Shown piece after piece: positions 1-64,000 of a DNA stretch of 64,000 nucleotides. The position numbers and the translations under genes are program-made. The stretch's first letter is position 1, and each line of letters begins with the position of its first letter. The stretch is from positions 14,223,001 through 14,287,000 of the forward strand of contig NC_057924.1 in NCBI RefSeq assembly GCF_018873765.1. The letters run 5' to 3'. Source of the stretch: Telopea speciosissima. Lineage: Eukaryota; Streptophyta; Magnoliopsida; Proteales; Proteaceae. The notes under the pieces were generated by a model. That model saw nothing but the letters and a program-made list of their open reading frames with translations, was not told the origin of the DNA and ran no database searches.

Positions 1-2542
1 CCCAATTCGATGCAATGGACATCCCTCCAGGTGTCGAGGCATCCATTCCTTGGTTGCTGGACTCTTCTGAAAGTCAAAAGACAAGAGCTGGTACAAGCAG
101 TTCACCAGTCCACAGCCAGTCATCAAGTTCTTGCTGTGAAGTGGAACTGGCAGAGGTAGATGAAGTGGACGATGAAGTCCTAAAGAAGTATAAGGTTTTT
201 AAACAATTTGATTCTATTGAAGATTATTCAGACCATTTTTATGTTAAGGGAGATTCTTCACAAACTAAGGTTTCTTCACAAACTAAGGTGAGTCAGTTTT
301 ATAAATGGAGGTCTCTCTCTCTCTCTCCCAGAAAAAAATGTTCTATAAAGTATTCTTTTTCTCTTCTAATTTTGCTTTTGCTTTGACAGCCATCAAAAAC
401 TTGGGCGAAGACAATTCAGGAGGAGTGGAAGATCATGGAAACAGGCTTACCTGGTGAGTTCTTATATGGTAATATTCAAGACATGTTATTGCAGTGGCAT
501 TTTCTAGATGAATGGCACCATCAGTTCTGATATTTATTTATTTTCCACACTCACCCCTGTTGGATTCTTCCAGTTTTGGTCAAAGTACTTGGGTTTTGAC
601 CTTACCTACATTGCTTATTTTAGGAGGATCTGAAACTTGCTTGTAATTGTGGTAATAAATGTGAAACTTATAATAGTGAGAATATGAAACCCTTGGACAT
701 AATATTGATAATTAGCTACCTCTGCCACGTCTATGTGACCGTTATTGTCAGAACAACTACTTCTTGCTGCTTTTAAGGTACTTTAATAGTAAATTTTGGT
801 GGATTTTTGTCAACTCATTTCTTTGCTTTCTTGCCTCATTTTAATGCTTACAGATACTATATTTGTGAGAGTCTATGAAGAGAGGATGGATCTATTGAGG
901 GCTGTCATTGTTGGAGCTGCTGGCACTCCCTATCATGATGGTCTTTTCTTCTTTGATGTTTTCTTTCCTCCAAATTATCCTAATGTTCCACCGGTATGTG
1001 CTTGATTATATTGTGATTATTTAATAGATTTTGTAATAGATTGTAATACTCTTAAGACTTTGGTATTCCTTCTGCCAGCAAGTGCACTACCATTCTGGAG
1101 GGCTTCGACTGAACCCAAACTTGTACCATTCTGGGTATGTCTGTCTGAGTCTTTTGAATACTTGGACTGGTGACGCAAACCAGAAGTGGATCCCTGGCAA
1201 ATCAACCATGTTACAAGTCTTGGTGTCCATCCAAGCTTTGGTCCTGAATGACGAACCCTACTTTAATGAGCCTGGATATGAAAGAAGCCGTGGGCAGCCG
1301 AGCGGTGAAATGCTTTCTCGGAAATACAATGAAGAAACGTTTATCTTATCCTGTAGGACAATGCTTTACTCGTTAAACAGGCCACCCAAGGTAGGATTGT
1401 GCAACTATCCCTCTCAACCTTTTTTTTATTTTATTTTGTTTCTTCTTTCATCTTTTCTTCTTTTCTTTTTTTTTTTTGGGGGGGGGGGGTTGTGTTGGTG
1501 TTTGTGGGGGTTATGAGTGGCTTTTTGGCCCAAGGCAAGTAGGGAGACAGGATTTTCATCAACTACTAATGAGAAACTTCAACCCTGGGTATGACTCCAT
1601 CTAGTAACCTGCATGCTCTTGGTAGGCTGATGGATTCATCTCCCTTTACGTAACTGTTAACAAGGTTGTTCAAATTGCTGAATTTAAGCCTCTAGGTGTG
1701 GCACTCTGAATTGTTTGTGTTGTCAGGACTTCCCCTAGCACAAAAGTTCCACAGTACAATATTTCAAGTCCCACCATGGTTTCCAGCTGGTATCAAGTTA
1801 GTTTGGCCTAGTTTAGTTGGAAACTAGGCTTTCATTGAACTATAGTAATTTGGTGCTCTGGTGAATCAGAAGAGTGCCATGTGAGTGTGGATTTGGGTAT
1901 CGGTATCATATCGGCTGAGTGCCTTGGTCTTGCTGAAACTGCATGATACCAGTCTTCCCTCGTGGATGGGGCAAATATCGGCTGTATTAGCCGAGTTAAA
2001 CTCAGGATTGCTCCAATCTCTGAATTCAATACCTAAGTCCTTGCATGTGGGAATGTAGCCGTCTTTTCCTTGAACCTGTGAATGTGCATGCACACACACA
2101 TGTACATTCATGTTCTCCACAAGCATACACATCACACTTTTATTTTATTGGCATATAATACTATTTTCATTTTTGTTACCACTCATTTGTCTCTCTTATT
2201 TTGGGGGCACTAACACATTTTTCTTTGTTGATTATTTGAATTATTGGTTTTGGATTGTAGAACTTTGAAGATTTTGTGATAGGGCATTTTTATAAGCGTG
2301 CAAACGATATTCTGGAGGCCTGTAAGGCATATATGGAGGGTGCTGAGGTAGGTTGTGTTGTTAAAGGAGGAGTCCAGAAGGTTGAAGAGGGTGACAAGAG
2401 CAGCTCCAAAACTTTTAAGAAGAAAGTATATGATATTTCGAACTTGCTGTTTACAAAATTTACAGAAATTGGCGCGAAGGGATGTACGCATTTAGCACCC
2501 AAGCAAACTAGGGAGGAGGAAGATGTGCTTGATGAGTTCTAA
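1..2542 (+). CDS. UBC25/26-type ubiquitin-conjugating enzyme E2, 5' partial
   Basis: Cytosolic or nuclear E2 that accepts ubiquitin on a catalytic Cys and passes it on for substrate ubiquitination. Exons read as 1-287 (open to the window edge), 390-453, 854-993, 1079-1390 and 2261-2542. All introns are GT-AG, the phases are compatible, and they give 360 visible residues ending at TAA 2540-2542. An acidic linker (EVDEVDDEVLKKYKVFKQFD) precedes the UBC fold. The active Cys is encoded at 1142-1144 within GYVCLSLLNTW, followed by WIPGKSTMLQVLVSIQALVL. The C-terminal tail (VGCVVKGGVQ, EEGDKSSSK) is that of the large plant UBC25/26 subfamily, not of small E2s; PHO2/UBC24 is a more distant relative. 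The reading frame is open upstream of the Met at 15, so the true start lies outside the window. Intron 4 carries a T-run followed by a G-run near 1468-1488. Nothing suggests decay. Confidence 0.93.
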
Positions 2543-3633
2543 GAAATAAGTAATGGGCTTGTGAGATCAAATGATCAAGGTGGATTGAGGCTGACATTGA
2601 GGCTAACACAGACCTGTTTTGTAGGCTAAAAAAACACCTTCTGGAATTTAGGTAGCTTTTTGAACATAAAGGCTGTAGTTGTAGTTTGTAAATAGATGTA
2701 TAGGTATGGCATGGGATTGAATTGTCTATATCATTATTTCTATGTGATGGTAGGATGGATGTTATTGGGTTGATGGCATGATGCACATTTAATGTTCATA
2801 TGCCGCCTGTGTATATTGGCATCTCCAACATGAAGCCTGTGGGTGGGAGGGTTTCATGATTTGCATATATTAGTACAGCCGATACATCTATATTTTGGTA
2901 ATTATATCTTAGGGCAAGTGATCTCTACTTGGTGGTGTGACTGTTTCCTGTGCCCTCTCACAGGGCACCATGAGATAACGCCTCTGCCCCTTGGGTAGAT
3001 TCCCATGTGTGCTCACCCATTGGAGAGTAGGAAACACTCCCAAGTGGAGATCTTTTTTTCCCTTATATCTAATTATCAAAAGGTATCTGAAGTAGTAATC
3101 AAATTCTTTTTCAAGGGGTTAAACCAAATCCAATTGATGTTCTGAAAAGGGTTTCTCGTTGGATCAATGTACTATGTTTGTCTCCATGTTACCATAATAA
3201 GACTTCAAAGTATGATCTGGATCCTCAGATTTTCATTAATAGTATGAAAACCCATGATATTATATCCGTGTTGAATTCTTCAGGCTTCGTTTGGTTTCAA
3301 GGGGAATTAATTTCCTTTGCAATCAAATGTAGCCTCAGTGATCTGTTTCACTGGCTGTTTTGATGCCTTTTTACAAAGGAGGCTGAATGGGCAACTCTTA
3401 TAATGTTTCAAAAACAGTTTACCTTTGTGAGATTTGAGAATGGTATGGCAGAGGATGAGGTCGAGGCAGAAGCCAGAGGTCTAAAATCAAGGGATTGCAA
3501 CAGGTGAGAAGATGGGATACCGGTCAAAAGAAGCATGGATGGGCTCTGAGAAGCTGTCTGCATTAGTCCCAAAAACTAAAGATCTGGTGTGGCCATTGGA
3601 GTGATTTAAAAGGACTTGGGTCCTCTGTAGCGA
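2543..3633. other. 3' flank of the E2 gene with a foldback element
   Basis: The first few hundred bases are probably 3' UTR. A foldback element lies at 2920-3052: the left arm reads GATCTCTACTTGG...GTTTCCT and the right arm is its imperfect reverse complement (AGGAAACACTCCCAAGTGGAGATC). I see no coding potential in the rest. Confidence 0.55.
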
Positions 3634-3757
3634 GACACAATGTGTAGTGCACATCCAATGTGCTGCAATGCTTGGGCACGTAGCCCAACACCCTATCAGT
3701 GTTGGGTTGGGTGCCCAAGCATTGCAGGCTGTCGAATGATGTGCTACACACTGTGTC
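3634..3757. mobile_element. Foldback (MITE-like) element, ~60-bp arms
   Basis: The left arm begins GACACAATGTGTAGTGCACAT and contains GCAATGCTTGGGCA. The right arm contains TGCCCAAGCATTGC and ends CTACACACTGTGTC. Only a few bases separate the arms, so the whole element is one long imperfect hairpin. A related motif (GGGTCCTCTGT) recurs near 28947, which suggests a small dispersed family. No coding potential. Confidence 0.6.
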
Positions 3758-4194
3758 ACACCGCTTGATATTTATTTTGGTTTTAATAACTTTGAGAACT
3801 TTACTCTTAAATGTTGTGACAATGATCTGGTAAGGCTTACTCAGCTTCTTTAAGAAGAAAATGAGGAAGAATAGATGGAACTTTGAGGTGGGTGTTGATG
3901 TGTCAAACTTTGTATTTTTTCTTAATTTTTCTTGATTTTCATAAAAATAAATAAATAAAAATCTGAATAATCGGATGCCAATCCGAGTCGAATTTGGATT
4001 ATCAAGATCCATTTACATCTCTAGTCCACCATTGGCCAGTGGTGTCAAAAAAGCCCGGAGAGCCCGAGCCCGAGCCCAAGCAAAGCCTCAGTGAGAAAGG
4101 TCTTTTTGGGGGACACCTTTTGCCGTCTTGCAACGAAAAGTCGTCCCATCTTCTTTTTCAAAAAGAAGTCAGTGCGTAGGCCTAAACATGGAAG

Positions 4195-4380
4195 AGACTT
4201 CTCTACTTTCAAGGCGGGTTGTACTTCCATGCGCCCAGCTTTGCCCCACATACAAGGCAGCAGAAAGTACCGCCTTGCCCCTGCCCGAGCGGGGGTAAGG
4301 CGGTACTTTCCGCCCGCCTTGTATGCTGGGCAAAGCTGGGCGCACGGAAGTACTGCCCACCTTGGAAGTAGAGGAGTCGG
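4195..4380. mobile_element. GC-rich foldback element, ~85-bp inverted arms
   Basis: The left arm (about 4199-4285) runs CTCTACTTTCAAGGCGGG...AAAGTACCGCCTT and the right arm (about 4293-4375) runs AAGGCGGTACTTTCCGCC...CTTGGAAGTAGAG. They are reverse complements with scattered mismatches around a GAGCGGGG loop. The outer motif (CTTCTACTT ... GGAAGTAGAGGATCCGGA) is shared with the short insertion at 11424-11521, so this is a mobile family. It is much more GC-rich than its surroundings. Confidence 0.7.
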
Positions 4381-4404
4381 ATCCCCTAAACATATACTAC
4401 AACT

Positions 4405-4835
4405 ACCTACGTTAGGATAGAGAGCGACCCCCTTTATTGAAAAGATGGGCTGCTCAGCAGCATGGCAGTCCTACCGAGAGGAAATGTGTTAGCCTTTTCT
4501 CCGATACATCTCATTTCTATGTTCAGTTGAAAAAGAAAAAAATGACTGGTATTCCAGCGAACGGGGAGTAGGACCACCAATAAAACTCTCAGTACAACGG
4601 TTATGGTTCTTATCTTTGGTTAGTCTAGCGATAAGAGCAGCTATCCTAGTAGTCCATTACTTTAAAGGTTAGAGGTCTATTAGCTAACCGTATCTAAAGG
4701 TGAGGAAAGAGAGCTAAGGCACTCTTAAAGAGAAGGTCGAGCGGAGGGAAAGGTAAGGTTTTTTTAAACCCTGCTTAAGAGATAATGGAGGGTTGGCTTT
4801 CATCCTTAGCGTATCCTACGTATACCATAGGAATG
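4405..4835. other. Possible nuclear insertion of mitochondrial DNA
   Basis: From about 4405 the composition changes from AT-rich repeat DNA to balanced, low-homopolymer sequence with many purine-rich strings (for example GAGCGGAGGGAAAGGTAAGG). That style is typical of angiosperm mitochondrial intergenic DNA. No organellar gene is recognisable, so the call rests on texture alone. Confidence 0.25.
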
Positions 4836-5776
4836 GCAATGTATAACGGCTGCCGGGTCAATCAAGGCCAACCCGGCCTAGCCCGGTCTAATCAAGGTTC
4901 GACTAGGTTGGGCCTGAACTAAGTTAAGAGACCTTAGGGTTGGGTTGGGATTTAAAAAAAGCCAACCCAATCTGGTCCATTGACAGCCCTACCATTGGCT
5001 ACTCTAGGAATAACAACAAAGAAACATTATTGGTAATTAGCTAAGGGGCATGGGTAGGGCACGTCACCCACTTGTTGCAAGCTAGCGGCGTCCACCAATG
5101 GAAGGGCGGGACAGGCCTGCCCATGGACGTCATTTCACAAGAGGGAAATGCGGGTAGGGGGAGGTAGATGATTGGGCAGCACGACAACGTGCTTAGTTTT
5201 TATCCCTAATCTCAAGGACAAGAGATCAACGTTTGATCTTGTAGCGCCTGCACGGGGGCCAATGAGAGTACACACAAGGGCATCAATATAGATATGATTT
5301 TTTATTTCATGGGTAGGTGGGCGGTACTTTCGCACGCTCCTGTGTGTAGGCATAAGAGATATACAACTAGGTAGCGCTTTTTTCCCCATATCTTAAATAA
5401 CTATAGAGAACTCTAAAAATGCACTCTATACCTTCAAACACCTTGAGCAGATTTGCAGCCTTTCATCCAATTTCTAATGTTTTTTTTATTTGGTAACAAT
5501 CTCCATTGCTTTTGAATAAGTCACGTCACAAGTCATTTTGGATGATGGGCCATCGGGGAAATGAAGTTATATTTATAAGTCACGTTGTTCTTGTCTATAA
5601 AATTGTTAAATACAACATCATGAACCTCATAGTTGTTTGAATGTATTATATCATTATGTAGTGGAAAATCTAGCTTTGCAACATAGGCATAGTTAGTCCT
5701 CCATGAGTGTCAATTTCGAGAAGTCATTCGTAACCATTCTGCTTAATAAAATACTCTTCCAATGATTATTCAACAT
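4836..5776. other. Intergenic, degenerate repeats only
   Basis: The first ~160 bases are rich in CCAACCC/GGTTGGG and end GACAGCCCTA, resembling a terminus of the hAT-type MITEs seen elsewhere in the window. Near 5320 a GGGCGGTACTTTC motif echoes the foldback at 4195-4380. No gene is supported. Confidence 0.4.
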
Positions 5777-6480
5777 ATTTTTTTTTTGCTAAAAGATCAT
5801 TTATATTAACAAAGGGAAAAAAGAAGAAGAATGAGATACAGACATCACTGGACCGAGCCAGAAACAACCACACCAGAAGATGCAAAGGAGGACTCTCCCA
5901 CCTACAACATTGGCATCAGCAGGAGAGACCAAACTAGCAAACTACAGAGACAGACAAAAATAAATGATAAAAATGAGGTGATTTGATATCTCGCTCTTTC
6001 TTACGCATCCATCATTAGATCATGATTAACTGACGAAGGCTAGGTGGAAATAGAGGAGCTAATCTCGAACTTGGCCGTTGATTTTGTCAAGAAATTTACA
6101 ATTAGGTTGGCTTCACGAAAGCAGTGATTAATTTTTCATTCAATCCGAGAGAGGAAGGACTGAAGGAAAGACCATCGCTACCATGCAAACCAAAAGACAA
6201 CTTGACAAGAAGCTAAGACAACCACCGCAGTTGAGTCACACTCTACCCACAGACACAAGTAGCCATGCTATCTAGCAATTTCCAGTCCACTCATAAACAT
6301 TGAAACCTCTAGCTCAAAATTTTTCTTCACCCCCAGGAACTCCTTGAAGGCATAAACCACTTTAGCCTGAGTGTCTCTGAAAATACCACTCGCGCCTGCT
6401 TTACATGGGTTACCAGAGAACAACCGTCAATGTTAAATTTCATCTAATTTGACTGGGGAGGAACATCATACAACTTCCAT
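5777..6480 (-). mobile_element. LINE 3' end with RNase H relic, copy 1
   Basis: Read on the minus strand, the segment contains a recognisable plant LINE-type RNase H domain: an N-terminal LNIDGCS-like motif, GAxGIFRDTQAKVVYAF, FELEVSMFMSGLEIA, then WVECDSTAVVVLAS and the C-terminal end. There is an in-frame stop after GLEIAR. The element ends on this strand in an A-run (the T-run at 5777-5789 on the plus strand), as expected of a LINE 3' tail. A 5'-truncated, dead non-LTR element. Confidence 0.7.
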
Positions 6481-6544
6481 ATATCCGGGATTGTTCAACA
6501 AACTCTACAAGGTTGCCAAATCTTATTTTGAAGGATTGGAACAT

Positions 6545-7200
6545 ATTATGCATTTGCTGAGCATTTGTTTTCAACTGGCGGTGATATTGCTAACTTAAGT
6601 GTCGATTTGTTGAAAACGTTGCTCATCGGCCATGCTTGGCTCTGATACTAGATGATATGTGTCTAATCTTGTGGAGGAGTTTGGAGCAAATCTCGGTTAT
6701 GTTCTCGGCCTCTTACGCCCCGTGGAATGGTGAATATTAGAGATTAAAGAGAAAATATAAAAGAAATAAGAAAGAGATAGAAAAGAGGTAAGAAGAGTTA
6801 AGAGTCTTTGCTATAAAATTTACTTTATATGTTTCCATTTGTTGTCTATATTTGAATAAGAGTTTACATAAGACTCAAATTATGTGTTACACCCAACCAC
6901 TTTTACACTACGCATATGGTAACCCACCATAACCAACAACTCCCATGTATCCACTACAAGAATTACTTAATATACTATAACTCACCATAATATAATACTC
7001 CATAATTACTGAGTTCGGATTAAGTTCGATGACACGTATCGTCCTTGGGACCTGATCCAAGCTCATTTGGACATAATCCGAACTCATAATTACTCCCATT
7101 ACAATAACTACACAACAACTACTTCTTTCACCCAATTGCTCATGGAATCCCTATCTTTGCACGTAACACACAAGTACAAGATTAGAGTCTAAAGGTAACA
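6545..7200 (-). mobile_element. LTR-retrotransposon fossil (5' LTR side), copy 1
   Basis: On the minus strand, sequence ending CATATCATC is followed by TAGTATCAGAGCC, a close match to the initiator-tRNA-Met primer-binding site. It is TGGTATTAG at the same place in copy 2. A short gag-like start (MADEQRFQQID) follows. The upstream part is therefore probably a 5' LTR, but its outer end cannot be fixed. Only one LTR and the beginning of the internal region remain, so the element is broken. It is older than the tandem duplication, which copied it. Confidence 0.45.
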
Positions 7201-7453
7201 TAAGAATGGGAAAACGTTTTCTAAGCTATTGGGGCAGGGTATACAAGAACATTTGTCTATATCCCTTTTTTCACATTAAATGATCTTGTTGCCCTTCAAT
7301 GTGTGATACTATTTTATTGCTCCTCATTGGTGTGTTGTTGTTTGCTCAAAGACCAGTCTCCCATAAAAAATTTATCACTGATTCTATTTGGTAGACACAA
7401 TCGTTTAAATTTTACAAATGACTCTAAACTCATAGCATTGGTAATGTTTCAAC

Positions 7454-8086
7454 TAAGGGTGTTAAACGGTTCAATTTTGGTGTAATTAGTTCAATTCGGT
7501 TCGGTGCAAGGATTTCTAGGTGAAACTATAACCAAATCATTTATTAAACGGTTTCACTTATTGAAACCAAAACTATTTACTAAACAGTTTCGATTTATTG
7601 GCCCTAAATGGTTTTTGTCACGATTTTAGATACTTGGCTCGTAAACGGTTTGCCTGTTTTACACTGAATGTAATGCTTGTTGGATGTACTCAACAAGCCA
7701 CATTGAAAAGGATATGATTCTAATTTATAGAAAAACCAAAATATTCATAGAAACATTGAATACTATTATACTAATGTATTTGCATGAATTCAACCCAATT
7801 ATTTTATTACAAATTTCACATATACACTTCTAGCAATCCATGTTTGACTCTCATTGTTTTCAAATTTAGCAACAAACTATTATATTAAGGCACTGATGGT
7901 TAATTATTACCATTACATATTACTAATATTTGTTTCGGTTTAAATGATTTGGTTTAAACCGTTTAACTAAACGGTCCCAACTTTCAAAACCAAAATCGAA
8001 TCATTTAATAAACAGTTTCACGGTTTCGGTGTAAACAGGTCGATTCGATTTTGGTAAACGATTTCGGTTTGATTTTGACATCCTTA
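7454..8086. mobile_element. hAT-type MITE with 8-bp target duplication
   Basis: Termini TAAGGGTGTTAAACGG... and ...TTTTGACATCCTTA are inverted repeats. The element is flanked on both sides by GTTTCAAC (7446-7453 and 8087-8094), a perfect 8-bp target-site duplication as made by hAT transposases. The interior is AT-rich and full of subterminal ACGGTTT/AAACCGT motifs. No transposase is encoded, so it is non-autonomous. Confidence 0.88.
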
Positions 8087-8247
8087 GTTTCAACCCAATA
8101 TAGATAAAGTGACAATAATGGTATTGGACATGTTATCTCTGTTTTAAATATTAGGTTTTCTTTTTCTATATAAAAAAAAGCCTATATAGACAAAGTGGAT
8201 GTCATATAGTATTATGATACATAAATTTTCTTTTGCTCAATTCATTA

Positions 8248-8828
8248 AGGCCTCATTTGTTTAGAGGGGACTTAGGTGGGGTGGAAAAATACTGATGTGG
8301 CACTTCAAAGTCCACCCCAATCTTGTTTGGTTATCTTGGATTGGTTGAACTTACAAAAGTTAAGGCCTCGTTTATTTAGAGGGGACTTTGGTGGGATGGG
8401 AGAATTGAGGTGGGAAAATGCTGATGTGACACTCCAAAATCCCACCCCAACCTTGTTTGGTTAATTTGGGATGGTAAACTTACAAAAGTTGAGGGAAGAT
8501 CATTATTTGCTTTGTGTGCTGATGTGGCATTTCAAAATTCCACCCATTTGTTATCTAAAGTCCAACCATTGGACTTTGGTGGGAAAAGTTATTTTACCTC
8601 AACATTTCTATCCCTGGATTTCATCTTCCCAACAATCTCACCCCACCCTCCCCTCTAAACAAACGGGGCCTTAGGGAACATCATTAATTATTTTGTCTAC
8701 TGAATTGGTACTTCAAAATCCCACCCCTAGCCTATCCAAAGTCCCACAAAATTGGTGGGATTTTGGTTATTATTCACAGAAAAAGTAACTTTACCTCAAC
8801 ATTTTCACCTCAATAAAACCCCTCCACC
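8248..8828. mobile_element. Tourist-like MITE with a second family member nested inside
   Basis: The outer element begins GGCCTCATTTGTTTAGAGGGG after TTA at 8245-8247. A second copy starts at about 8363, again after TTA, and ends about 8670 with CCCCTCTAAACAAACGGGGCC followed by TTA. TTA/TAA targets and GGCCTCGTTTGTTT-like TIRs suggest the PIF/Harbinger Tourist group. The outer right end is missing here but present in unit 2. No coding capacity. Confidence 0.7.
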
Positions 8829-8832
8829 AAAG

Positions 8833-9490
8833 AGAAAAAAAAGAATGAGATACAGACATCACTGGACCAAGCCAGAAACAACCACACCAGAAGACGCAAA
8901 GGAGGACTCTCACACCTACGACATTGGCATCAGCTGGAGAGACCAAACTAGTAAACAATAGAGAGAGACAAAAATAAATGATAAAAATTAGACAATTCGA
9001 TATCTCACTCTTTCTTGTGCATCCATCATTAGATCATAATTAACTGACGAAGGCTAGGTGGAAATAGAGGAGCTAATCTCAAACTTGGCCGTTGATTTTA
9101 CCAAAAAATCAGCAATTGGGTTGTCTTCATGAAAGCAGTGAGTAATTTTCCATTCAATCCTACAGAGGAAGGACTGAAGGGAGGACCATTGCTGCCATGC
9201 AAACCAAAAGACAACTTGACAAGAAGCTAAGACAACCACCGCAGTTGAGTCACACTCCACCCATAGACGCAAGTAGCTGTGCTATCTAACAATTTCCAAT
9301 CCACTCTTCAACGTTGAAACCTCTGGCTCAAAATTTGTCTGCACACTTAAGAACTCCCTGAAGGCATAAATCACTTTAGCCTGAAAGTCCCTGAAAATAC
9401 CACTCGCGCCTGCTTTACATTAGTTATCAGAGAACAACCGTCAATGTTAAGTTTCACCTAATTTGACTGGGGAGGAACACCAGAAAACTT
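8833..9490 (-). mobile_element. LINE RNase H relic, copy 2
   Basis: Tandem-duplicated copy of the LINE relic. The RNase H tail is open for about 72 residues here (9054-9272, minus strand), including WVECDSTAVVVLASCQVVF and WKITHCFHEDNPIADFL, which matches the family pattern WKxxHxxREANxxADxLA. The poly(A) end is absent because the duplication breakpoint lies inside the element. Confidence 0.7.
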
Positions 9491-9554
9491 CCATTATATC
9501 CGGGATTGTTCAACAGACTCTACAAGGTTGCCAAACCCTATTTTAAAGGATTGG

Positions 9555-10210
9555 AGCATATTATGCATTCGCTATGCATTTGTTTTCAAGTGGCAGTGAT
9601 ATTGCTAACTTGAGTGTCGATTTGTTGAAAAAGTTACTCATTGACTATGCTTAGCACTAATACCAGATGATATGTGTCTGATCTCGTGGAGGAGTTTGGA
9701 GCAAATCTCAGTCATGTTCCCTGTCTCTTACACCCCGTGGACTGGTGAATATTTTAGAGATTAAAGAGAAAATGAAAAAGAGATAGAAAAGAGGTAAGAA
9801 GAGTTAGGAGTCTTTGCTATAAAATTTATTTCATATGTTTCCATTTGTTGTCCATATTTGAATAAGAGTTTACATAAGACTCAAATTATGTGTTACAACT
9901 AACCACATTTACACTACGCACTGTGCACATGATAACCCACCATAACCAACAATTCTCATATATCCACTATAATAATTACCCAATATATTATAACTCACCA
10001 TAATATGCTACTCCATAATTACTGAGTCCGGATTAAGTTCGATGATACATATCGTCCTTGGGACCTGATCCAAGCTCATTTGGACATAATCCGAGCTCAT
10101 AATTACTCTCATTACAATAACTACACAATAACTACTTCTTTCATCCAATTGCTCATGGAATCCCTATCTTTGCATGTAATGCACAAGTACAAGAATAGAG
10201 TCTACAGGTA
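9555..10210 (-). mobile_element. LTR-retrotransposon fossil (5' LTR side), copy 2
   Basis: Tandem-duplicated copy of the LTR fossil at 6545-7200, with the same arrangement of LTR-like sequence, primer-binding-site-like motif and gag start. It is broken in the same way, and the differences between the two copies postdate the block duplication. Confidence 0.45.
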
Positions 10211-10432
10211 ACATAAAAATGGGAAAACGTTTTCTAAGCTGTTGGGGCAGGGTATACAAGCACATTTGTCTATATATTTTTTTTCACATTAAATGATCTT
10301 GTTGCCCTTCACTGTGCGATACTATTTTGTAGCTCCTCATTGGTGTGTTGTTGTGTGCTCAAAGAACCGCCTCCCGTAGAAAATTTATCACTGATTCCAT
10401 TTAGTAGACATAATCGTTTAAATGTTACAAAT

Positions 10433-11035
10433 TTCGGTGTTAAATGATTCAATTTCGGTGTAATTGGTTCGGTGAAAGGATTTTTAGGTGAAACTAGAAC
10501 CGAACCGTTATTAAACGGTTTCACTTATTGAAACCAAATTCATTTACTAAACGGTTTCGGTTTATCAACTCTAAATGATTTTCGTCACAATTTTAGATAC
10601 TTGGTTCCTAAACGACCTGTTTTACATAGAATTTAATGCTTGTTGGATGTACTCAACAAGCCACATTGAAAATGATATGATTCTAATTTGTAGAAAAGCC
10701 AAAATATTCATAGAAACATTGAATATTATTATACTAATGTATTTGAATGAATTCAACGCAATTATTTTATTACAAATTTCACATATACACTTCTACCAAT
10801 ACATGTTTGACTCTCATTGTTTTCAAATTTGGCAACAACCTATTATATTAAGCCACTGATGGTTAATTATTGCCATTACATATTGCAAATATTTGTTTCG
10901 ATTTAAACCGTTTAACTAAACGGTCCCAACTTTCAAAACCAAAATCGAATCATTTAATAAACAGTTTCACGGTTTCGCTGTAAATGGCTCGATTCAATTC
11001 CGATAAACGGTTTCGGTTTGATTTTGATACCCTTA
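10433..11035. mobile_element. hAT-type MITE, tandem-duplicated copy, left end lost
   Basis: Same element as 7454-8086, in unit 2 of the block. The right terminus ends ...ATACCCTTA followed by GTTTTAAC, a one-base variant of the original target duplication. The left terminus and the left duplication are missing. Confidence 0.8.
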
Positions 11036-11196
11036 GTTTTAACCCAATATAGACAAAGTGAAAATAATTGTATTAGACATATTATCTCTGTTTTAAGATT
11101 AGGTTTTCTTTTTCTATAGAAAAATAAAGCCAATTTAGACAAAGTGGATATCATATAGTATTATGATGCATAAATTTTCTTTTGCTCAACTCATTA

Positions 11197-11949
11197 AGGT
11201 CTCGTTTGTTTAGAGGAGATTTAGGTGGGGTGGGAAAATGCTGATGTGGCACTTCAAAATCCCACCCCAATCTTGTTTGGTTATCTTGGGGTGGTTGAAC
11301 TTATAAAAGCTAAGGCCAGTTTGTTTAGAGGGGATTTAGGTCTAGTGGGAGAATTGAGATGGAAAATTGCTGATGTGACATTTCAAAATCCCACTCCAAC
11401 TTTGTTTGGTTAATTTGGGGTGCTAACTAAATTGACATCTTCTACTTTTGCCTGCCCCTACGTCCATGTGCGCCCTACGCACAACGAAGTGTACACGGAA
11501 GTAGAGGATCCGGACTTGTAGTAAACTTACAAAAGCTGAGGGGACATCATTAATTGCTTTGTCTACTGATGTGGCATTTCAAAATCTCACTTCTTTGCTA
11601 TCGAAAGTCCCACCAATGGACGTTAGTGGGAAAATGTTACTTTACCTCAACTTTACTTCAACATTTCCACCTCTGAGTCTCATCTTCCCAACAATCTCAC
11701 CCCACCCTCCCCTCTAAACAAACAGAGTTTAAAGGAACATCATTAATTGCTTTATCTGCTAAATTAGCACTTCAAAATTCCATCCCTAGTCTATCCAAAG
11801 TCCCACAAAAGTGGTAGGATTTTGGTTACTATTCATGAAAAAAGTAACTTCACCTCAATATTTCTACCTCAATAAAACTCCCATCAACACGTGGGTCCCT
11901 TCTTCCTAACAATCCCACCCCACCTTTCTCTCTAAACTTAAAAGACCTA
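11197..11949. mobile_element. Tourist-like MITE nest, copy 2, complete right end
   Basis: Starts AAGGTCTCGTTTGTTTAGAG after TTA and ends CTCTCTAAACTTAAAAGACCT, giving the inverted terminus missing from unit 1. The nested inner member is also present (its right end, CCCCTCTAAACAAAC, lies near 11720), and it carries a further foldback insertion. Confidence 0.7.
11424..11521. mobile_element. Short foldback insertion with a readable empty site
   Basis: Copy 1 of the MITE reads TTTGGGATGG then TAAACTTAC. Copy 2 reads TTTGGGGTG, then about 98 extra bases, then TAAACTTAC. The insert has imperfect inverted ends (ATCTTCTACTT ... GGAAGTAGAGGAT) and shares GGAAGTAGAGGATCCGGA-like sequence with the larger foldback at 4195-4380. 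I cannot define a clean target duplication. Confidence 0.65.
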
Positions 11950-13226
11950 AAAAAATATAGCATAAGTATGGTGATAGCCCAGTCTAAGGACCACTTGTTG
12001 GGAACGTTGGTTGAAAATCAATGTCACAATGTAACACGTGTCTTTTATACGATGGGTCCTATTATATATTACTTATTATAATGGTCTACCACATTGTGCT
12101 TAAACAAGTAAAACCAAAAAAAAGTTAATTGCAGTGATCAGAAGCAAAAATATAAAAAATGGACATGGATGAGGGTGTGCTCTATAGTTGAAACTATTTA
12201 GGACATTTTAGTAATACATGTTTTTATTTTAAATAATTTGATCAAATGAAAATTAGGTAATTAACTTATTAAAGCTGTGTTTGGTATGCATTCTCGAAAT
12301 AGATTCTAAGTTTAGAACGCATTTTGAAACCATTTTTTTTTTTCTTTCTATTTTCTCACCTCAAAATACATACCAACTACAACCTAAATCAAGATCTATA
12401 ATATGATAAAAAAAAATTAAGGAGAAAAATTCTGTATGAGGGACTATACCCAGACACAGAGGGGGTGAAATGACCACCCTACCACCCATGAAAAGCAGAA
12501 ATCCTGCCCCTATGATCAGGGTGTCTATTTAGAATCGAAACCGAAACCGAAACCGGCTGTTTAAAATCTAACCGAAGTAAATTGGTTAGGTTTTGATTTA
12601 AAAAACTGAAATCTTTTCTCGGTTCAATTTGGTTTCAGTTTTATGCCTAAAACTGTTAAATCGAACCGAATTACCTATTTTCAAACTGAATAAAGAATCG
12701 GGTAAGATTGTATTCTTTTTTATTTTTCAATCAAATGTGGATGATAAATTCTATTCTTTTTTAGTGTTTGGAAAAAGTGTGGTGGACTACGATCCTTACA
12801 AATTAGGGTTTTTAAGAAATTGGTGAAGATGTAAAAAATTTGACTCAAACATTTAAAAAGAGTATGGTAGACTATTATCCTTACCCTATGCCAATGTGTG
12901 CACAGGAGCCACGCTCCCCCACACAGAGAACGGCGACTTTTTGTTTTTTTACAAAAAAACAAAAAGAGATTGGGAAGGAATCCCTCAGCGGGACCCATCA
13001 TAGTACTCACCGAACAAATTTTTGCAAGTGGGGAAAGAAAGCCCAGCCCAATTTCAGCCAAGAGTTGACGAAATAAAGCAGAGAATGGAACTTGGGCCTG
13101 GATCTGGGCCTGGGCCCACTTGTCTTTACTTCCTTTTTGTCTTACTCATCTCAGGGTCACAGCAATTTATAAAGTATCTCTTTCCCCAGTCGTCAAGCCA
13201 AAAAGACTTTGCCATTTTCTCCCTGA
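11950..13226. other. AT-rich intergenic with MITE fragments
   Basis: A GTTTGGTATGCATTCT motif near 12288, with related sequence around 12360-12380, is a fragment of a common plant MITE that recurs near 29420. A CAGGGTGTCTATTTAGAATCG terminus near 12524 begins another hAT-like remnant. No gene is supported. Confidence 0.45.
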
Positions 13227-13234
13227 CTCATAAC

Positions 13235-13670
13235 TAGGGATGTAAACGGATTGGATTCGGATCGGATACGGATCGGATTTGATCGGAGCCGGATATTCCC
13301 TGGTCGAATACGGATACCTCTAAACGGATTCGGATGCGGATCAGATTCGGATTTTCGACCATCCGTTTACATCTCTGCCTTGTGTAACCCGGACCTTCCT
13401 CCCCCTAGCGGATACAATTCAGTCTCAATCCATATCTCTTAGATCATGATTCTCTTTTCATCATATTCTAGAACTTGTTTAATCTTCAAAAACCCTTGAA
13501 ATCATTATTTACTTAATTTTTTTTTATTAAGTATTCGGATTTTTTTTTGGACGGATTTTAATCGGAGTATTCGGATTATTTTCCGGATATCTCTAAACGA
13601 ATACGGATGCCCCTAAACGAATACGGATGCGAATTCGGATTCGGATTTCGGTTATCCATTTACATCCCTA
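13235..13670. mobile_element. hAT-type MITE upstream of the DUF2921 gene
   Basis: Inverted termini TAGGGATGTAAACGGAT and ATCCATTTACATCCCTA, with a perfect 8-bp duplication CTCATAAC on each side (13227-13234, 13671-13678). The subterminal regions are arrays of GGATTCGGATCGGAT-like repeats. The unduplicated middle (around 13385-13500) has a reverse-oriented relative at 44170-44300. It lies about 270 bp upstream of the next start codon, so it may overlap that promoter. Confidence 0.92.
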
Positions 13671-13940
13671 CTCATAACTCATAAGTCAGTCGTTGATACT
13701 TACTTAGATAACGATGGACGGTAGCCGGTAAAGTAGCTGCTGTCAACTACTTTGGGTGGTGGGCCCTCCTCTTAGTCCCAATGGTAATTCAGTAAATTCA
13801 CTCCTACACTTTTCTCAAATCCCACTAAATTCCGTATGTTATCCAAAATTTTACGATTCTACCACAACGAATGAAGAGTTGGAGTTTGAAAGAGAGATTC
13901 AGGCTCACCAGTTCCTTCTCCAGATATAAATTTTGATGGA

Positions 13941-16883
13941 ATGGTAATCCCTTCTGCTGAGACAGCTTCGTTTGCTCCTTCTCCTTCTCCTTCTCCGTCT
14001 CCTTCTCCTTCTCTATCCTTGAACATGTCTGGAGTGTCTGGACTTAAGGTTAGGGTTTTGGTTTCTTCATTGATCACCTCATGGAAGCTTCAACTTTCAT
14101 GGATTCATCTCATGCTTTTCCTGTTCAACCTCGTTACAGTGAACTCCATGACTGCTTCTCCTTACGCTTCTCAAATCTCTTACCACGATTACTGCAATTC
14201 CGTCGTCCCTGAATCGACACCAAGGGGAAGGGGACCCGAAATGTTTCGTGGAAATTTTCTCATGGTACAGAACGGATATTACATCGGTGGCGATAGAATT
14301 CTTGGTCAGAATTCCCAATCTTCGTTCAATTTCCCTAAATATGTTTCTTTTAAAACCAGAAATGTATACCAAACCGATGCTCCTGGTGTTCTTAAGGTCG
14401 AGGGGAACTTGGACTTCCGAGGCCCCAATACATATTCTTATGTGGGTAATTCGACTTTTGGTAGATCTCTTTATGGCCGGCTACGGCATCGGACACCTCG
14501 GTTCCCTGTTCGGAAAAGCGGAGCGAATTTCAGGTTACAAGGGTTCTGGTCTGCATCGACGGGGAGGTTGTGTATGGTTGGATCTGGTATGAGTTACTCC
14601 AAAAAAAAAGGTGAATTTCTTGACCTTTCGGCTGTTTTTAAGCTTAATTATCCCGAGAATTCGACCATTCTTACTTCTTTGATTAGTGGAACTTTGGAGA
14701 GCTTGGATAAGGTCGATAGTTTGGACTACTTTGAACCAATTTCCATGTTGGCCCTTTCTCAGAGCAATTACGAGTACTCGTTGATCAATAAAGAAATTGA
14801 CAACGGGTGTTCGAGTACCAATGGTGATCAGCAAGAGTTATCGCTTGGTTTACAATCAAGTAAAGGTATCTGTTCGATTCTACGTAGGCCAGCTAATGCC
14901 TTTGAATTGGAGTACAGGGGTGATTGCGATGCAGCAGCTACGAATTGTACTCCTGTGGATAAGAGTATTGGGTTTTTGCCTGGCTTCATGTCCTTCGATG
15001 GAGTCCGATGTTCAGGTAACCAAAAGATGCGGCTGTCGTTGGTATTTTCTAACTTCAGCTATTTTGGGTATAACCAGCCTCTTGACCCCAAAATGACACT
15101 GGTTGGTGAGGGAGCGTGGGATGGAGAGAAGAACCAGTTTTGCGTTGTTGCTTGCCGAATCTTGAATTTTACAGATTCATTAGCTGGAGCTTCTGTCGGA
15201 GATTGCTCAATCAGGCTGAACTTGAGGTTCCCCCCAGTATTGTCAATCAGAAACAGGAGTTCTATTGTGGGACAAATTTGGAGCAATGCAACTGCGAATA
15301 GTTCTGGTTATTTTGATAGAGTTATATTCCAGGCTCCTGAGGATGCATCACCGTCAGTTCCAGGTCTCAAGTATGAGTATACCATGATGGGCGGACTAAG
15401 CAAGCAGTGCGAAATCAAGGCCCATAAAACCAAGGGAGAGATATACCCTGATGGGTATTCATATGACATGAGATTCGACATGTCTGTGAAAAATGATCTT
15501 GGGCAACTTGCATGGGGGTATGCAACTCCACTTTCTGTTGGTGATCAGTTTTATGAGCACTCCAGCCGCTCCCTCATTCTAGTATCTGACCAAGAAGATA
15601 CTGCTGCAACTGAAGTGAGTACTCACAACCACAGCAGTGTGCTGAATGTCAGCTATCAGATAAGCTTCACGATTCCACCTGAATTCAAATTTGGTAGGAT
15701 TCTTCCAAGTACACATACACTCATAAAAATTTCAGGTGAAGGGATCTACAATGGTGAAACTGGAAACCTATGCATGGTGGGTTGTCGGTCTTTGGACTCA
15801 AAGTATAAGATATCTGCTAAAAATGATTCCATTGACTGTGAGGTTTTCATTAATGTCCAGTTCCATCCTCTGGATGCAAAGATTGGAAGTCATGTCAAAG
15901 GAACTATCAAAAGCACCCGGGAGAAGTCTGACCCTCTTTACTTCAAATCTTTAGAGGTTTCCTCAAATGCTATTTATCGCTCTCAAGCAGAAGAATCTCT
16001 CTGGAGGATGGATCTGGAGATCACCATGGTTCTGATCTCTAACACGTTTGCCTGCGTCTTCATTGGGTTGCAGCTTTTCTATGTGAAAAAACATCTGGAT
16101 ATGGTTCCGTTCATCTCACTGGTCATGCTTATCATACTTACTTTAGGGCACATGATCCCTCTACTGCTGAACTTTGAAGCATTGTTCATGGCGGACCGTA
16201 ACAAGCAGAATGTTTTGCTAGGGACTGGTGGATGGCTTGAAGTTAATGAAGTTATTGTAAGAGTAGTTACAATGGTAGCTTTTCTATTGCAGTTCCGTCT
16301 TCTCCAACAGGTTTGGTCAACAAGATGGAGTGATGGATGTCATAAGGGCTTGTGGACTGCTGAGATTAAAGCTCTCTATGTGACTCTGCCATTGTATCTA
16401 CTTGGTGGGTTGATTGCTTTATTTGTGCACTGGAAGAACAATTTTAATGAGGCCCCTATGATTCGTAACTCTCTTGTGCCTAATTATCAGCAGCATTCCC
16501 TTTGGGGAGACATGAGATCTTATGCTGGTTTGGCCCTGGATGGTTTTCTGCTCCCTCAGATCCTGTTCAACTTATTCTTGAACTCCAAAGAGAAGGCTCT
16601 CGCCTCATCATTTTATGTTGGAACGACTGCTGTCCGTTTGCTGCCACATGCATATGATCTTTATAGATCCCACAAATATGGTCGTTACTTTGATGTATCA
16701 TACATCTATGCTAGTCATGGTGTGGATTTTTACTCCACAGCTTGGGACGTTATTATCCCTTGTGGAGGTATGTTGTTTGCCATCATCATCTACATACAAC
16801 AGCGGTTTGGTGGTCGTTGCATCCTTCCCTTGAAATTTAGAGAATCTGTTTTGTATGAGAAGGTTCCTGTAGTTAGCAGCTAG
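13941..16883 (+). CDS. DUF2921 family multi-pass membrane protein
   Basis: Intact single-exon gene of 980 codons. Residues 12-25 are a Ser-Pro repeat encoded by a CTTCTC microsatellite. A hydrophobic signal-like stretch lies at about 53-70 (WIHLMLFLFNLVTV). A long luminal or extracellular part follows (about 75-685), with internally repeated modules that include GRLCMVGSG, NQFCVVACRI and GNLCMVGCRS and several N-x-S/T sites. The C-terminal third holds about six or seven membrane helices (starting near 690, 720, 770, 811, 861 and 935). The protein ends YEKVPVVSS with no RING finger. This is the Arabidopsis At1g52780/At4g21700 type. The same region is known from the FLY1/TUL1-type transmembrane RING ligases, but the catalytic RING is absent here, so the biochemical role is unknown. 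Met29 is an alternative start; Met1 is chosen because the frame is open from it. Confidence 0.88.
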   Translation: MVIPSAETASFAPSPSPSPSPSPSLSLNMSGVSGLKVRVLVSSLITSWKLQLSWIHLMLFLFNLVTVNSMTASPYASQISYHDYCNSVVPESTPRGRGPEMFRGNFLMVQNGYYIGGDRILGQNSQSSFNFPKYVSFKTRNVYQTDAPGVLKVEGNLDFRGPNTYSYVGNSTFGRSLYGRLRHRTPRFPVRKSGANFRLQGFWSASTGRLCMVGSGMSYSKKKGEFLDLSAVFKLNYPENSTILTSLISGTLESLDKVDSLDYFEPISMLALSQSNYEYSLINKEIDNGCSSTNGDQQELSLGLQSSKGICSILRRPANAFELEYRGDCDAAATNCTPVDKSIGFLPGFMSFDGVRCSGNQKMRLSLVFSNFSYFGYNQPLDPKMTLVGEGAWDGEKNQFCVVACRILNFTDSLAGASVGDCSIRLNLRFPPVLSIRNRSSIVGQIWSNATANSSGYFDRVIFQAPEDASPSVPGLKYEYTMMGGLSKQCEIKAHKTKGEIYPDGYSYDMRFDMSVKNDLGQLAWGYATPLSVGDQFYEHSSRSLILVSDQEDTAATEVSTHNHSSVLNVSYQISFTIPPEFKFGRILPSTHTLIKISGEGIYNGETGNLCMVGCRSLDSKYKISAKNDSIDCEVFINVQFHPLDAKIGSHVKGTIKSTREKSDPLYFKSLEVSSNAIYRSQAEESLWRMDLEITMVLISNTFACVFIGLQLFYVKKHLDMVPFISLVMLIILTLGHMIPLLLNFEALFMADRNKQNVLLGTGGWLEVNEVIVRVVTMVAFLLQFRLLQQVWSTRWSDGCHKGLWTAEIKALYVTLPLYLLGGLIALFVHWKNNFNEAPMIRNSLVPNYQQHSLWGDMRSYAGLALDGFLLPQILFNLFLNSKEKALASSFYVGTTAVRLLPHAYDLYRSHKYGRYFDVSYIYASHGVDFYSTAWDVIIPCGGMLFAIIIYIQQRFGGRCILPLKFRESVLYEKVPVVSS

Positions 16884-18339
16884 TGATTGCGAGAGTAACC
16901 TACTCAACTCCCTACTTCCATCATTATTGCTCCTGTAAACTCCACTGCTCTGTATAAATGCAAGTCTGAGTTTTAGTTGCTGTGGAATTTTCTTCTTCGA
17001 GGATTCTCTATACTGTTGTGTGCTGTTTAAAAAGTAAATATAGGTTCTGTGATTACCGAGTTCATTATTATTCTCTGAGCCATTTTGTTTGTAGGAGTAT
17101 TAATTGAGCCTGTTTAATTTATCTTACTGGCTTCTTCTTTCAAGTATAACTTTTTATATCTAATGGTTTTATTTGATGGAAACAACACAAACATTAACCC
17201 ATGTTCTTCTTGTTCCTTGACCCCTTCTTTTCTGAATCTTTTGGTTGGTGTATGTGTGCTGATTACTTGCTCGACCATTAGCTACCTGATGGTTTCTTAA
17301 TATCGATATAGATATTTTATGGTACATGGTATGCAAATTCCCTCTCCCCCACCATGAAACTAAAATTTAGTAAGAGAAAAGACGACAGTGACTTGTTCTA
17401 TTCAAAATTGAATCTTGGACCCAACCTTAGTAAACAGTTTTCCTAGACACCATTGGCGATAACTTGAGGTTGTCAATTATTCCTATGACTATGAATAACA
17501 TCTTAGCCTTGATACACTAATCTTTGTGATTGTAATCATCATGCTGTAAAAGCTCAGGTTGCCTGGATGTACTTGCTGGTTAGAGTCTGAGGGTGTGTAC
17601 TTTGTGCAAAAATGCCGGAGGTTAAGACAAACTCCAGTCCATCCCTCCCGGCCACTGTGGATTTGTGGAAGTGGCAATCTTACCAGGTTATGGTCTTTTT
17701 TTTAACTGTTACTGGATCAAGATTTTCTATAAACATTGTAGAAATATGAGGATTTCTGGTTTTGACTTTACTAGAATCCATATGTAGTGGTGCAAAGTAA
17801 GCTTGTTTATGGACACAGTAATAGGACCTGTCTGAAGCGCAACTACTGCTGATGAGGAATTCAGGAGTGAAGTAGACATGGTGGTATTTCCTGCAACCTT
17901 AAAGCGCGAAACTTTCAAAATCTGAAGTAGGTATCTTGATCACTGAGATCTTTTTTCTTGTGGTAGTCTGACAGGTACAATCATATAGCCTCCGTTTTTT
18001 TTTCCTGCCGAAAATGAAGTTCTACTGTAAAATCAAAATTTCCTCTCTTTGCTTCGAAATTTGTAAAACTTTTCCCACATTTTTTCAGAAGAGGCCTTGC
18101 CATAAAATATTCCTCATAAATGTCTCGCGCATTGCTCAACACTTTTGCTCAGTCCTTTGGTGTCTGTGACTGAGAATCAGAGTTGTTCCTGCGCCTAGAG
18201 TCCGAGCCGTTGTTGCTCAATGCCGTCTCTCTTTCTTCTTTTCCCCCTTTGCTTATCTAAGAGAAATATGGGAACTTAAGAACCAGACCAACCCTGCCGG
18301 AAGAACAGTTTTTGCAGAAAACCACAAAAACGGAACGAA
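16884..18339. other. 3' flank and intergenic, no gene seen
   Basis: The first 200-300 bases are probably the 3' UTR of the DUF2921 gene. The rest is unique-looking, AT-rich sequence in which I find no convincing exon, RNA gene or transposon terminus. Confidence 0.4.
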
Positions 18340-19470
18340 AAAAGAGACCAGTCTGGTGGTGGTGCGGTAGTCCATCTCCATTCCTGCTGAAGATGTCTGA
18401 CATGGTCTATGACTTGTCGACCGATTAAATCATGTTTTGGAGTACTAACAAGAACCGCTTTGTTGTGTGGAATCCCTAGAGTTTGCTGCTTGTATCATCT
18501 CCCCACCTATTTCAAGCACAAGAAATTCTCTAGCTTCAACGGGCAACTCAACACCTATGTAAGCTCTCCAGAATAATTTCTTATCTTGTATCGCTTTCTG
18601 TTTTATGCGTCGTTGATGTCTTGATTGGCTTCTATTTTTTTTCCCCACCGAGGTGGGTGAAGCTGCTTTACTGCTTGAGCCACTTCATTTCCAATGCAGA
18701 AGAGAATTGGGCTTTTATGTTAGAGCTATATGAACTTCAATTTCATTATCAGAGTTGTGTGTCCATGTAAAGCCAATAAGTTAATTATTATCTCCTCTTA
18801 ACCATTTGAACTATATCTGTTCATAATCAAATTCTTGCATCGCAGGAATTGCTTCAAATCTGAAGTAGGATGGTGGGATAGTAGCTGAAATGGGCATAGA
18901 CTGAAAACTAATCTGTTGACTTTGTGATTGTAGGAAATTGGGTTCTGGAATACGAATTGAATTGAATTGAATTGAGAACCAAGTTTTCTTTATCTTGTTA
19001 ATAGGGATTCTGGAAGGGATTGACCCAGAGAGATGTGAGTTGCTTATGAAGATTTTGTGAAGGATCAGAAGCATCTTATTAAGAGAATTCACCACAGGAA
19101 ACCTATTCAAAGCCAGTCATCCTCGATGCACAATGGAGGAAGAAATTGAGAAACTTTCACAAGAGAAGACCTCTCTTCAGGGTAATCTTTGGAGATTTAG
19201 ACAGCAGCAGTCTGGGAGAAAGGGTACAGGATATGGAGCAGAGACAGCTCAGAATGATGACCTTAACAAAGGAGTGCACAATCCAACTTTTGTGGGACCT
19301 CTTGTTTGAATGAATGGATTGTCTATGGATTTCTCCGCAAAGATTACATAATGTGGATTACCGTGAAGAAGTTCCTGGTAACACACTTTTTGACAACTAT
19401 AGCAGTAATTCCAAACCTTAGATCGGGCATGTTGTCCACCTAGATTTCTCTAAATCAGATAGTAACTCGG
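18340..19470 (+). pseudogene. HSFA5-like heat-shock transcription factor pseudogene
   Basis: Relic of a class A heat-shock factor with its ancestral intron. Exon 1 ends at 18558. It reads PFLLK, then a DMVYDLSTD-like stretch, NKNRFVVWNP, and (shifted frame) PTYFKHKKFSSFNGQLNTY directly before a GTAAGC donor. Exon 2 starts at 19005 after TTAATAG with GFWK, IDPER, then YEDFVKDQKHLIKRIHHRKP, EEEIEKLSQEKTSLQ and FRQQQSG. It also carries DMEQRQLRMM and HNPTFVG in alternate frames. The DNA-binding-domain intron position and the (F)VKDQKHL...HNPTFV signature match HSFA5. At least two stops in exon 1 (after LSTD and after VVWNP), a stop just before VAYEDF, and frameshifts near the end of exon 1 and between MHN and EEEIEKL make it non-functional. 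The intron shows it came from DNA duplication, not retroposition. The 5' limit is approximate. Confidence 0.85.
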
Positions 19471-21056
19471 TTTATCAGTTTAAAATAAATGGTAAACAAG
19501 TATTGGAAAATTTTACAATAACATTTTATTTTACCTGTTGGAAAGACATTGGATAGTTTTTCAATGTGTAAAATTTTTACATGAAATTTTTATGCTGAAA
19601 TGGAACCATAATGTTTTTATGTGAAAATGTTAATATATGAAACTCAGGTACAGAATGACTTGGATGGATGAATAGTCTAAATCCTAAATCTCAGGGAACA
19701 CCTATGGAACATGGGCTGTGAATACTCCATTAGGGCTTTTCTTTGGTAGCCTGTTGCCAAATGTGAATGTGCTCTTTCCCAATTACAGAGGTTTCAGTTT
19801 TTCAATTAGGATAAGAAATTTTCCTTGGGGGGGATCGCAGATGCAAAATCAGGGATGCAAAGAGTTTCGATCTTGCATTCACTGTGATCAGAAAATCAAA
19901 TTCCATACAAGTAACATGCTTTTCAAAGTGAAGAATGCTGGATATATATACCTTTCTAGCTTAGTCACTTGAACAGTTGAAATGGTAATACAATCCAAGA
20001 TTCTGATCATTGGTTACAGCCACCACAGTGTGGAATATGATTCATGTGTGGTTGGTTTACTTTTAATGTAGATGAAAGAGCTGTTATGTCCTTAAATTTG
20101 TTATAGATGGTGAGAATCAGGGACCAGGTGAATAGGATTGGAAGTATTTTTTAGTCTCCTAGCAGGTGGGGGTAATATATGGTTTACCAACATCAATGAA
20201 CCTGTGTTAGTAAGGGTTTTTAATCACAGGCACATAAGTGAACACCTATTGATCCTTTGTGAGGAGTGATGAGAATTCAAGAAGTCCTTCCTAAGATTTG
20301 CCAGAGATAAGCCTAATCTTTTTCTGCTGCCCTATAGTACTACTGAGAATCGAAAGTTGGCTGGCAATAGTAGGCCCAACCTGAACTGATCGGTTGAACC
20401 CTGAGACCAGCCCGATCGATTATTAAACATGTCAGGTTTAAGAATAGTTCGATTAATAATCGAGTGGTGCTGGTATAAGGTAGTGGCCTGACGGTCATTA
20501 GACTGGACCAATCAAATACTGTGACCAACCGATAACTGATTGTTCTAGTATGATTATAGCCCGTTTATGGTCTGTTTAAGAACCATTTGTAGCTCAATTA
20601 TTCAATTAGCCTGATTAGCCCCATTATAGAACAATAATTGACCTGACCGAATAGAAATGTATCCATCTCTTGCCCTACGAGGCCCAATTACCTAAACGAG
20701 CAGAAAATGTGTAGGGCATTAAATTGGTGGGAACTGATTAAGCCCGACCGAAACCAACCAACCCGACTGATTAACACCCATCTAGGCTTATCCTGAAGTT
20801 TATGAGCTTTCGGATCAGATCTGACCCCAATAGAGCATCACGGGTCTTGGGACTGGTTTGGGCCAGCTAATCAAAGTTGTGTCGTTTACCAATAACAAGG
20901 TTGGATAGTTGATAGGGGTTTCAAAACCAAATTGAATCGAGTCGTTTACACTGAAACAGTTTAATAATGGTTCGTTTTGGTTTTAAACGTGAGATCTTTT
21001 AATTAAATGGTTTAAAACAAATAAAATCGTACCATTGAAGTAAACCGTTTAAACCT
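19471..21056. other. Intergenic with degenerate hAT-like MITE remnants
   Basis: From about 20360 to 20790 the sequence is rich in CCGACC/GACCAACCGA motifs and ends AACACCCATCTA. From about 20917, AGGGGTTTCAAAACC begins another remnant full of AAACCGTTTAA motifs that runs into the duplicated segment. No gene is supported between 19471 and 20360, although the pseudogene's 3' part may extend into it. Confidence 0.4.
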
Positions 21057-21895
21057 ATACATAATAAATTGTAGTCATTCATGGTTAGAAATAAACAAAT
21101 CCTAATAAAAAAAATTAAGAAACATTCAAACATTTGTAATAAAAAATTAAAACATATAAACAACTATATAACCTTATAAGTAGTAAAAAAAACATACAAC
21201 AATAATCAATTCAATTCAATGTAAGTTTAGATCAATTTCAATAAATAAAAAAAAGTAAAAGAGAAAGATGCCATTTGAATAAAAAATAAAAAACCTACTA
21301 AAACCGTTTAAAGTTATTTAAAATCGAAACCATTGAAACCATTTACTAGAGTTCGGTTTTGGTTTTACCTAAAAAATCTTACATCGAATCGAACCAAACT
21401 GTTTAACACCCTTATTAATAGGTTTTTTTTAACATGTCCGTAGTTTAGATTGGGCTTACGCTAGGCTAACACCATGGAAATGAAGTTTTATAGTTTGTTG
21501 GTTCAAGGGCAACCCAGGCAAAGCTGAAAAAGGATAGTGCTTCCTTCTTGGGATAAGGGTGTCAAAATCAAACTGAAACCATTTATTGAAATCGAACAAA
21601 ATCATTTAAACTGAAACCGTGAAATCATTTAATTAATGGTTCGGTTATGTTTTGAAATTGAGACCGTTTTAATTAAACGCTTTAAAATGATTCGGACTGT
21701 TTAACACTATTAGATTGACGTAAATGTGCCAAAATCTAACGAAAAACTGTTTACCAAAATTAAACCGTTTAAATTGAAACAATAAAACCGTTTAATAAAT
21801 GGTTCAATTATATAATTTAAAAATTAAAACCCTTGACTTGGGTTGTGTTAGGGTTCCAGACCTTTCCATACCTTCGAAGTCGGAACGCCTGTGCC

Positions 21896-21985
21896 CACCA
21901 ATCTCCTATAAAAGGGCATCAGAAACCTAAAACCCTAAACCCTGCGTTGTTCTTGCAATTGACATTTGAGGGAGAAAAAGAGCGA
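21896..21985 (+). promoter_or_regulatory. TATA box, CCAAT-like and telo-box core promoter
   Basis: CCAAT at about 21898 is followed directly by TATAAAA at 21907-21913, then tandem telo-boxes (AAACCCTAAACCCT) at about 21938, and an ATG at 21986. A TATA box plus a telo-box near the start site is the arrangement known from plant ribosomal-protein and translation-related genes. The predicted leader is about 45-55 nt. Confidence 0.7.
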
Positions 21986-22363
21986 ATGATGTTGAGGTCG
22001 TCGGCAGCCATTGCTTCGAAGATGTTGAGGCTGGTGGCGGCCTCATCTCGACAATCCATTCTCTGCCACCGAGTAATCGCAGCCTCGCCTGAAAGCCTTA
22101 AACGTAATCTTTCATTTGCATTCAATGATCCATTCGTGTCTCGATTTCCATCTCTTGCCGATCAATCTCGTGGATATGCCCGTGGACGACCTATCAGCGA
22201 AGACGACGAAGAGGAAGACGAAGACTACAAGGAGTTCTTAGAAGGGTCTGATTCCGACGAAGAGGATATGGATTATGAAGAAGAAAATTTTGACGAGGAG
22301 GATGAGGATAATGACCAAGACGGTGATGGAGAAATCCATCGGATGAAAGATCATAAAAAGTGA
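21986..22363 (+). CDS. Small acidic, probably mitochondria-targeted protein, copy A (125 aa)
   Basis: Unrecognised family. Residues 1-45 (MMLRSSAAIASKMLRLVAAS onwards) are rich in Arg, Ser and Ala with almost no acidic residues, as in a mitochondrial presequence. A short middle (NDPFVSRFPSLADQSRGYAR) leads to a strongly acidic tail from about residue 72 (DDEEEDEDY, GSDSDEEDMDYEEE, DEEDEDNDQDGD) that ends HRMKDHKK. I start at 21986 because the TATA box and telo-boxes lie just upstream; the frame stays open farther 5' but that would run through the promoter. The duplicate at 28221-28607 keeps the whole frame and the same domain order, which supports real coding. It could instead be the truncated first part of a larger organellar protein; I cannot tell. 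Confidence 0.7.
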   Translation: MMLRSSAAIASKMLRLVAASSRQSILCHRVIAASPESLKRNLSFAFNDPFVSRFPSLADQSRGYARGRPISEDDEEEDEDYKEFLEGSDSDEEDMDYEEENFDEEDEDNDQDGDGEIHRMKDHKK

Positions 22364-22799
22364 AAAATGGATCGTTCTGTAATCCTTGTTTCCCATTTCT
22401 TATTTTTCAGAAGAAATGTTTATTAGAATGGAGTAATCAAATCTGTACTGACCCTTGGAAAAGAAAATGGAGAATCTTTTTAATTTGATTTGTCATTTGT
22501 CGTTCTGTTTGTATTATCCAGTAATGGAATTGAATCGTTTGTGATCGTTTTTCCGTCTTTGAGTTTAAATTGATTGAACCTCTCTGTATCTTTAGCAATA
22601 ACAGTTAACACCACCACCACCTGCAACTGCTAGAGTGATCTTATTGTATCCTTTTTTTTTTCTTTTGCCCAATTCGGATCTTATCAGTTAGGAACTAAAA
22701 AGGCAGAAGCGATAGATAATAAAGGGTTAAGCCTGCAAATGACCATCAATAGTTCTCACTTTTTGGGGCCATTTGAGCACCATTGATTGGCTTTATTAT

Positions 22800-23394
22800 T
22801 TATTTATTTTTTCGATAGGCAAGCAATAAGCTCCAAGGAGAGTTGAAGTCATGAACTTTTTCTTGTGGATGTTGGTCCTTGCCATTTGAGCCACCCCTTG
22901 GGATTTTTTATTTATTCCCCCCTAAGAGTTCTCATCGATTGGACTCTGTAGTTATAAATCCTGTATTTATGATTTTTTTTTTAGATTTCAGTAATGGAAA
23001 TGAAAATGATGGTTTCCTTTTGGTTGATCTGGTTGGGAATCCAAATTGGGAACGATGCAAAGGCCTTGCAAAGGCTGCTGTGATTCATTCTAGCAGCTAT
23101 GATTGGTTGCAGATAATAAGAGATGTGAATTGTAAATGTGTCTGCAGATGAAGTTTTGATTGTGTTTATTCTTCAGTATTAAATTTGTTTTTTTTATTAT
23201 ATTAATATAGATCTGATTTCGATGCAAATGGGCTGCTCTTGCTTCCTACCTTCCTTCATAGAACAGACAACAACATCAAGAAATACTAGATATCCATTGG
23301 AAGAAGCTCTGGATGCTCTACACACCTTGATGGCAATACTAGAGATGATGTTCTCGGGTTCTCAGCAAATCTCCAAAGATCAACGGGAGAGAAG
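22800..23394. other. Intergenic, left flank of a Copia insertion
   Basis: Two open stretches exist (22980-23151 and 23222-23399) but neither resembles a known domain or shows splice-site context. The second is interrupted by the Copia element and does not clearly resume beyond it. Confidence 0.35.
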
Positions 23395-23399
23395 GCTTC

Positions 23400-25161
23400 T
23401 GTTAACAAAACTGGAATTGAGAGAGAATGGCTAGAATAATCGATGTGATTATTCAGCCCTCATATTTATAATTTGTAGGAAATATATCAGAATTACATAA
23501 ATAGCCCCATATAGCCTACAATATTAGCTGTAGGGAAATAACAATAGAAAAATACCAAAAATACCCTTATAGAATCGGGTAACACATCTCAACACTCCCC
23601 CTCAATTTGGTGCATAGATATCACACATACCTAACTTGACTAGGTTAGGATAAAACAACTTCCCAATCAACCCTTTGGTGAAGACATCAGCTAGTTGATT
23701 TCCAGACTTCACAAAAGGGATACAAATCTACCCACTCTCTAACTTCTTCTTGATGAAGTGTCTGTCAATCTCCACATGCTTGGTACGGTCATGCTGTACT
23801 GGATTGTGGGAAATGTTAATCGCTGCTTTGTTGTCGCAGTACAACATCGTTGGAAAATGAACAAAACCACGGATATCTAGGAGTAAACTCTGAAGCCACA
23901 ATAACTCACATATGCCCTGGGCCATGGCACGGAATTCAGCTTCAGCACTTGATCTTGCCACAACATTTTGTTTTTTACTCTGCCATGTTACCAAGTTCCC
24001 TCCAACAAAGGTACAGTAGCCGGAGGTTGACTTCCTGTCTAGATTACCACCCCAATCAGCATCTGTATAAGCCTCAATACGAAGATGGTCATGAGGAGAC
24101 AAAAGAATCCCTTTTCCTGGAGCTGATTTCAAGTAATGAAGAATACGGAGAATAGCAGCCATATGAGTGGAATAGGGATCATGCATGAACTAACTTACTA
24201 GGCTCACAGCAATGGCAATATCTGGTCTGGTATGGGAGAGGTAAATCAGTTTTCCCACCAATCGTTAATATCTGCCCTTATCAACAGCCTCACCATCCTT
24301 CTCTTGTAGACGGATATTAGCTTCCAAAGGAGTGTCACAAGGGTGACAGCTAAGCAAACCAGTTTCTGATAGTAAATCTAGAACCACTTTCTTTGGAAGA
24401 AAAAGATGTCCTTTGGAGACTGAGCAACTTCAATCCGAAGAAAATATCTTAGCTGGCCTAGATCTTTTATGTCAAATTCCCATCCCAAGAAAGCCTTCAG
24501 GTGAGAAACTTCATCTGCATCATTGCTAGTCACAACTATATCGTCAACATAAACTATAAGAAGAGTGACTTTTTCTCCCTTTTGCTTGATAAACAGAGTG
24601 TGATCAGCATTACTGAGGGTCTTCAAACAAGCTAATGAAGAGAATGGAGGCTGAGGGCAGTAGCTGAAGAAGATTCTCCAAGGGAAGAAGCAGCCGAAAT
24701 ACTTGTTGAGGCCTAATCTTAAAAAAAAAATAGAATCTTCAAATCGCAGGCAGTCCTGCAGCTTCCATCGATCTAAAAAATTGGTGGAGAAATTCGAGGT
24801 AGTTGGGGCAGCATCTAGATCAGTGTGATCACCCCCCTAGTACTACCCTAATGGGAGAAGAAGATGAGAGAAGACTGAGACAGAGGGTGGGAAGGGATGA
24901 AGTTCGAATGAGGGGAGGGAGGTGGGCTTTGAAAAAAATCGATCAAAGTTGATTTGGCTTTGATACCATGTTAACAAAACTGGAATTGAGAGAGAATGGC
25001 TAGAATAATCGATGTGATTATTCAACCCTCATATTTATAACTTGTAGGAAATATCAGAATTACATAAATAGCCCCATATAGCCGACAATATTAGCTATAG
25101 GCAAATAACAACAGAAAAATACCAAAAATACCCTTATAGAATCGGGTAATACATCTCAACA
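23400..25161 (-). mobile_element. Ty1/Copia LTR-retrotransposon fossil
   Basis: LTRs at 23400-23594 and 24969-25161 read TGTTAAC...CTCAACA on the plus strand. A 5-bp duplication GCTTC flanks the element (23395-23399, 25162-25166). On the minus strand a TGGTATCAAAGCC primer-binding site (initiator tRNA-Met) follows the right LTR, and a GAGGGGGAG polypurine tract precedes the left LTR. Only the end of pol remains: a reverse-transcriptase part with the YVDDI motif (24378-24626) and an RNase H part with YTDADWGG, CDNKAAI and the TKHVEIDRHFIK motif (23728-24186). The element is broken and much shorter than an intact Copia. The LTRs differ at about eight places in ~193 bp, so insertion was fairly recent, roughly one to a few million years at usual plant rates. 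Confidence 0.93.
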
Positions 25162-25166
25162 GCTTC

Positions 25167-26448
25167 AAATTGACATCCATAGCTAGGTAGGTTCTATATG
25201 AGTAATTGTCCTTGAAGAATCCAAACAATTTGTCCAACTTGAAGCCTTGCAATGGCTATTGCTATTACATGGGACTATCCTAGACATCAATATATGCCTC
25301 AAGCACTTAGAAGATATCAATATTGCTCCAAGGATGGATAAGAATTAATCAAAATCTAATAAGACAACCTCAAAGACCACTCAGAACTACTCCAACAATG
25401 TGGTTGGAAATGATTCTGCTTGTAGTCAAGGTATCCAATTGCAGCTAATAACAATATATAGCCTGATGATGTCTCTCAACCTGGGCTTGTGGATGGTACA
25501 GTCAATTTCAGAGATCCACTTCCAAGATTAGAAGCAGCCAATTCTTGGAAGTGAAGCCCTCTTGCTTTACTTGAGAAATGGCTGTTTGCCGAAGTTGCTG
25601 CTCAAGGGCATGTGAAAACTTGATTGAGGCTTCACTAGGGGACACTACAAGTTGTTCTTGTGCTTCTTCCTTTTTTGTGTAGCTCTATCTTGGAATTCTC
25701 TCTCTGTTTTCTTTTATTTTGTTCCTTTGTCCAAGTCTTGAGTAGATTGATCAAATTGTGTTGTGGCCTATTAGGAAGAGGACACTCCCATCAAAAAAAG
25801 AGAAGTGTAAATTATAGTTGCATCATTATGTGACATCTATAACTTAGGATTAAATTCTATCTTGGTCTCTGCTCTTCATTCTAATAGATGCAAAAGGGAG
25901 CTTGGGAGTATTTGCACTTATTTTAATTCAAAAATGTTTGATCAATACTTACTGTCACTTTCCTTCCGATCAAATGACCGGGTATGTTTTTTTCTTGCTA
26001 CATTTTCTGCTCTTGCAATCTTTACAACACTCTCAATAGATTATGTGATCATCTTTAATTCTACTTTGAAAGATTTGTAAGCAATCAAATTGTGTAACAA
26101 ATATGAGAATGAATTATAAAAGCAAGAAGAAGTAATTTTATAGGGCTACTGAAGGGAGATTGGACCAAGCGAAACTTTGTAATTGATCCCAGAGTTATTT
26201 AACTTATAAGTAAGAAAGAAGAAGAAAAGTATAAAGAACAAAGAGAGAAGCTAACAGAAACCTCTCTCTCTCTCTTAACATGTTTCTTCTCACTCCCAAA
26301 AACTCTGTCCCTCTCTTCACAATCTCCCCCCTCCCCCCAAACATTTAACCTCACGTGCCTCTCCCTTGTCTAATCCCTATCCCTGCTTCCATTCTATCTC
26401 CTCCATCTTTCTCGTCCCCACTTGCATTTGCACGTGCACGTTTATTAG
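25167..26448. other. Intergenic, right flank of the Copia insertion
   Basis: No domain is recognisable. One open stretch at 25862-26080 encodes a hydrophobic segment (FFLATFSALAIFTTLSI), but there is no supporting context. A pyrimidine-rich tract lies around 26265-26420. Confidence 0.35.
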
Positions 26449-27265
26449 TACATAATAAATTTTAGTCATTCATGGTTAGAATACACAATTATGGTAAGAA
26501 TAAACAAAACCTAATAAAAAAAATTAAGAAGCATTCAAACATTTTTAATAAAAAATTAAAACATATAAACAACTATATAACCTTATAATTATTAAAAAAA
26601 ACATACAACAATAACCAATTCAATTCAATGTAAAGAGAAAGATGTCATTTGAATAAAAAATAAAAAGCCTACTAAAACTGTTTAAAGTTATTTAAAACCG
26701 AAACCATTGAAACCACTTATAGAGTTCGGTTTTGGTTTTACCTAAAAAAACTTGCATCGGATCGAACCAAACTGTTTAACACCCTTATTAATAGTTGTTT
26801 TTTTATTACATAACCATAGTTCAGATTGGGCTTACGCTAGACTAACACCATGGAAATGAAGTTTTAGAGTTAGTTGGTTCAAGGGCAGCCCGGGCAAAGC
26901 TGAAAAAGGATAGTGCTTCCTTCTTGGGATAATGGTGTCAAAATCAAACTGAAACCATTTATTAAAACCGAACCAAATCATTTAAACCGAAACCGTGAAA
27001 ACATTTAATAAATGGTTCGGTTATATTTTGAAATTGAGACCGTTTTAGTTAAACGCTTTAAAATGAACCGGACTGTTTAACACTATTAGATTGACATAAA
27101 TGTGCCAAAATCTAACAAAAAACTGTTTACCAAAATTGAATCGTTTAAATCAAAACAATAAAACTGTCTAATAAATGGTTCAATTATATAGTTTAAAAAT
27201 TAAAATCCTTGACCTGGGTTGTGTTAGGGTTCCAGACTTTCCATACCTTCGAAGTCGGAACGCCT

Positions 27266-28220
27266 GTGCCCACCAATCTCCTATAAAAAGGCATCAGGAG
27301 AAACCTAAAACCCTAAGCCCTGCGTTGTTCTTGCAATTGACATTTGAGAGAGAAAGAGAGCGAATGATGTTGAGATCGTCGGAAGCAATCCTTGTGCCCA
27401 CCAATCTCCTATAAAAAGGCATCAGGAGAAACCTAAAATCCTAAGCCCTGCGTTGTTCTTGCAATTGACATTTGAGAGAGAAAGAGAGCGAATGATGTTG
27501 AGATCGCTGGAAGCAATCCCCGTGCCCACCAATCTCCTATAAAAAGGCATCAGGAGAAACCTAAAACCCTAAACCCTGCGTTGTTCTTGCAATTGACATT
27601 TGAGAGAGAAAGAGAGCGAATGATGTTGAGATCGTCGGAAGCAATCCCTGTGCCCACCAATCTCCTATAAAAAGGCATCAGGAGAAACCTAAAACCCTAA
27701 ACCCTGCGTTGTTCTTGCAATTGACATTTGAGAGAGAAAGAGAGTGAATGATGTTGAGATCGACGGAAGCAATCCCTGTGCCCACCAATCTCCTATAAAA
27801 AGGCATCAGGAGAAGCCTAAACCCTAAACCCTGCGTTGTTCTTGCAATTGACATTTGAGAGAGAAAGAGAGCGAATGATGTTGAGATCGTCGGAAGCAAT
27901 CCCTGTGCCCACCAATCTCCTATAAAAAGGCATCAGGAGAAACCTAAAACCCTAAACCAATCTCCTATAAAAAGGCATCAGGAGAAACCTAAAACCCTAA
28001 ACCAGTCTCCTATAAAAAGGCATCAGGAGAAACCTAAAACCCTAAACCCTGCGTTGTTCTTGCAATTGACATTTGAGAGAGAAAGAGAGCGAATGATGTT
28101 GAGATCGTCGGAAGCAATCCCTGTGCCCACCAATCTCCTATAAAAAGGCATCAGGAGAAGCCTAAAACCCTAAACCCTGCGTTGTTCTTGCAATTGACAT
28201 TTGAGAGAGAAAGAGAGCGA
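27266..28220 (+). repeat. Tandem array of promoter, leader and start codon (~128-bp unit)
   Basis: Units begin TGCCCACCAATCTCC at about 27266, 27394, 27522, 27650, 27778, 27905 and 28123, a period of 127-128 bp. The sixth unit is longer because a 46-47-bp subunit carrying TATA and telo-box is reiterated (near 27958 and 28005). Each full unit holds CCAAT, TATAAAAA, telo-boxes, a GA-rich leader and ATGATG, or ATGATC in the last. The first six starts (27364, 27492, 27620, 27748, 27875, 28092) open a 16-codon frame reading MMLRSSEAI...VPTNLL, or a close variant. Its TAA stop lies inside the next unit's TATA box. Copy A has a single unit. Confidence 0.95.
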
Positions 28221-28607
28221 ATGATCTTGAGATCGTCGGCGGCCATTGCTTCGAAGATGTTGAGGCTGGTGGCAGTCTCATCTCGACAATCCATTTTCTG
28301 CCACCGAGTAACCGTAGCCTCGCCGGAAAGCCTTAAACGTAATCTTTCATTTTCGTTCTATGATCCATTCGTGCCTCGATTTCCATCTCCTGCCGATCAA
28401 TCTCGTGGATACCGCCGTGGACTATCTATCAACAGGGATGAGGAAGAGGAAGACGAAGACGAAGACGATGAGGAGTTCGAAGTAGGGTTTGATTGCCACG
28501 AGGAGGATTTGGATTATGAAGAAGAAATGTTTGGGGAGGAGGAGGATGAGGTTAATGACCAAAACGGTGATGGAGAAATCCATCGGATGAAAGATCATCA
28601 AGAGTGA
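28221..28607 (+). CDS. Small acidic, probably mitochondria-targeted protein, copy B (128 aa)
   Basis: Paralogue of the gene at 21986-22363, with the same three-part layout: an Arg/Ser-rich presequence (MILRSSAAIASKMLRLVAVS), a short middle (YDPFVPRFPSPADQSRGYRR) and an acidic tail (DEEEEDEDEDDEEF ... EEEDEVNDQNGDGE, HRMKDHQE). It starts at the last ATG of the tandem leader array, where the second Met codon of copy A is ATC. The frame is intact despite many substitutions and small in-frame length changes in the acidic part, which suggests constraint. Upstream copies of the start in the array could act as short upstream reading frames. Function unknown. Confidence 0.68.
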   Translation: MILRSSAAIASKMLRLVAVSSRQSIFCHRVTVASPESLKRNLSFSFYDPFVPRFPSPADQSRGYRRGLSINRDEEEEDEDEDDEEFEVGFDCHEEDLDYEEEMFGEEEDEVNDQNGDGEIHRMKDHQE

Positions 28608-28917
28608 AAAATGGATCGTTCTGTAATCCTTGTTTTCCATTTCTTATTTTTCAGAAGAAATGTTTATTAGAATGGAGTAGGACCCTTGGAAGACAAAAAA
28701 AAAAAAAGGACAATCATTTTAATTTGATTTGTCATTTGTCGCAACTGCTAGAGTATTCTTATTGTATTCTTTTTTTTCTTTTGCCCAATTCAGATCTTAT
28801 CACTGGTTAGGAACTAAAAAAGCAGAAGCGATAGATAATAGTGGGTTAAGCCTCCAAATGAGCATCAATAGTTCTCACCTTTGGGGGCCATTTGAGCACC
28901 ATTGATTGGCTTTATTG

Positions 28918-29615
28918 CCGAGAAAGGCATCTTTTGTTGGAATTGGGTCCTCTGTCGCGCACCATCCAACAGCCCACAATGTTTGGACATGCAATCCAAT
29001 GCTCTTTTGTTGGGGTCTGAATGCGAAATCACCTTAGAATACACTCCAAAAATGCATACCAAATACAGCCTTCAATTCCAGTCTTACGGTACATGCTGGG
29101 ATCTTCCAGGGGTGGAAACATGTTGCAAAATTATGATCAAGCTCTAAGAAATATGGTGGAGTAATAGAGATCTATGCCATCTACTACATCTTTCTCATGA
29201 TCTGTGTCTACCTTGGACACCATAGTTAACCTCTTTCTTGAATTTAGTGACTTAACGAAAAATTTTACTAATATTAAGTTCTCGTGGAATGCTAATGATA
29301 ATTTCTACAATAAGGTTAGGTTTTCGGCTTCCAAGATTGTAATGGAACATTGTAGTACTCTTCAATATAGCCAGAATTGATCTCTATGGAATTGTATCAT
29401 CATATACTCTAAATTCATTAGGGCTATGTTCGGTATACGTTCCAAGTCGATTTTGCATACGATAAAAACAATGAGAATGCTGGATTTCGTATTCTTGAGC
29501 GATAAATTAAAACAATTATTTTTATAGTCTAAGAATGCAAAATTGGCTTAGAATGCATTCCAAACGTTGCCTAGCTAGTTGTTGTTCAATCATGAGACAA
29601 AGATCCATGTTGTTA
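28918..29615. other. Intergenic with MITE fragments
   Basis: The motif GGGTCCTCTGTCGCGCACC near 28947 resembles the foldback at 3634-3757. Around 29420-29571, TAGGGCTATGTTCGGTATACG and an inverted partner ending GCATTCCAAACGTTGCCTA form a small foldback MITE; I see no clear target duplication. No gene. Confidence 0.45.
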
Positions 29616-30198
29616 GTAAGGGTGTCAACACCTAGCCCGAACTGTTAAGATCGACTAAAACCAATTAAAAAAACCCAAACCAAACCGAATCGATCCTTAT
29701 CAGATTGGTTTTGGACCAGAGTATGACGGAACCAAATGAAAACCAGACCACCCCCGAACCGAGCGATATCCAAACAAAAAACCGAACTGAATTAAACCAA
29801 TAAAAAATCATTGAGAATAAGGTTATAAATAGATGAATTGATTATACATTGATTTCAATATTAATAAGCAAATTTATGATTGTAAGGAGAATTGCTACAA
29901 ATCAATGAATATAAGGTTATAAATAGAGAAATTAATTATTACCGAAAAAAATAGAATAGAAAAATTGATTTGTAACAATGCTTCTTCCATTGATCTCCTT
30001 GTATACAAAATTATTTGGATTGACAAATAAATGACTGATTTCAATATTATTCATAGTTGTTTACTTTTTTTGGCTTGGGGAATGTAAAGTAAAGTGTTTT
30101 TATTGTAGTTCAAACCCGAAAACAAACCAATCTAAATCTAAAAAAATCAAAATAAACCAAAACTACATCGAATCTAACTGAGTTGTTTGACACCCCTA
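29616..30198. mobile_element. hAT-type MITE
   Basis: Inverted termini TAAGGGTGTCAACACC and GTTTGACACCCCTA enclose AT-rich DNA. The flanks GTTGTTAG and ATTGTTAT match at six of eight positions, consistent with an old 8-bp target duplication. Subterminal AAACCGAA/TTGGTTT motifs resemble those of the element at 7454-8086. No coding capacity. Confidence 0.65.
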
Positions 30199-30250
30199 AT
30201 TGTTATAATGTTTATGGATATTATTAATATGTCAAAAGCATTACTTGTAC

Positions 30251-30322
30251 TGTGGCTGCTGGGATTCGAGCCCAGGTCTCTACGGCCACAACGTAGAATT
30301 CTTACCACTAAACTACAGCCAC
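30251..30322 (-). tRNA. tRNA-His (anticodon GTG)
   Basis: On the minus strand the 72-nt gene folds as a standard cloverleaf. The acceptor stem is GTGGCTG/CAGCCAC with discriminator A. The D-arm contains TAGTTTAGTGGTAA. The anticodon stem CTACG/CGTAG encloses loop TTGTGGC with anticodon GTG at 30289-30287. The T-arm has GGTTCGAAT-type sequence (CTGGGCTCGAATCCCAG). There is no intron. A TTTT run about 13 nt downstream can end Pol III transcription. The base-pair-preserving anticodon stem suggests a functional nuclear gene. Confidence 0.93.
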
Positions 30323-30593
30323 ATGGTTGAAGTTAAATATTGGGAATCGAATTTTATTATGTGATTTAGATAAGCTACCAATTATGAAATTGCTTGGCAA
30401 TCAAACCATCACAAAATCACAATGATCAGGTCATATTATTAAAAGGATAAATTATACATGGGTTTACCTAATGCTATGTGATACTAGAGGTACCTCAAGT
30501 TTCAAAAACTATGTTTGGGGTATCCCTTTTCATACTTTCAATTTTTCCTATTCCACAATCAAACTAACTCCCCACCACCACCTCTTCCTCTAG
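30323..30593. other. Short AT-rich spacer
   Basis: Nothing recognisable apart from the 5' flank of the tRNA-His gene on the minus strand. Confidence 0.4.
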
Positions 30594-30598
30594 TGGAA

Positions 30599-31022
30599 TG
30601 TTACGATTGGAAGAACTCACCCTCATAAATCGGTCTACAAGGGGAGGGAACCTAATATTATAAATGCCCACATCCAAGCCCTTATAGGACCGATGTGGGA
30701 CTATTGTACATAACATTATCCCACCTTTTAACCGTCGACATCTTTGTCGATCCACTCTGGATTAGATAGCCCTTTCAAGGCGACTCCACCCTGCTCCAGG
30801 ATTTTGTCCGACAGTAGGTAGCCCTTTCCTAGCATCTCTCACTCTGGCACCCGATTGCCCTCCCAAGTAATCAACCGCAAAAGAACAGATCAATGAAAGC
30901 ACCAATATTACGATTGGAAGCACTCACCCTCATAAACCAATCTACAATGGGAGGGAACCCAATATCATATATGTCCACATCCAAGCCCTTATGAGACCGA
31001 AGTGGAATTATTGTACATAACA
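30599..31022 (-). mobile_element. TRIM-like miniature LTR retrotransposon fossil
   Basis: Two 117-bp direct terminal repeats (30599-30715 and 30906-31022) flank a 190-bp non-coding interior. The whole element is bordered by a 5-bp duplication TGGAA (30594-30598, 31023-31027). On the minus strand each repeat starts TGTTATGTACAATA and contains a CCCACATCGG-like motif (variant in the right copy). A purine-rich tract (AAAAGGTGGGATAA) precedes the 3' repeat, and TTGGTGCTTTCATTGA follows the 5' repeat at the primer-site position. The size and lack of coding fit a TRIM. It looks structurally whole but was never autonomous. The repeats differ at roughly a tenth of positions, so it is older than the Copia element. 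Confidence 0.8.
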
Positions 31023-32696
31023 TGGAACCTCTCTCTCTCTATCTTCCACCACGGGCTCCTACAATCCCCTCCTCTCCCCCTCTCCCCCTGCTGCCTCTGC
31101 TCTCCTCCCATATCCCTGCCTTTTCTCGTTCCCGTACCTTCCCTCCTTCTCTCCTCCTACATCTCTCCCCCGTCTGCGCTGCATTTCTCCCTACCTTCTG
31201 TAAGTAAAGTGGTTGGAAAATGGTGCCACCAATGATTTGCATTTGTGGGAAAGAGAGATTGTGAGTGTATAGATTGAATGTAGGGGGCTCAGAGAATGAA
31301 CCCAATCAGGATCAAGATATTTAAATGTGGAAACTAGATACTAGTTATATGTTTGCCTCAAATGTTGGATCTTTGATCAAGAACTCATCCAATATTAATT
31401 AGGAAAAATTACAAGATTACACCCTTTTGGGTTCTAATCACTTTTACTGATTGATTTAACAAAGTTACACAACCTACACAACCTTGAGTTTGGCTTTACA
31501 CACTAGCCAATACAGTATTTTCCTCTCTTTTTGGATGATTTTACCCTTGAGGATAATGAAGGGAATGGGCCGTCTTCTTCTCCTCGTGCTTCATCTTCCG
31601 TACCGAGACCCCACCCCCACCGATTCGCCTGATCCATTCTCTTCTAACAAGGTAGCAATGCTTATGCACCTTCTATGGGCAGCAATGGCGATGGTAAAAG
31701 CTTCGTTTTCTACCTTGTTAGCTGTTCTCTGTAGCGGTTGTCATCCGTTCCAAAGATGGATTGTAGGGCCACATTGAATGAGTACTGCAAGAAAATCAAA
31801 AACAGAAATGAACGAGTAATTATGATAATAATAACCACCACTCCGAAATCACAAAACCATGAAAACCCTCTTTTTTTGGTTGGGAGTGGGGCGGGGTTGA
31901 AGAAAGAAGAAGCAGAGCATAAGCGAACTGGAAAAGAGAGAGAGAGAAAGAAAATCTACTTTACTTTGTTTCATGCTCTGATAGATCAGGGGACAGGGTG
32001 CGGCTTGGGGGCCACGGTGGATTGTTAAGGAAGGAACAGGTGGGGGTGGGTAGAGGTGTTCCAGGGGGAAAGCGGGAAGAAACAGAGGTGAGGTTGCAGG
32101 AAGAGAAGAAGAATAAGAAAATTTGTTTCAATCACTTTATATTTCTGGATGGAATTTTGATTGATATATAATGATATCAAGGAGGTAACGCATGAGGAAG
32201 TGAATTAGAAGGAATAGAGAAGGATCGGTACTGAACTAGTTGTTTCCTGAATTCCTTGATCTCCTTCAAATCAATAAACAGATGTCGTACGATTATCCCG
32301 TAAGGATAAACAATTCTGCGTTCTACGCAGTTACAAATTAAACAATCGAAAATTACAATTGATCGATATAGAAAAACAGTGTGAGAGATTGTTACAAACT
32401 CAATGACGAAACTTCACAAAGAGATGTTTATATAAGAAGTAAGGATTCTCACCACGCGCTCGACATTGGCTACTTCCAGATCTTCAGATCTTGGGGTGAG
32501 AGGAGCCATGGAATCGAGAATCCCCTTTGATTTTTTGAATAGTGATTGAGGGAGTGGTTTCCCATGTTTTTTAATATAATTTTTCTCTTTAATCTACTGA
32601 TGTCACCGGAGATAGAGGGAAGAAAGATAGAGCGAAAAATTGAAGAAGATACGATGGAAGGGCCTGCAACTTTGTCATTTTTTTTTTTTATTATTT

Positions 32697-34088
32697 GGGA
32701 TAAGTATGTGTACCCCCCGTTTCTGATAAGTCCACGTACCATCTCTCAATATTTCACGTACCACCCCTGTTTTATCCCCCTAATGCCATTTAAGTCCACA
32801 TTAGGTATTAAATGCTATAAAATGATCAAATTACCCTTTCTTCTATCTTTTCTAAAATTTGAAAAGACTTATTTGCCTTGACCTATTTTCTAAATTTTGA
32901 AAAAACCAAAATACCTTCGTCTTCCCCAAATCATCATCTTCTTTTCCCCAAATCATCATCTTCTCAATCTCAGTCCAGATGAGGATAACAAGGTGGGTTT
33001 GATCGCTGAGGGTGCCATTCAGCCTGTGGTTGGAGTTTTGCAGAGTGAGGATGGGACACCCAACTGCAGAGCTCTTGCAGCCACCATGTTGACGAGTCTG
33101 GCGGTGGTGGAAGTTAACAAGGCCACCATTGGTTCCTACCCTTTTGCTATTAAAGCTCTGGTTTCGCTTCTTCGAGATGGCAGCAGCAGAGAAAAGAAAG
33201 AAGCAGCCACCGCTCTTTATGCCCTTTGTTCATTCCCCGACAATAAGAAGAGAGTCGTCGAATGTGGGGCGGTGCCAATTTTGATCCAAATGGCTGATTC
33301 TGGGGTCGACAGGGCTTTTGAGGTTCTGAGTCTCTTGGCTAAATGCAAGGAAGGCAGAGAAGAAATGGCGAGGTTTGATGGTTGTGTTCCAATTTTGGTT
33401 GGAGTGTTAAGGAACGGAACTTCACGGTCCGTACAGCACGCCCTATCCGCTTTGATTTCGATCTGTTCTTACAGTGAACAAGTGGGTTCGGAGGCTAGAA
33501 GGGAAGGGGTTGTAGATATTTGTTTGGGATTGTTGGATGATGAGAGTGAAAAGATTACGAGAAACGCTTCGAGTTTAATTCAAGCTCTGTAGAAGTACAA
33601 GCCCACCAGTTGATTCGCCCTTAAATTTTTACATTTATAGGAAAACTTTGTGAGCAACGAAGCGAAAGAGCTCGGCTTTGGGGAGGAGCAAGGACGTTTT
33701 TTTCTTCTCCTTCGTACTTTACTTGTGGAGGTGGGCTTCACAGTGGGATGGTGATGGTGTTAATGGTGGGTGGGGGTGGGGGTGGGGGTGGGGGTGGGGG
33801 TGGTGTAAAAGAGATGATGATTTGGGAAAGATGAGGGCATTTTGATCTTTTTAAATTTTAGTAAATAGATCAGGGCAATTAGGTCTTTTCAAATTTTAAA
33901 AGAAATAGAAGAAAAGGTAGTTTGGTCATTTTATAGCATTTAATACCTGATGTGGACTTAAATGGCATTAGGGGAGATAAAGCAGGGGTGGTACATGAAA
34001 TATTGAGGAATGATACGTGAACTTATCAGAAGCTTAGGGGGGTATGAGGAATATTAGGTGCATTACAAGGGGTACACGTACTTATCCC
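32697..34088 (+). mobile_element. Pack-MULE carrying a U-box/ARM gene fragment
   Basis: The termini GGGATAAGTATGTGTACCCC and GGGGTACACGTACTTATCCC begin ~270-bp inverted repeats (32697-32966 and 33811-34088) that align along nearly their whole length, apart from a ~30-bp gap near the left end. A perfect 9-bp duplication TTATTATTT (32688-32696, 34089-34097) is the hallmark of Mutator-like transposition. Between the TIRs lies a piece of host coding sequence plus a (GGGGGT)n microsatellite at 33766-33803. No transposase is present, so mobilisation would need a MULE elsewhere. It sits inside the larger TIR element at 31401-34590 and is therefore younger than it. Confidence 0.95.
32897..33592 (+). 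pseudogene. Captured C-terminal ARM-repeat part of a PUB8-type U-box protein
   Basis: Open frame of 231 codons. The first ~23 residues are encoded by the left TIR, and the remaining ~208 are an armadillo-repeat region: NKVGLIAEGAIQPVVGVLQ, NKATIGSYPFAIKALVSLLR, KKEAATALYALCSFPDNKKR, ECGAVPILIQM, FEVLSLLAKCKEGREEM and RNASSLIQAL, then a stop. This matches the C-terminal ARM domain of plant U-box E3 ligases, closest by eye to PUB8. The U-box itself is absent, so it cannot act as an E3. The captured part has no in-frame stop, and its natural C-terminus and stop are kept. The TIR supplies an in-frame ATG at 32897, so a TIR-ARM fusion protein could be made if it is transcribed. Confidence 0.85.
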
Positions 34089-34237
34089 TTATTATTTTGG
34101 TGAAAAGTTACGTAGTACTCACTCTTGCGTGAGGATAACACCAGCAAGAGGACGGACAATTAGAGAAATGGGATGGGTATGGTAGCAGGGACAAAGGGAG
34201 GTGGATGGGTAAAACCATCCAAAAAAATATTTGGGTT

Positions 34238-34479
34238 TTTTACCAATGCCCCTTAAAAATACCCATTTATTCAAATGCTTCCTACAACTTTTCGAATTGC
34301 AAAGTAAAGGAAGCAGAGGGGCATTTTGGTCATTAGATTCTCTAAAAGTAACGTCTAACATTCCAAATTAACGGACTGGACCAAAATGCTACACTGTTTT
34401 GAAAGTATGGGGAGTTTACGATTAGAAAAGTTGTAGAGAGCATTTGGACAAATGGCCATTTTTAAGGGAACGCTATTTT
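34238..34479. mobile_element. Foldback MITE nested in the right TIR
   Basis: The left arm CCCCTTAAAAATACCCATTT...ACAACTTTTC is inverted at the right as GAAAAGTTGT...AAATGGCCATTTTTAAGGG, with arms of about 65-70 bp. It interrupts the right arm of the element at 31401-34590 between CTAGCC and the TTTTTGGATGG motif. No coding capacity. Confidence 0.65.
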
Positions 34480-34590
34480 GGCTAGTTTTGTAATTTTAAA
34501 CTCAATTTTGAGTAATTTTCGTAACTGAAACACTAAATGGATAAATTTGTTATGTAAAACCCGATAGTATCTAATCTTGTAATTTTTCCT

Positions 34591-35480
34591 ATTAATTAAT
34601 CTTTAGTGAAAGAATGCTAAGCACGTAACTGGTATTGTGTGAGGATGTGTACCTGCACCCAGACACAGTCTGAGGCGAAAAGACCGCCACACCTCCTGGA
34701 AAGGTCATCGGTCGGCTGGCAGAACCAGGCATGCACCCAAATACTCTGCAGCCGTCGGATGCGCTGCGGAGAGGATCAGAATCCTCCTTCCCTTCACATA
34801 AGCTTGATCGACCCACACATTTAGCTTTCAAAAAAATCAAATTCCACGTGTCATCCGTGTAATATATTGTGCCCCTTGACCACTACCTATTTGAGGAAAA
34901 TACTCAATGACAATTCTATGCTTTAGATTTCTTCCACATGGAGCAAAGAATGTTGGGATTAAAGCTTCCATGGATGCCCTGCGGCAATGGAAAATGGACA
35001 TTGTAGTACAGACCGTTTGGTTTGTCACTTTTCAGATGAACAGAACAAACTACACGTCTACACCCCTAATTCTCTTTTTTTCTTTTAGGGTGATAGAAAT
35101 AGAATCAAACAACCACTTCACACAGTTCATAAGAAACCATCATTAACAATCGGCAGAAAATTAACACAGTAATTCTTTCAAGCAAACAAACCCTTTATTC
35201 CTCCCCCTACCCCCAAAAAGTTTTCTCCTTATCAACCTTTGATATCAGTTATAGATGTATTTGTAGTTGCAGAGAAGCAAGATCAATATTAAATAGAAGA
35301 AGAAGAAGAAGATCAGTTTTTGATTCGGGGAATTTGATTTGGGATTTACTACATAATAAATTTAACAAAATAGGAAGGTTTTTTGATCCATTAATTACAG
35401 GAAGCAAAGACCCAAAATTAAGATGAACAACCTTAAAAGCTAATACAACCTACTGAAAATTTTGATTTCTTAACCTAAAA
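34591..35480. other. Intergenic and 3' flank of the next gene
   Basis: TGTACCTGCACCCAGACACAG near 34648 is one end of a small repeat also seen near 12450 and 62740. The last ~250 bases are probably the 3' UTR of the minus-strand gene that ends at 35481. Confidence 0.4.
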
Positions 35481-36002
35481 TCAGACAACTTCTCCGGCCC
35501 TCCTCACAAGGGCAAAGTACCCAAGAACCGCACAAACGGCAGCGACGATGTTGCCTTCTCTGAGCACAATCTTGATGGCAAACCCTATAATATCGGCCGT
35601 AATCTTCCTGCCCTCACTTACCAGCGACCTCCGAGGCTTCCCACAGAAGGTGAGCAACACAAGAACGGTGATCCATGTTACCAAGGTAGCAGGGACGGCA
35701 ACGGCAAGCGCTGCTACCATGGAAAGCAGACCAAACACGGCACCGCAGAGCACCGACGCATAAAGGGCAGGCCACCCAAAAGCCCTAGAAGAAGAAGAAG
35801 AAGAAGACGAAGAGATGGTGGAGTAGTACCAGGAGAGTATGGATCGAAGGAGATTCCATGAGGAAGAGAAGAGAAGACCATACACAAACACAAAGAGACA
35901 AACCCATGTCCTCCTCTTGCTCATCAGCCTCAGCCAAAAAGAGGGCATCTTTGATCTTTCCTCTTCTCCTCCTCCTCCTCCCTCCTTCCCGTCGTCGGCC
36001 AT
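35481..36002 (-). CDS. Small multi-pass membrane protein (173 aa), plant-specific
   Basis: Single-exon frame on the minus strand. The N-terminus is polar and Gly/Glu-rich (MADDGKEGGGGGEEERSK). Hydrophobic segments lie at about 32-50 (WVCLFVFVYGLLF), 77-98 (WPALYASVLCGAVFGLLSM), 99-122 (VAVPATLVTWITVLVLLTF) and 147-166 (GNIVAAVCAVLGYFALV). A Ser-run (about 65-73) comes from a TCT microsatellite. A KPRRSLVSEGRKIT loop between helices 3 and 4 looks like the conserved part. I recognise the type as an uncharacterised plant membrane protein but cannot name it. The upstream region has a (CT)n(GT)n tract at 36119-36157. No frameshift or truncation. Confidence 0.75.
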   Translation of the reverse strand: MADDGKEGGGGGEEERSKMPSFWLRLMSKRRTWVCLFVFVYGLLFSSSWNLLRSILSWYYSTISSSSSSSSSRAFGWPALYASVLCGAVFGLLSMVAALAVAVPATLVTWITVLVLLTFCGKPRRSLVSEGRKITADIIGFAIKIVLREGNIVAAVCAVLGYFALVRRAGEVV

Positions 36003-36119
36003 TCAAGATTGGAGATTGAACACCCACAAACGGCAACACCGATCAATCAATTTTTCCTGCGAATTTCCCCTCTCCTTACTCTGGAAAATTTTCCTGCTTC
36101 CCTTACTTAGGAATTGGGG

Positions 36120-36157
<38 letters not shown>

Positions 36158-37979
36158 CAGAGGGGATACTATTGAGGATTTTGTGTTTTGCCCAGATAAG
36201 ACCTTGCCTTTGTTGAGAATGACGGTTGTGTGATTCTTTTTTTTTTTTTTTTTCCTGATTTGCCCCGTAGTCCTTAGTCTTCAGAATGGTAGATTCCCAT
36301 GATCTCTTCCCGGTGAGGACTTTGGAGTGAGGACTGATCAGAGAAAGAAAGAAAGGAAGAAGAGCGCTAGTTAGATGCTAGAGCTAGAAGAGAGACCCTA
36401 GAGAGCATGGGGGAGGACACAGGACAACAGGAAGAGACATGGGGTGGTGTGTTATGGTGTTGGACCACCGAACAGCAGCAGCTGCTGGGTCTCTCTCTTT
36501 TTTTCACTTTTGAAGTTTTCACAGATGTGTACTGTACATACTATATACTGTGAATAGTACTAGTCAACAATAGGGTTATCGTCAATGGTCCATTTTCGGA
36601 TTTTGTAATCTCCACTGCAGGTTTTTGTGCCAGTGGTTTGGCCTGGGTCACCATACCCGATACCCATTTTTTTCATTTAACAGTGTTACTGGTGGAGGCC
36701 CTGAGATACCCCTGAGCTTCTATTTTATCCAGTTTCGTGTTGGCAGAAAGGGTCTTCTCTGCGCTTCTGCCACAGCATCAATTTCCTGATTTCATTTGGA
36801 GTTTTAGCCTTTCAGGGCAGCACACACACTGTCACACTCCTATCTTCTCTCTCTCTTTCTCTCTTAGTATGGGCTTTAGGTTGGATTCTTGGATCTGGGC
36901 TTATTGTTTGAGGTAATGAAGGGACCCATAAATAGGTTCCTCCTTATAAAGTTCTATTCCAACAGCTAAGACCGATTCTAACTCAAGGGAAGTTGGCAGC
37001 CCTAACAGTTGCTCTTGCAGAGAGACCAAGGTTAAATAGCAAGAGTCTTGCTATTTATGGGTCTTCTCCCATTGATGAATAAGTGATTAAACTGATAATC
37101 CAAAAGCTCCCAACATATAGATGGCCACACCATGGTTCGATCGGATAGGTCAGATCGGCCGTTTCATACAAATATCAATTTTGGTACGGGCTGATACCGA
37201 TTTCTGATCAATCCATATTGATAGGTCCGTACAAACCAAAGGTAAAATGGTAAAAAATCAATTTTTAGATAAAACTAAAACCAGGGTCAAATCCATCCAA
37301 TATAGGCCAATTCAGATCGATATATGTTCATCCGATACAAATTCCTAAATCCCTGGCCACACAAAAGGATTAAAAACCCAAATTGGGATCCAAATAGGTG
37401 CCCTAGTTTGAAATAGGCCGATCCAGATCAGTCAAAATCCAATTACAATTCTTAAACATTGGTCATAGAACTCTCCATTCCCTAAGAAGTTTGGATAAAA
37501 CAAAACAGAACAGAGGGTGTGAAATGTGAAATCCACCGGACCCTTCAGCTTACCCACTGTTTTATTTCACCAATACTACACACCCTTCAGACTCTGTTTT
37601 GTTAATTTCAGGTGAATAGTGAAGAGCACTGCCCCAACAGAATGTAAGAACTAAGGTTGTTATAGCAATGTAAGAATTTAGGTTGTGATAGCATTGATCA
37701 CCGTCAAAACCAATACAATACAGACATGAATCATCCCCTATCAGACAAATTTACCCCCGATTTTCGTTAAAAATTGGTTTCTTGGCTGTTTTACCCCTGG
37801 TCAATACTGTTTCACTGATACGGTATCGAGATCAGCGGCTAACGATACCAATACGGATCGGATCACCCTCAAACCATGGTTGCAAGTGGTGGAGGTCCAT
37901 TTCTCTTCGAATTTTCTGGGAAAAGAAATAGGTCAAGGTCAAGGTCAAGGTCCATAAGTAGCAGTAGAATAATGGATTT
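36003..37979. other. Promoter side of the membrane-protein gene, then intergenic
   Basis: A (CT)n(GT)n microsatellite at 36119-36157 and a T-run near 36238 lie within a few hundred bases of the start codon. From about 37130 to 37460 and 37800 to 37870 the sequence contains GATCGGAT/TACCGAT-type degenerate repeats also found at 43990-44080 and 44660-44740. No gene is supported. Confidence 0.45.
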
Positions 37980-38118
37980 TTATCTGCTGCTGTAACTGCA
38001 GCGCTCCTGTACTCATCGAGCAGCGCTGCAGGTGCCATGTGAGGCCCGCTGTGCACACATGGCACCTGCAGCACCGCAAGATGGAGTACAGGAGCGCTGC
38101 AGTTACAGCAGCGTATAA
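37980..38118. mobile_element. Palindromic MITE, family member 1 (139 bp)
   Basis: TTATCTGCTGCTGTAACTGC starts an arm whose inverse ends GCAGTTACAGCAGCGTATAA. The outer ~28 bp of the arms (GCTGCTGTAACTGCAGCGCT then CCTGTACTC) match perfectly, and the inner arms (GCAGGTGCCATGTG / CACATGGCACCTGC) match again around a short loop. The element is GC-rich against an AT-rich background. Confidence 0.85.
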
Positions 38119-39684
38119 TGATCTGTAGAATAATAGAATGTAGAACAGCAGGTCAATGTGAAATGGCAGAGATTTTACAGTGAAAATCACTTAAAGAAAA
38201 CGTTAATATAAGAAGGCCGTCCTCACAAGCTTCGGTGCAATGTGGACTGAGGAATCGCATACTTTTCTATTGGTAGGAGTCCAGATACTAGACGACAGCA
38301 CTGATGCAATCCCATAGAGGCTTTCTCTAGACATTTTCACTTGTTTAATCATTCCACATCTCCAAGAAGAGAATTGGGTAAAAGAAGGCTTCCATGCCCA
38401 CAGAATCAAAAAGTATAAATAAATTTCAAAGAAAGGGGAAAGAACCATAAAATAGAGTCGGATAGAGACGTACCAGATGCTCCAAATACAGAAACCACAA
38501 TTCTGAAAGTGACTTTTGACTTTGACTGGTGCAAATTTTCAATAATCACTGCCTATGACAAGTTTGAAACAAATAAGATCTATGGTCAAGGAGAATGATT
38601 AAAGAAGAAATAGGCTCGATGTTATCCAACCAGTTAAGAGGTTTAATACAAAAGAAAATCAATTTGGAGTCGGCAGTTTTCTGAGCCCAAGAACCCATCA
38701 TCATTGAGGGCTTACTCAACCCAACAAGAGTCTACATTTTGCACTTTTATCCCCTCCACAGTAGACCTGCAACCACTCATTCCACCAATGACAACTTTCA
38801 TGATTTTTTGTTTTAATAGCTGCAAATTTGATCTGCTACTGGTTATACTGAAGGCCTCGGGTTAGCTTTCTAATCCCACCTAATCCCAGTCTTGAGTGAT
38901 TTATTTGAATGCTTAAGGAGTTCCATCAATCTGAAGTTGAAGGAGAAACAAAATTTTAGAAATTACAAATAATGACAGACTTTCTATTCTCAACACAAAA
39001 GCCCTTCTGTTCTAAGAAAAAATTTATTTTCCCCTAGTGTTAATTCTAAAGAATTCTACAAAAGTTTTGTATAAAACAGTTTTCTAGTGCCATATAGTTA
39101 ACATCTTCAAAAGGGTTCAGAATATTGACATATTTATATTTCTGTCAGGGATATATTACTTGTTGGTTTGCCGTAATATTTGTCAATTCGAGTTCTCTGA
39201 TGTGAGTGTGGGCCCTAGACGACCAACTAAAACACAAAGTTGCATGAGAAACATTAATTATTATAAACAAATTATCATAACAAACTTTTTATCCCCCTTG
39301 TATATCATATGCAGCCAAAAGGAATTCCGTGAGGTTCTACTATTTCTAATTAGTACTCAATCAATCAAGGTTCCATTTTAAACAATAGGTATTAGTAGCC
39401 ACCCATCAACTGGCTGTTGAAAGTCTAACAGCAAACCTTTTCCCCCAAAAAAAAAATACAAAAAACAAAACAAAAACAAAAATTGGGGGAGGGGGTAAAA
39501 AAAATTAAAAAAGGCCAGAGCATCCAAGAAACTGAAGTAAGAAAACATTATGGTGACAACTGAAGAAATTAATCATGAACTTGAACAGGAAATTTATAAC
39601 AGCAAGAGAGGAGAGAATCCTCTACAGGTATAATGTTTGTAAATACATTAGATTTGCTTTAGGGAGAGGGTTCCCCATGGACCT
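38119..39684. other. Intergenic, no gene seen
   Basis: Mostly AT-rich unique-looking DNA with A-rich runs near 39440-39510. I see no domain, RNA gene or element terminus. Confidence 0.4.
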
Positions 39685-39752
39685 TTATCCGCTGCTGTAA
39701 CTGCAGCGCTGCTGTGCGCATCATGCGGCGCTGCAGTTACAGCAGCGTATAA
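39685..39752. mobile_element. Palindromic MITE, family member 2 (68 bp)
   Basis: TTATCCGCTGCTGTAACTGC ... GCAGTTACAGCAGCGTATAA. It shares the full ~25-bp terminal repeat with the element at 37980-38118 but has only a ~20-bp centre (TGCTGTGCGCATCATGCG). The two copies are about 1.6 kb apart. Confidence 0.85.
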
Positions 39753-41012
39753 AAATTCGTTCCCCGTGACCCTATTGTGCTGTGTGGGGGAGGGGGGGCT
39801 CTACACACCACACCAGTGGTGGTGCGGACGATGGTGTATCCTCCACATGGAATCCACATGGTCAGTAAGAAAGAAAATAATAACAAACCCATGTGAGAGA
39901 AATAGTACTCTGGCGTTGTGGCGATTCATTTCCCTTGCTTTTATCAGCATACCACTGGAGCTGCTTTTTCATTCCTTCCGAAGGCACAACCAACACTTTC
40001 CAAAGGCATGAATGGATGAGCAGGGACAACAATCATAACCATAGGATCTGTTAGGATTTATTCATCAGCAAAAAAAGAGCAAAGCTAACAAAAGACAAAG
40101 TTAGAAGTCGAGACCAAGATTTCTAAACTTAGATTCAGATACCAGATCGGTCTTCATCAAATCGGATTTGAATCATTCTAGAATTGGCAGGAATCGTTCA
40201 GACTTGGACTAACTCAAACTAAGTAAAGAATCAGGGATAATCGGGATCACACCCAGTAGATTTCCAAAACCCTGGCAGAGAACCAAAGATTAGGCCACAC
40301 AGCACTATGTCCAGATTCTGCAGAAAGATATTATAGAAGCACAATTACAACAATGAAACTCATATCAACATCCCATAACAATCAACATCGTCAAAACCTC
40401 AGCTCCAAAACATCCACTGCCGGCTCAAACTTTCTGAACAGCCGCCGGGCGAGCGGGGGGGGGAGGACTCTACAGAGAACTTGAGCTAACTTATGTATTG
40501 AGGTGTAACAATATTTCTATGATCGTGAACAGTTTTTGCACTAAAATCACCACCAAAAAAAAAACTAAAAAACAAGACACTGTTTCTGGAGCCAAATCTA
40601 CTCGTAAAATAGACAAGCCCAAAAAACCCAGAAATTCTCAAGAATCTCAACAGGACCGAAAAAGTGCTAATAGCTATGACCCATGGAAATTGGTCAATTT
40701 ATAAACAGGTATAAACAGAAGATGACCCTAGGTACCAGATGCAGTCCCTTTTTCTTACCTCTAATTCACTTGGCAACTTATATCCCTTCAGCCACATATA
40801 ATGAAAAATCAGAGGTCACCAATCCAGCCAGTTCAACAAAGATTTCGAAGTGAAGCTGACTGATTAAATGATCTAGATCTTCATTCTTACTTTGACATAA
40901 GCCTAACGGTGTGTCGAGTAGCATTTGCAGAGAACTCAAAACCTCATAAGAACAGGAAGATGAACACATCTTTCTCACCATCACCACCACCATCATCATC
41001 AACAACCACACC

Positions 41013-41051
<39 letters not shown>

Positions 41052-42752
41052 CAGGGGGCAGAGGAGGAGGAGGAAGCTACTGAAACATCCTTAAAAAGAT
41101 CAGAAAATAAACATAACAGCTGAAACATTTTCCCTGCAACCAAAAAACGTTCAAATAAACTCATAATTGAATAAAGCATCCAAGTCATAAACTGCACACA
41201 GCTTCTGATGTAACCTCTCAACCCATTAACATTGTCAATTCACAGAGGAAAACACAAGTCAAATCATCAGTAAACAACACAACTGGAATTTCATTTGATA
41301 AAAATGGAAAAAAAAAAAAAAAAGAAGCATTGCAAACAAACATATAGACTTGACCCATGAGCACAAACACAATAAAACTAGAATGTGATTTGATCAAAAT
41401 GACAAACACAATTGCAAACACACAAACAGCAGGTGTATAACCCCCACACCTTGTTTGAGTGTGGGGAGAAAAGCACCATGGAATGAGTTCCATATATACT
41501 GTACAAACATGTTACATGCTCCAGCATAAAGCTTCAGCCAGAATTAAGTTAATGGGTATCAACAAATCAGATATTGCTCATGTTCCAAGGTCTTGTGGGG
41601 ACAATGGGAACGTGACCCAGGTAAAAACTATAAAGAAGCCTAATCCACCAAAAGAAAACGTAGAAGAGCTTACTAGCCAAACCTCCTACAACCATAGGAG
41701 ATCAGGCCAACGACCGAGAGAATAGTCAAGTCTATGCACAGCAAGCAAAGGATGTAATAGAAACAGCCATATGCTAGCAAATTTAGAATTCCTCTGATAT
41801 CATTAAACCTGTAACATACCAATTATCCATTAGTTTCTCCTTGTGACAGTTCTCAGAAATATTTAGGAACAAAATGAACTAAATTGGTTCAGTTATCTAT
41901 TGAAGATTACAGATTCTGAGATCACATGGGCATACATATTTTAATTCAGCAAAGGATGAAAAAATGGACTCACCATAAGGAGATCTATTCTCACTGCAGC
42001 CCAAATAGACTGAAAAGATACACAGAAAACAGTACTCCATCAATCATTCCTCATAAATCTCACTATAGAAACAAATATTCACACAGCTAAAAGGTAAAGA
42101 CTCAGACAGATACACAGTTGAGCTTCTCCAGGAAGCCCATTTAAGCTGAATCACCGCAGATTTGATGTAGATGGGCAAGTGTTTGTTTTGAAGCATAACT
42201 TAAGAAATTACACAAATGATAGCCCCATTCCTCAGTCCTCGCATCACACATTAATTATATTAACAATTATGATGTTTCTTGGACATCTCAACAGATTAGC
42301 ATCTTAGAATGAGCATAAAGTAAGCAAAGCATCATCTAACTCAAGGGCTAACAGCAATATGAGATATCTTTCATTATTGTGGATAGAAAAGTAGATTTAC
42401 AATGAGAACACTACAGAAAGCTGGGCATTCGGTTATGTTCGAAAACACTAAAAAAGAAAAATAAGCATACGGAGGATCCCAACGCAAAAATCAGCCAAAC
42501 ATGCTGACCCAAACACAGCTATTGTCTATATCCACTACTTATAACAAAACTTGCACGCGGTGATGTTACAGTATAGGGTGGAATATTTGATTCCAGTATG
42601 GTATGTACTACACCATTTCTAATCCAGTTCATCAGTTAGCGGTTCGCAAAGCACAAGCAGGAGAGCAGCAAACGAGAACCTGTTTCGACAATGCGATTCA
42701 CAGCTCTGGCCATGGCAGCAACAAAGAAAACCATACTTTATATATCACGAAT
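39753..42752. other. Intergenic, no confident gene
   Basis: Contains a (GT)n(GA)n microsatellite at 41008-41052. One minus-strand open stretch (about 40795-40950) encodes SLQMLLDTPLGLCQSKNEDL, which looks non-random, but I cannot link it to a family or to splice sites. The last ~150 bases before 42753 are probably the 3' UTR of the next gene. Confidence 0.35.
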
Positions 42753-43187
42753 CTAATCATACTTCTCCCTCCACGAGTAGATGAGGAAGAAAACCCACGA
42801 GAGCGCCAAAACGATATCTCCAACAACCTGTCTTGGCCAATCACGAGCAAGATCCTCGAGTCTCCTCTCAAAGTAAAACCTCCAGACGGCGACAGAGACA
42901 TGGATAAGCACGAATCCCTTAGCAAAGAAGCTCTGGAACTCTCTGTCCTTAACAAAAGCCACCATAAACAAGAGACATCCAATCGCAGACAACAACAACC
43001 CGGCGAAGGAATCTGAAGTCTGGATCAAGAGCTGATCATGAGGCGTAGAACCCCAAAGCTTACTTGCTGTCTCAGTACCGTGACCGACAATAGAGATCTT
43101 ATCGAGATAAAACATCATGAGAGCTCCGCAGGAGATAGCAATCGCGGAATGAAGAATACAGATCAGGAAGAACACAGACGATCCCAT
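42753..43187 (-). CDS. Small four-helix membrane protein, plant conserved family (144 aa)
   Basis: Minus-strand, single exon. It reads MGSSVFFLICILHSAIAISC (helix 1), a polar loop with GHGTETASKLWGSTPHDQLL, helix 2 (SFAGLLLSAIGCLLFMVAFV), KDREFQSFFAKGF, helix 3 (VLIHVSVAVWRFYF), ERRLEDLARDWPRQVVGD, and helix 4 (IVLALSWVFFLIYSWREKYD). I start at 43187 (MGSS), where the hydrophobic helix begins. The frame extends to a Met at 43241, but the extra 18 residues look like leader sequence. This resembles the uncharacterised plant family listed as DUF7865; the number is from memory and no function is known. The C-terminal WREKYD and the HDQLLIQTSDSF loop look like the conserved signature. Confidence 0.8.
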   Translation of the reverse strand: MGSSVFFLICILHSAIAISCGALMMFYLDKISIVGHGTETASKLWGSTPHDQLLIQTSDSFAGLLLSAIGCLLFMVAFVKDREFQSFFAKGFVLIHVSVAVWRFYFERRLEDLARDWPRQVVGDIVLALSWVFFLIYSWREKYD

Positions 43188-43361
43188 CGACTCAGCAATG
43201 CTTCTTTCTTCAACAACTATAAGATGATTGTAAAAGCCCAATATAGAGAAATAAAAACCCTAGTAGACACAGATTCATTGTTATGTATAAATGAGTAAAA
43301 ATCAAAAAACAGAGAAAGAGATAGATACAGAAACAACTGATCAATGTGAAAAAAAGCTCTG

Positions 43362-43397
43362 AAACCCTAACCCTAACGCGTCATTCACGCGTCATTC
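43362..43397 (-). promoter_or_regulatory. Telo-box plus duplicated ACGCGTCATTC element
   Basis: Upstream of the minus-strand membrane-protein gene, AAACCCTAACCCTAA (43362-43376) is followed by two adjacent copies of ACGCGTCATTC (43376-43386 and 43387-43397). Telo-boxes are known growth- and translation-linked promoter elements. The repeated GACGCGT/ACGCGTCA core resembles CGCG or bZIP-type sites. Position, about 175-210 bp from the start codon, fits a proximal promoter. Confidence 0.55.
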
Positions 43398-44087
43398 AAC
43401 GCCGTGGCCATTACAGATTTGGAAGGTATGAGACTCAGTCTGCATGTTAATAATTGATATCGAAAGAGAGAGATTTGGGTTTTGGGGATTGCCGTCTATG
43501 GATTACTTCTACTTTTTTTTTTCCTTTTTCTGGGTTTTTGCTATTGATTGCAAAATTTGTTTATCATTGACAGATTGGCGCGAAACGATTACCGGAATTA
43601 AAATAAACAAATGGAAGATAAATAATTAAAAAGAAAGCTTGAATGGATGGAAAGAATCCAAGAATCCCCACATTCTTCTCTCCTGCATCTTCTTGATTGT
43701 CTGAAAAACCTGATTCAGTGCCTCTTTTACCTGCGATGGAAACGGAACCAGAAATGAAGGAAATTCACAACTACCCCCCTTTTTTTGCTTTTCTTTTTGT
43801 CTGAAATTGAGAATTCTCTCTCTCTCTTTCACGCCGAAGGTGAAGGATCGGTAGATCGAAGGATTCTTATTAAAGGGTTTTTTTTTAAAGGGACTAAGAT
43901 TAATTAACAGCTTGTGAAATATTAATTATTATCCATTAAAGCAGATCTTTATCCATTGCTTGCTGAGTCTCTGATCCAATCTTATCTGTCAAGGCATTGG
44001 CCTCAGTATCGGATCGGCTGTATTGGAAGATATGTATCGGATGACCCATATCGTTATCGGTAACCACTTATCTTGACTGTCTAAAAA
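43398..44087. other. Intergenic
   Basis: Upstream of the membrane-protein gene, then AT-rich DNA with TATCGGATCGG-type degenerate repeats at about 43990-44080. No gene. Confidence 0.4.
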
Positions 44088-44443
44088 TAGGATTGTAAAT
44101 GGATAATCGAAAATTTAAATCTGATCCCCATCTGTATCTGTTGAGTTGAGGAACATTTGAATTAAATAATGATCTAGAGGGATTTTAAAGATTCAAAAGG
44201 TTTTAGAATATGAGGAATCTAGAATCATGATCTAAGAGATATGGATTGAGAGTGAATTATATCCGCTAGGGGGAGGAGAGTCCAAGTTACACAAGACAGA
44301 GATCGATGTAAACGGATGGTCAAAAAATTCGAATTCGATTCCCATTTGAATCCGTTCAAAGGTATCCGTATTCTGCTAGAAATATTCGGATTCAATTACA
44401 TTTGATTCGTATCTGAGCCGAATATGATCTGTTTACATGCTTA
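44088..44443. mobile_element. hAT-type MITE, same family as 13235-13670, opposite orientation
   Basis: The ends TAGGATTGTAAATGGATAA and GATCTGTTTACATGCTTA are degenerate inverted repeats. The middle (about 44170-44300, including TCATGATCTAAGAGATATGG and CCGCTAGGGGGAGGA) is the reverse complement of the middle of the element at 13235-13670. The flank pair TCTAAAAA/CTAAGAAA is a poor match, so it is older than the other copy. Confidence 0.8.
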
Positions 44444-44462
44444 CTAAGAAACCTAATTTTTT

Positions 44463-44606
44463 TAAGAACTACCTAGCTCAGTTGGTGAACCGTGGTGCGT
44501 TTTATGCCCATGCTCACCAAGAGGTCTCGAGTTCGAGTCTCCTACTGGTACCTTACCCCTTTCCTGGTTCGATCCCCCCTCTATACAAAATATATATATA
44601 TATAAA
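44463..44606 (+). mobile_element. tRNA-derived SINE
   Basis: CCTAGCTCAGTTGGTGAACC (box A type) is followed about 40 nt later by GAGTTCGAGTCTCC (box B type), as in a tRNA promoter, but the sequence does not fold into an acceptor stem. A tRNA-unrelated part (TTCCTGGTTCGATCCCCC) and an (AT)n tail follow. This is SINE structure rather than a tRNA gene. Confidence 0.6.
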
Positions 44607-45267
44607 GTTTCTAATTCCCAAAAAAAGAAAAAAAATTTAAGAAAATTAAGAACAAAACTGTCCGATAAGGATCAATCCGTGCAGAGCCGTATCGGTATCT
44701 TATTTGTTTTTGGGATGGCCGATACACGTTTCGATACCGTGTACTAAATCCATGAGAAAGAACAAAGGGGGTTTAATGAGATCTATCTTTGGTCTGAGGC
44801 TGTGGGACCCGAAAATAATATCTGGGTCCAATATCTTGCAAACTGGGCCCTTATTGGCTTTCTCTAACGATTGTAGGGCCCATATGTGGATGGGCCATCG
44901 TCGGCAGCATTTATAAAGGACGGCTACTTTAATAAAATAAAATAAAAAAAGAAGGGAAAAAAAAAAACTAATCATGATTCAATGATTTAGGAGAGTGAGA
45001 GAGATTTTTTCTTGGTGGAAAAAAAAAAAAAAAAATTTATCTTTTGTTGGACAATTGAGTGTGAGAGATAATTATCTCTACCTACAGTCCCTTCATATTG
45101 TTGATGGTCTTAGATATCTTTTCTCTGCTTAGACTTAAAGAGATTTTCTTTCACTGTGTGGGATTTATGTAACTGGGAGTGTACTTCTTGTTCAGGAATG
45201 TAGCCTACACTGGCAGGAAACTTCCAATGAATATCTTCAAGAATAAATCATTTCAGGAGTTAGAGAG
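44607..45267. other. Intergenic
   Basis: Degenerate TATCGG repeats to about 44745, then AT-rich sequence with long A-runs near 45018. No gene. Confidence 0.4.
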
Positions 45268-45620
45268 GTTTTTTTTTTTTTTTTTTTTTCTATTTATCCT
45301 ACCTAAGGATTCATAGGCCAACTACAAGCTAAGGGGCAAGGCTAAGACAAACCAACAATCTACAACTAGGAGAAGAGGGGAGAGAGGGGAAAGTGGTGCC
45401 TTTTGGACACAATATGTAATGAGGAGAATCGATCTAAGGGCATGCACTCAACTGGCAAGCCAGCAACCAACTGAGGAAGGAAAAGAGAGAGAGCACTAAC
45501 GTAGGCTACGGCCGTAAACGAGAATATCTTCCCTAATCCTTCCTTATCCACACAAAGTATTGACTAGGTGATTTAACTAACTCACCCAGGGGTGGCCCAA
45601 TCACTGCCCTTAGTAAAATT
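45268..45620 (-). mobile_element. Probable LINE 3' end with poly(A) tail
   Basis: A 22-base T-run at 45268-45289 (poly(A) on the minus strand) is preceded on that strand by non-coding sequence of LINE 3'-UTR character (TTGGCCTATGAATCCTTAGG). No reverse-transcriptase or RNase H remains, so this is only a candidate 5'-truncated copy; the right limit is arbitrary. Confidence 0.35.
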
Positions 45621-46110
45621 GACGAAAAATAAAGGAAACAAATTATGCTAGGAAAGTATTCATGCGTAGGAGATTCCCTCATCCACTCGGTCAAATAGGG
45701 GACAAGGGGCGTTTATGTCATTTTAGATGGTCAGGTATGCTCATCTGACTGCACTTAATGCACGTTAATGCCGGTCATGCACATGCACATGCACGGCCAT
45801 GAAAAAAACTGTCTATATTTTAATTTTTTTTTAATTAGAAAATCAATTTTTTAATTCAAGTTGACATTGGTAGCAACCTTTGTTTTAGGCTTTTAGCAGA
45901 ATAAATAATATCTCTAATAACTCTAATTTCACTTCACAGATTCCTACAACAATGAAGTGGGAAACCATTCCGACACTATACAGTCCTTACTAGGTGGAAA
46001 TGTCTAGTGGGACCCAAACTCTGCCGACATGGTTTAATTCTCTAACCAATCTAATTTCTCCATGCCAATATAATTCTTTAAAAATAATTTGGTGTGTTAA
46101 ATTTGACAGA
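45621..46110. other. Intergenic, no gene seen
   Basis: AT-rich spacer with a short CATGCACATGCACATGCACGG direct repeat near 45777. Nothing else recognisable. Confidence 0.4.
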
Positions 46111-46117
46111 TAAATAG

Positions 46118-46309
46118 AGGGCGGGCCTTGGTGGAATATTAAGGTTGCTCCATTGTGATCAAGTGGTCACAGGTACGAGTCTAAAAATAATCTCTCTATA
46201 AAAATAGGGGCAAAACCGCGTACATTATAGGCCTCTCCAGACCTCGCAATGGTGAAAGCCTCGAGCACGGGGTATGTTTTTTTTTTAAAAAAAAAATTGT
46301 TATTGTTAC
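46118..46309 (+). mobile_element. Au SINE, copy 1
   Basis: Matches the plant Au SINE layout: GGGCGGGCCTTGGTGGAA, then GGTTGCTCCATTGTGATCAAG, GGTCACAGGTACGAGTC (box B), GCAAAACCGCGTACATTATA, CCAGACCTCGCAATGG, GGAGCCTCG-like sequence and a T-rich tail. It is flanked by ATAAATAGA on both sides (left about 46110, right 46310), which serves as the target duplication. Confidence 0.88.
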
Positions 46310-46318
46310 ATAAATAGA

Positions 46319-46519
46319 GAGCGGACCTTAGTGCAACAAGAAGGTTGCTCCATTGTGAGTTGCTCCATTGTGATCAAGTGGATTCGAGTCTGGAAACAAC
46401 CACTTTGCGAAAAATAGGACTAAGACTGCATACATTATGACCCTCCCAAAACCCCACAATGGCAGGAGCCTCATGCACTAGTTATGCCTATTTTTTTTAT
46501 TAAAAAAAAAATCTGTTCA
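46319..46519 (+). mobile_element. Au SINE, copy 2, directly downstream of copy 1
   Basis: Reads GAGCGGACCTTAGTGCAAC, GGTTGCTCCATTGTG (with a short internal repeat of this segment), GATTCGAGTCTGG (box B), ACTGCATACATTATGACCC, CCCACAATGGCAGGAGCCTC, then T and A runs. It begins right after the ATAAATAGA that closes copy 1 and is followed by ATAAATAAGA. The two SINEs therefore share essentially one target. Confidence 0.88.
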
Positions 46520-46529
46520 ATAAATAAGA

Positions 46530-47143
46530 AGCATTGAGAAGAAAAAAGAAAAACACCCATGAACAAAAGACCTTGAGGTCTTGGAGTTGAAAATAGAGTG
46601 ACTATTCTTCAAGAAAGCACTATCCCCTTACAGAATTACCAAGCTCAAGAGAATTCCTTTAAAATCAATAGAACAAGAACAATTAATATCAATAACCAGG
46701 ATAGAGCCACATCGGGTGTGTGTGTGTGGTATGTGGTGTGTGTTGTATATATCCACCATTCCTCGGTCCTAAAAGTCAGTTAACCTTCTGGGATTGGTGT
46801 GTGACTTGTGTGATTACACTTTCATTAAAAAAAAATTAATAATAACCAGGATAGAGTCCAAGAATCTGACTCCATTGATCAATTTCAAGAACCAGAATCA
46901 CGGAAAAAGACTTACTAGAGGTTGCGGTAATGGCAAGAAACTCATATAATGATATTTATTTGGGATTAAAATATTTACAATGAAAAAGAATAGATATTGA
47001 CAATTCCGAACAAAAAACAGACTGTTCTCTCTTCCAAACCAGACCTGCTATCCCCTCAATGCACAAATCCTCCTACCCTGCAGTGAATAATTTTGAAACA
47101 GGGAAGGAAAAAAAATATATATTTTGACAAAATTCAAAAGGAC
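46530..47143. other. Spacer and probable 3' UTR of the MUCI70-like gene
   Basis: A (TG)n tract lies near 46718-46743. The ~200 bases next to 47144 are probably 3' UTR. No separate gene. Confidence 0.4.
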
Positions 47144-50100
47144 CTAAAAGAAATTGTTCTCCCTACTACCAGTTGCAACTTTACGGTGACGCCTTGAACT
47201 GGATCTTCTTTCTCTCCCACGCTTTGTGGGCATCTTCTTTGGTGTAGACCTTGTAAACTTATCAGTAGAAATTTCCGGTAATAATGCTGGTGGAGGATGA
47301 ACAACTATTCTGACCGGAGGCGGAGGAGACATATGCTCTAACAAATCTCGATGGTATGCCTAACACATTGTATCCTTAGGTTAAAAACATACACATAAAA
47401 ATAACAGAACAATACTAACTAAAAGCAAAAACATTCTTAAAATCTGTCGCCAAGAGTATTATCAATAATCAAATGAGATTCTGATCACAGAACATTCTTT
47501 TTCATTTCAAGTAGTACCTTCATAAGCAAAGTTGGTCACTATTAGGCAAAACAACCACTTGAAAATTTTACCACAGTAACAGCAATGGTAAAGCAGGATA
47601 AAATTTACAACTATTCTGTTCCAAGTACAACTCTAAAAGAAAGGCCGTCCTCACAAACCAAAAACTCAGAAGATAGAAAACTAAGTAAAAGGATGTTGGG
47701 CACGAAAAGTGTATTTTCAAGAAATCAAATTTTCATATGATACACAGCTTTCATAAATTTCAGCTATGGGAAGCAGAAAAAATATTTATATATATACCTG
47801 AACCACAAAATTGCGTCTTTCACAATCCAAGAACATGTTGATACTCCAGTTCACTTTTGACATTATCTTGTCCCTTACAGTGGAAAAGCTTATCTGGTCC
47901 CTTGACGTAAAACGGTCGACTTCATTGAACCACAGACAGGTAAAGAGGTTGGTAATGGGAATGTGCTCCTTTATAATCACACATCCTTCAGGGACATCTG
48001 CCAAAACAAAGTGATGATTCCCAGAACTCAATTTTGATATGATGAAAAGAATAAAAAATACAATAGCAAAAGGTGTACATACCACTGGTAATTGGAAGCT
48101 TAGCCTCGGTATAAGGGGTCAAACCCTCCTGCTTATAAAACTCGACCTGATAATTAATGGAGGCATTGTCATATTTCCCAGCAGCTTTATTAGCCTCAGC
48201 TTCGTCAAACACATCAAAGCGTCTATAATGCCTGGAGATTGCAAAAGTGGCATTATTCCGCCACAAGAACCTAAAAATCAAATCGAACAACTGAGATCAA
48301 TATATAAGGCTGATGAAATCAAGGCAGACCAGAATAGCTCTCAATTCATGTGCTGAGCAACATGGAAAATAGATGTCATGCAGCACGAGAGAAGTTGATT
48401 GCAACAAGCTCCTATTTCAGGAGCTCAAAGTTTCTTTAGTCAACTAATTCCAGAGAAAAATTAATCTTTAGATCATCCACCTTATCTGTTTTACAAGTGA
48501 ATCCCTATCATGTGTTTGGACAAAATTTATGACCGTCGTTGCAACCCATGGCTTAGCTATACTTCTAGCATGGACGGTGATGACTACACTCACAAGATAT
48601 GCCATGGCATTGGTGAATGCGGAGTGATAATGCCAAATGAACCCAATAGTTCAAAGTCTTCAGACTCAGATGAGAATCCACCGCATTGATGAATTGCTGT
48701 GTAACTACTGATCCCACACTTTCAATCCTTTCCAACATTCAATCAAAGCTCATTCCTTGTATCCAGACACAGGCCTGAAACTTTTGAACTAGGGGCCAGG
48801 CATTGCAATAATGTCACAACAGGTCCAATCCAAGATTCCAATGTTCAACAATAAATAGAAGGGCAGATCTTAGCATGATTGATGAACCAACCCACATAAT
48901 TTATCTTTAGAATTGGTTGTGAACTTTGACACAGTGAGTGATGATAATTTTATGCGCAACATTTTTCGGGGTTAGGGGCATAGAGATCAAATCAGTTAAT
49001 TAGCCCTCATAAGAGACCAGTAACTGCACAATGAAAGGATAAGAAGAGGTTATTAGATGGAGAAGTTTCTGACAAATTCTGGGCTGGTAGACCAAGAAGA
49101 AGAGCTGTCTCTCCTAATTCTGAACAAAAAATATCGCAATGATGTGTACGGATTAGTTCATTAAAGAAACTTTGGTTGTAGAAATGGTAATGCCTCTACT
49201 GCACTTGATGTTTTGTCTGGTTATTGCCTGTACAGGGTAGTGCTTGAAATAGCAATCTGGAAAGAAGAGCTTCTGGAGTCAGCATGTTGGCTGTTTTACT
49301 GTAGGGGTTGTTTCAGCTTCACACTTATTCCCAGAATTATCTTCTGTTTCTCTTTGTTTTATGTTGTCTACTATTTCTCTTTTGTTTTATGTTGTATATG
49401 ATCAGAATGCTACAATTGAATCGTCTTCTCTTCCCAATAAATTTTCTCCAAATTTCTCCTATGCTTATCTTTACCCCCCCCCCCCTCCCCAAAAAAAATA
49501 AATTCATGTCTTATAAAAAAGGAAATCAACTTAAAACACATTCCAGCCAGCAATTGGAAAGAGGAATTCTACTAAATAATTTGAACAAACACTCTTCAGA
49601 CCATATGTTCAAAAATAAAGCAACTGCCAACTGCCCCCTAGCTTCAGAAAGGCCTCATGAGACGCGCTCATATTTCCGGGCCTGATCTAATACAAAGCCA
49701 GGCTACCATTTGAACCCTCTCAATGCAGCCCAAGCATGGTTCAGTTATGGAAAAATTTCTCTAGAAGGTCTTAATGTCTTGGCAACCAAACCCTCCCTAT
49801 ATGCCACAGAGGCATGATAGACCAATCCAAACAATCTCTCAGGCAAGCACCCCACAGGACTGGCCATATGTCCAGCGTCCGAATCCTTGTCAACTCTACA
49901 CCAGTGTTTAGTGTATGCACCCTGCTCCTTGGGCCTATGTTGCTCTCCATGATCCTTGTTCGGCATTCAGATCCACCACTATAAGCAGACATGCACCTTC
50001 AGGTGCCTGGATGAGCACCAGGCATTCTCCTAATTGAAACAAGATATTTAGTACAAGTCTACACTAGCCTCACAAGTTCTACAATTTTTTCATGATTACA

Positions 50101-53100
50101 CCTCTGCCCCTTATGTTGCAACCCTTGAACCTTGTTTGGCATCTGGATGACTACTACAATCACTTGCCTGGATGTGCACCAGGCATGCTCTTAATTGAAG
50201 TGAGATATTTACTATATTACCCTCACAACATCACCCATTTCGTACAAGATCGACTGCTAGCATGGAAACACATATTAGTGTTTCCAGTAAATACAAATAT
50301 TCGCTCCTCACTTCGCTAAGGCACATGCCTTTCCTTGCACCTTAAACCTCAGGTGTTGAGAAGGCTTGGGGTCTTTCATTTGTTTCATATGGAACTTGCT
50401 CATAATTCATGGGGATCATGACAAGATAATCAAAGTTCAATTATAGATAATAAGCTTTAAGTTCAATTATTAGATAATTAGGTTCCTGAACAGCCTCAGG
50501 TTTCGGAATAAAACTAATTAAAAAGAGCGTCCCAGTGGACAATGCTCCTGCTACTGCGGGGTCTAGGAGGGGTAAATGTACGCAGCCTTACCCCCGCTTC
50601 ATGAAGAGGCTGTTTCCATGTTTCAAACCTGCAACCAAATGGCTGCAATAGCGCAAGTTATTCCATGTTTCGGAATAAAACTAATTGAAAAAGAAAAATA
50701 GTACTGAGACCAAAAATAAGTCTCACGGTACCAACAACAACCATAATCTTATCCCAACTAAATGGGGTCGGCTATATGGATCCGATAGAGGCTATGACAG
50801 TAATATAAATAAGAGAAGTAAAACAGAAAATAAATAAAGGAAGAAGTCAAAGCAATAATCAAAGCAGCATCCCAAGAACATTCCCCTACAAGGGGTTGGC
50901 TACACGGGTCTTTATCTTCCAAACAACTCTATCTGCGGTCATACTAGGATCAAGCCCTACCACAAGCATATCCTTTCTTACCACTTCTCCAATAGTCATT
51001 TTAGGCCTGCCCCTACCTCTTTTAGCTCCGTCAAACTAAATCTGGTCACTCTTCCTTATTGGTGCATCCATAGGCCTCTGTTGGACATGACTATACCACC
51101 TCAAGGCTCTCACAGAGTTTGTCCTGGATTGGTGCATCTCCCAATTCGGTTCTAATACAATCATTCCTTACTCTATCTCTCCTAGTCTTGCCGCACATCC
51201 TCCGCAACATCCTCGTCTCTGCTACACTCATCTTATCTATATTACTCTTCTTAAACTACCCAACATTTTGTCCCATATGTCTGGTCTTATTACTATCTTA
51301 TAGAATTTCCCCTTAAGCTTAACAGGCATGCATTTATCACATAACACTCCTAATGAACCTCTCCACTTCATCCATCCTACTTATAATTATGTAGGAGACA
51401 TCATCCTCTATATCACCCTCTTTGTTAATGGTTGACCCCAGGTATCTAAAGCATTCACTTTGTGGTAGCTCTCGCTCATCAAGTTTCACCACTTCATCAA
51501 CTCTCTTAGTTTGACTGAAGTTACACATCATATATTTCGTCTTTGTTCTGCTTAACTTAAAACCTCATGATTCCAAGCTTAATCTACATAACTCCAGCTC
51601 CGTATTAATCCCTTCCACTGTCTCATCTATCAAAACAATATCATCAACAAATAGCATACACCAAGGGACCTCATCATGGATGTGCCTGGTTAAATCATCC
51701 ATGACGAGTGCAAACAAATAAGGGCTTAGAGCTGACCCTTGGTGTAACCCAATTGTAATAGGGAATTCACTACTTTGGCCCTCCATAATTTTGACACTCA
51801 TCATCACACCCTCATACATGTCCTTAATTATATCCACATAGTTACTTGAGCTCCTTCTCTTCCCTAGGACATGCCAAGTCCCACAGTACCATTACACAAA
51901 AAGAAATGAACAACACAAAAAAATCCAAACTATTCCAAGCTTAATCTACATAACTCCAGCTTCGCATTAATCCCTTCCACTGTCTCATCTATCAAAACAA
52001 TATCATCAGCAAATAGCATACACCAAGGGACCTCATCTTGGATGTGCCTGGTTAAATCATCCATGATGAGTGCAAACAAATAAGGGCTTAGAGCTAATCC
52101 TTGGTGTAACCCAATTGTAAGAGGGAATTCACTACTTTGGCCCTCCACAATTTTGACACTCATCATCACACCCTCATACATGTCCTTAATTATATCCACA
52201 TAGTTACCTGAGCTCCAGGCTCTTCCCTAGGACATGCCAAGTCCCATAGTACCATTACACAAAAAGAAATGAACAACTCAAATCCAAACTATTACCCTCC
52301 TTGTTACCTAAAGAAACTGCCACTGCAACCTAAAATCAACTGAGAACTTAAATACCTCCTGAACCACTAACCCAAACTAAAATTCCTCAAAACCCAATTA
52401 CCCATGACTCCTAACAAGAGCTAGCTCATAACATAAGAGCCACCCTACTGGCTCCCAAATGTGGGTTCCACGCACCCCAGAAAAATCCAAAAAGGCTTTC
52501 TGAATAGTGTCAGCATTTATTTCTTCTTCCTTCATTTCCTACCCCTAGGATTCACTTAGGTATGCTAAGTGTTAAGACAACTAGATGATTATCTAAAGTG
52601 GATTTAACAGCCAAACTACAGTTTCATTTGGTGATATTCCAAACTAATGAAGAGAACCACATGGCAAGATAAAACTCTACATACAAAAAGTGTGACTGCT
52701 ATGAAAAGGATTCATTAAAAGATCAAGTTTTTTTTTCTATTGCAAGTCATTCATAAAAAGGGAATAGTGGTACAAAGGATACAAAATGATACATAGAGGT
52801 ATAATCCTACTAAGACGATTGATGCTCACAGACTCACACAGCCAGCCTAATAATATGATTGATACAGAAGCCATGTATGCAGGAGTCACAGTGTTGAGAC
52901 TATGATTTGCTCACTTAAAACTACACTTCATTGACCTTCTACACACTACCAATTCAAGGAAATATCTGCAGAAATAAGAACTGCATAAAGTGTACCTCTC
53001 AAGAATTTGATATGGATCCACAACTAGTTCAAGCTTTCCATCAATCCATATAGAAAACCGGGCATTAGAGAAAATCCTATGTAACAGAAGCTTTGGAACC

Positions 53101-53445
53101 TGTCAAAGGTAAAATTCAGGTAAAAACCCATCTGATATACCAGCTAATGCTTCAAGAAGTCGTCTGAAACAAAAGTCCCAATTGATTTAAATTGCAAAAC
53201 TAGTATCACAAAAATGAAGTCGTAATGTTTCATTGCATATAACCCAAGGAGGAATACCACTTACACAACAAACGTAATCTACTTCAACTAAAATTATTTA
53301 ATCAAAAAATGATTGACACCGTAAATCAACTATCAAACTTCCAATTCTGTTGTCTATCAATATCATGAAGCAAGTCCCAACCCCTAACACCAGTACAGAT
53401 ACTTGTTGACCACAGGTACCTATCTGAGGCTTATTAATACTAAAC

Positions 53446-53477
<32 letters not shown>

Positions 53478-56400
53478 CAAAAAGATCAACTAAAATCTAT
53501 ATGTCCCTCATTTAGTTTATAATCACACAAGCCTGATCCTGTTCCCGCGTTCAGTTTGATTCTATCTAACAGTGTTTCTTTCAGCAAAGTAAGCTCTAAA
53601 AACTTTCCTCTCTACCTCATTACACTTTTTTTTTGGTCTTGCCTTGTCATTTTGTAGTGTTTACTTCACTAAGACATTCTTTTCATCAGTATCTTTATTG
53701 TCTTCCATGGACGTAACCAAAATATCTCAATAACACAGACAAAAACTTATCACACATGCATACACATGAACAAGATAGAATGTTAGCTTCAACGATATTG
53801 TGCATGGAGGTCCATATGTAATTTTAGCACACAATGTGTACCCTACAAAGCCTTCAACTGACAAAATTTGAGCACAGACAGATAAGTCTAGCTAGGTTTT
53901 TCAAACCACAATGGGCTTGCAAAGTCATATGTACACAACCAACTGTACATTTTACATAAATTTTTGTAATCATTCAATTTAAGGAAGGGATTTCTATGAT
54001 AAATTTCAGCAAGCTCATAATTAAAGTCATGTTGCCAGAAAGGGATTAAAACTCAAGGGTGAGAATGATCTTGACCCAGTGAACACAAAGAACCAGGGCC
54101 AAACCTGGTTGTTGATTCAGTAAGAGTATTTAGGAATTTATTTCTCTATTTGGAGTTTGTCAATTTATATTTATTATTTTATTCCTGTCTAGCAGTCGTA
54201 GGAGTCTAAATTAGTTTTAATTCTATTATCAGTTCAGGTTCAAATTACAGTTAGGAGTTAGTCTTTGAGTTTATTTATATACAAGCATGTATCCATTGAT
54301 TATTCAGATTTGAATGAATACTGACTAATGCAGAACGAATAGCAGGTTCTGATGGTGGTGAGCACAAGTTGATGCAGATCAAGTAGAGATGGATTTGCTG
54401 CTACAGAGAAAAACAGCAACAGAATAGCATTATTTCAAAGCCTACGGAAGCAAGAAAGAAAGGGGAAAATAGGTTATCTGTTAGAAGAGAAAGAGAAGAT
54501 AATAGGGAGAAAAAGAAGAGATTGTAGGAAAGGAGAGAGCATGAGAATCACAAAACAACTCTATTCCATCATTCCAAATCTATGAGGAGGCTGCTAGCCT
54601 TACATATTTAGAAACTTAATCTCACTCGTAAAAGGAAAGTAATTTAAAACAGAAAAGACTCTCTCCTCAACCTGAAGGTTAAGAGAAAGTTTCCTAATCC
54701 AATCTAAAAGGCTCGAAACAAGGATAAGTTGAGTCCAATCCTGATTACACTCCCAAATAAGAAATCAAATAAAATAACCGGCCCCACATATTGGATAAAC
54801 CTTATCCCTGTACGTAATCTCATATTCCCGTGTACCCCCTTAAATCCCAGCTTTTGGGCTTATTAAAGAAGCCCATTAAAAAAAACTCAAAACAAACAAG
54901 CCCAAGGCCCATAGAACCCAACCATGGGCCAACATAAAATATTCAGAGGCCAATTGGCCCGTTTGGACACCCTTAACTACATCAATTCCCCCAGTGTTGG
55001 AAAAACTCGTCCTCGAGTTTCGTAGAAGGGGAGAATCAATACCACTCAATCAGCATCCACGATTAGTTTCCTCGATTCATCAATCCAATGCTTCTCATGA
55101 ATAACACAGACAAAATCAGTGATTGTCGGATGCTTGTTTTCAAAGAATTGTTGACGGAGAAAGAAATCCAAGTTTTTTATCTTTATGGGAATCTCAACAG
55201 GAAGTTCCTTGTCTGCAATGAAATCTTCAATTGTAGCCTGCCCGTGAAGATCTTCTATTTCAACTTGATCTTCTACCATAGGAACAATGTCAAATCGGGT
55301 CACCTCAACTGGAATCTTTTCTTGAATATCGTCAGTCTCAATTGGATCATTATTCACATGTTCAATTAGAGTATCGTCAATCAAGCCTTCTGCTTTGTCG
55401 CCTATCAGGAGAGTTTCTAATTTTTTATCCACCTCTTCTTCAGCCATCGGAATTTCTTTCTGCTTCTGCAAGATTGGCCGAAACTCTTCTTCGATCTCCC
55501 ACATTCTCTTAGCGTACCTTGCATCAATTTCTCGTAGCCCTTATTGAAGCCATTTCATACACTCAACGAACTAGTCCTACAGTCCTTCTATCAAGTTAAT
55601 CACGTGATGGATTGACTGCTTATCCATGTTCAGGATTTTGCTATGATACCAAATAATGCAAAATAAATAGCAGGTTTTGTTGGTGGTGAGCACTGATGCA
55701 AATCAAGTAGAGATGATCTGCTGTTATAGAGAAAAGCAACAATAAAATCGCACTGTTTCAAAGCCTACAGTCCCAGCCAAGAAAGGGAAAATAAGCTATC
55801 AGTTAGACGAGAAAGGTAGGATAGGGAGGAAAAAGAAGAAAGAAGAAAGAGAGAAGATTGTGGGGGCAGAGAGGAGAGAGAGCATAAGAGTCACAAAACA
55901 ACAACTATTCCATCATTCCAAATCTGTGGGGAGGATGCTAACAGGATTACATATTTAGCTCAATCTCACTTGTAAAAGGAAAGTAAATAAAAAACAGAAA
56001 AACTGACTCTATCCTCCAACTATATAGGCTAAGAGGAAGTTTCCTAATCCAATCTAAAAAGCTAGAAACAAGGACAAGATTGAGTCCAATCCTGATTAGA
56101 CTACCAAATAAAAAGATAAAACTAAAATAATGGGCCCCTCATATTGAATAAACCTTATCTCTATACTTAATCCCGCGTATCCCCAACTTTTGGGCTTATA
56201 AAAGAGAACCATTACCGCCCCCCCCCCCCCAAAAAAAATAATAATAAAAACAAATAACTAGCCAATGCCCATAGAACCCAACCATGGGACAAAATAAAAT
56301 ATTCAGAAACCCAGTTGGCCCGATTGGACACCCATAACTGCATCACTGAATGAAGTTTTTTTAATTGTGTTGATACCAAGAGCTGTTGATGCACAAGTAC

Positions 56401-59400
56401 TGGTGTTCCCTCTCCCTTGATCTCCTCTCTTGATTCAGGTGTGAATGTGTGATCCACCCTTCCCATCTTTACTCTTCCCTTCTTACTTTTATTCTTTCTA
56501 CAGTTCCATTTTTCTGCTATTAACGGTAAAACAGAATCTGAACTGAGCCTTGTTGACTCGCCATACCTCATCATTTTGTCCTGAAACTTTGAGGCTATAT
56601 TTGCTACCTAAGAGCAACCCAGTCTACAGATTTCCTGTCCAAAATCCTTCGGGACTGAGAATTTTAAATCAAAACTTAGATCAAGTCCTCGCTCTTCTGC
56701 CAATACCTGTTTCAGTAAAAAAAATTATTCTTAGGCAACAGATATGAATGCTTGTGAATTGATTCTATAGTTCCATGGATTAGGGACCGACCTTCATCTG
56801 AAATTTCAGATCAATCTGAGCATATTTGGATGAGATCCCTCACCAGAAACCAATTCAAATCACTGAAGATATGATGGCATTCAGGTGCTACAAGGTCTGA
56901 TGCTTAGAAATTTATTGCTGTATCCAAATAAAACCTACCAACTCTTCTTTGCTCTGTTTCTCACCCACTGCCAAAATGCACTTCTGATCCAGAATTTAGC
57001 TTCCATTAATATCTTCAATCAATTGCATATAAACTCATATCCATCACCCAGATTTTGAATACAATTTCCTACTCTTTTGTTCAATGTAAAAAAATAATAA
57101 TAATAATAATCTCCCATTTATGACATGTCCATCAAACTCTTTATTCTAAGTATATTTTGTTTTCTAAACTTTCCCTTACCTTTTCGACAAACATATTTTC
57201 TTCCAAAACTCGCCCTAAAATACCATGGACTCCTGTTAACAGCTTGAATGGCCCTAAATCCTTCACCATCCCATGGCCATCGATTCTGATTTTCAACTCC
57301 TTTTCTTCCATTGATTGAAAAAGAAAAGAATTAGAAAGTTCTGATTACCTGACTGGTCCCTATGTTGTAGTGCTAATGAAAATGCCTTGAAATGCCTCGC
57401 AAAGTGGAGCCTTTTCTTCTATAAGCAAGGAAAACATTAAAGACGCCTTAAGAAGATCTAAGGAAATGGTACCTTATAACCAATCCTAAGTCCACCATCC
57501 CCTCTCCAACTTTAGCTAAATCATTCTTTTATTTTGACAAATAGTGTATAAAAGTAATGTTCCAAAATCTGGAAGCATCATATCTCCTTATCTAATGGCC
57601 ACATCATTGCACTTTTCACAAGGCCTAAGGAACTTGAGCTTAAGAAATGCAATAGAGAGGCATTCCTTAAATTCCTTGAAGGTTGACAAGGCATCAAAAT
57701 ATATCAGTCTTGGACAGTCACATTCTGGTATCTTGCAACCCTTCAATAGAACTTGAGGTAAGGCCTACTCTTGGAGGGGGAGACAAGGAGAGAGAAAGGG
57801 GGCAGCACGATAGGGTTCAAGACCCATCAAGTATCTGATCGAAGACAAGAGTTAAGGTCCACGTTCATTCACATTATAATCATTACTGAAAGTAAAAAAA
57901 GTCAACTCTTAACAACTGAGTTTCAAGCAAACGAGACTTAAAAGTAGCAATTGCTTTATGAGTTATTACATAGTAAAGGAAAGCACTTCCCCGCGTGGAA
58001 GGTTGACTAATCAAACAGGCCAAGCCTAAGTGACACAAGGCAATTGACGATCCAACCCCCCCCCCCTGGGTGGCTTTCCTTGATAAATCAGAGCTTTATT
58101 TAATCAGGCAAAGGCCCCACCTTTCTTTCCCCCATCGGTAGGATTCTTCCACTGGTAGTTTAAAAGAGAGATGTGCACAAACATATCAAGGTAAGTGCGC
58201 ATAATTGTTTCTTGGTTCCAATCCAAGAGTATGATGCACATAAATACTTGTGTATTTACAAAAAATTAATAAACAAACACAACCAACCATATTTTCTTAA
58301 AGACATTTATGGGGGGAAAAAATTTGTCAGCAAAAATCAAAGCAGGGAAACCCATAATATGTCTGTGTTTATTAAACATATTAATGAATTAATTAGAACA
58401 ACCAACCTCCTCTTCTTATGTTTTAAGAGAAGTCAATATTTTATTGCAACTAGACTGACTAGGAGGCTAGAAGCCAATCAAGCCTAGAGTCGAAATGAAC
58501 CAGATCAATTTAAAAAGAGAAATCTTACCTTTCCATTCCGTCTTGCATCAAGATAAGGAAGGTTACGGACAACAACAACTCTCCAAAATCCAACCTTATT
58601 TCCACCATCCAGGACACTAGAATTTCTCATATAAGCTTCTGTCGCTTCATCAATAAACATATAAAAGCAAACATTGTTCTTCGAAGCTTCACTGATATTC
58701 TTTGGCTGCTGAATGATATCATAGTTTCCTTTAAAAAATACAAAAAAAATCAAATTACTCACAAAAAAGAAACTACCTTGAACTCAAGAAAATAAATGAC
58801 AGAAGAAATTAAAATTTCCAGTACCAAATATGGCTGATGCTACAACAATACCACGGCACTGCTCCATCTCAAGAAGGTCCAAATCATCTATGTCAAACCC
58901 AGTCTGATGTCCAGGTTTCCTTCCTTTAACAAATCTGATCATAACAAGCAGCATTGATCATCATAAACAATAATTGCAACCAGAAACAGTTCAGGTTGAG
59001 AGAAAAGTTCCCTGGAACCATCAACAGGTTTAACTTTTAAATAAGTATACACAAGATCTTGACAAGGTGAATAGCTCATACCCACAATGCACATTCATTG
59101 ACTCCTTTATATCAAAAGAATCATTTCTCTGCTTCAGAGAAGGATATCCACCAAATTCAGATCCTCCAAATAGTTCCGTTCTAATTGAAGTTTCCTCATA
59201 CACATAAGTTAAATTCCTAAGTACAGGAGATGTTGATGGTTCTTTTGGCATAAAGGCTATAGCTTGTTCAACAGGAAGGTAACAAACTGGACATGCTGAA
59301 ACAGCAAGTAAGAAAGTCAGCAACAAATCAAAGATGGTGGTGATGATATCAGTAGCAATATAAATAATTTACCATATTTAAGATGTTATAATGCATACAC

Positions 59401-60871
59401 AAATTAGAACATACTTACATACAAATATAATGTATTAGTGTAGTTGAAAATGTTGGCAAATGAAACTTACGGCGTGGTCCAGTACGCTTTCTATCATTTG
59501 GTGGGGGTGGAATTGCGAACTTTTCACATGGATGACTGGAAGGAAGAGCATTTTGCCCAAAAACTGGAGGCGGCGGTGACTGGGCATTTTGCCCAAAAAC
59601 TTGAGGCAGCTGTGGCTGGGCTTTACTTACAGCACTTACCACCGATACATTGTTTTGTAAAAGAGAATTATCATCTGTCTTGTTTTCATGTGATCCATAA
59701 CTCATGGAAACATCGGGATTACTTGATGGCATGCTTTCGTTGGGTCTAATGTTCTGCACCTGTTGTTGAGTAATGCTTTCGTTGGGTCTAATGTTCTGCA
59801 CCTGTTGTTGAGTAAGACGTCCAGAAATAACCTCTGATGCATCTTCTTCTGAAAAGAAACTATAGTGTATGAAGAAAGTTTTTGGCAAACAAATAATGGC
59901 ATCTACCAATATCTAATATAATTTAGACGAATGCTTAGCTCAGGACATGGCCCTTCCTGGGAGAACTCGACGTAATAGTAACAAATATCAGGAACAGAAA
60001 TGTAGTGGGGGCAGGTATGTCATAGTTCTCACCAGAATATATCCCATCTTTAAAAGAGGCCTCACTGGGTTATCATAAACAATCCAGTTTGTGATACTTT
60101 ATGGATAGGCAGGACAATAAATGGGAAACTATCCAGGAACCAAAAAAAAGTCCACATTATAATGGCTAGTGCATCCTATAAGAGCATAAGAATATCCATG
60201 TCCTATAGGTCATAGGTAAGACTCATGAACCAGCGGACCAGACTGCACTGCATGTTTCAGCAGCAGTACTGCCCCAAATAAGCAGCGAGAATGCATGTTT
60301 TGACTCACTCAATCCTCTCCTAAATAGATGAATACGAATGAAAATAGAAAAGGAACAAAAGCTGTACAGAATGAGACAACAATAACTATCTTGTTAAGAA
60401 GGCAACAAATAAGATGGATCCCTATAATCTTAACAAAAATAGGGGCAATAAAAATTTTGATTTTGGCCATCTTCCCCCCAACAAAACTGAACTTAAAGAA
60501 TCAAAACAATAGTACTAATATCATCTAAAATTTAATGATGCAGTGTTTATCCTGCAGAACGACCATGAGAAGAGAATAATGAGAAGAAAGGAAAAAATAG
60601 GACACAAACCTTTACTAACAGCAGATAAAACTGACATGAAAACCAAAACCGAAACGACCACCAGCAGTAGCATTCCAACCCTCCTTCTGCCAGCAAATTT
60701 GCAGATCCGTTGAAGAAACCTTTCCTTCTCTCTTGAACCAGGGACAAACATCTTTGAGGGCTTGCGTAAAACAATGGGTGTAGTTTGAAATGGCAATAAA
60801 ACACTGTTTTGTACCTGTGGTTGCAGTGATCCATAACTTCCTGTACGTAGACCCAATGACGTTCCAGTCAT
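47144..60871 (-). CDS. MUCI70: MUCI70-like glycosyltransferase (DUF616), 623 aa, nine exons
   Basis: Minus-strand gene. Coding exons in transcript order: 60871-60610, 59848-59471, 59295-59082, 58934-58825, 58728-58529, 53099-52996, 48270-48083, 47997-47798, 47359-47144. All introns are GT-AG, phases join, and the total is 1872 bp. The protein has a short cytosolic tail, one signal-anchor helix at about 65-84 ([20 protein letters not shown]), a low-complexity stem (about 88-210), and a [12 protein letters not shown] motif at 214. The DUF616 catalytic region follows: [116 protein letters not shown] and [13 protein letters not shown] basic tail ends the protein. Arabidopsis MUCI70 is a Golgi enzyme needed for pectin in seed-coat mucilage; the exact reaction here is inferred from family. 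Two introns (4.7 and 5.4 kb) are swollen by transposons. Confidence 0.93.
50523..50672 (-). mobile_element. Au SINE, copy 3, inside the MUCI70 intron
   Basis: On the plus strand it reads CTGCGGGGTCTAGGAGGGGT, AATGTACGCAGCCTTACCCC, GAAGAGGCTGTTTCCATGTTT and ends near GCGCAAGTTATTCC, which is the reverse complement of the Au SINE body. Orientation matches the host gene. The box B region is degenerate. Confidence 0.8.
50735..52294 (-). mobile_element. RTE-type LINE relic with an internal tandem duplication
   Basis: On the minus strand it encodes [20 protein letters not shown], [20 protein letters not shown], the catalytic [19 protein letters not shown] and, farther on, [20 protein letters not shown]. 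This order is that of RTE-clade reverse transcriptases. The 3' end (GGGTCGGC-type motif near 50765 on the plus strand) is also typical. A ~363-bp stretch carrying the catalytic motif is repeated head-to-tail (51570-51932 and 51933-52294). The first copy reads FVDD where the second keeps FADD. Truncated at the 5' side and inactive. Confidence 0.88.
53100..58528 (-). other. MUCI70-like intron, 5.4 kb, with an LTR fossil
   Basis: Intron between the exons ending at 58529 and starting at 53099 (minus-strand order). Contents: an (AT)n(AG)n microsatellite at about 53447-53477, an LTR fossil at 54329-56345, and an (AAT)n tract near 57091-57108. I see no feature in 56346-57090 or 57110-58528. Confidence 0.8.
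54329..56345 (-). mobile_element. Non-autonomous LTR-retrotransposon fossil in a MUCI70 intron
   Basis: Direct repeats of about 656 bp (54329-54984) and 689 bp (55657-56345) flank a 672-bp interior. On the minus strand the LTRs start TGATG and end TTTGCA or TTCTGCA. TTTGGTATCATAGC follows the 5' LTR as a tRNA-Met-type primer-binding site, and CACTGGGGGAAT precedes the 3' LTR as a polypurine tract. The interior encodes only an acidic 152-residue frame (55046-55504) with no pol domain, so the element depended on others. The LTRs differ at many positions, so it is clearly older than the Copia fossil. I could not find a clean target duplication. It looks structurally whole at both ends but is decayed. 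Confidence 0.82.
59733..59816 (-). repeat. 42-bp tandem duplication inside a MUCI70 exon
   Basis: Two consecutive 42-bp copies, starting GCTTTCGTTGGGTCTAATG on the plus strand at 59733 and 59775, encode [14 protein letters not shown] and [14 protein letters not shown]. The repeat is in frame, lengthens the stem region between the membrane anchor and the DUF616 domain by 14 residues, and is nearly identical, so it is recent. A second short repeat (CATTTTGCCCAAAAACT, encoding VFGQNA) lies at about 59550-59600. Confidence 0.9.
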
Positions 60872-61760
60872 TGTCCCTCCAGACCCACAGATTTCCCGTT
60901 CATCTCCCTTGTCCCAATGAAAACCCTCTCATCCACAATTCCTCAAATTCTCCTCCACAGCCAAAATCAGAAAAACAACCTCTTGAAACCATCTACGAAT
61001 CAAAGATCCAATTTTCCTCCCTTTCGAATTATCTTAATTCGCAACCCTTGCTTCAAAGTACCAATGCACGACACTCCTATAAATGAAATCAACCCCAATA
61101 AACTCACATTGTCCGTGAAACCGCCTCCAACTAATTTATCAGGGGGAAAATACAAATATATCTACTACGGTCTCTACTGAATCCAGAAGAAAAAATTTAT
61201 CCACTCATTCCAAAACAAAAAACAAAAATCGAACTTTTCCTCTTCCAACAACAATATCCCTATCACAGAATCGCAACGATAACACAACAGTAATTGAATC
61301 AACCCCCCTCCCCTCTGAATCCAAATCAAACTATCTCCCAATCGCACTTAGGGGAAAGAAAAAAGGGAGAGTTTTAGGGAATTGCAGAAACTAAGATAAG
61401 AAGCCAATCTACTCAACAAAACAGATTCGCAGATCAAGCGCAAACTGGGAAAACCTTCTGCAATGTTACAATGAGAAACTGCGGGGAATCAAAGAAAATT
61501 AAAGGTCAGAAAGGGCTGGCGGTGTGAACGCAAGCAGCAGTATAAGAAATCGAGAACATTGTTAATACCTCATTGTCCACCATTAAACCTTCTTCCACAT
61601 CAAAATTCTAGGTTTCTTTAACGTAATTTCTCTGTCGTTTCCACACAAAAAAAAAGAAGGTATATTTCTCGCTATCAATCAATCATTTGCTTCGCTGTAT
61701 GAACTCTGTAAATCTGAGATCGTGAAAGAAAATGGTGTTACAGTTATCAGCATGGGAATT
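60872..61760 (-). promoter_or_regulatory. 5' UTR and promoter side of the MUCI70-like gene
   Basis: The sequence immediately upstream of the ATG is mixed, non-coding leader. On the minus strand AATGAG followed by GTATTAAC near 61566-61575 could be a donor of a 5'-UTR intron. I cannot fix the transcription start or an acceptor with confidence. Confidence 0.35.
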
Positions 61761-63226
61761 TCAGTGATATTTAACATTTTTATTTTTTATTTTTTAATTT
61801 ATAAAACAGATTGGAAAGCAGCCCCAGAAAAAAAAAATTCAAAGATGGAGTACATGACCAAAACAAAAACATAAAAAAAAAAAAATTTGTGGGAAATATT
61901 CCAATCCAATGGCTGTCAAACTTTGCTTGTACGCGCAGTGCGCACACTGTTTAATATAGCCAGTCGTTACGTGGATTTGAAGCATCATGGAAGGGGGTTA
62001 AACGGTTCGGTTCGGTTTAATTCGTTTAATTAAATGGTTTAAAGTTTGGTTCGAATCCTATTTGATTTTAACATACATTTAAGATGCTAAACGATTCGAT
62101 TTGGTTTATACCGTTTAATTAAACGGTCTTAACCGGTTTTATGGTTTGGGCTTAAAACGGTTTCGGTCTGACATGGCCTTCTCATCGAGGTTGATTCAAA
62201 TCTAATGGTTGTCATGTATGATGTGACATCACATGGCATTTGATGCAAGTGGGTCCTGACCACCGTTTGGACGATCACATGGCAACGGTTAATTGGTCCC
62301 ATGTAAGTTACTATTGTATAGAATCATTATCCTTAAGGAATTTTTTGGACAGTCAGATCAGTATCTTCTTTGGATGATGGATGGAGAAGATAGAGTATAG
62401 TTGTAGGTTTGTGAGTTGTGACCATCATGGCATTGAATGACGGTGTGACTTGCATTCCTGTATTGGGTGTGGCGTAACGATCGTATAAATATAGACACTA
62501 TAAAGTCTTTCTTTTGTGTAATGTTATGTGATTAAAAATTAAATTTAATATAATCTTGTTTTAAATCTTTCTAGAGGTAACACGTGGTTAAGATGCTGTT
62601 TGTATCATGTTTGGTTACAAATATATATCTATTTGGGAAAAGATTCTCTAAGCCAATAATGTAAAATGAAATCTTCCACTTCAGGGTTTCTTTGGTATGA
62701 ATTGTATTTGTATTTAGGGGTGTTGTTCTTTGTACCCAACGCAACCTGCGCCCAGGCACATGGAAGTGGACGCAATGACCACCCCACCCCCTACAAAGGC
62801 TACCCATGTGCCTGGGTGCAGGTTTCGCTGCGCCACAAAGAACATTCTCCTTTGTATTTATTGTCTATTTTTGAAAAATCATTTGTGACAATAAATTTAT
62901 GATCTACAAATTATAATCGGTGGGTTACTATTTGTATAATAAATTGTATAATTAAAAATAGGGGAAAGTTTTCATGCACGACTATGTAAGCCGTGTATGT
63001 GAGAGGGTGTGAGTTTCAAGGCATTAATTAATGGGTGGGGGTTATGACTTTTCCAACTCTTTGTGAGAGGGGACACAACCGTGCAAGCTTACACGGCCGT
63101 GTAAGAAAACTTCCCCCTTAAAAATAAGTTTGGTATTTTATGTGCATAATAAATTACATAATTTTTTGTTCATCTGTTAATTGCATATTTTCATCAAACA
63201 TGTGGGTGCATTCATAGAACAACGTC
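61761..63226. other. Intergenic with MITE remnants and a foldback
   Basis: About 61998-62170 holds AACGGTTCGGTTCGG/TTTAATTAAACGG repeats, a hAT-like remnant. A foldback at 62724-62843 has arms GTTCTTTGTACCCAACGCAA...CCAGGCACATGG and CCATGTGCCTGGGTGCAGG...CACAAAGAAC. Around 62985-63110, CACGACTATGTAAGCCGTGTATG and ACACGGCCGTGTAAG form another small imperfect inverted pair. No gene. Confidence 0.5.
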
Positions 63227-63438
63227 ATGAAGTTACAAGATAAGCAGGATCTCCAAGATTGTGACATATTGCTCAAGAGCGGTGTTCCTCTCTCCTTTGC
63301 TACCATTTCTTCAAAGAGGGAACATGTCCAAGTTGAGGTGCGGAATTTGATCACTCGCTTGTAGATTTGTGATCCCGAATCGAAGAGTGTGGCCATAGAT
63401 TCCTTGCTGGGCTTGCTTTAGGAGGACAATAAGAACGT
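63227..63438 (+). pseudogene. Fragment of an ARM-repeat (ARO/VAC8-like) protein gene
   Basis: The plus frame from ATG 63227 reads KLQDKQDLQDCDILLKSGV, SSKREHVQVEVRNLITRL, stop, ICDPESKSVAIDSLLGLL, stop, EDNKNVL. Plant armadillo proteins have this N-terminal pattern (RDLITRLQIGxxESKxxAxDSLLGLLQEDDKNVL), with Gln at both places where a stop now stands; each fits a CAG to TAG change. The similarity ends abruptly at about 63438, where GC-rich repeat DNA begins. Family assignment is from memory of the motif, so the exact parent is uncertain. It is non-functional. Confidence 0.6.
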
Positions 63439-63449
63439 CTTGACCCCGC

Positions 63450-64000
63450 TAGGGTTCTCAGCACCACTGTCGTCTGACTGGGGCTTCTCAGCCCTTCGCC
63501 TACCTAAACCGAGCCTCCCAGGCTCTCTTCCCCTATCGCGCAAGGCCCTATGCCCCCCTTTCTACCATCACGCAGGGCCTCAAGGCCCCCAGGCCTCTCC
63601 ACTATCACACAGAGACCCCAGGCGCTCTCTCGCAGTCGCAAGGCCTCAAGGCCCTCTCATACCGTCGCACAAGAATTATAGGTCCTTGTCCACTGTCATG
63701 CAAGGCCCTTCGGCCTTCCTCCACCGTCGTACAGGCCTACAAACCTCTTCCGCCCTCACGCAGGGCCCCTAGGCTCCTTTCGACTTCACGCAGGGCCTCC
63801 CTGCCACTCTACTCCACTCAACAGGGCCCTCTAAGGCCTTGCCAACATTGTCTGGGCCTCCCTAAGCCCTTGTCACCATCGCCTGGGTCTCCTAGGCCCC
63901 TACCTACCTTGTGCCAGCATCCCTGGGCTCTGCCTGCTTCACGAAGGGCCTCCTAGGTCATCAACCACCATCATCGTCGAGCCTCCTAGGCTCTCTGTGG
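63450..64000. repeat. GC-rich degenerate minisatellite, runs off the window
   Basis: Imperfect tandem units of roughly 35-50 bp share a core such as CACGCAGGGCC followed by TCAAGGCCC, CCTAGGCTC or CAGGCCTCTCC, joined by CCACCGTC/CCATCA spacers. More than ten units are visible. Composition is far more GC-rich than anywhere else in the window. A plus frame is open through part of it (63440-63772) only because the repeat is stop-poor. Confidence 0.8.

Follow-up and report, generated by a model that had tools for sequence, protein, structure and literature searches.

What becomes of a gene whose own core promoter, 5′ leader and start codon are repeated in tandem ahead of its coding sequence? The question is posed by one of two neighbouring genes in a stretch of Telopea speciosissima DNA (64,000 nucleotides, hereafter the window), where an initial annotation had seen an amplified promoter and a possible translational dimmer. 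The array, which appears to be a minisatellite built from the gene's core promoter and 5′ leader together with its first ~six codons, is as a sequence not a product of chance, and like a promoter VNTR it occupies the promoter and leader of one gene. It is present in the assembly and was well described apart from its number of TATA boxes; its reading as a dimmer went too far. Most likely, to judge from the letters themselves, we are dealing with an unselected minisatellite in a relaxed paralogue, albeit one with an unusual consequence.

Architecture of the array

Tandem Repeats Finder (TRF) detects a 128-bp period at 27263-27958 (5.4 copies, 96% matches, score 1315), together with further overlapping rows within the array of period 218 (27784-28176), 45 (27911-28048, 3.1 copies) and 128 (28001-28239). 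Exact scans place CTATAAAAA nine times in the array, at 27281, 27409, 27537, 27665, 27793, 27920, 27965, 28010 and 28138, and seven leader ATGs at 27364, 27492, 27620, 27748, 27875, 28093 and 28221. The seven ~128-bp units with promoter and ATG that had been proposed are thus present as units of leader and ATG, but the TATA boxes number nine, with spacings of 128, 128, 128, 128, 127, 45, 45 and 128 bp, because a 45-bp piece containing TATA box and telo-box is present three times. Neither leader nor ATG lies between the copies of this sub-repeat (Table 1).

Table 1. Features of the array gene, its neighbouring paralogue and two related copies elsewhere in the genome. Positions refer to the window unless a contig is named.
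Feature	Position	Strand	Basis or remark
Complete array (core promoter, leader, first codons), with nine TATA boxes and seven units bearing an ATG	27263..28250	+	TRF, exact scans
TATA 1	27282..27289	+	exact scan
TATA 2-9, first bases	27410, 27538, 27666, 27794, 27921, 27966, 28011, 28139	+	exact scan
45-bp sub-repeat, three copies nested in the array; CCAAT or CCAGT, TATA and telo-box	27911..28048	+	TRF, spacings 45, 45
uORF 1, MMLRSSEAILVPTNLL, stop in TATA 2	27364..27414	+	exact scan
uORF 2, MMLRSLEAIPVPTNLL, stop in TATA 3	27492..27542	+	exact scan
uORF 3, MMLRSSEAIPVPTNLL, stop in TATA 4	27620..27670	+	exact scan
uORF 4, MMLRSTEAIPVPTNLL, stop in TATA 5	27748..27798	+	exact scan
uORF 5, MMLRSSEAIPVPTNLL, stop in TATA 6	27875..27925	+	exact scan
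uORF 6, MMLRSSEAIPVPTNLL, stop in TATA 9	28093..28143	+	exact scan
Main ORF, array copy, 128 aa, open	28221..28607	+	ORF scan, alignment
ORF of neighbouring paralogue (21.9-kb gene), 125 aa	21986..22363	+	exact scan, protein search
Single promoter/leader unit, 21.9-kb paralogue	21898..21985	+	sequence comparison
Upstream flank common to both genes	26449..27272 and 21058-21897	+	49 differences in 803 compared bases
C8 element, 1574 bp	C8:36615245-36616818		inverted ends
C10 element, 1614 bp			inverted ends; gene copy with three stop codons

The CCAAT motif and telo-boxes that had been ascribed to every unit are largely there: CCAAT occurs in eight of the nine copies (CCAGT in the other), and the telo-box AAACCCTAA is exact in eight of nine and altered in unit 2. 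Each TATA box, however, has just one telo-box, and CCAAT lies only four bases before TATA, whereas a CCAAT-box is normally found at another distance from it. Across the window, both strands counted, 12 telo-boxes were observed against 1.09 expected from shuffles; the array further holds seven GA tracts. Between 27263 and 28260 there are 14 ATGs: twelve come from the six upstream units, each of which has an in-frame pair, and the other two are the main start and codon 13 of its frame. Variation is confined to twelve columns of the unit. Six of these precede the ATG, in a stretch of 91 columns, and six fall in the 37 columns running from the ATG up to the next CCAAT; of the latter, two differ only in the last unit, whose ATG serves as main start.

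Assemblers are known to struggle with near-identical tandem units, and an artefact by which the unit number was expanded or collapsed would be in keeping with an array known from one assembly only. We nevertheless regard this as improbable, given that the units carry private differences and include a distinct 45-bp triplication, and that no second, differing version of the locus turns up among the at least 13 genomic matches to the unit. At 1 kb the array is also shorter than the usual span of a long read. A title in the reference list of PMC13080361 points to the use of long reads for the Telopea speciosissima assembly.

Relatives of the two genes

The genome examined comprises 823 Mb in 1287 contigs; the window lies on contig 9, and contigs C6 to C11 measure 57-69 Mb. 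The array gene and the 21.9-kb gene form one tandem segmental duplication. An ORF between them (23728-24186, minus strand) resembles by eye the RNase H end of a copia-type retroelement, and a tRNA-His (GTG; 30250-30323, minus strand) lies 3′ of the array gene; at gathering scores Rfam gave nothing in the window except a tRNA.

Searching the genome with one unit returned at least 13 matches. Eight of them lie in the array itself and one at the 21.9-kb gene; C10 and C8 each contribute a whole-unit match, and C7 and C6 match over leader and start. Among these, the TATA-bearing relatives at 21.9 kb and on C8 and C10 have one unit each and an array exists only at the array gene, so that the single unit attributed to the neighbouring paralogue is borne out and holds for the C8 and C10 relatives as well. 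To speak of a natural series in promoter copy number is, by the same token, an overstatement, for only a one-unit and a nine-TATA state are observed.

A protein search of the genome gave nine matches, with open frames at the array copy, at 21.9 kb and on C8; the others are the C10 copy, interrupted by three stops, and fragments, broken or partial, of which C6 has three and C7 and C11 one each. The array-copy protein has no Pfam match at E up to 1. Pfam identities for the paralogue were sub-threshold only (CDC45, E=0.28; astrovirus capsid, E=0.86) and were rejected, as were four matches from a PDB sequence search with the paralogue only (E 0.17-0.97), taken as chance. By eye, the predicted protein appears to begin like a presequence and to end in an acidic tail.

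The C8 and C10 copies have ~965 bases in common with the 21.9-kb gene, promoter included, and are enclosed by inverted flanks of 256 bp at 92% identity (C8) and ~300 bp at 78% (C10). Pack-MULEs are recognized by long terminal inverted repeats around a captured gene and by a target duplication of about 9 bp. At both elements eight of nine flank bases match, the C8 flanks being runs of T, and for the C8 repeat end the genome yields at least 42 matches, with 40 of 885 candidates scored; neither element's repeat ends were found in the window. We take such long-inverted-repeat elements with a captured gene to be Pack-MULE or Mutator-like, and in our reading both copies would be gene passengers of a Mutator-like element.

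Origin and age of the array

The word GTCGG occurs on the promoter side at 27254-27258 and in the first codons of unit 1 at 27378-27382, 124 bp apart; compared with the 128-bp unit, this spacing leaves ~4 bases of net filler. Read directly, the sequences at the join are GAAGTCGGAACGCCTGTGCCC on the promoter side, GATCGTCGGCGGCCATTG on the coding side and GATCGTCGGAAGCAATCCTTGTGCCC at the first junction. All six unit joins, from promoter to first codons, are identical except for point differences at four columns, and from the recurrence of one join six times we infer a single founder event followed by amplification. GTCGG is likely the microhomology of that founder duplication, which most simply would have taken in ~124 bp after the local gene duplication and then expanded. 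An alternative birth, with the break a few bases deeper in the coding side and two later changes, would fit the data equally well.

Pairwise, the six full units of 127-128 bp show 1-6 differences (15 pairs, 52 differences, ~2.7%), less than the 6.1% (49/803) that separates the flanks of the two genes. The array therefore looks younger than the gene duplication, unless its units have been homogenised; homogenisation between units would give it a falsely young look.

Of the three frames possible at the join, one ends in the TATA box, one stops after 23 codons and one enters the next ATG frame. That a stop falls in a TATA box six times follows from the copying of a single join six times, and the idea that selection holds the stops there was dropped, since all six share that join. 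Upstream of the ATG, the main frame continues through the leader without a stop for 55 codons in the 21.9-kb gene (21821-21985) and for 48 in the array gene (28077-28220), so that a unit length divisible by three could have given N-terminal extensions instead of upstream open reading frames (uORFs).

Upstream reading frames

All six uORFs are complete before the main start, each of 16 codons and each ending with a TAA within the next TATA box, exactly as first described; every upstream start is moreover a double, in-frame ATGATG. The zero to six upstream frames that had been predicted by choice of TATA box are likewise right as arithmetic, the coordinates giving 6, 5, 4, 3, 2, 1, 1, 1 and 0 uORFs downstream of TATA 1 to 9. 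From a stop to the next start the gaps measure 76-77 bases, and once 167.

A or G at position -3 makes a favourable start context. In each uORF pair the first ATG is preceded at -3 by C, or in unit 4 by T, and the second by A, while the main ORF retains the first ATG only, with C at -3; its second codon is ATC, compared with ATG in the 21.9-kb, C8 and C10 copies, and the next ATG in the main frame is codon 13, with A at -3. By this comparison the array gene has lost the second ATG, which the paralogue and the decoys retain, and the uORF starts look at least equal to the main start in context. Such contexts would support little protein from upstream starts, not selection for that outcome.

Could the array be a selected translational dimmer, each unit adding a start site and a decoy frame such that more promoter does not mean more protein, and regulated TATA choice setting the number of uORFs? 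All 12 upstream ATGs and all six stops are intact, and the second ATG is gone from the main start but retained in the decoys, as this reading would have it. With only 12 variant columns, however, intactness means little, and the part from the ATG to the next CCAAT, which bears most of each uORF and holds half of these columns, is not less variable than the remainder of the unit. Among the six uORFs there are four codon differences, three of which alter the peptide; the numbers are small, but they give no hint that the peptides are being kept. The coding change of the array gene, too, looks unconstrained (see below). Together with the single copied join, these points leave the dimmer of the initial annotation possible as an effect but unlikely as something selected. 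Just as doubtful, in our estimate, is a self-limiting promoter array, in which unit number gained by unequal crossing over would move transcript number and protein per transcript in opposite directions and, given the weakened main start, would create a heritable, length-variable rheostat with TATA choice setting zero to six uORFs.

Constraint on the array gene

Over its 128 codons the main ORF is uninterrupted, and the two differences in length that it shows, of 6 and 3 bases, preserve the frame. Along the alignment its divergence from the neighbouring gene (28221-28607) peaks in columns 180-300, with several states common to the C6 relative. Under simulated random substitution the ORF stayed open with probability 0.51 (20 changes), 0.22 (45) or 0.16 (55), substitutions only and no indels being modelled; an open frame, a weak sign of constraint, was accordingly dropped as proof of function, as chance keeps it open in 0.16-0.51 of cases (55 to 20 changes).

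Pairwise dN/dS of the array gene is 0.85 against the 21.9-kb gene, 1.42 against C8, 1.03 against C10 and, lower than these, 0.73 and 0.64 against the two pieces of the broken C6 relative; for the 21.9-kb gene it is 0.30 against C8 and 0.12 against C10, and C8 against C10 gives 1.54. The array gene departs at 34 codons from the state found in most of the other three. When the broken C6 relative serves as outgroup, 18 of these changes fall on the array-gene branch (4 synonymous, 14 nonsynonymous) and seven on the other stem (1 and 6), nine being unplaced. The 4:14 split is what would be expected without constraint (binomial p=0.78), and the coding change of the array gene thus looks free of visible constraint.

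Compared with C8, the array gene's leader has diverged less than its coding sequence (1/82 versus 44/378, p=0.002); compared with the 21.9-kb copy, the difference is not significant (4/88 versus 43/378, p=0.07). A conserved leader was dropped as proof of a working promoter, since between these two genes the leader has diverged no less than the upstream flank (4/88 versus 49/803, p=0.81). The coding sequence is itself more diverged than the flank (43/378 versus 49/803, p=0.002), and this holds for synonymous sites as well (10/78, p=0.03). Conversion or mixed ancestry of the coding sequence is possible, and such a mixed history may weaken both the dN/dS and the neutral readings.

Discussion

With confidence only slightly better than even, we favour a promoter/leader minisatellite in a relaxed paralogue whose last TATA box gives the useful mRNA and whose upstream starts are neutral or mildly repressive. 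Each TATA box could start RNA ~30 bases downstream, in the telo-box: at that distance CCCTAA of the telo-box is found in the seven units inspected, with the box of unit 2 altered, and in unit 1 the telo-box, counting from the first T of the TATA box, runs from +26 to +34, at the predicted start. A start there would leave a leader of ~50 bases. RNA from the ninth and last TATA would then have a normal short leader with zero upstream ATGs and RNA from the first a leader of ~900 bases with six frames, starts further upstream placing one to six sixteen-codon uORFs in the leader and hence yielding little protein. As arithmetic only, were half of the ribosomes to pass each frame, 1.6% would get through all six. 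For protein output the consequence would range from none to mild repression. Since the coding sequence of the array gene changes without visible constraint, the array itself is probably unselected.

Promoter repeats are known to influence expression. In P. digitatum, overexpression of CYP51A or CYP51B is ascribed to a 126-bp tandem repeat (or a 199-bp insert) in the promoter (PMC5415137), more motif copies in the R6 allele of apple MYB10 are reported to strengthen auto-activation (PMC5671642), and promoter repeats in yeast are tied to expression change (PMC3899988). By analogy with these precedents, the extra TATA, telo-box and GA units could act as a transcriptional booster that raises initiation at the last unit, upstream starts being minor. 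Like the CYP51 and R6:MYB10 repeats, the array is a short head-to-tail promoter repeat before one gene, of similar unit length in the fungal case. In contrast to them, its unit takes in everything from TATA box and presumed start site through the leader to the start codon and first codons, and with these adds decoy frames. A booster whose repeat carries the start codon would sit partly within the transcript, and we hold this explanation to be distinctly unlikely.

With eight exact telo-boxes and seven GA tracts packed into 1 kb, the array might instead recruit PRC2 and silence its own copy; GAGA and telobox motifs have been named PRE-like in plants (PMC8228231), and silencing would fit the relaxed coding constraint. 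The 21.9-kb paralogue, however, has a single telo-box and GA tract that resemble ordinary promoter/leader parts, and a Polycomb-recruiting array seems to us very improbable. A telo-box core promoter has AAACCCTA between -50 and +50. Most boxes of translation-related telo-box genes are reported within -50 to +50 of the start (PMC3022908). The promoters of such plant genes resemble the array unit in having a telo-box near the presumed start and TATA upstream, but the array has the TATA/telo-box piece nine times (eight boxes exact).

M. tuberculosis has tandemly repeated promoters of variable copy number (PMC12817950), where, as here, the promoter itself is repeated just upstream of a gene. That system is bacterial and its copy-number variation has been shown, whereas the present array comes from one assembly; in the passages on these promoters no upstream frames are mentioned. 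Human TYMS likewise has a tandem repeat in its leader, a 5′-UTR VNTR located 13 bp before the start codon (PMC3320636), with a unit of 28 bp compared with the array's 128-bp unit that bears core promoter and ATG. In rDNA intergenic spacers, tandem sub-repeats of 30-300 bp include the core promoter in some eukaryotes, their number changing probably by unequal crossing over (PMC4691072).

rDNA spacer promoters belong to RNA polymerase I. They share with the array a core promoter duplicated in tandem sub-repeats, yet they lie in spacers of rRNA genes, whereas the array repeats the TATA/telo-box promoter of a protein-coding gene. Judged by title and opening of the abstract, none of the papers listed in searches of a mostly open-access literature describes a repeat joining core promoter, leader and start codon, in agreement with the annotators' statement that they knew of no such case. 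Expression-tied promoter repeats, a 5′-UTR repeat, promoter repeats of rDNA spacers and repeated bacterial promoters are thus known already; what appears new is the unit with a start codon and decoy frames.

If the array is transcribed, a single gene would be preceded by zero to six copies of a near-identical start context, the one-unit paralogues at a distance of 6 kb and on two further contigs would serve as controls, and the effect of promoter number could be told apart from that of uORF number in nature. If the locus is silent, it would offer a clean case of a minisatellite born where a promoter shares microhomology with the first codons of its own gene.
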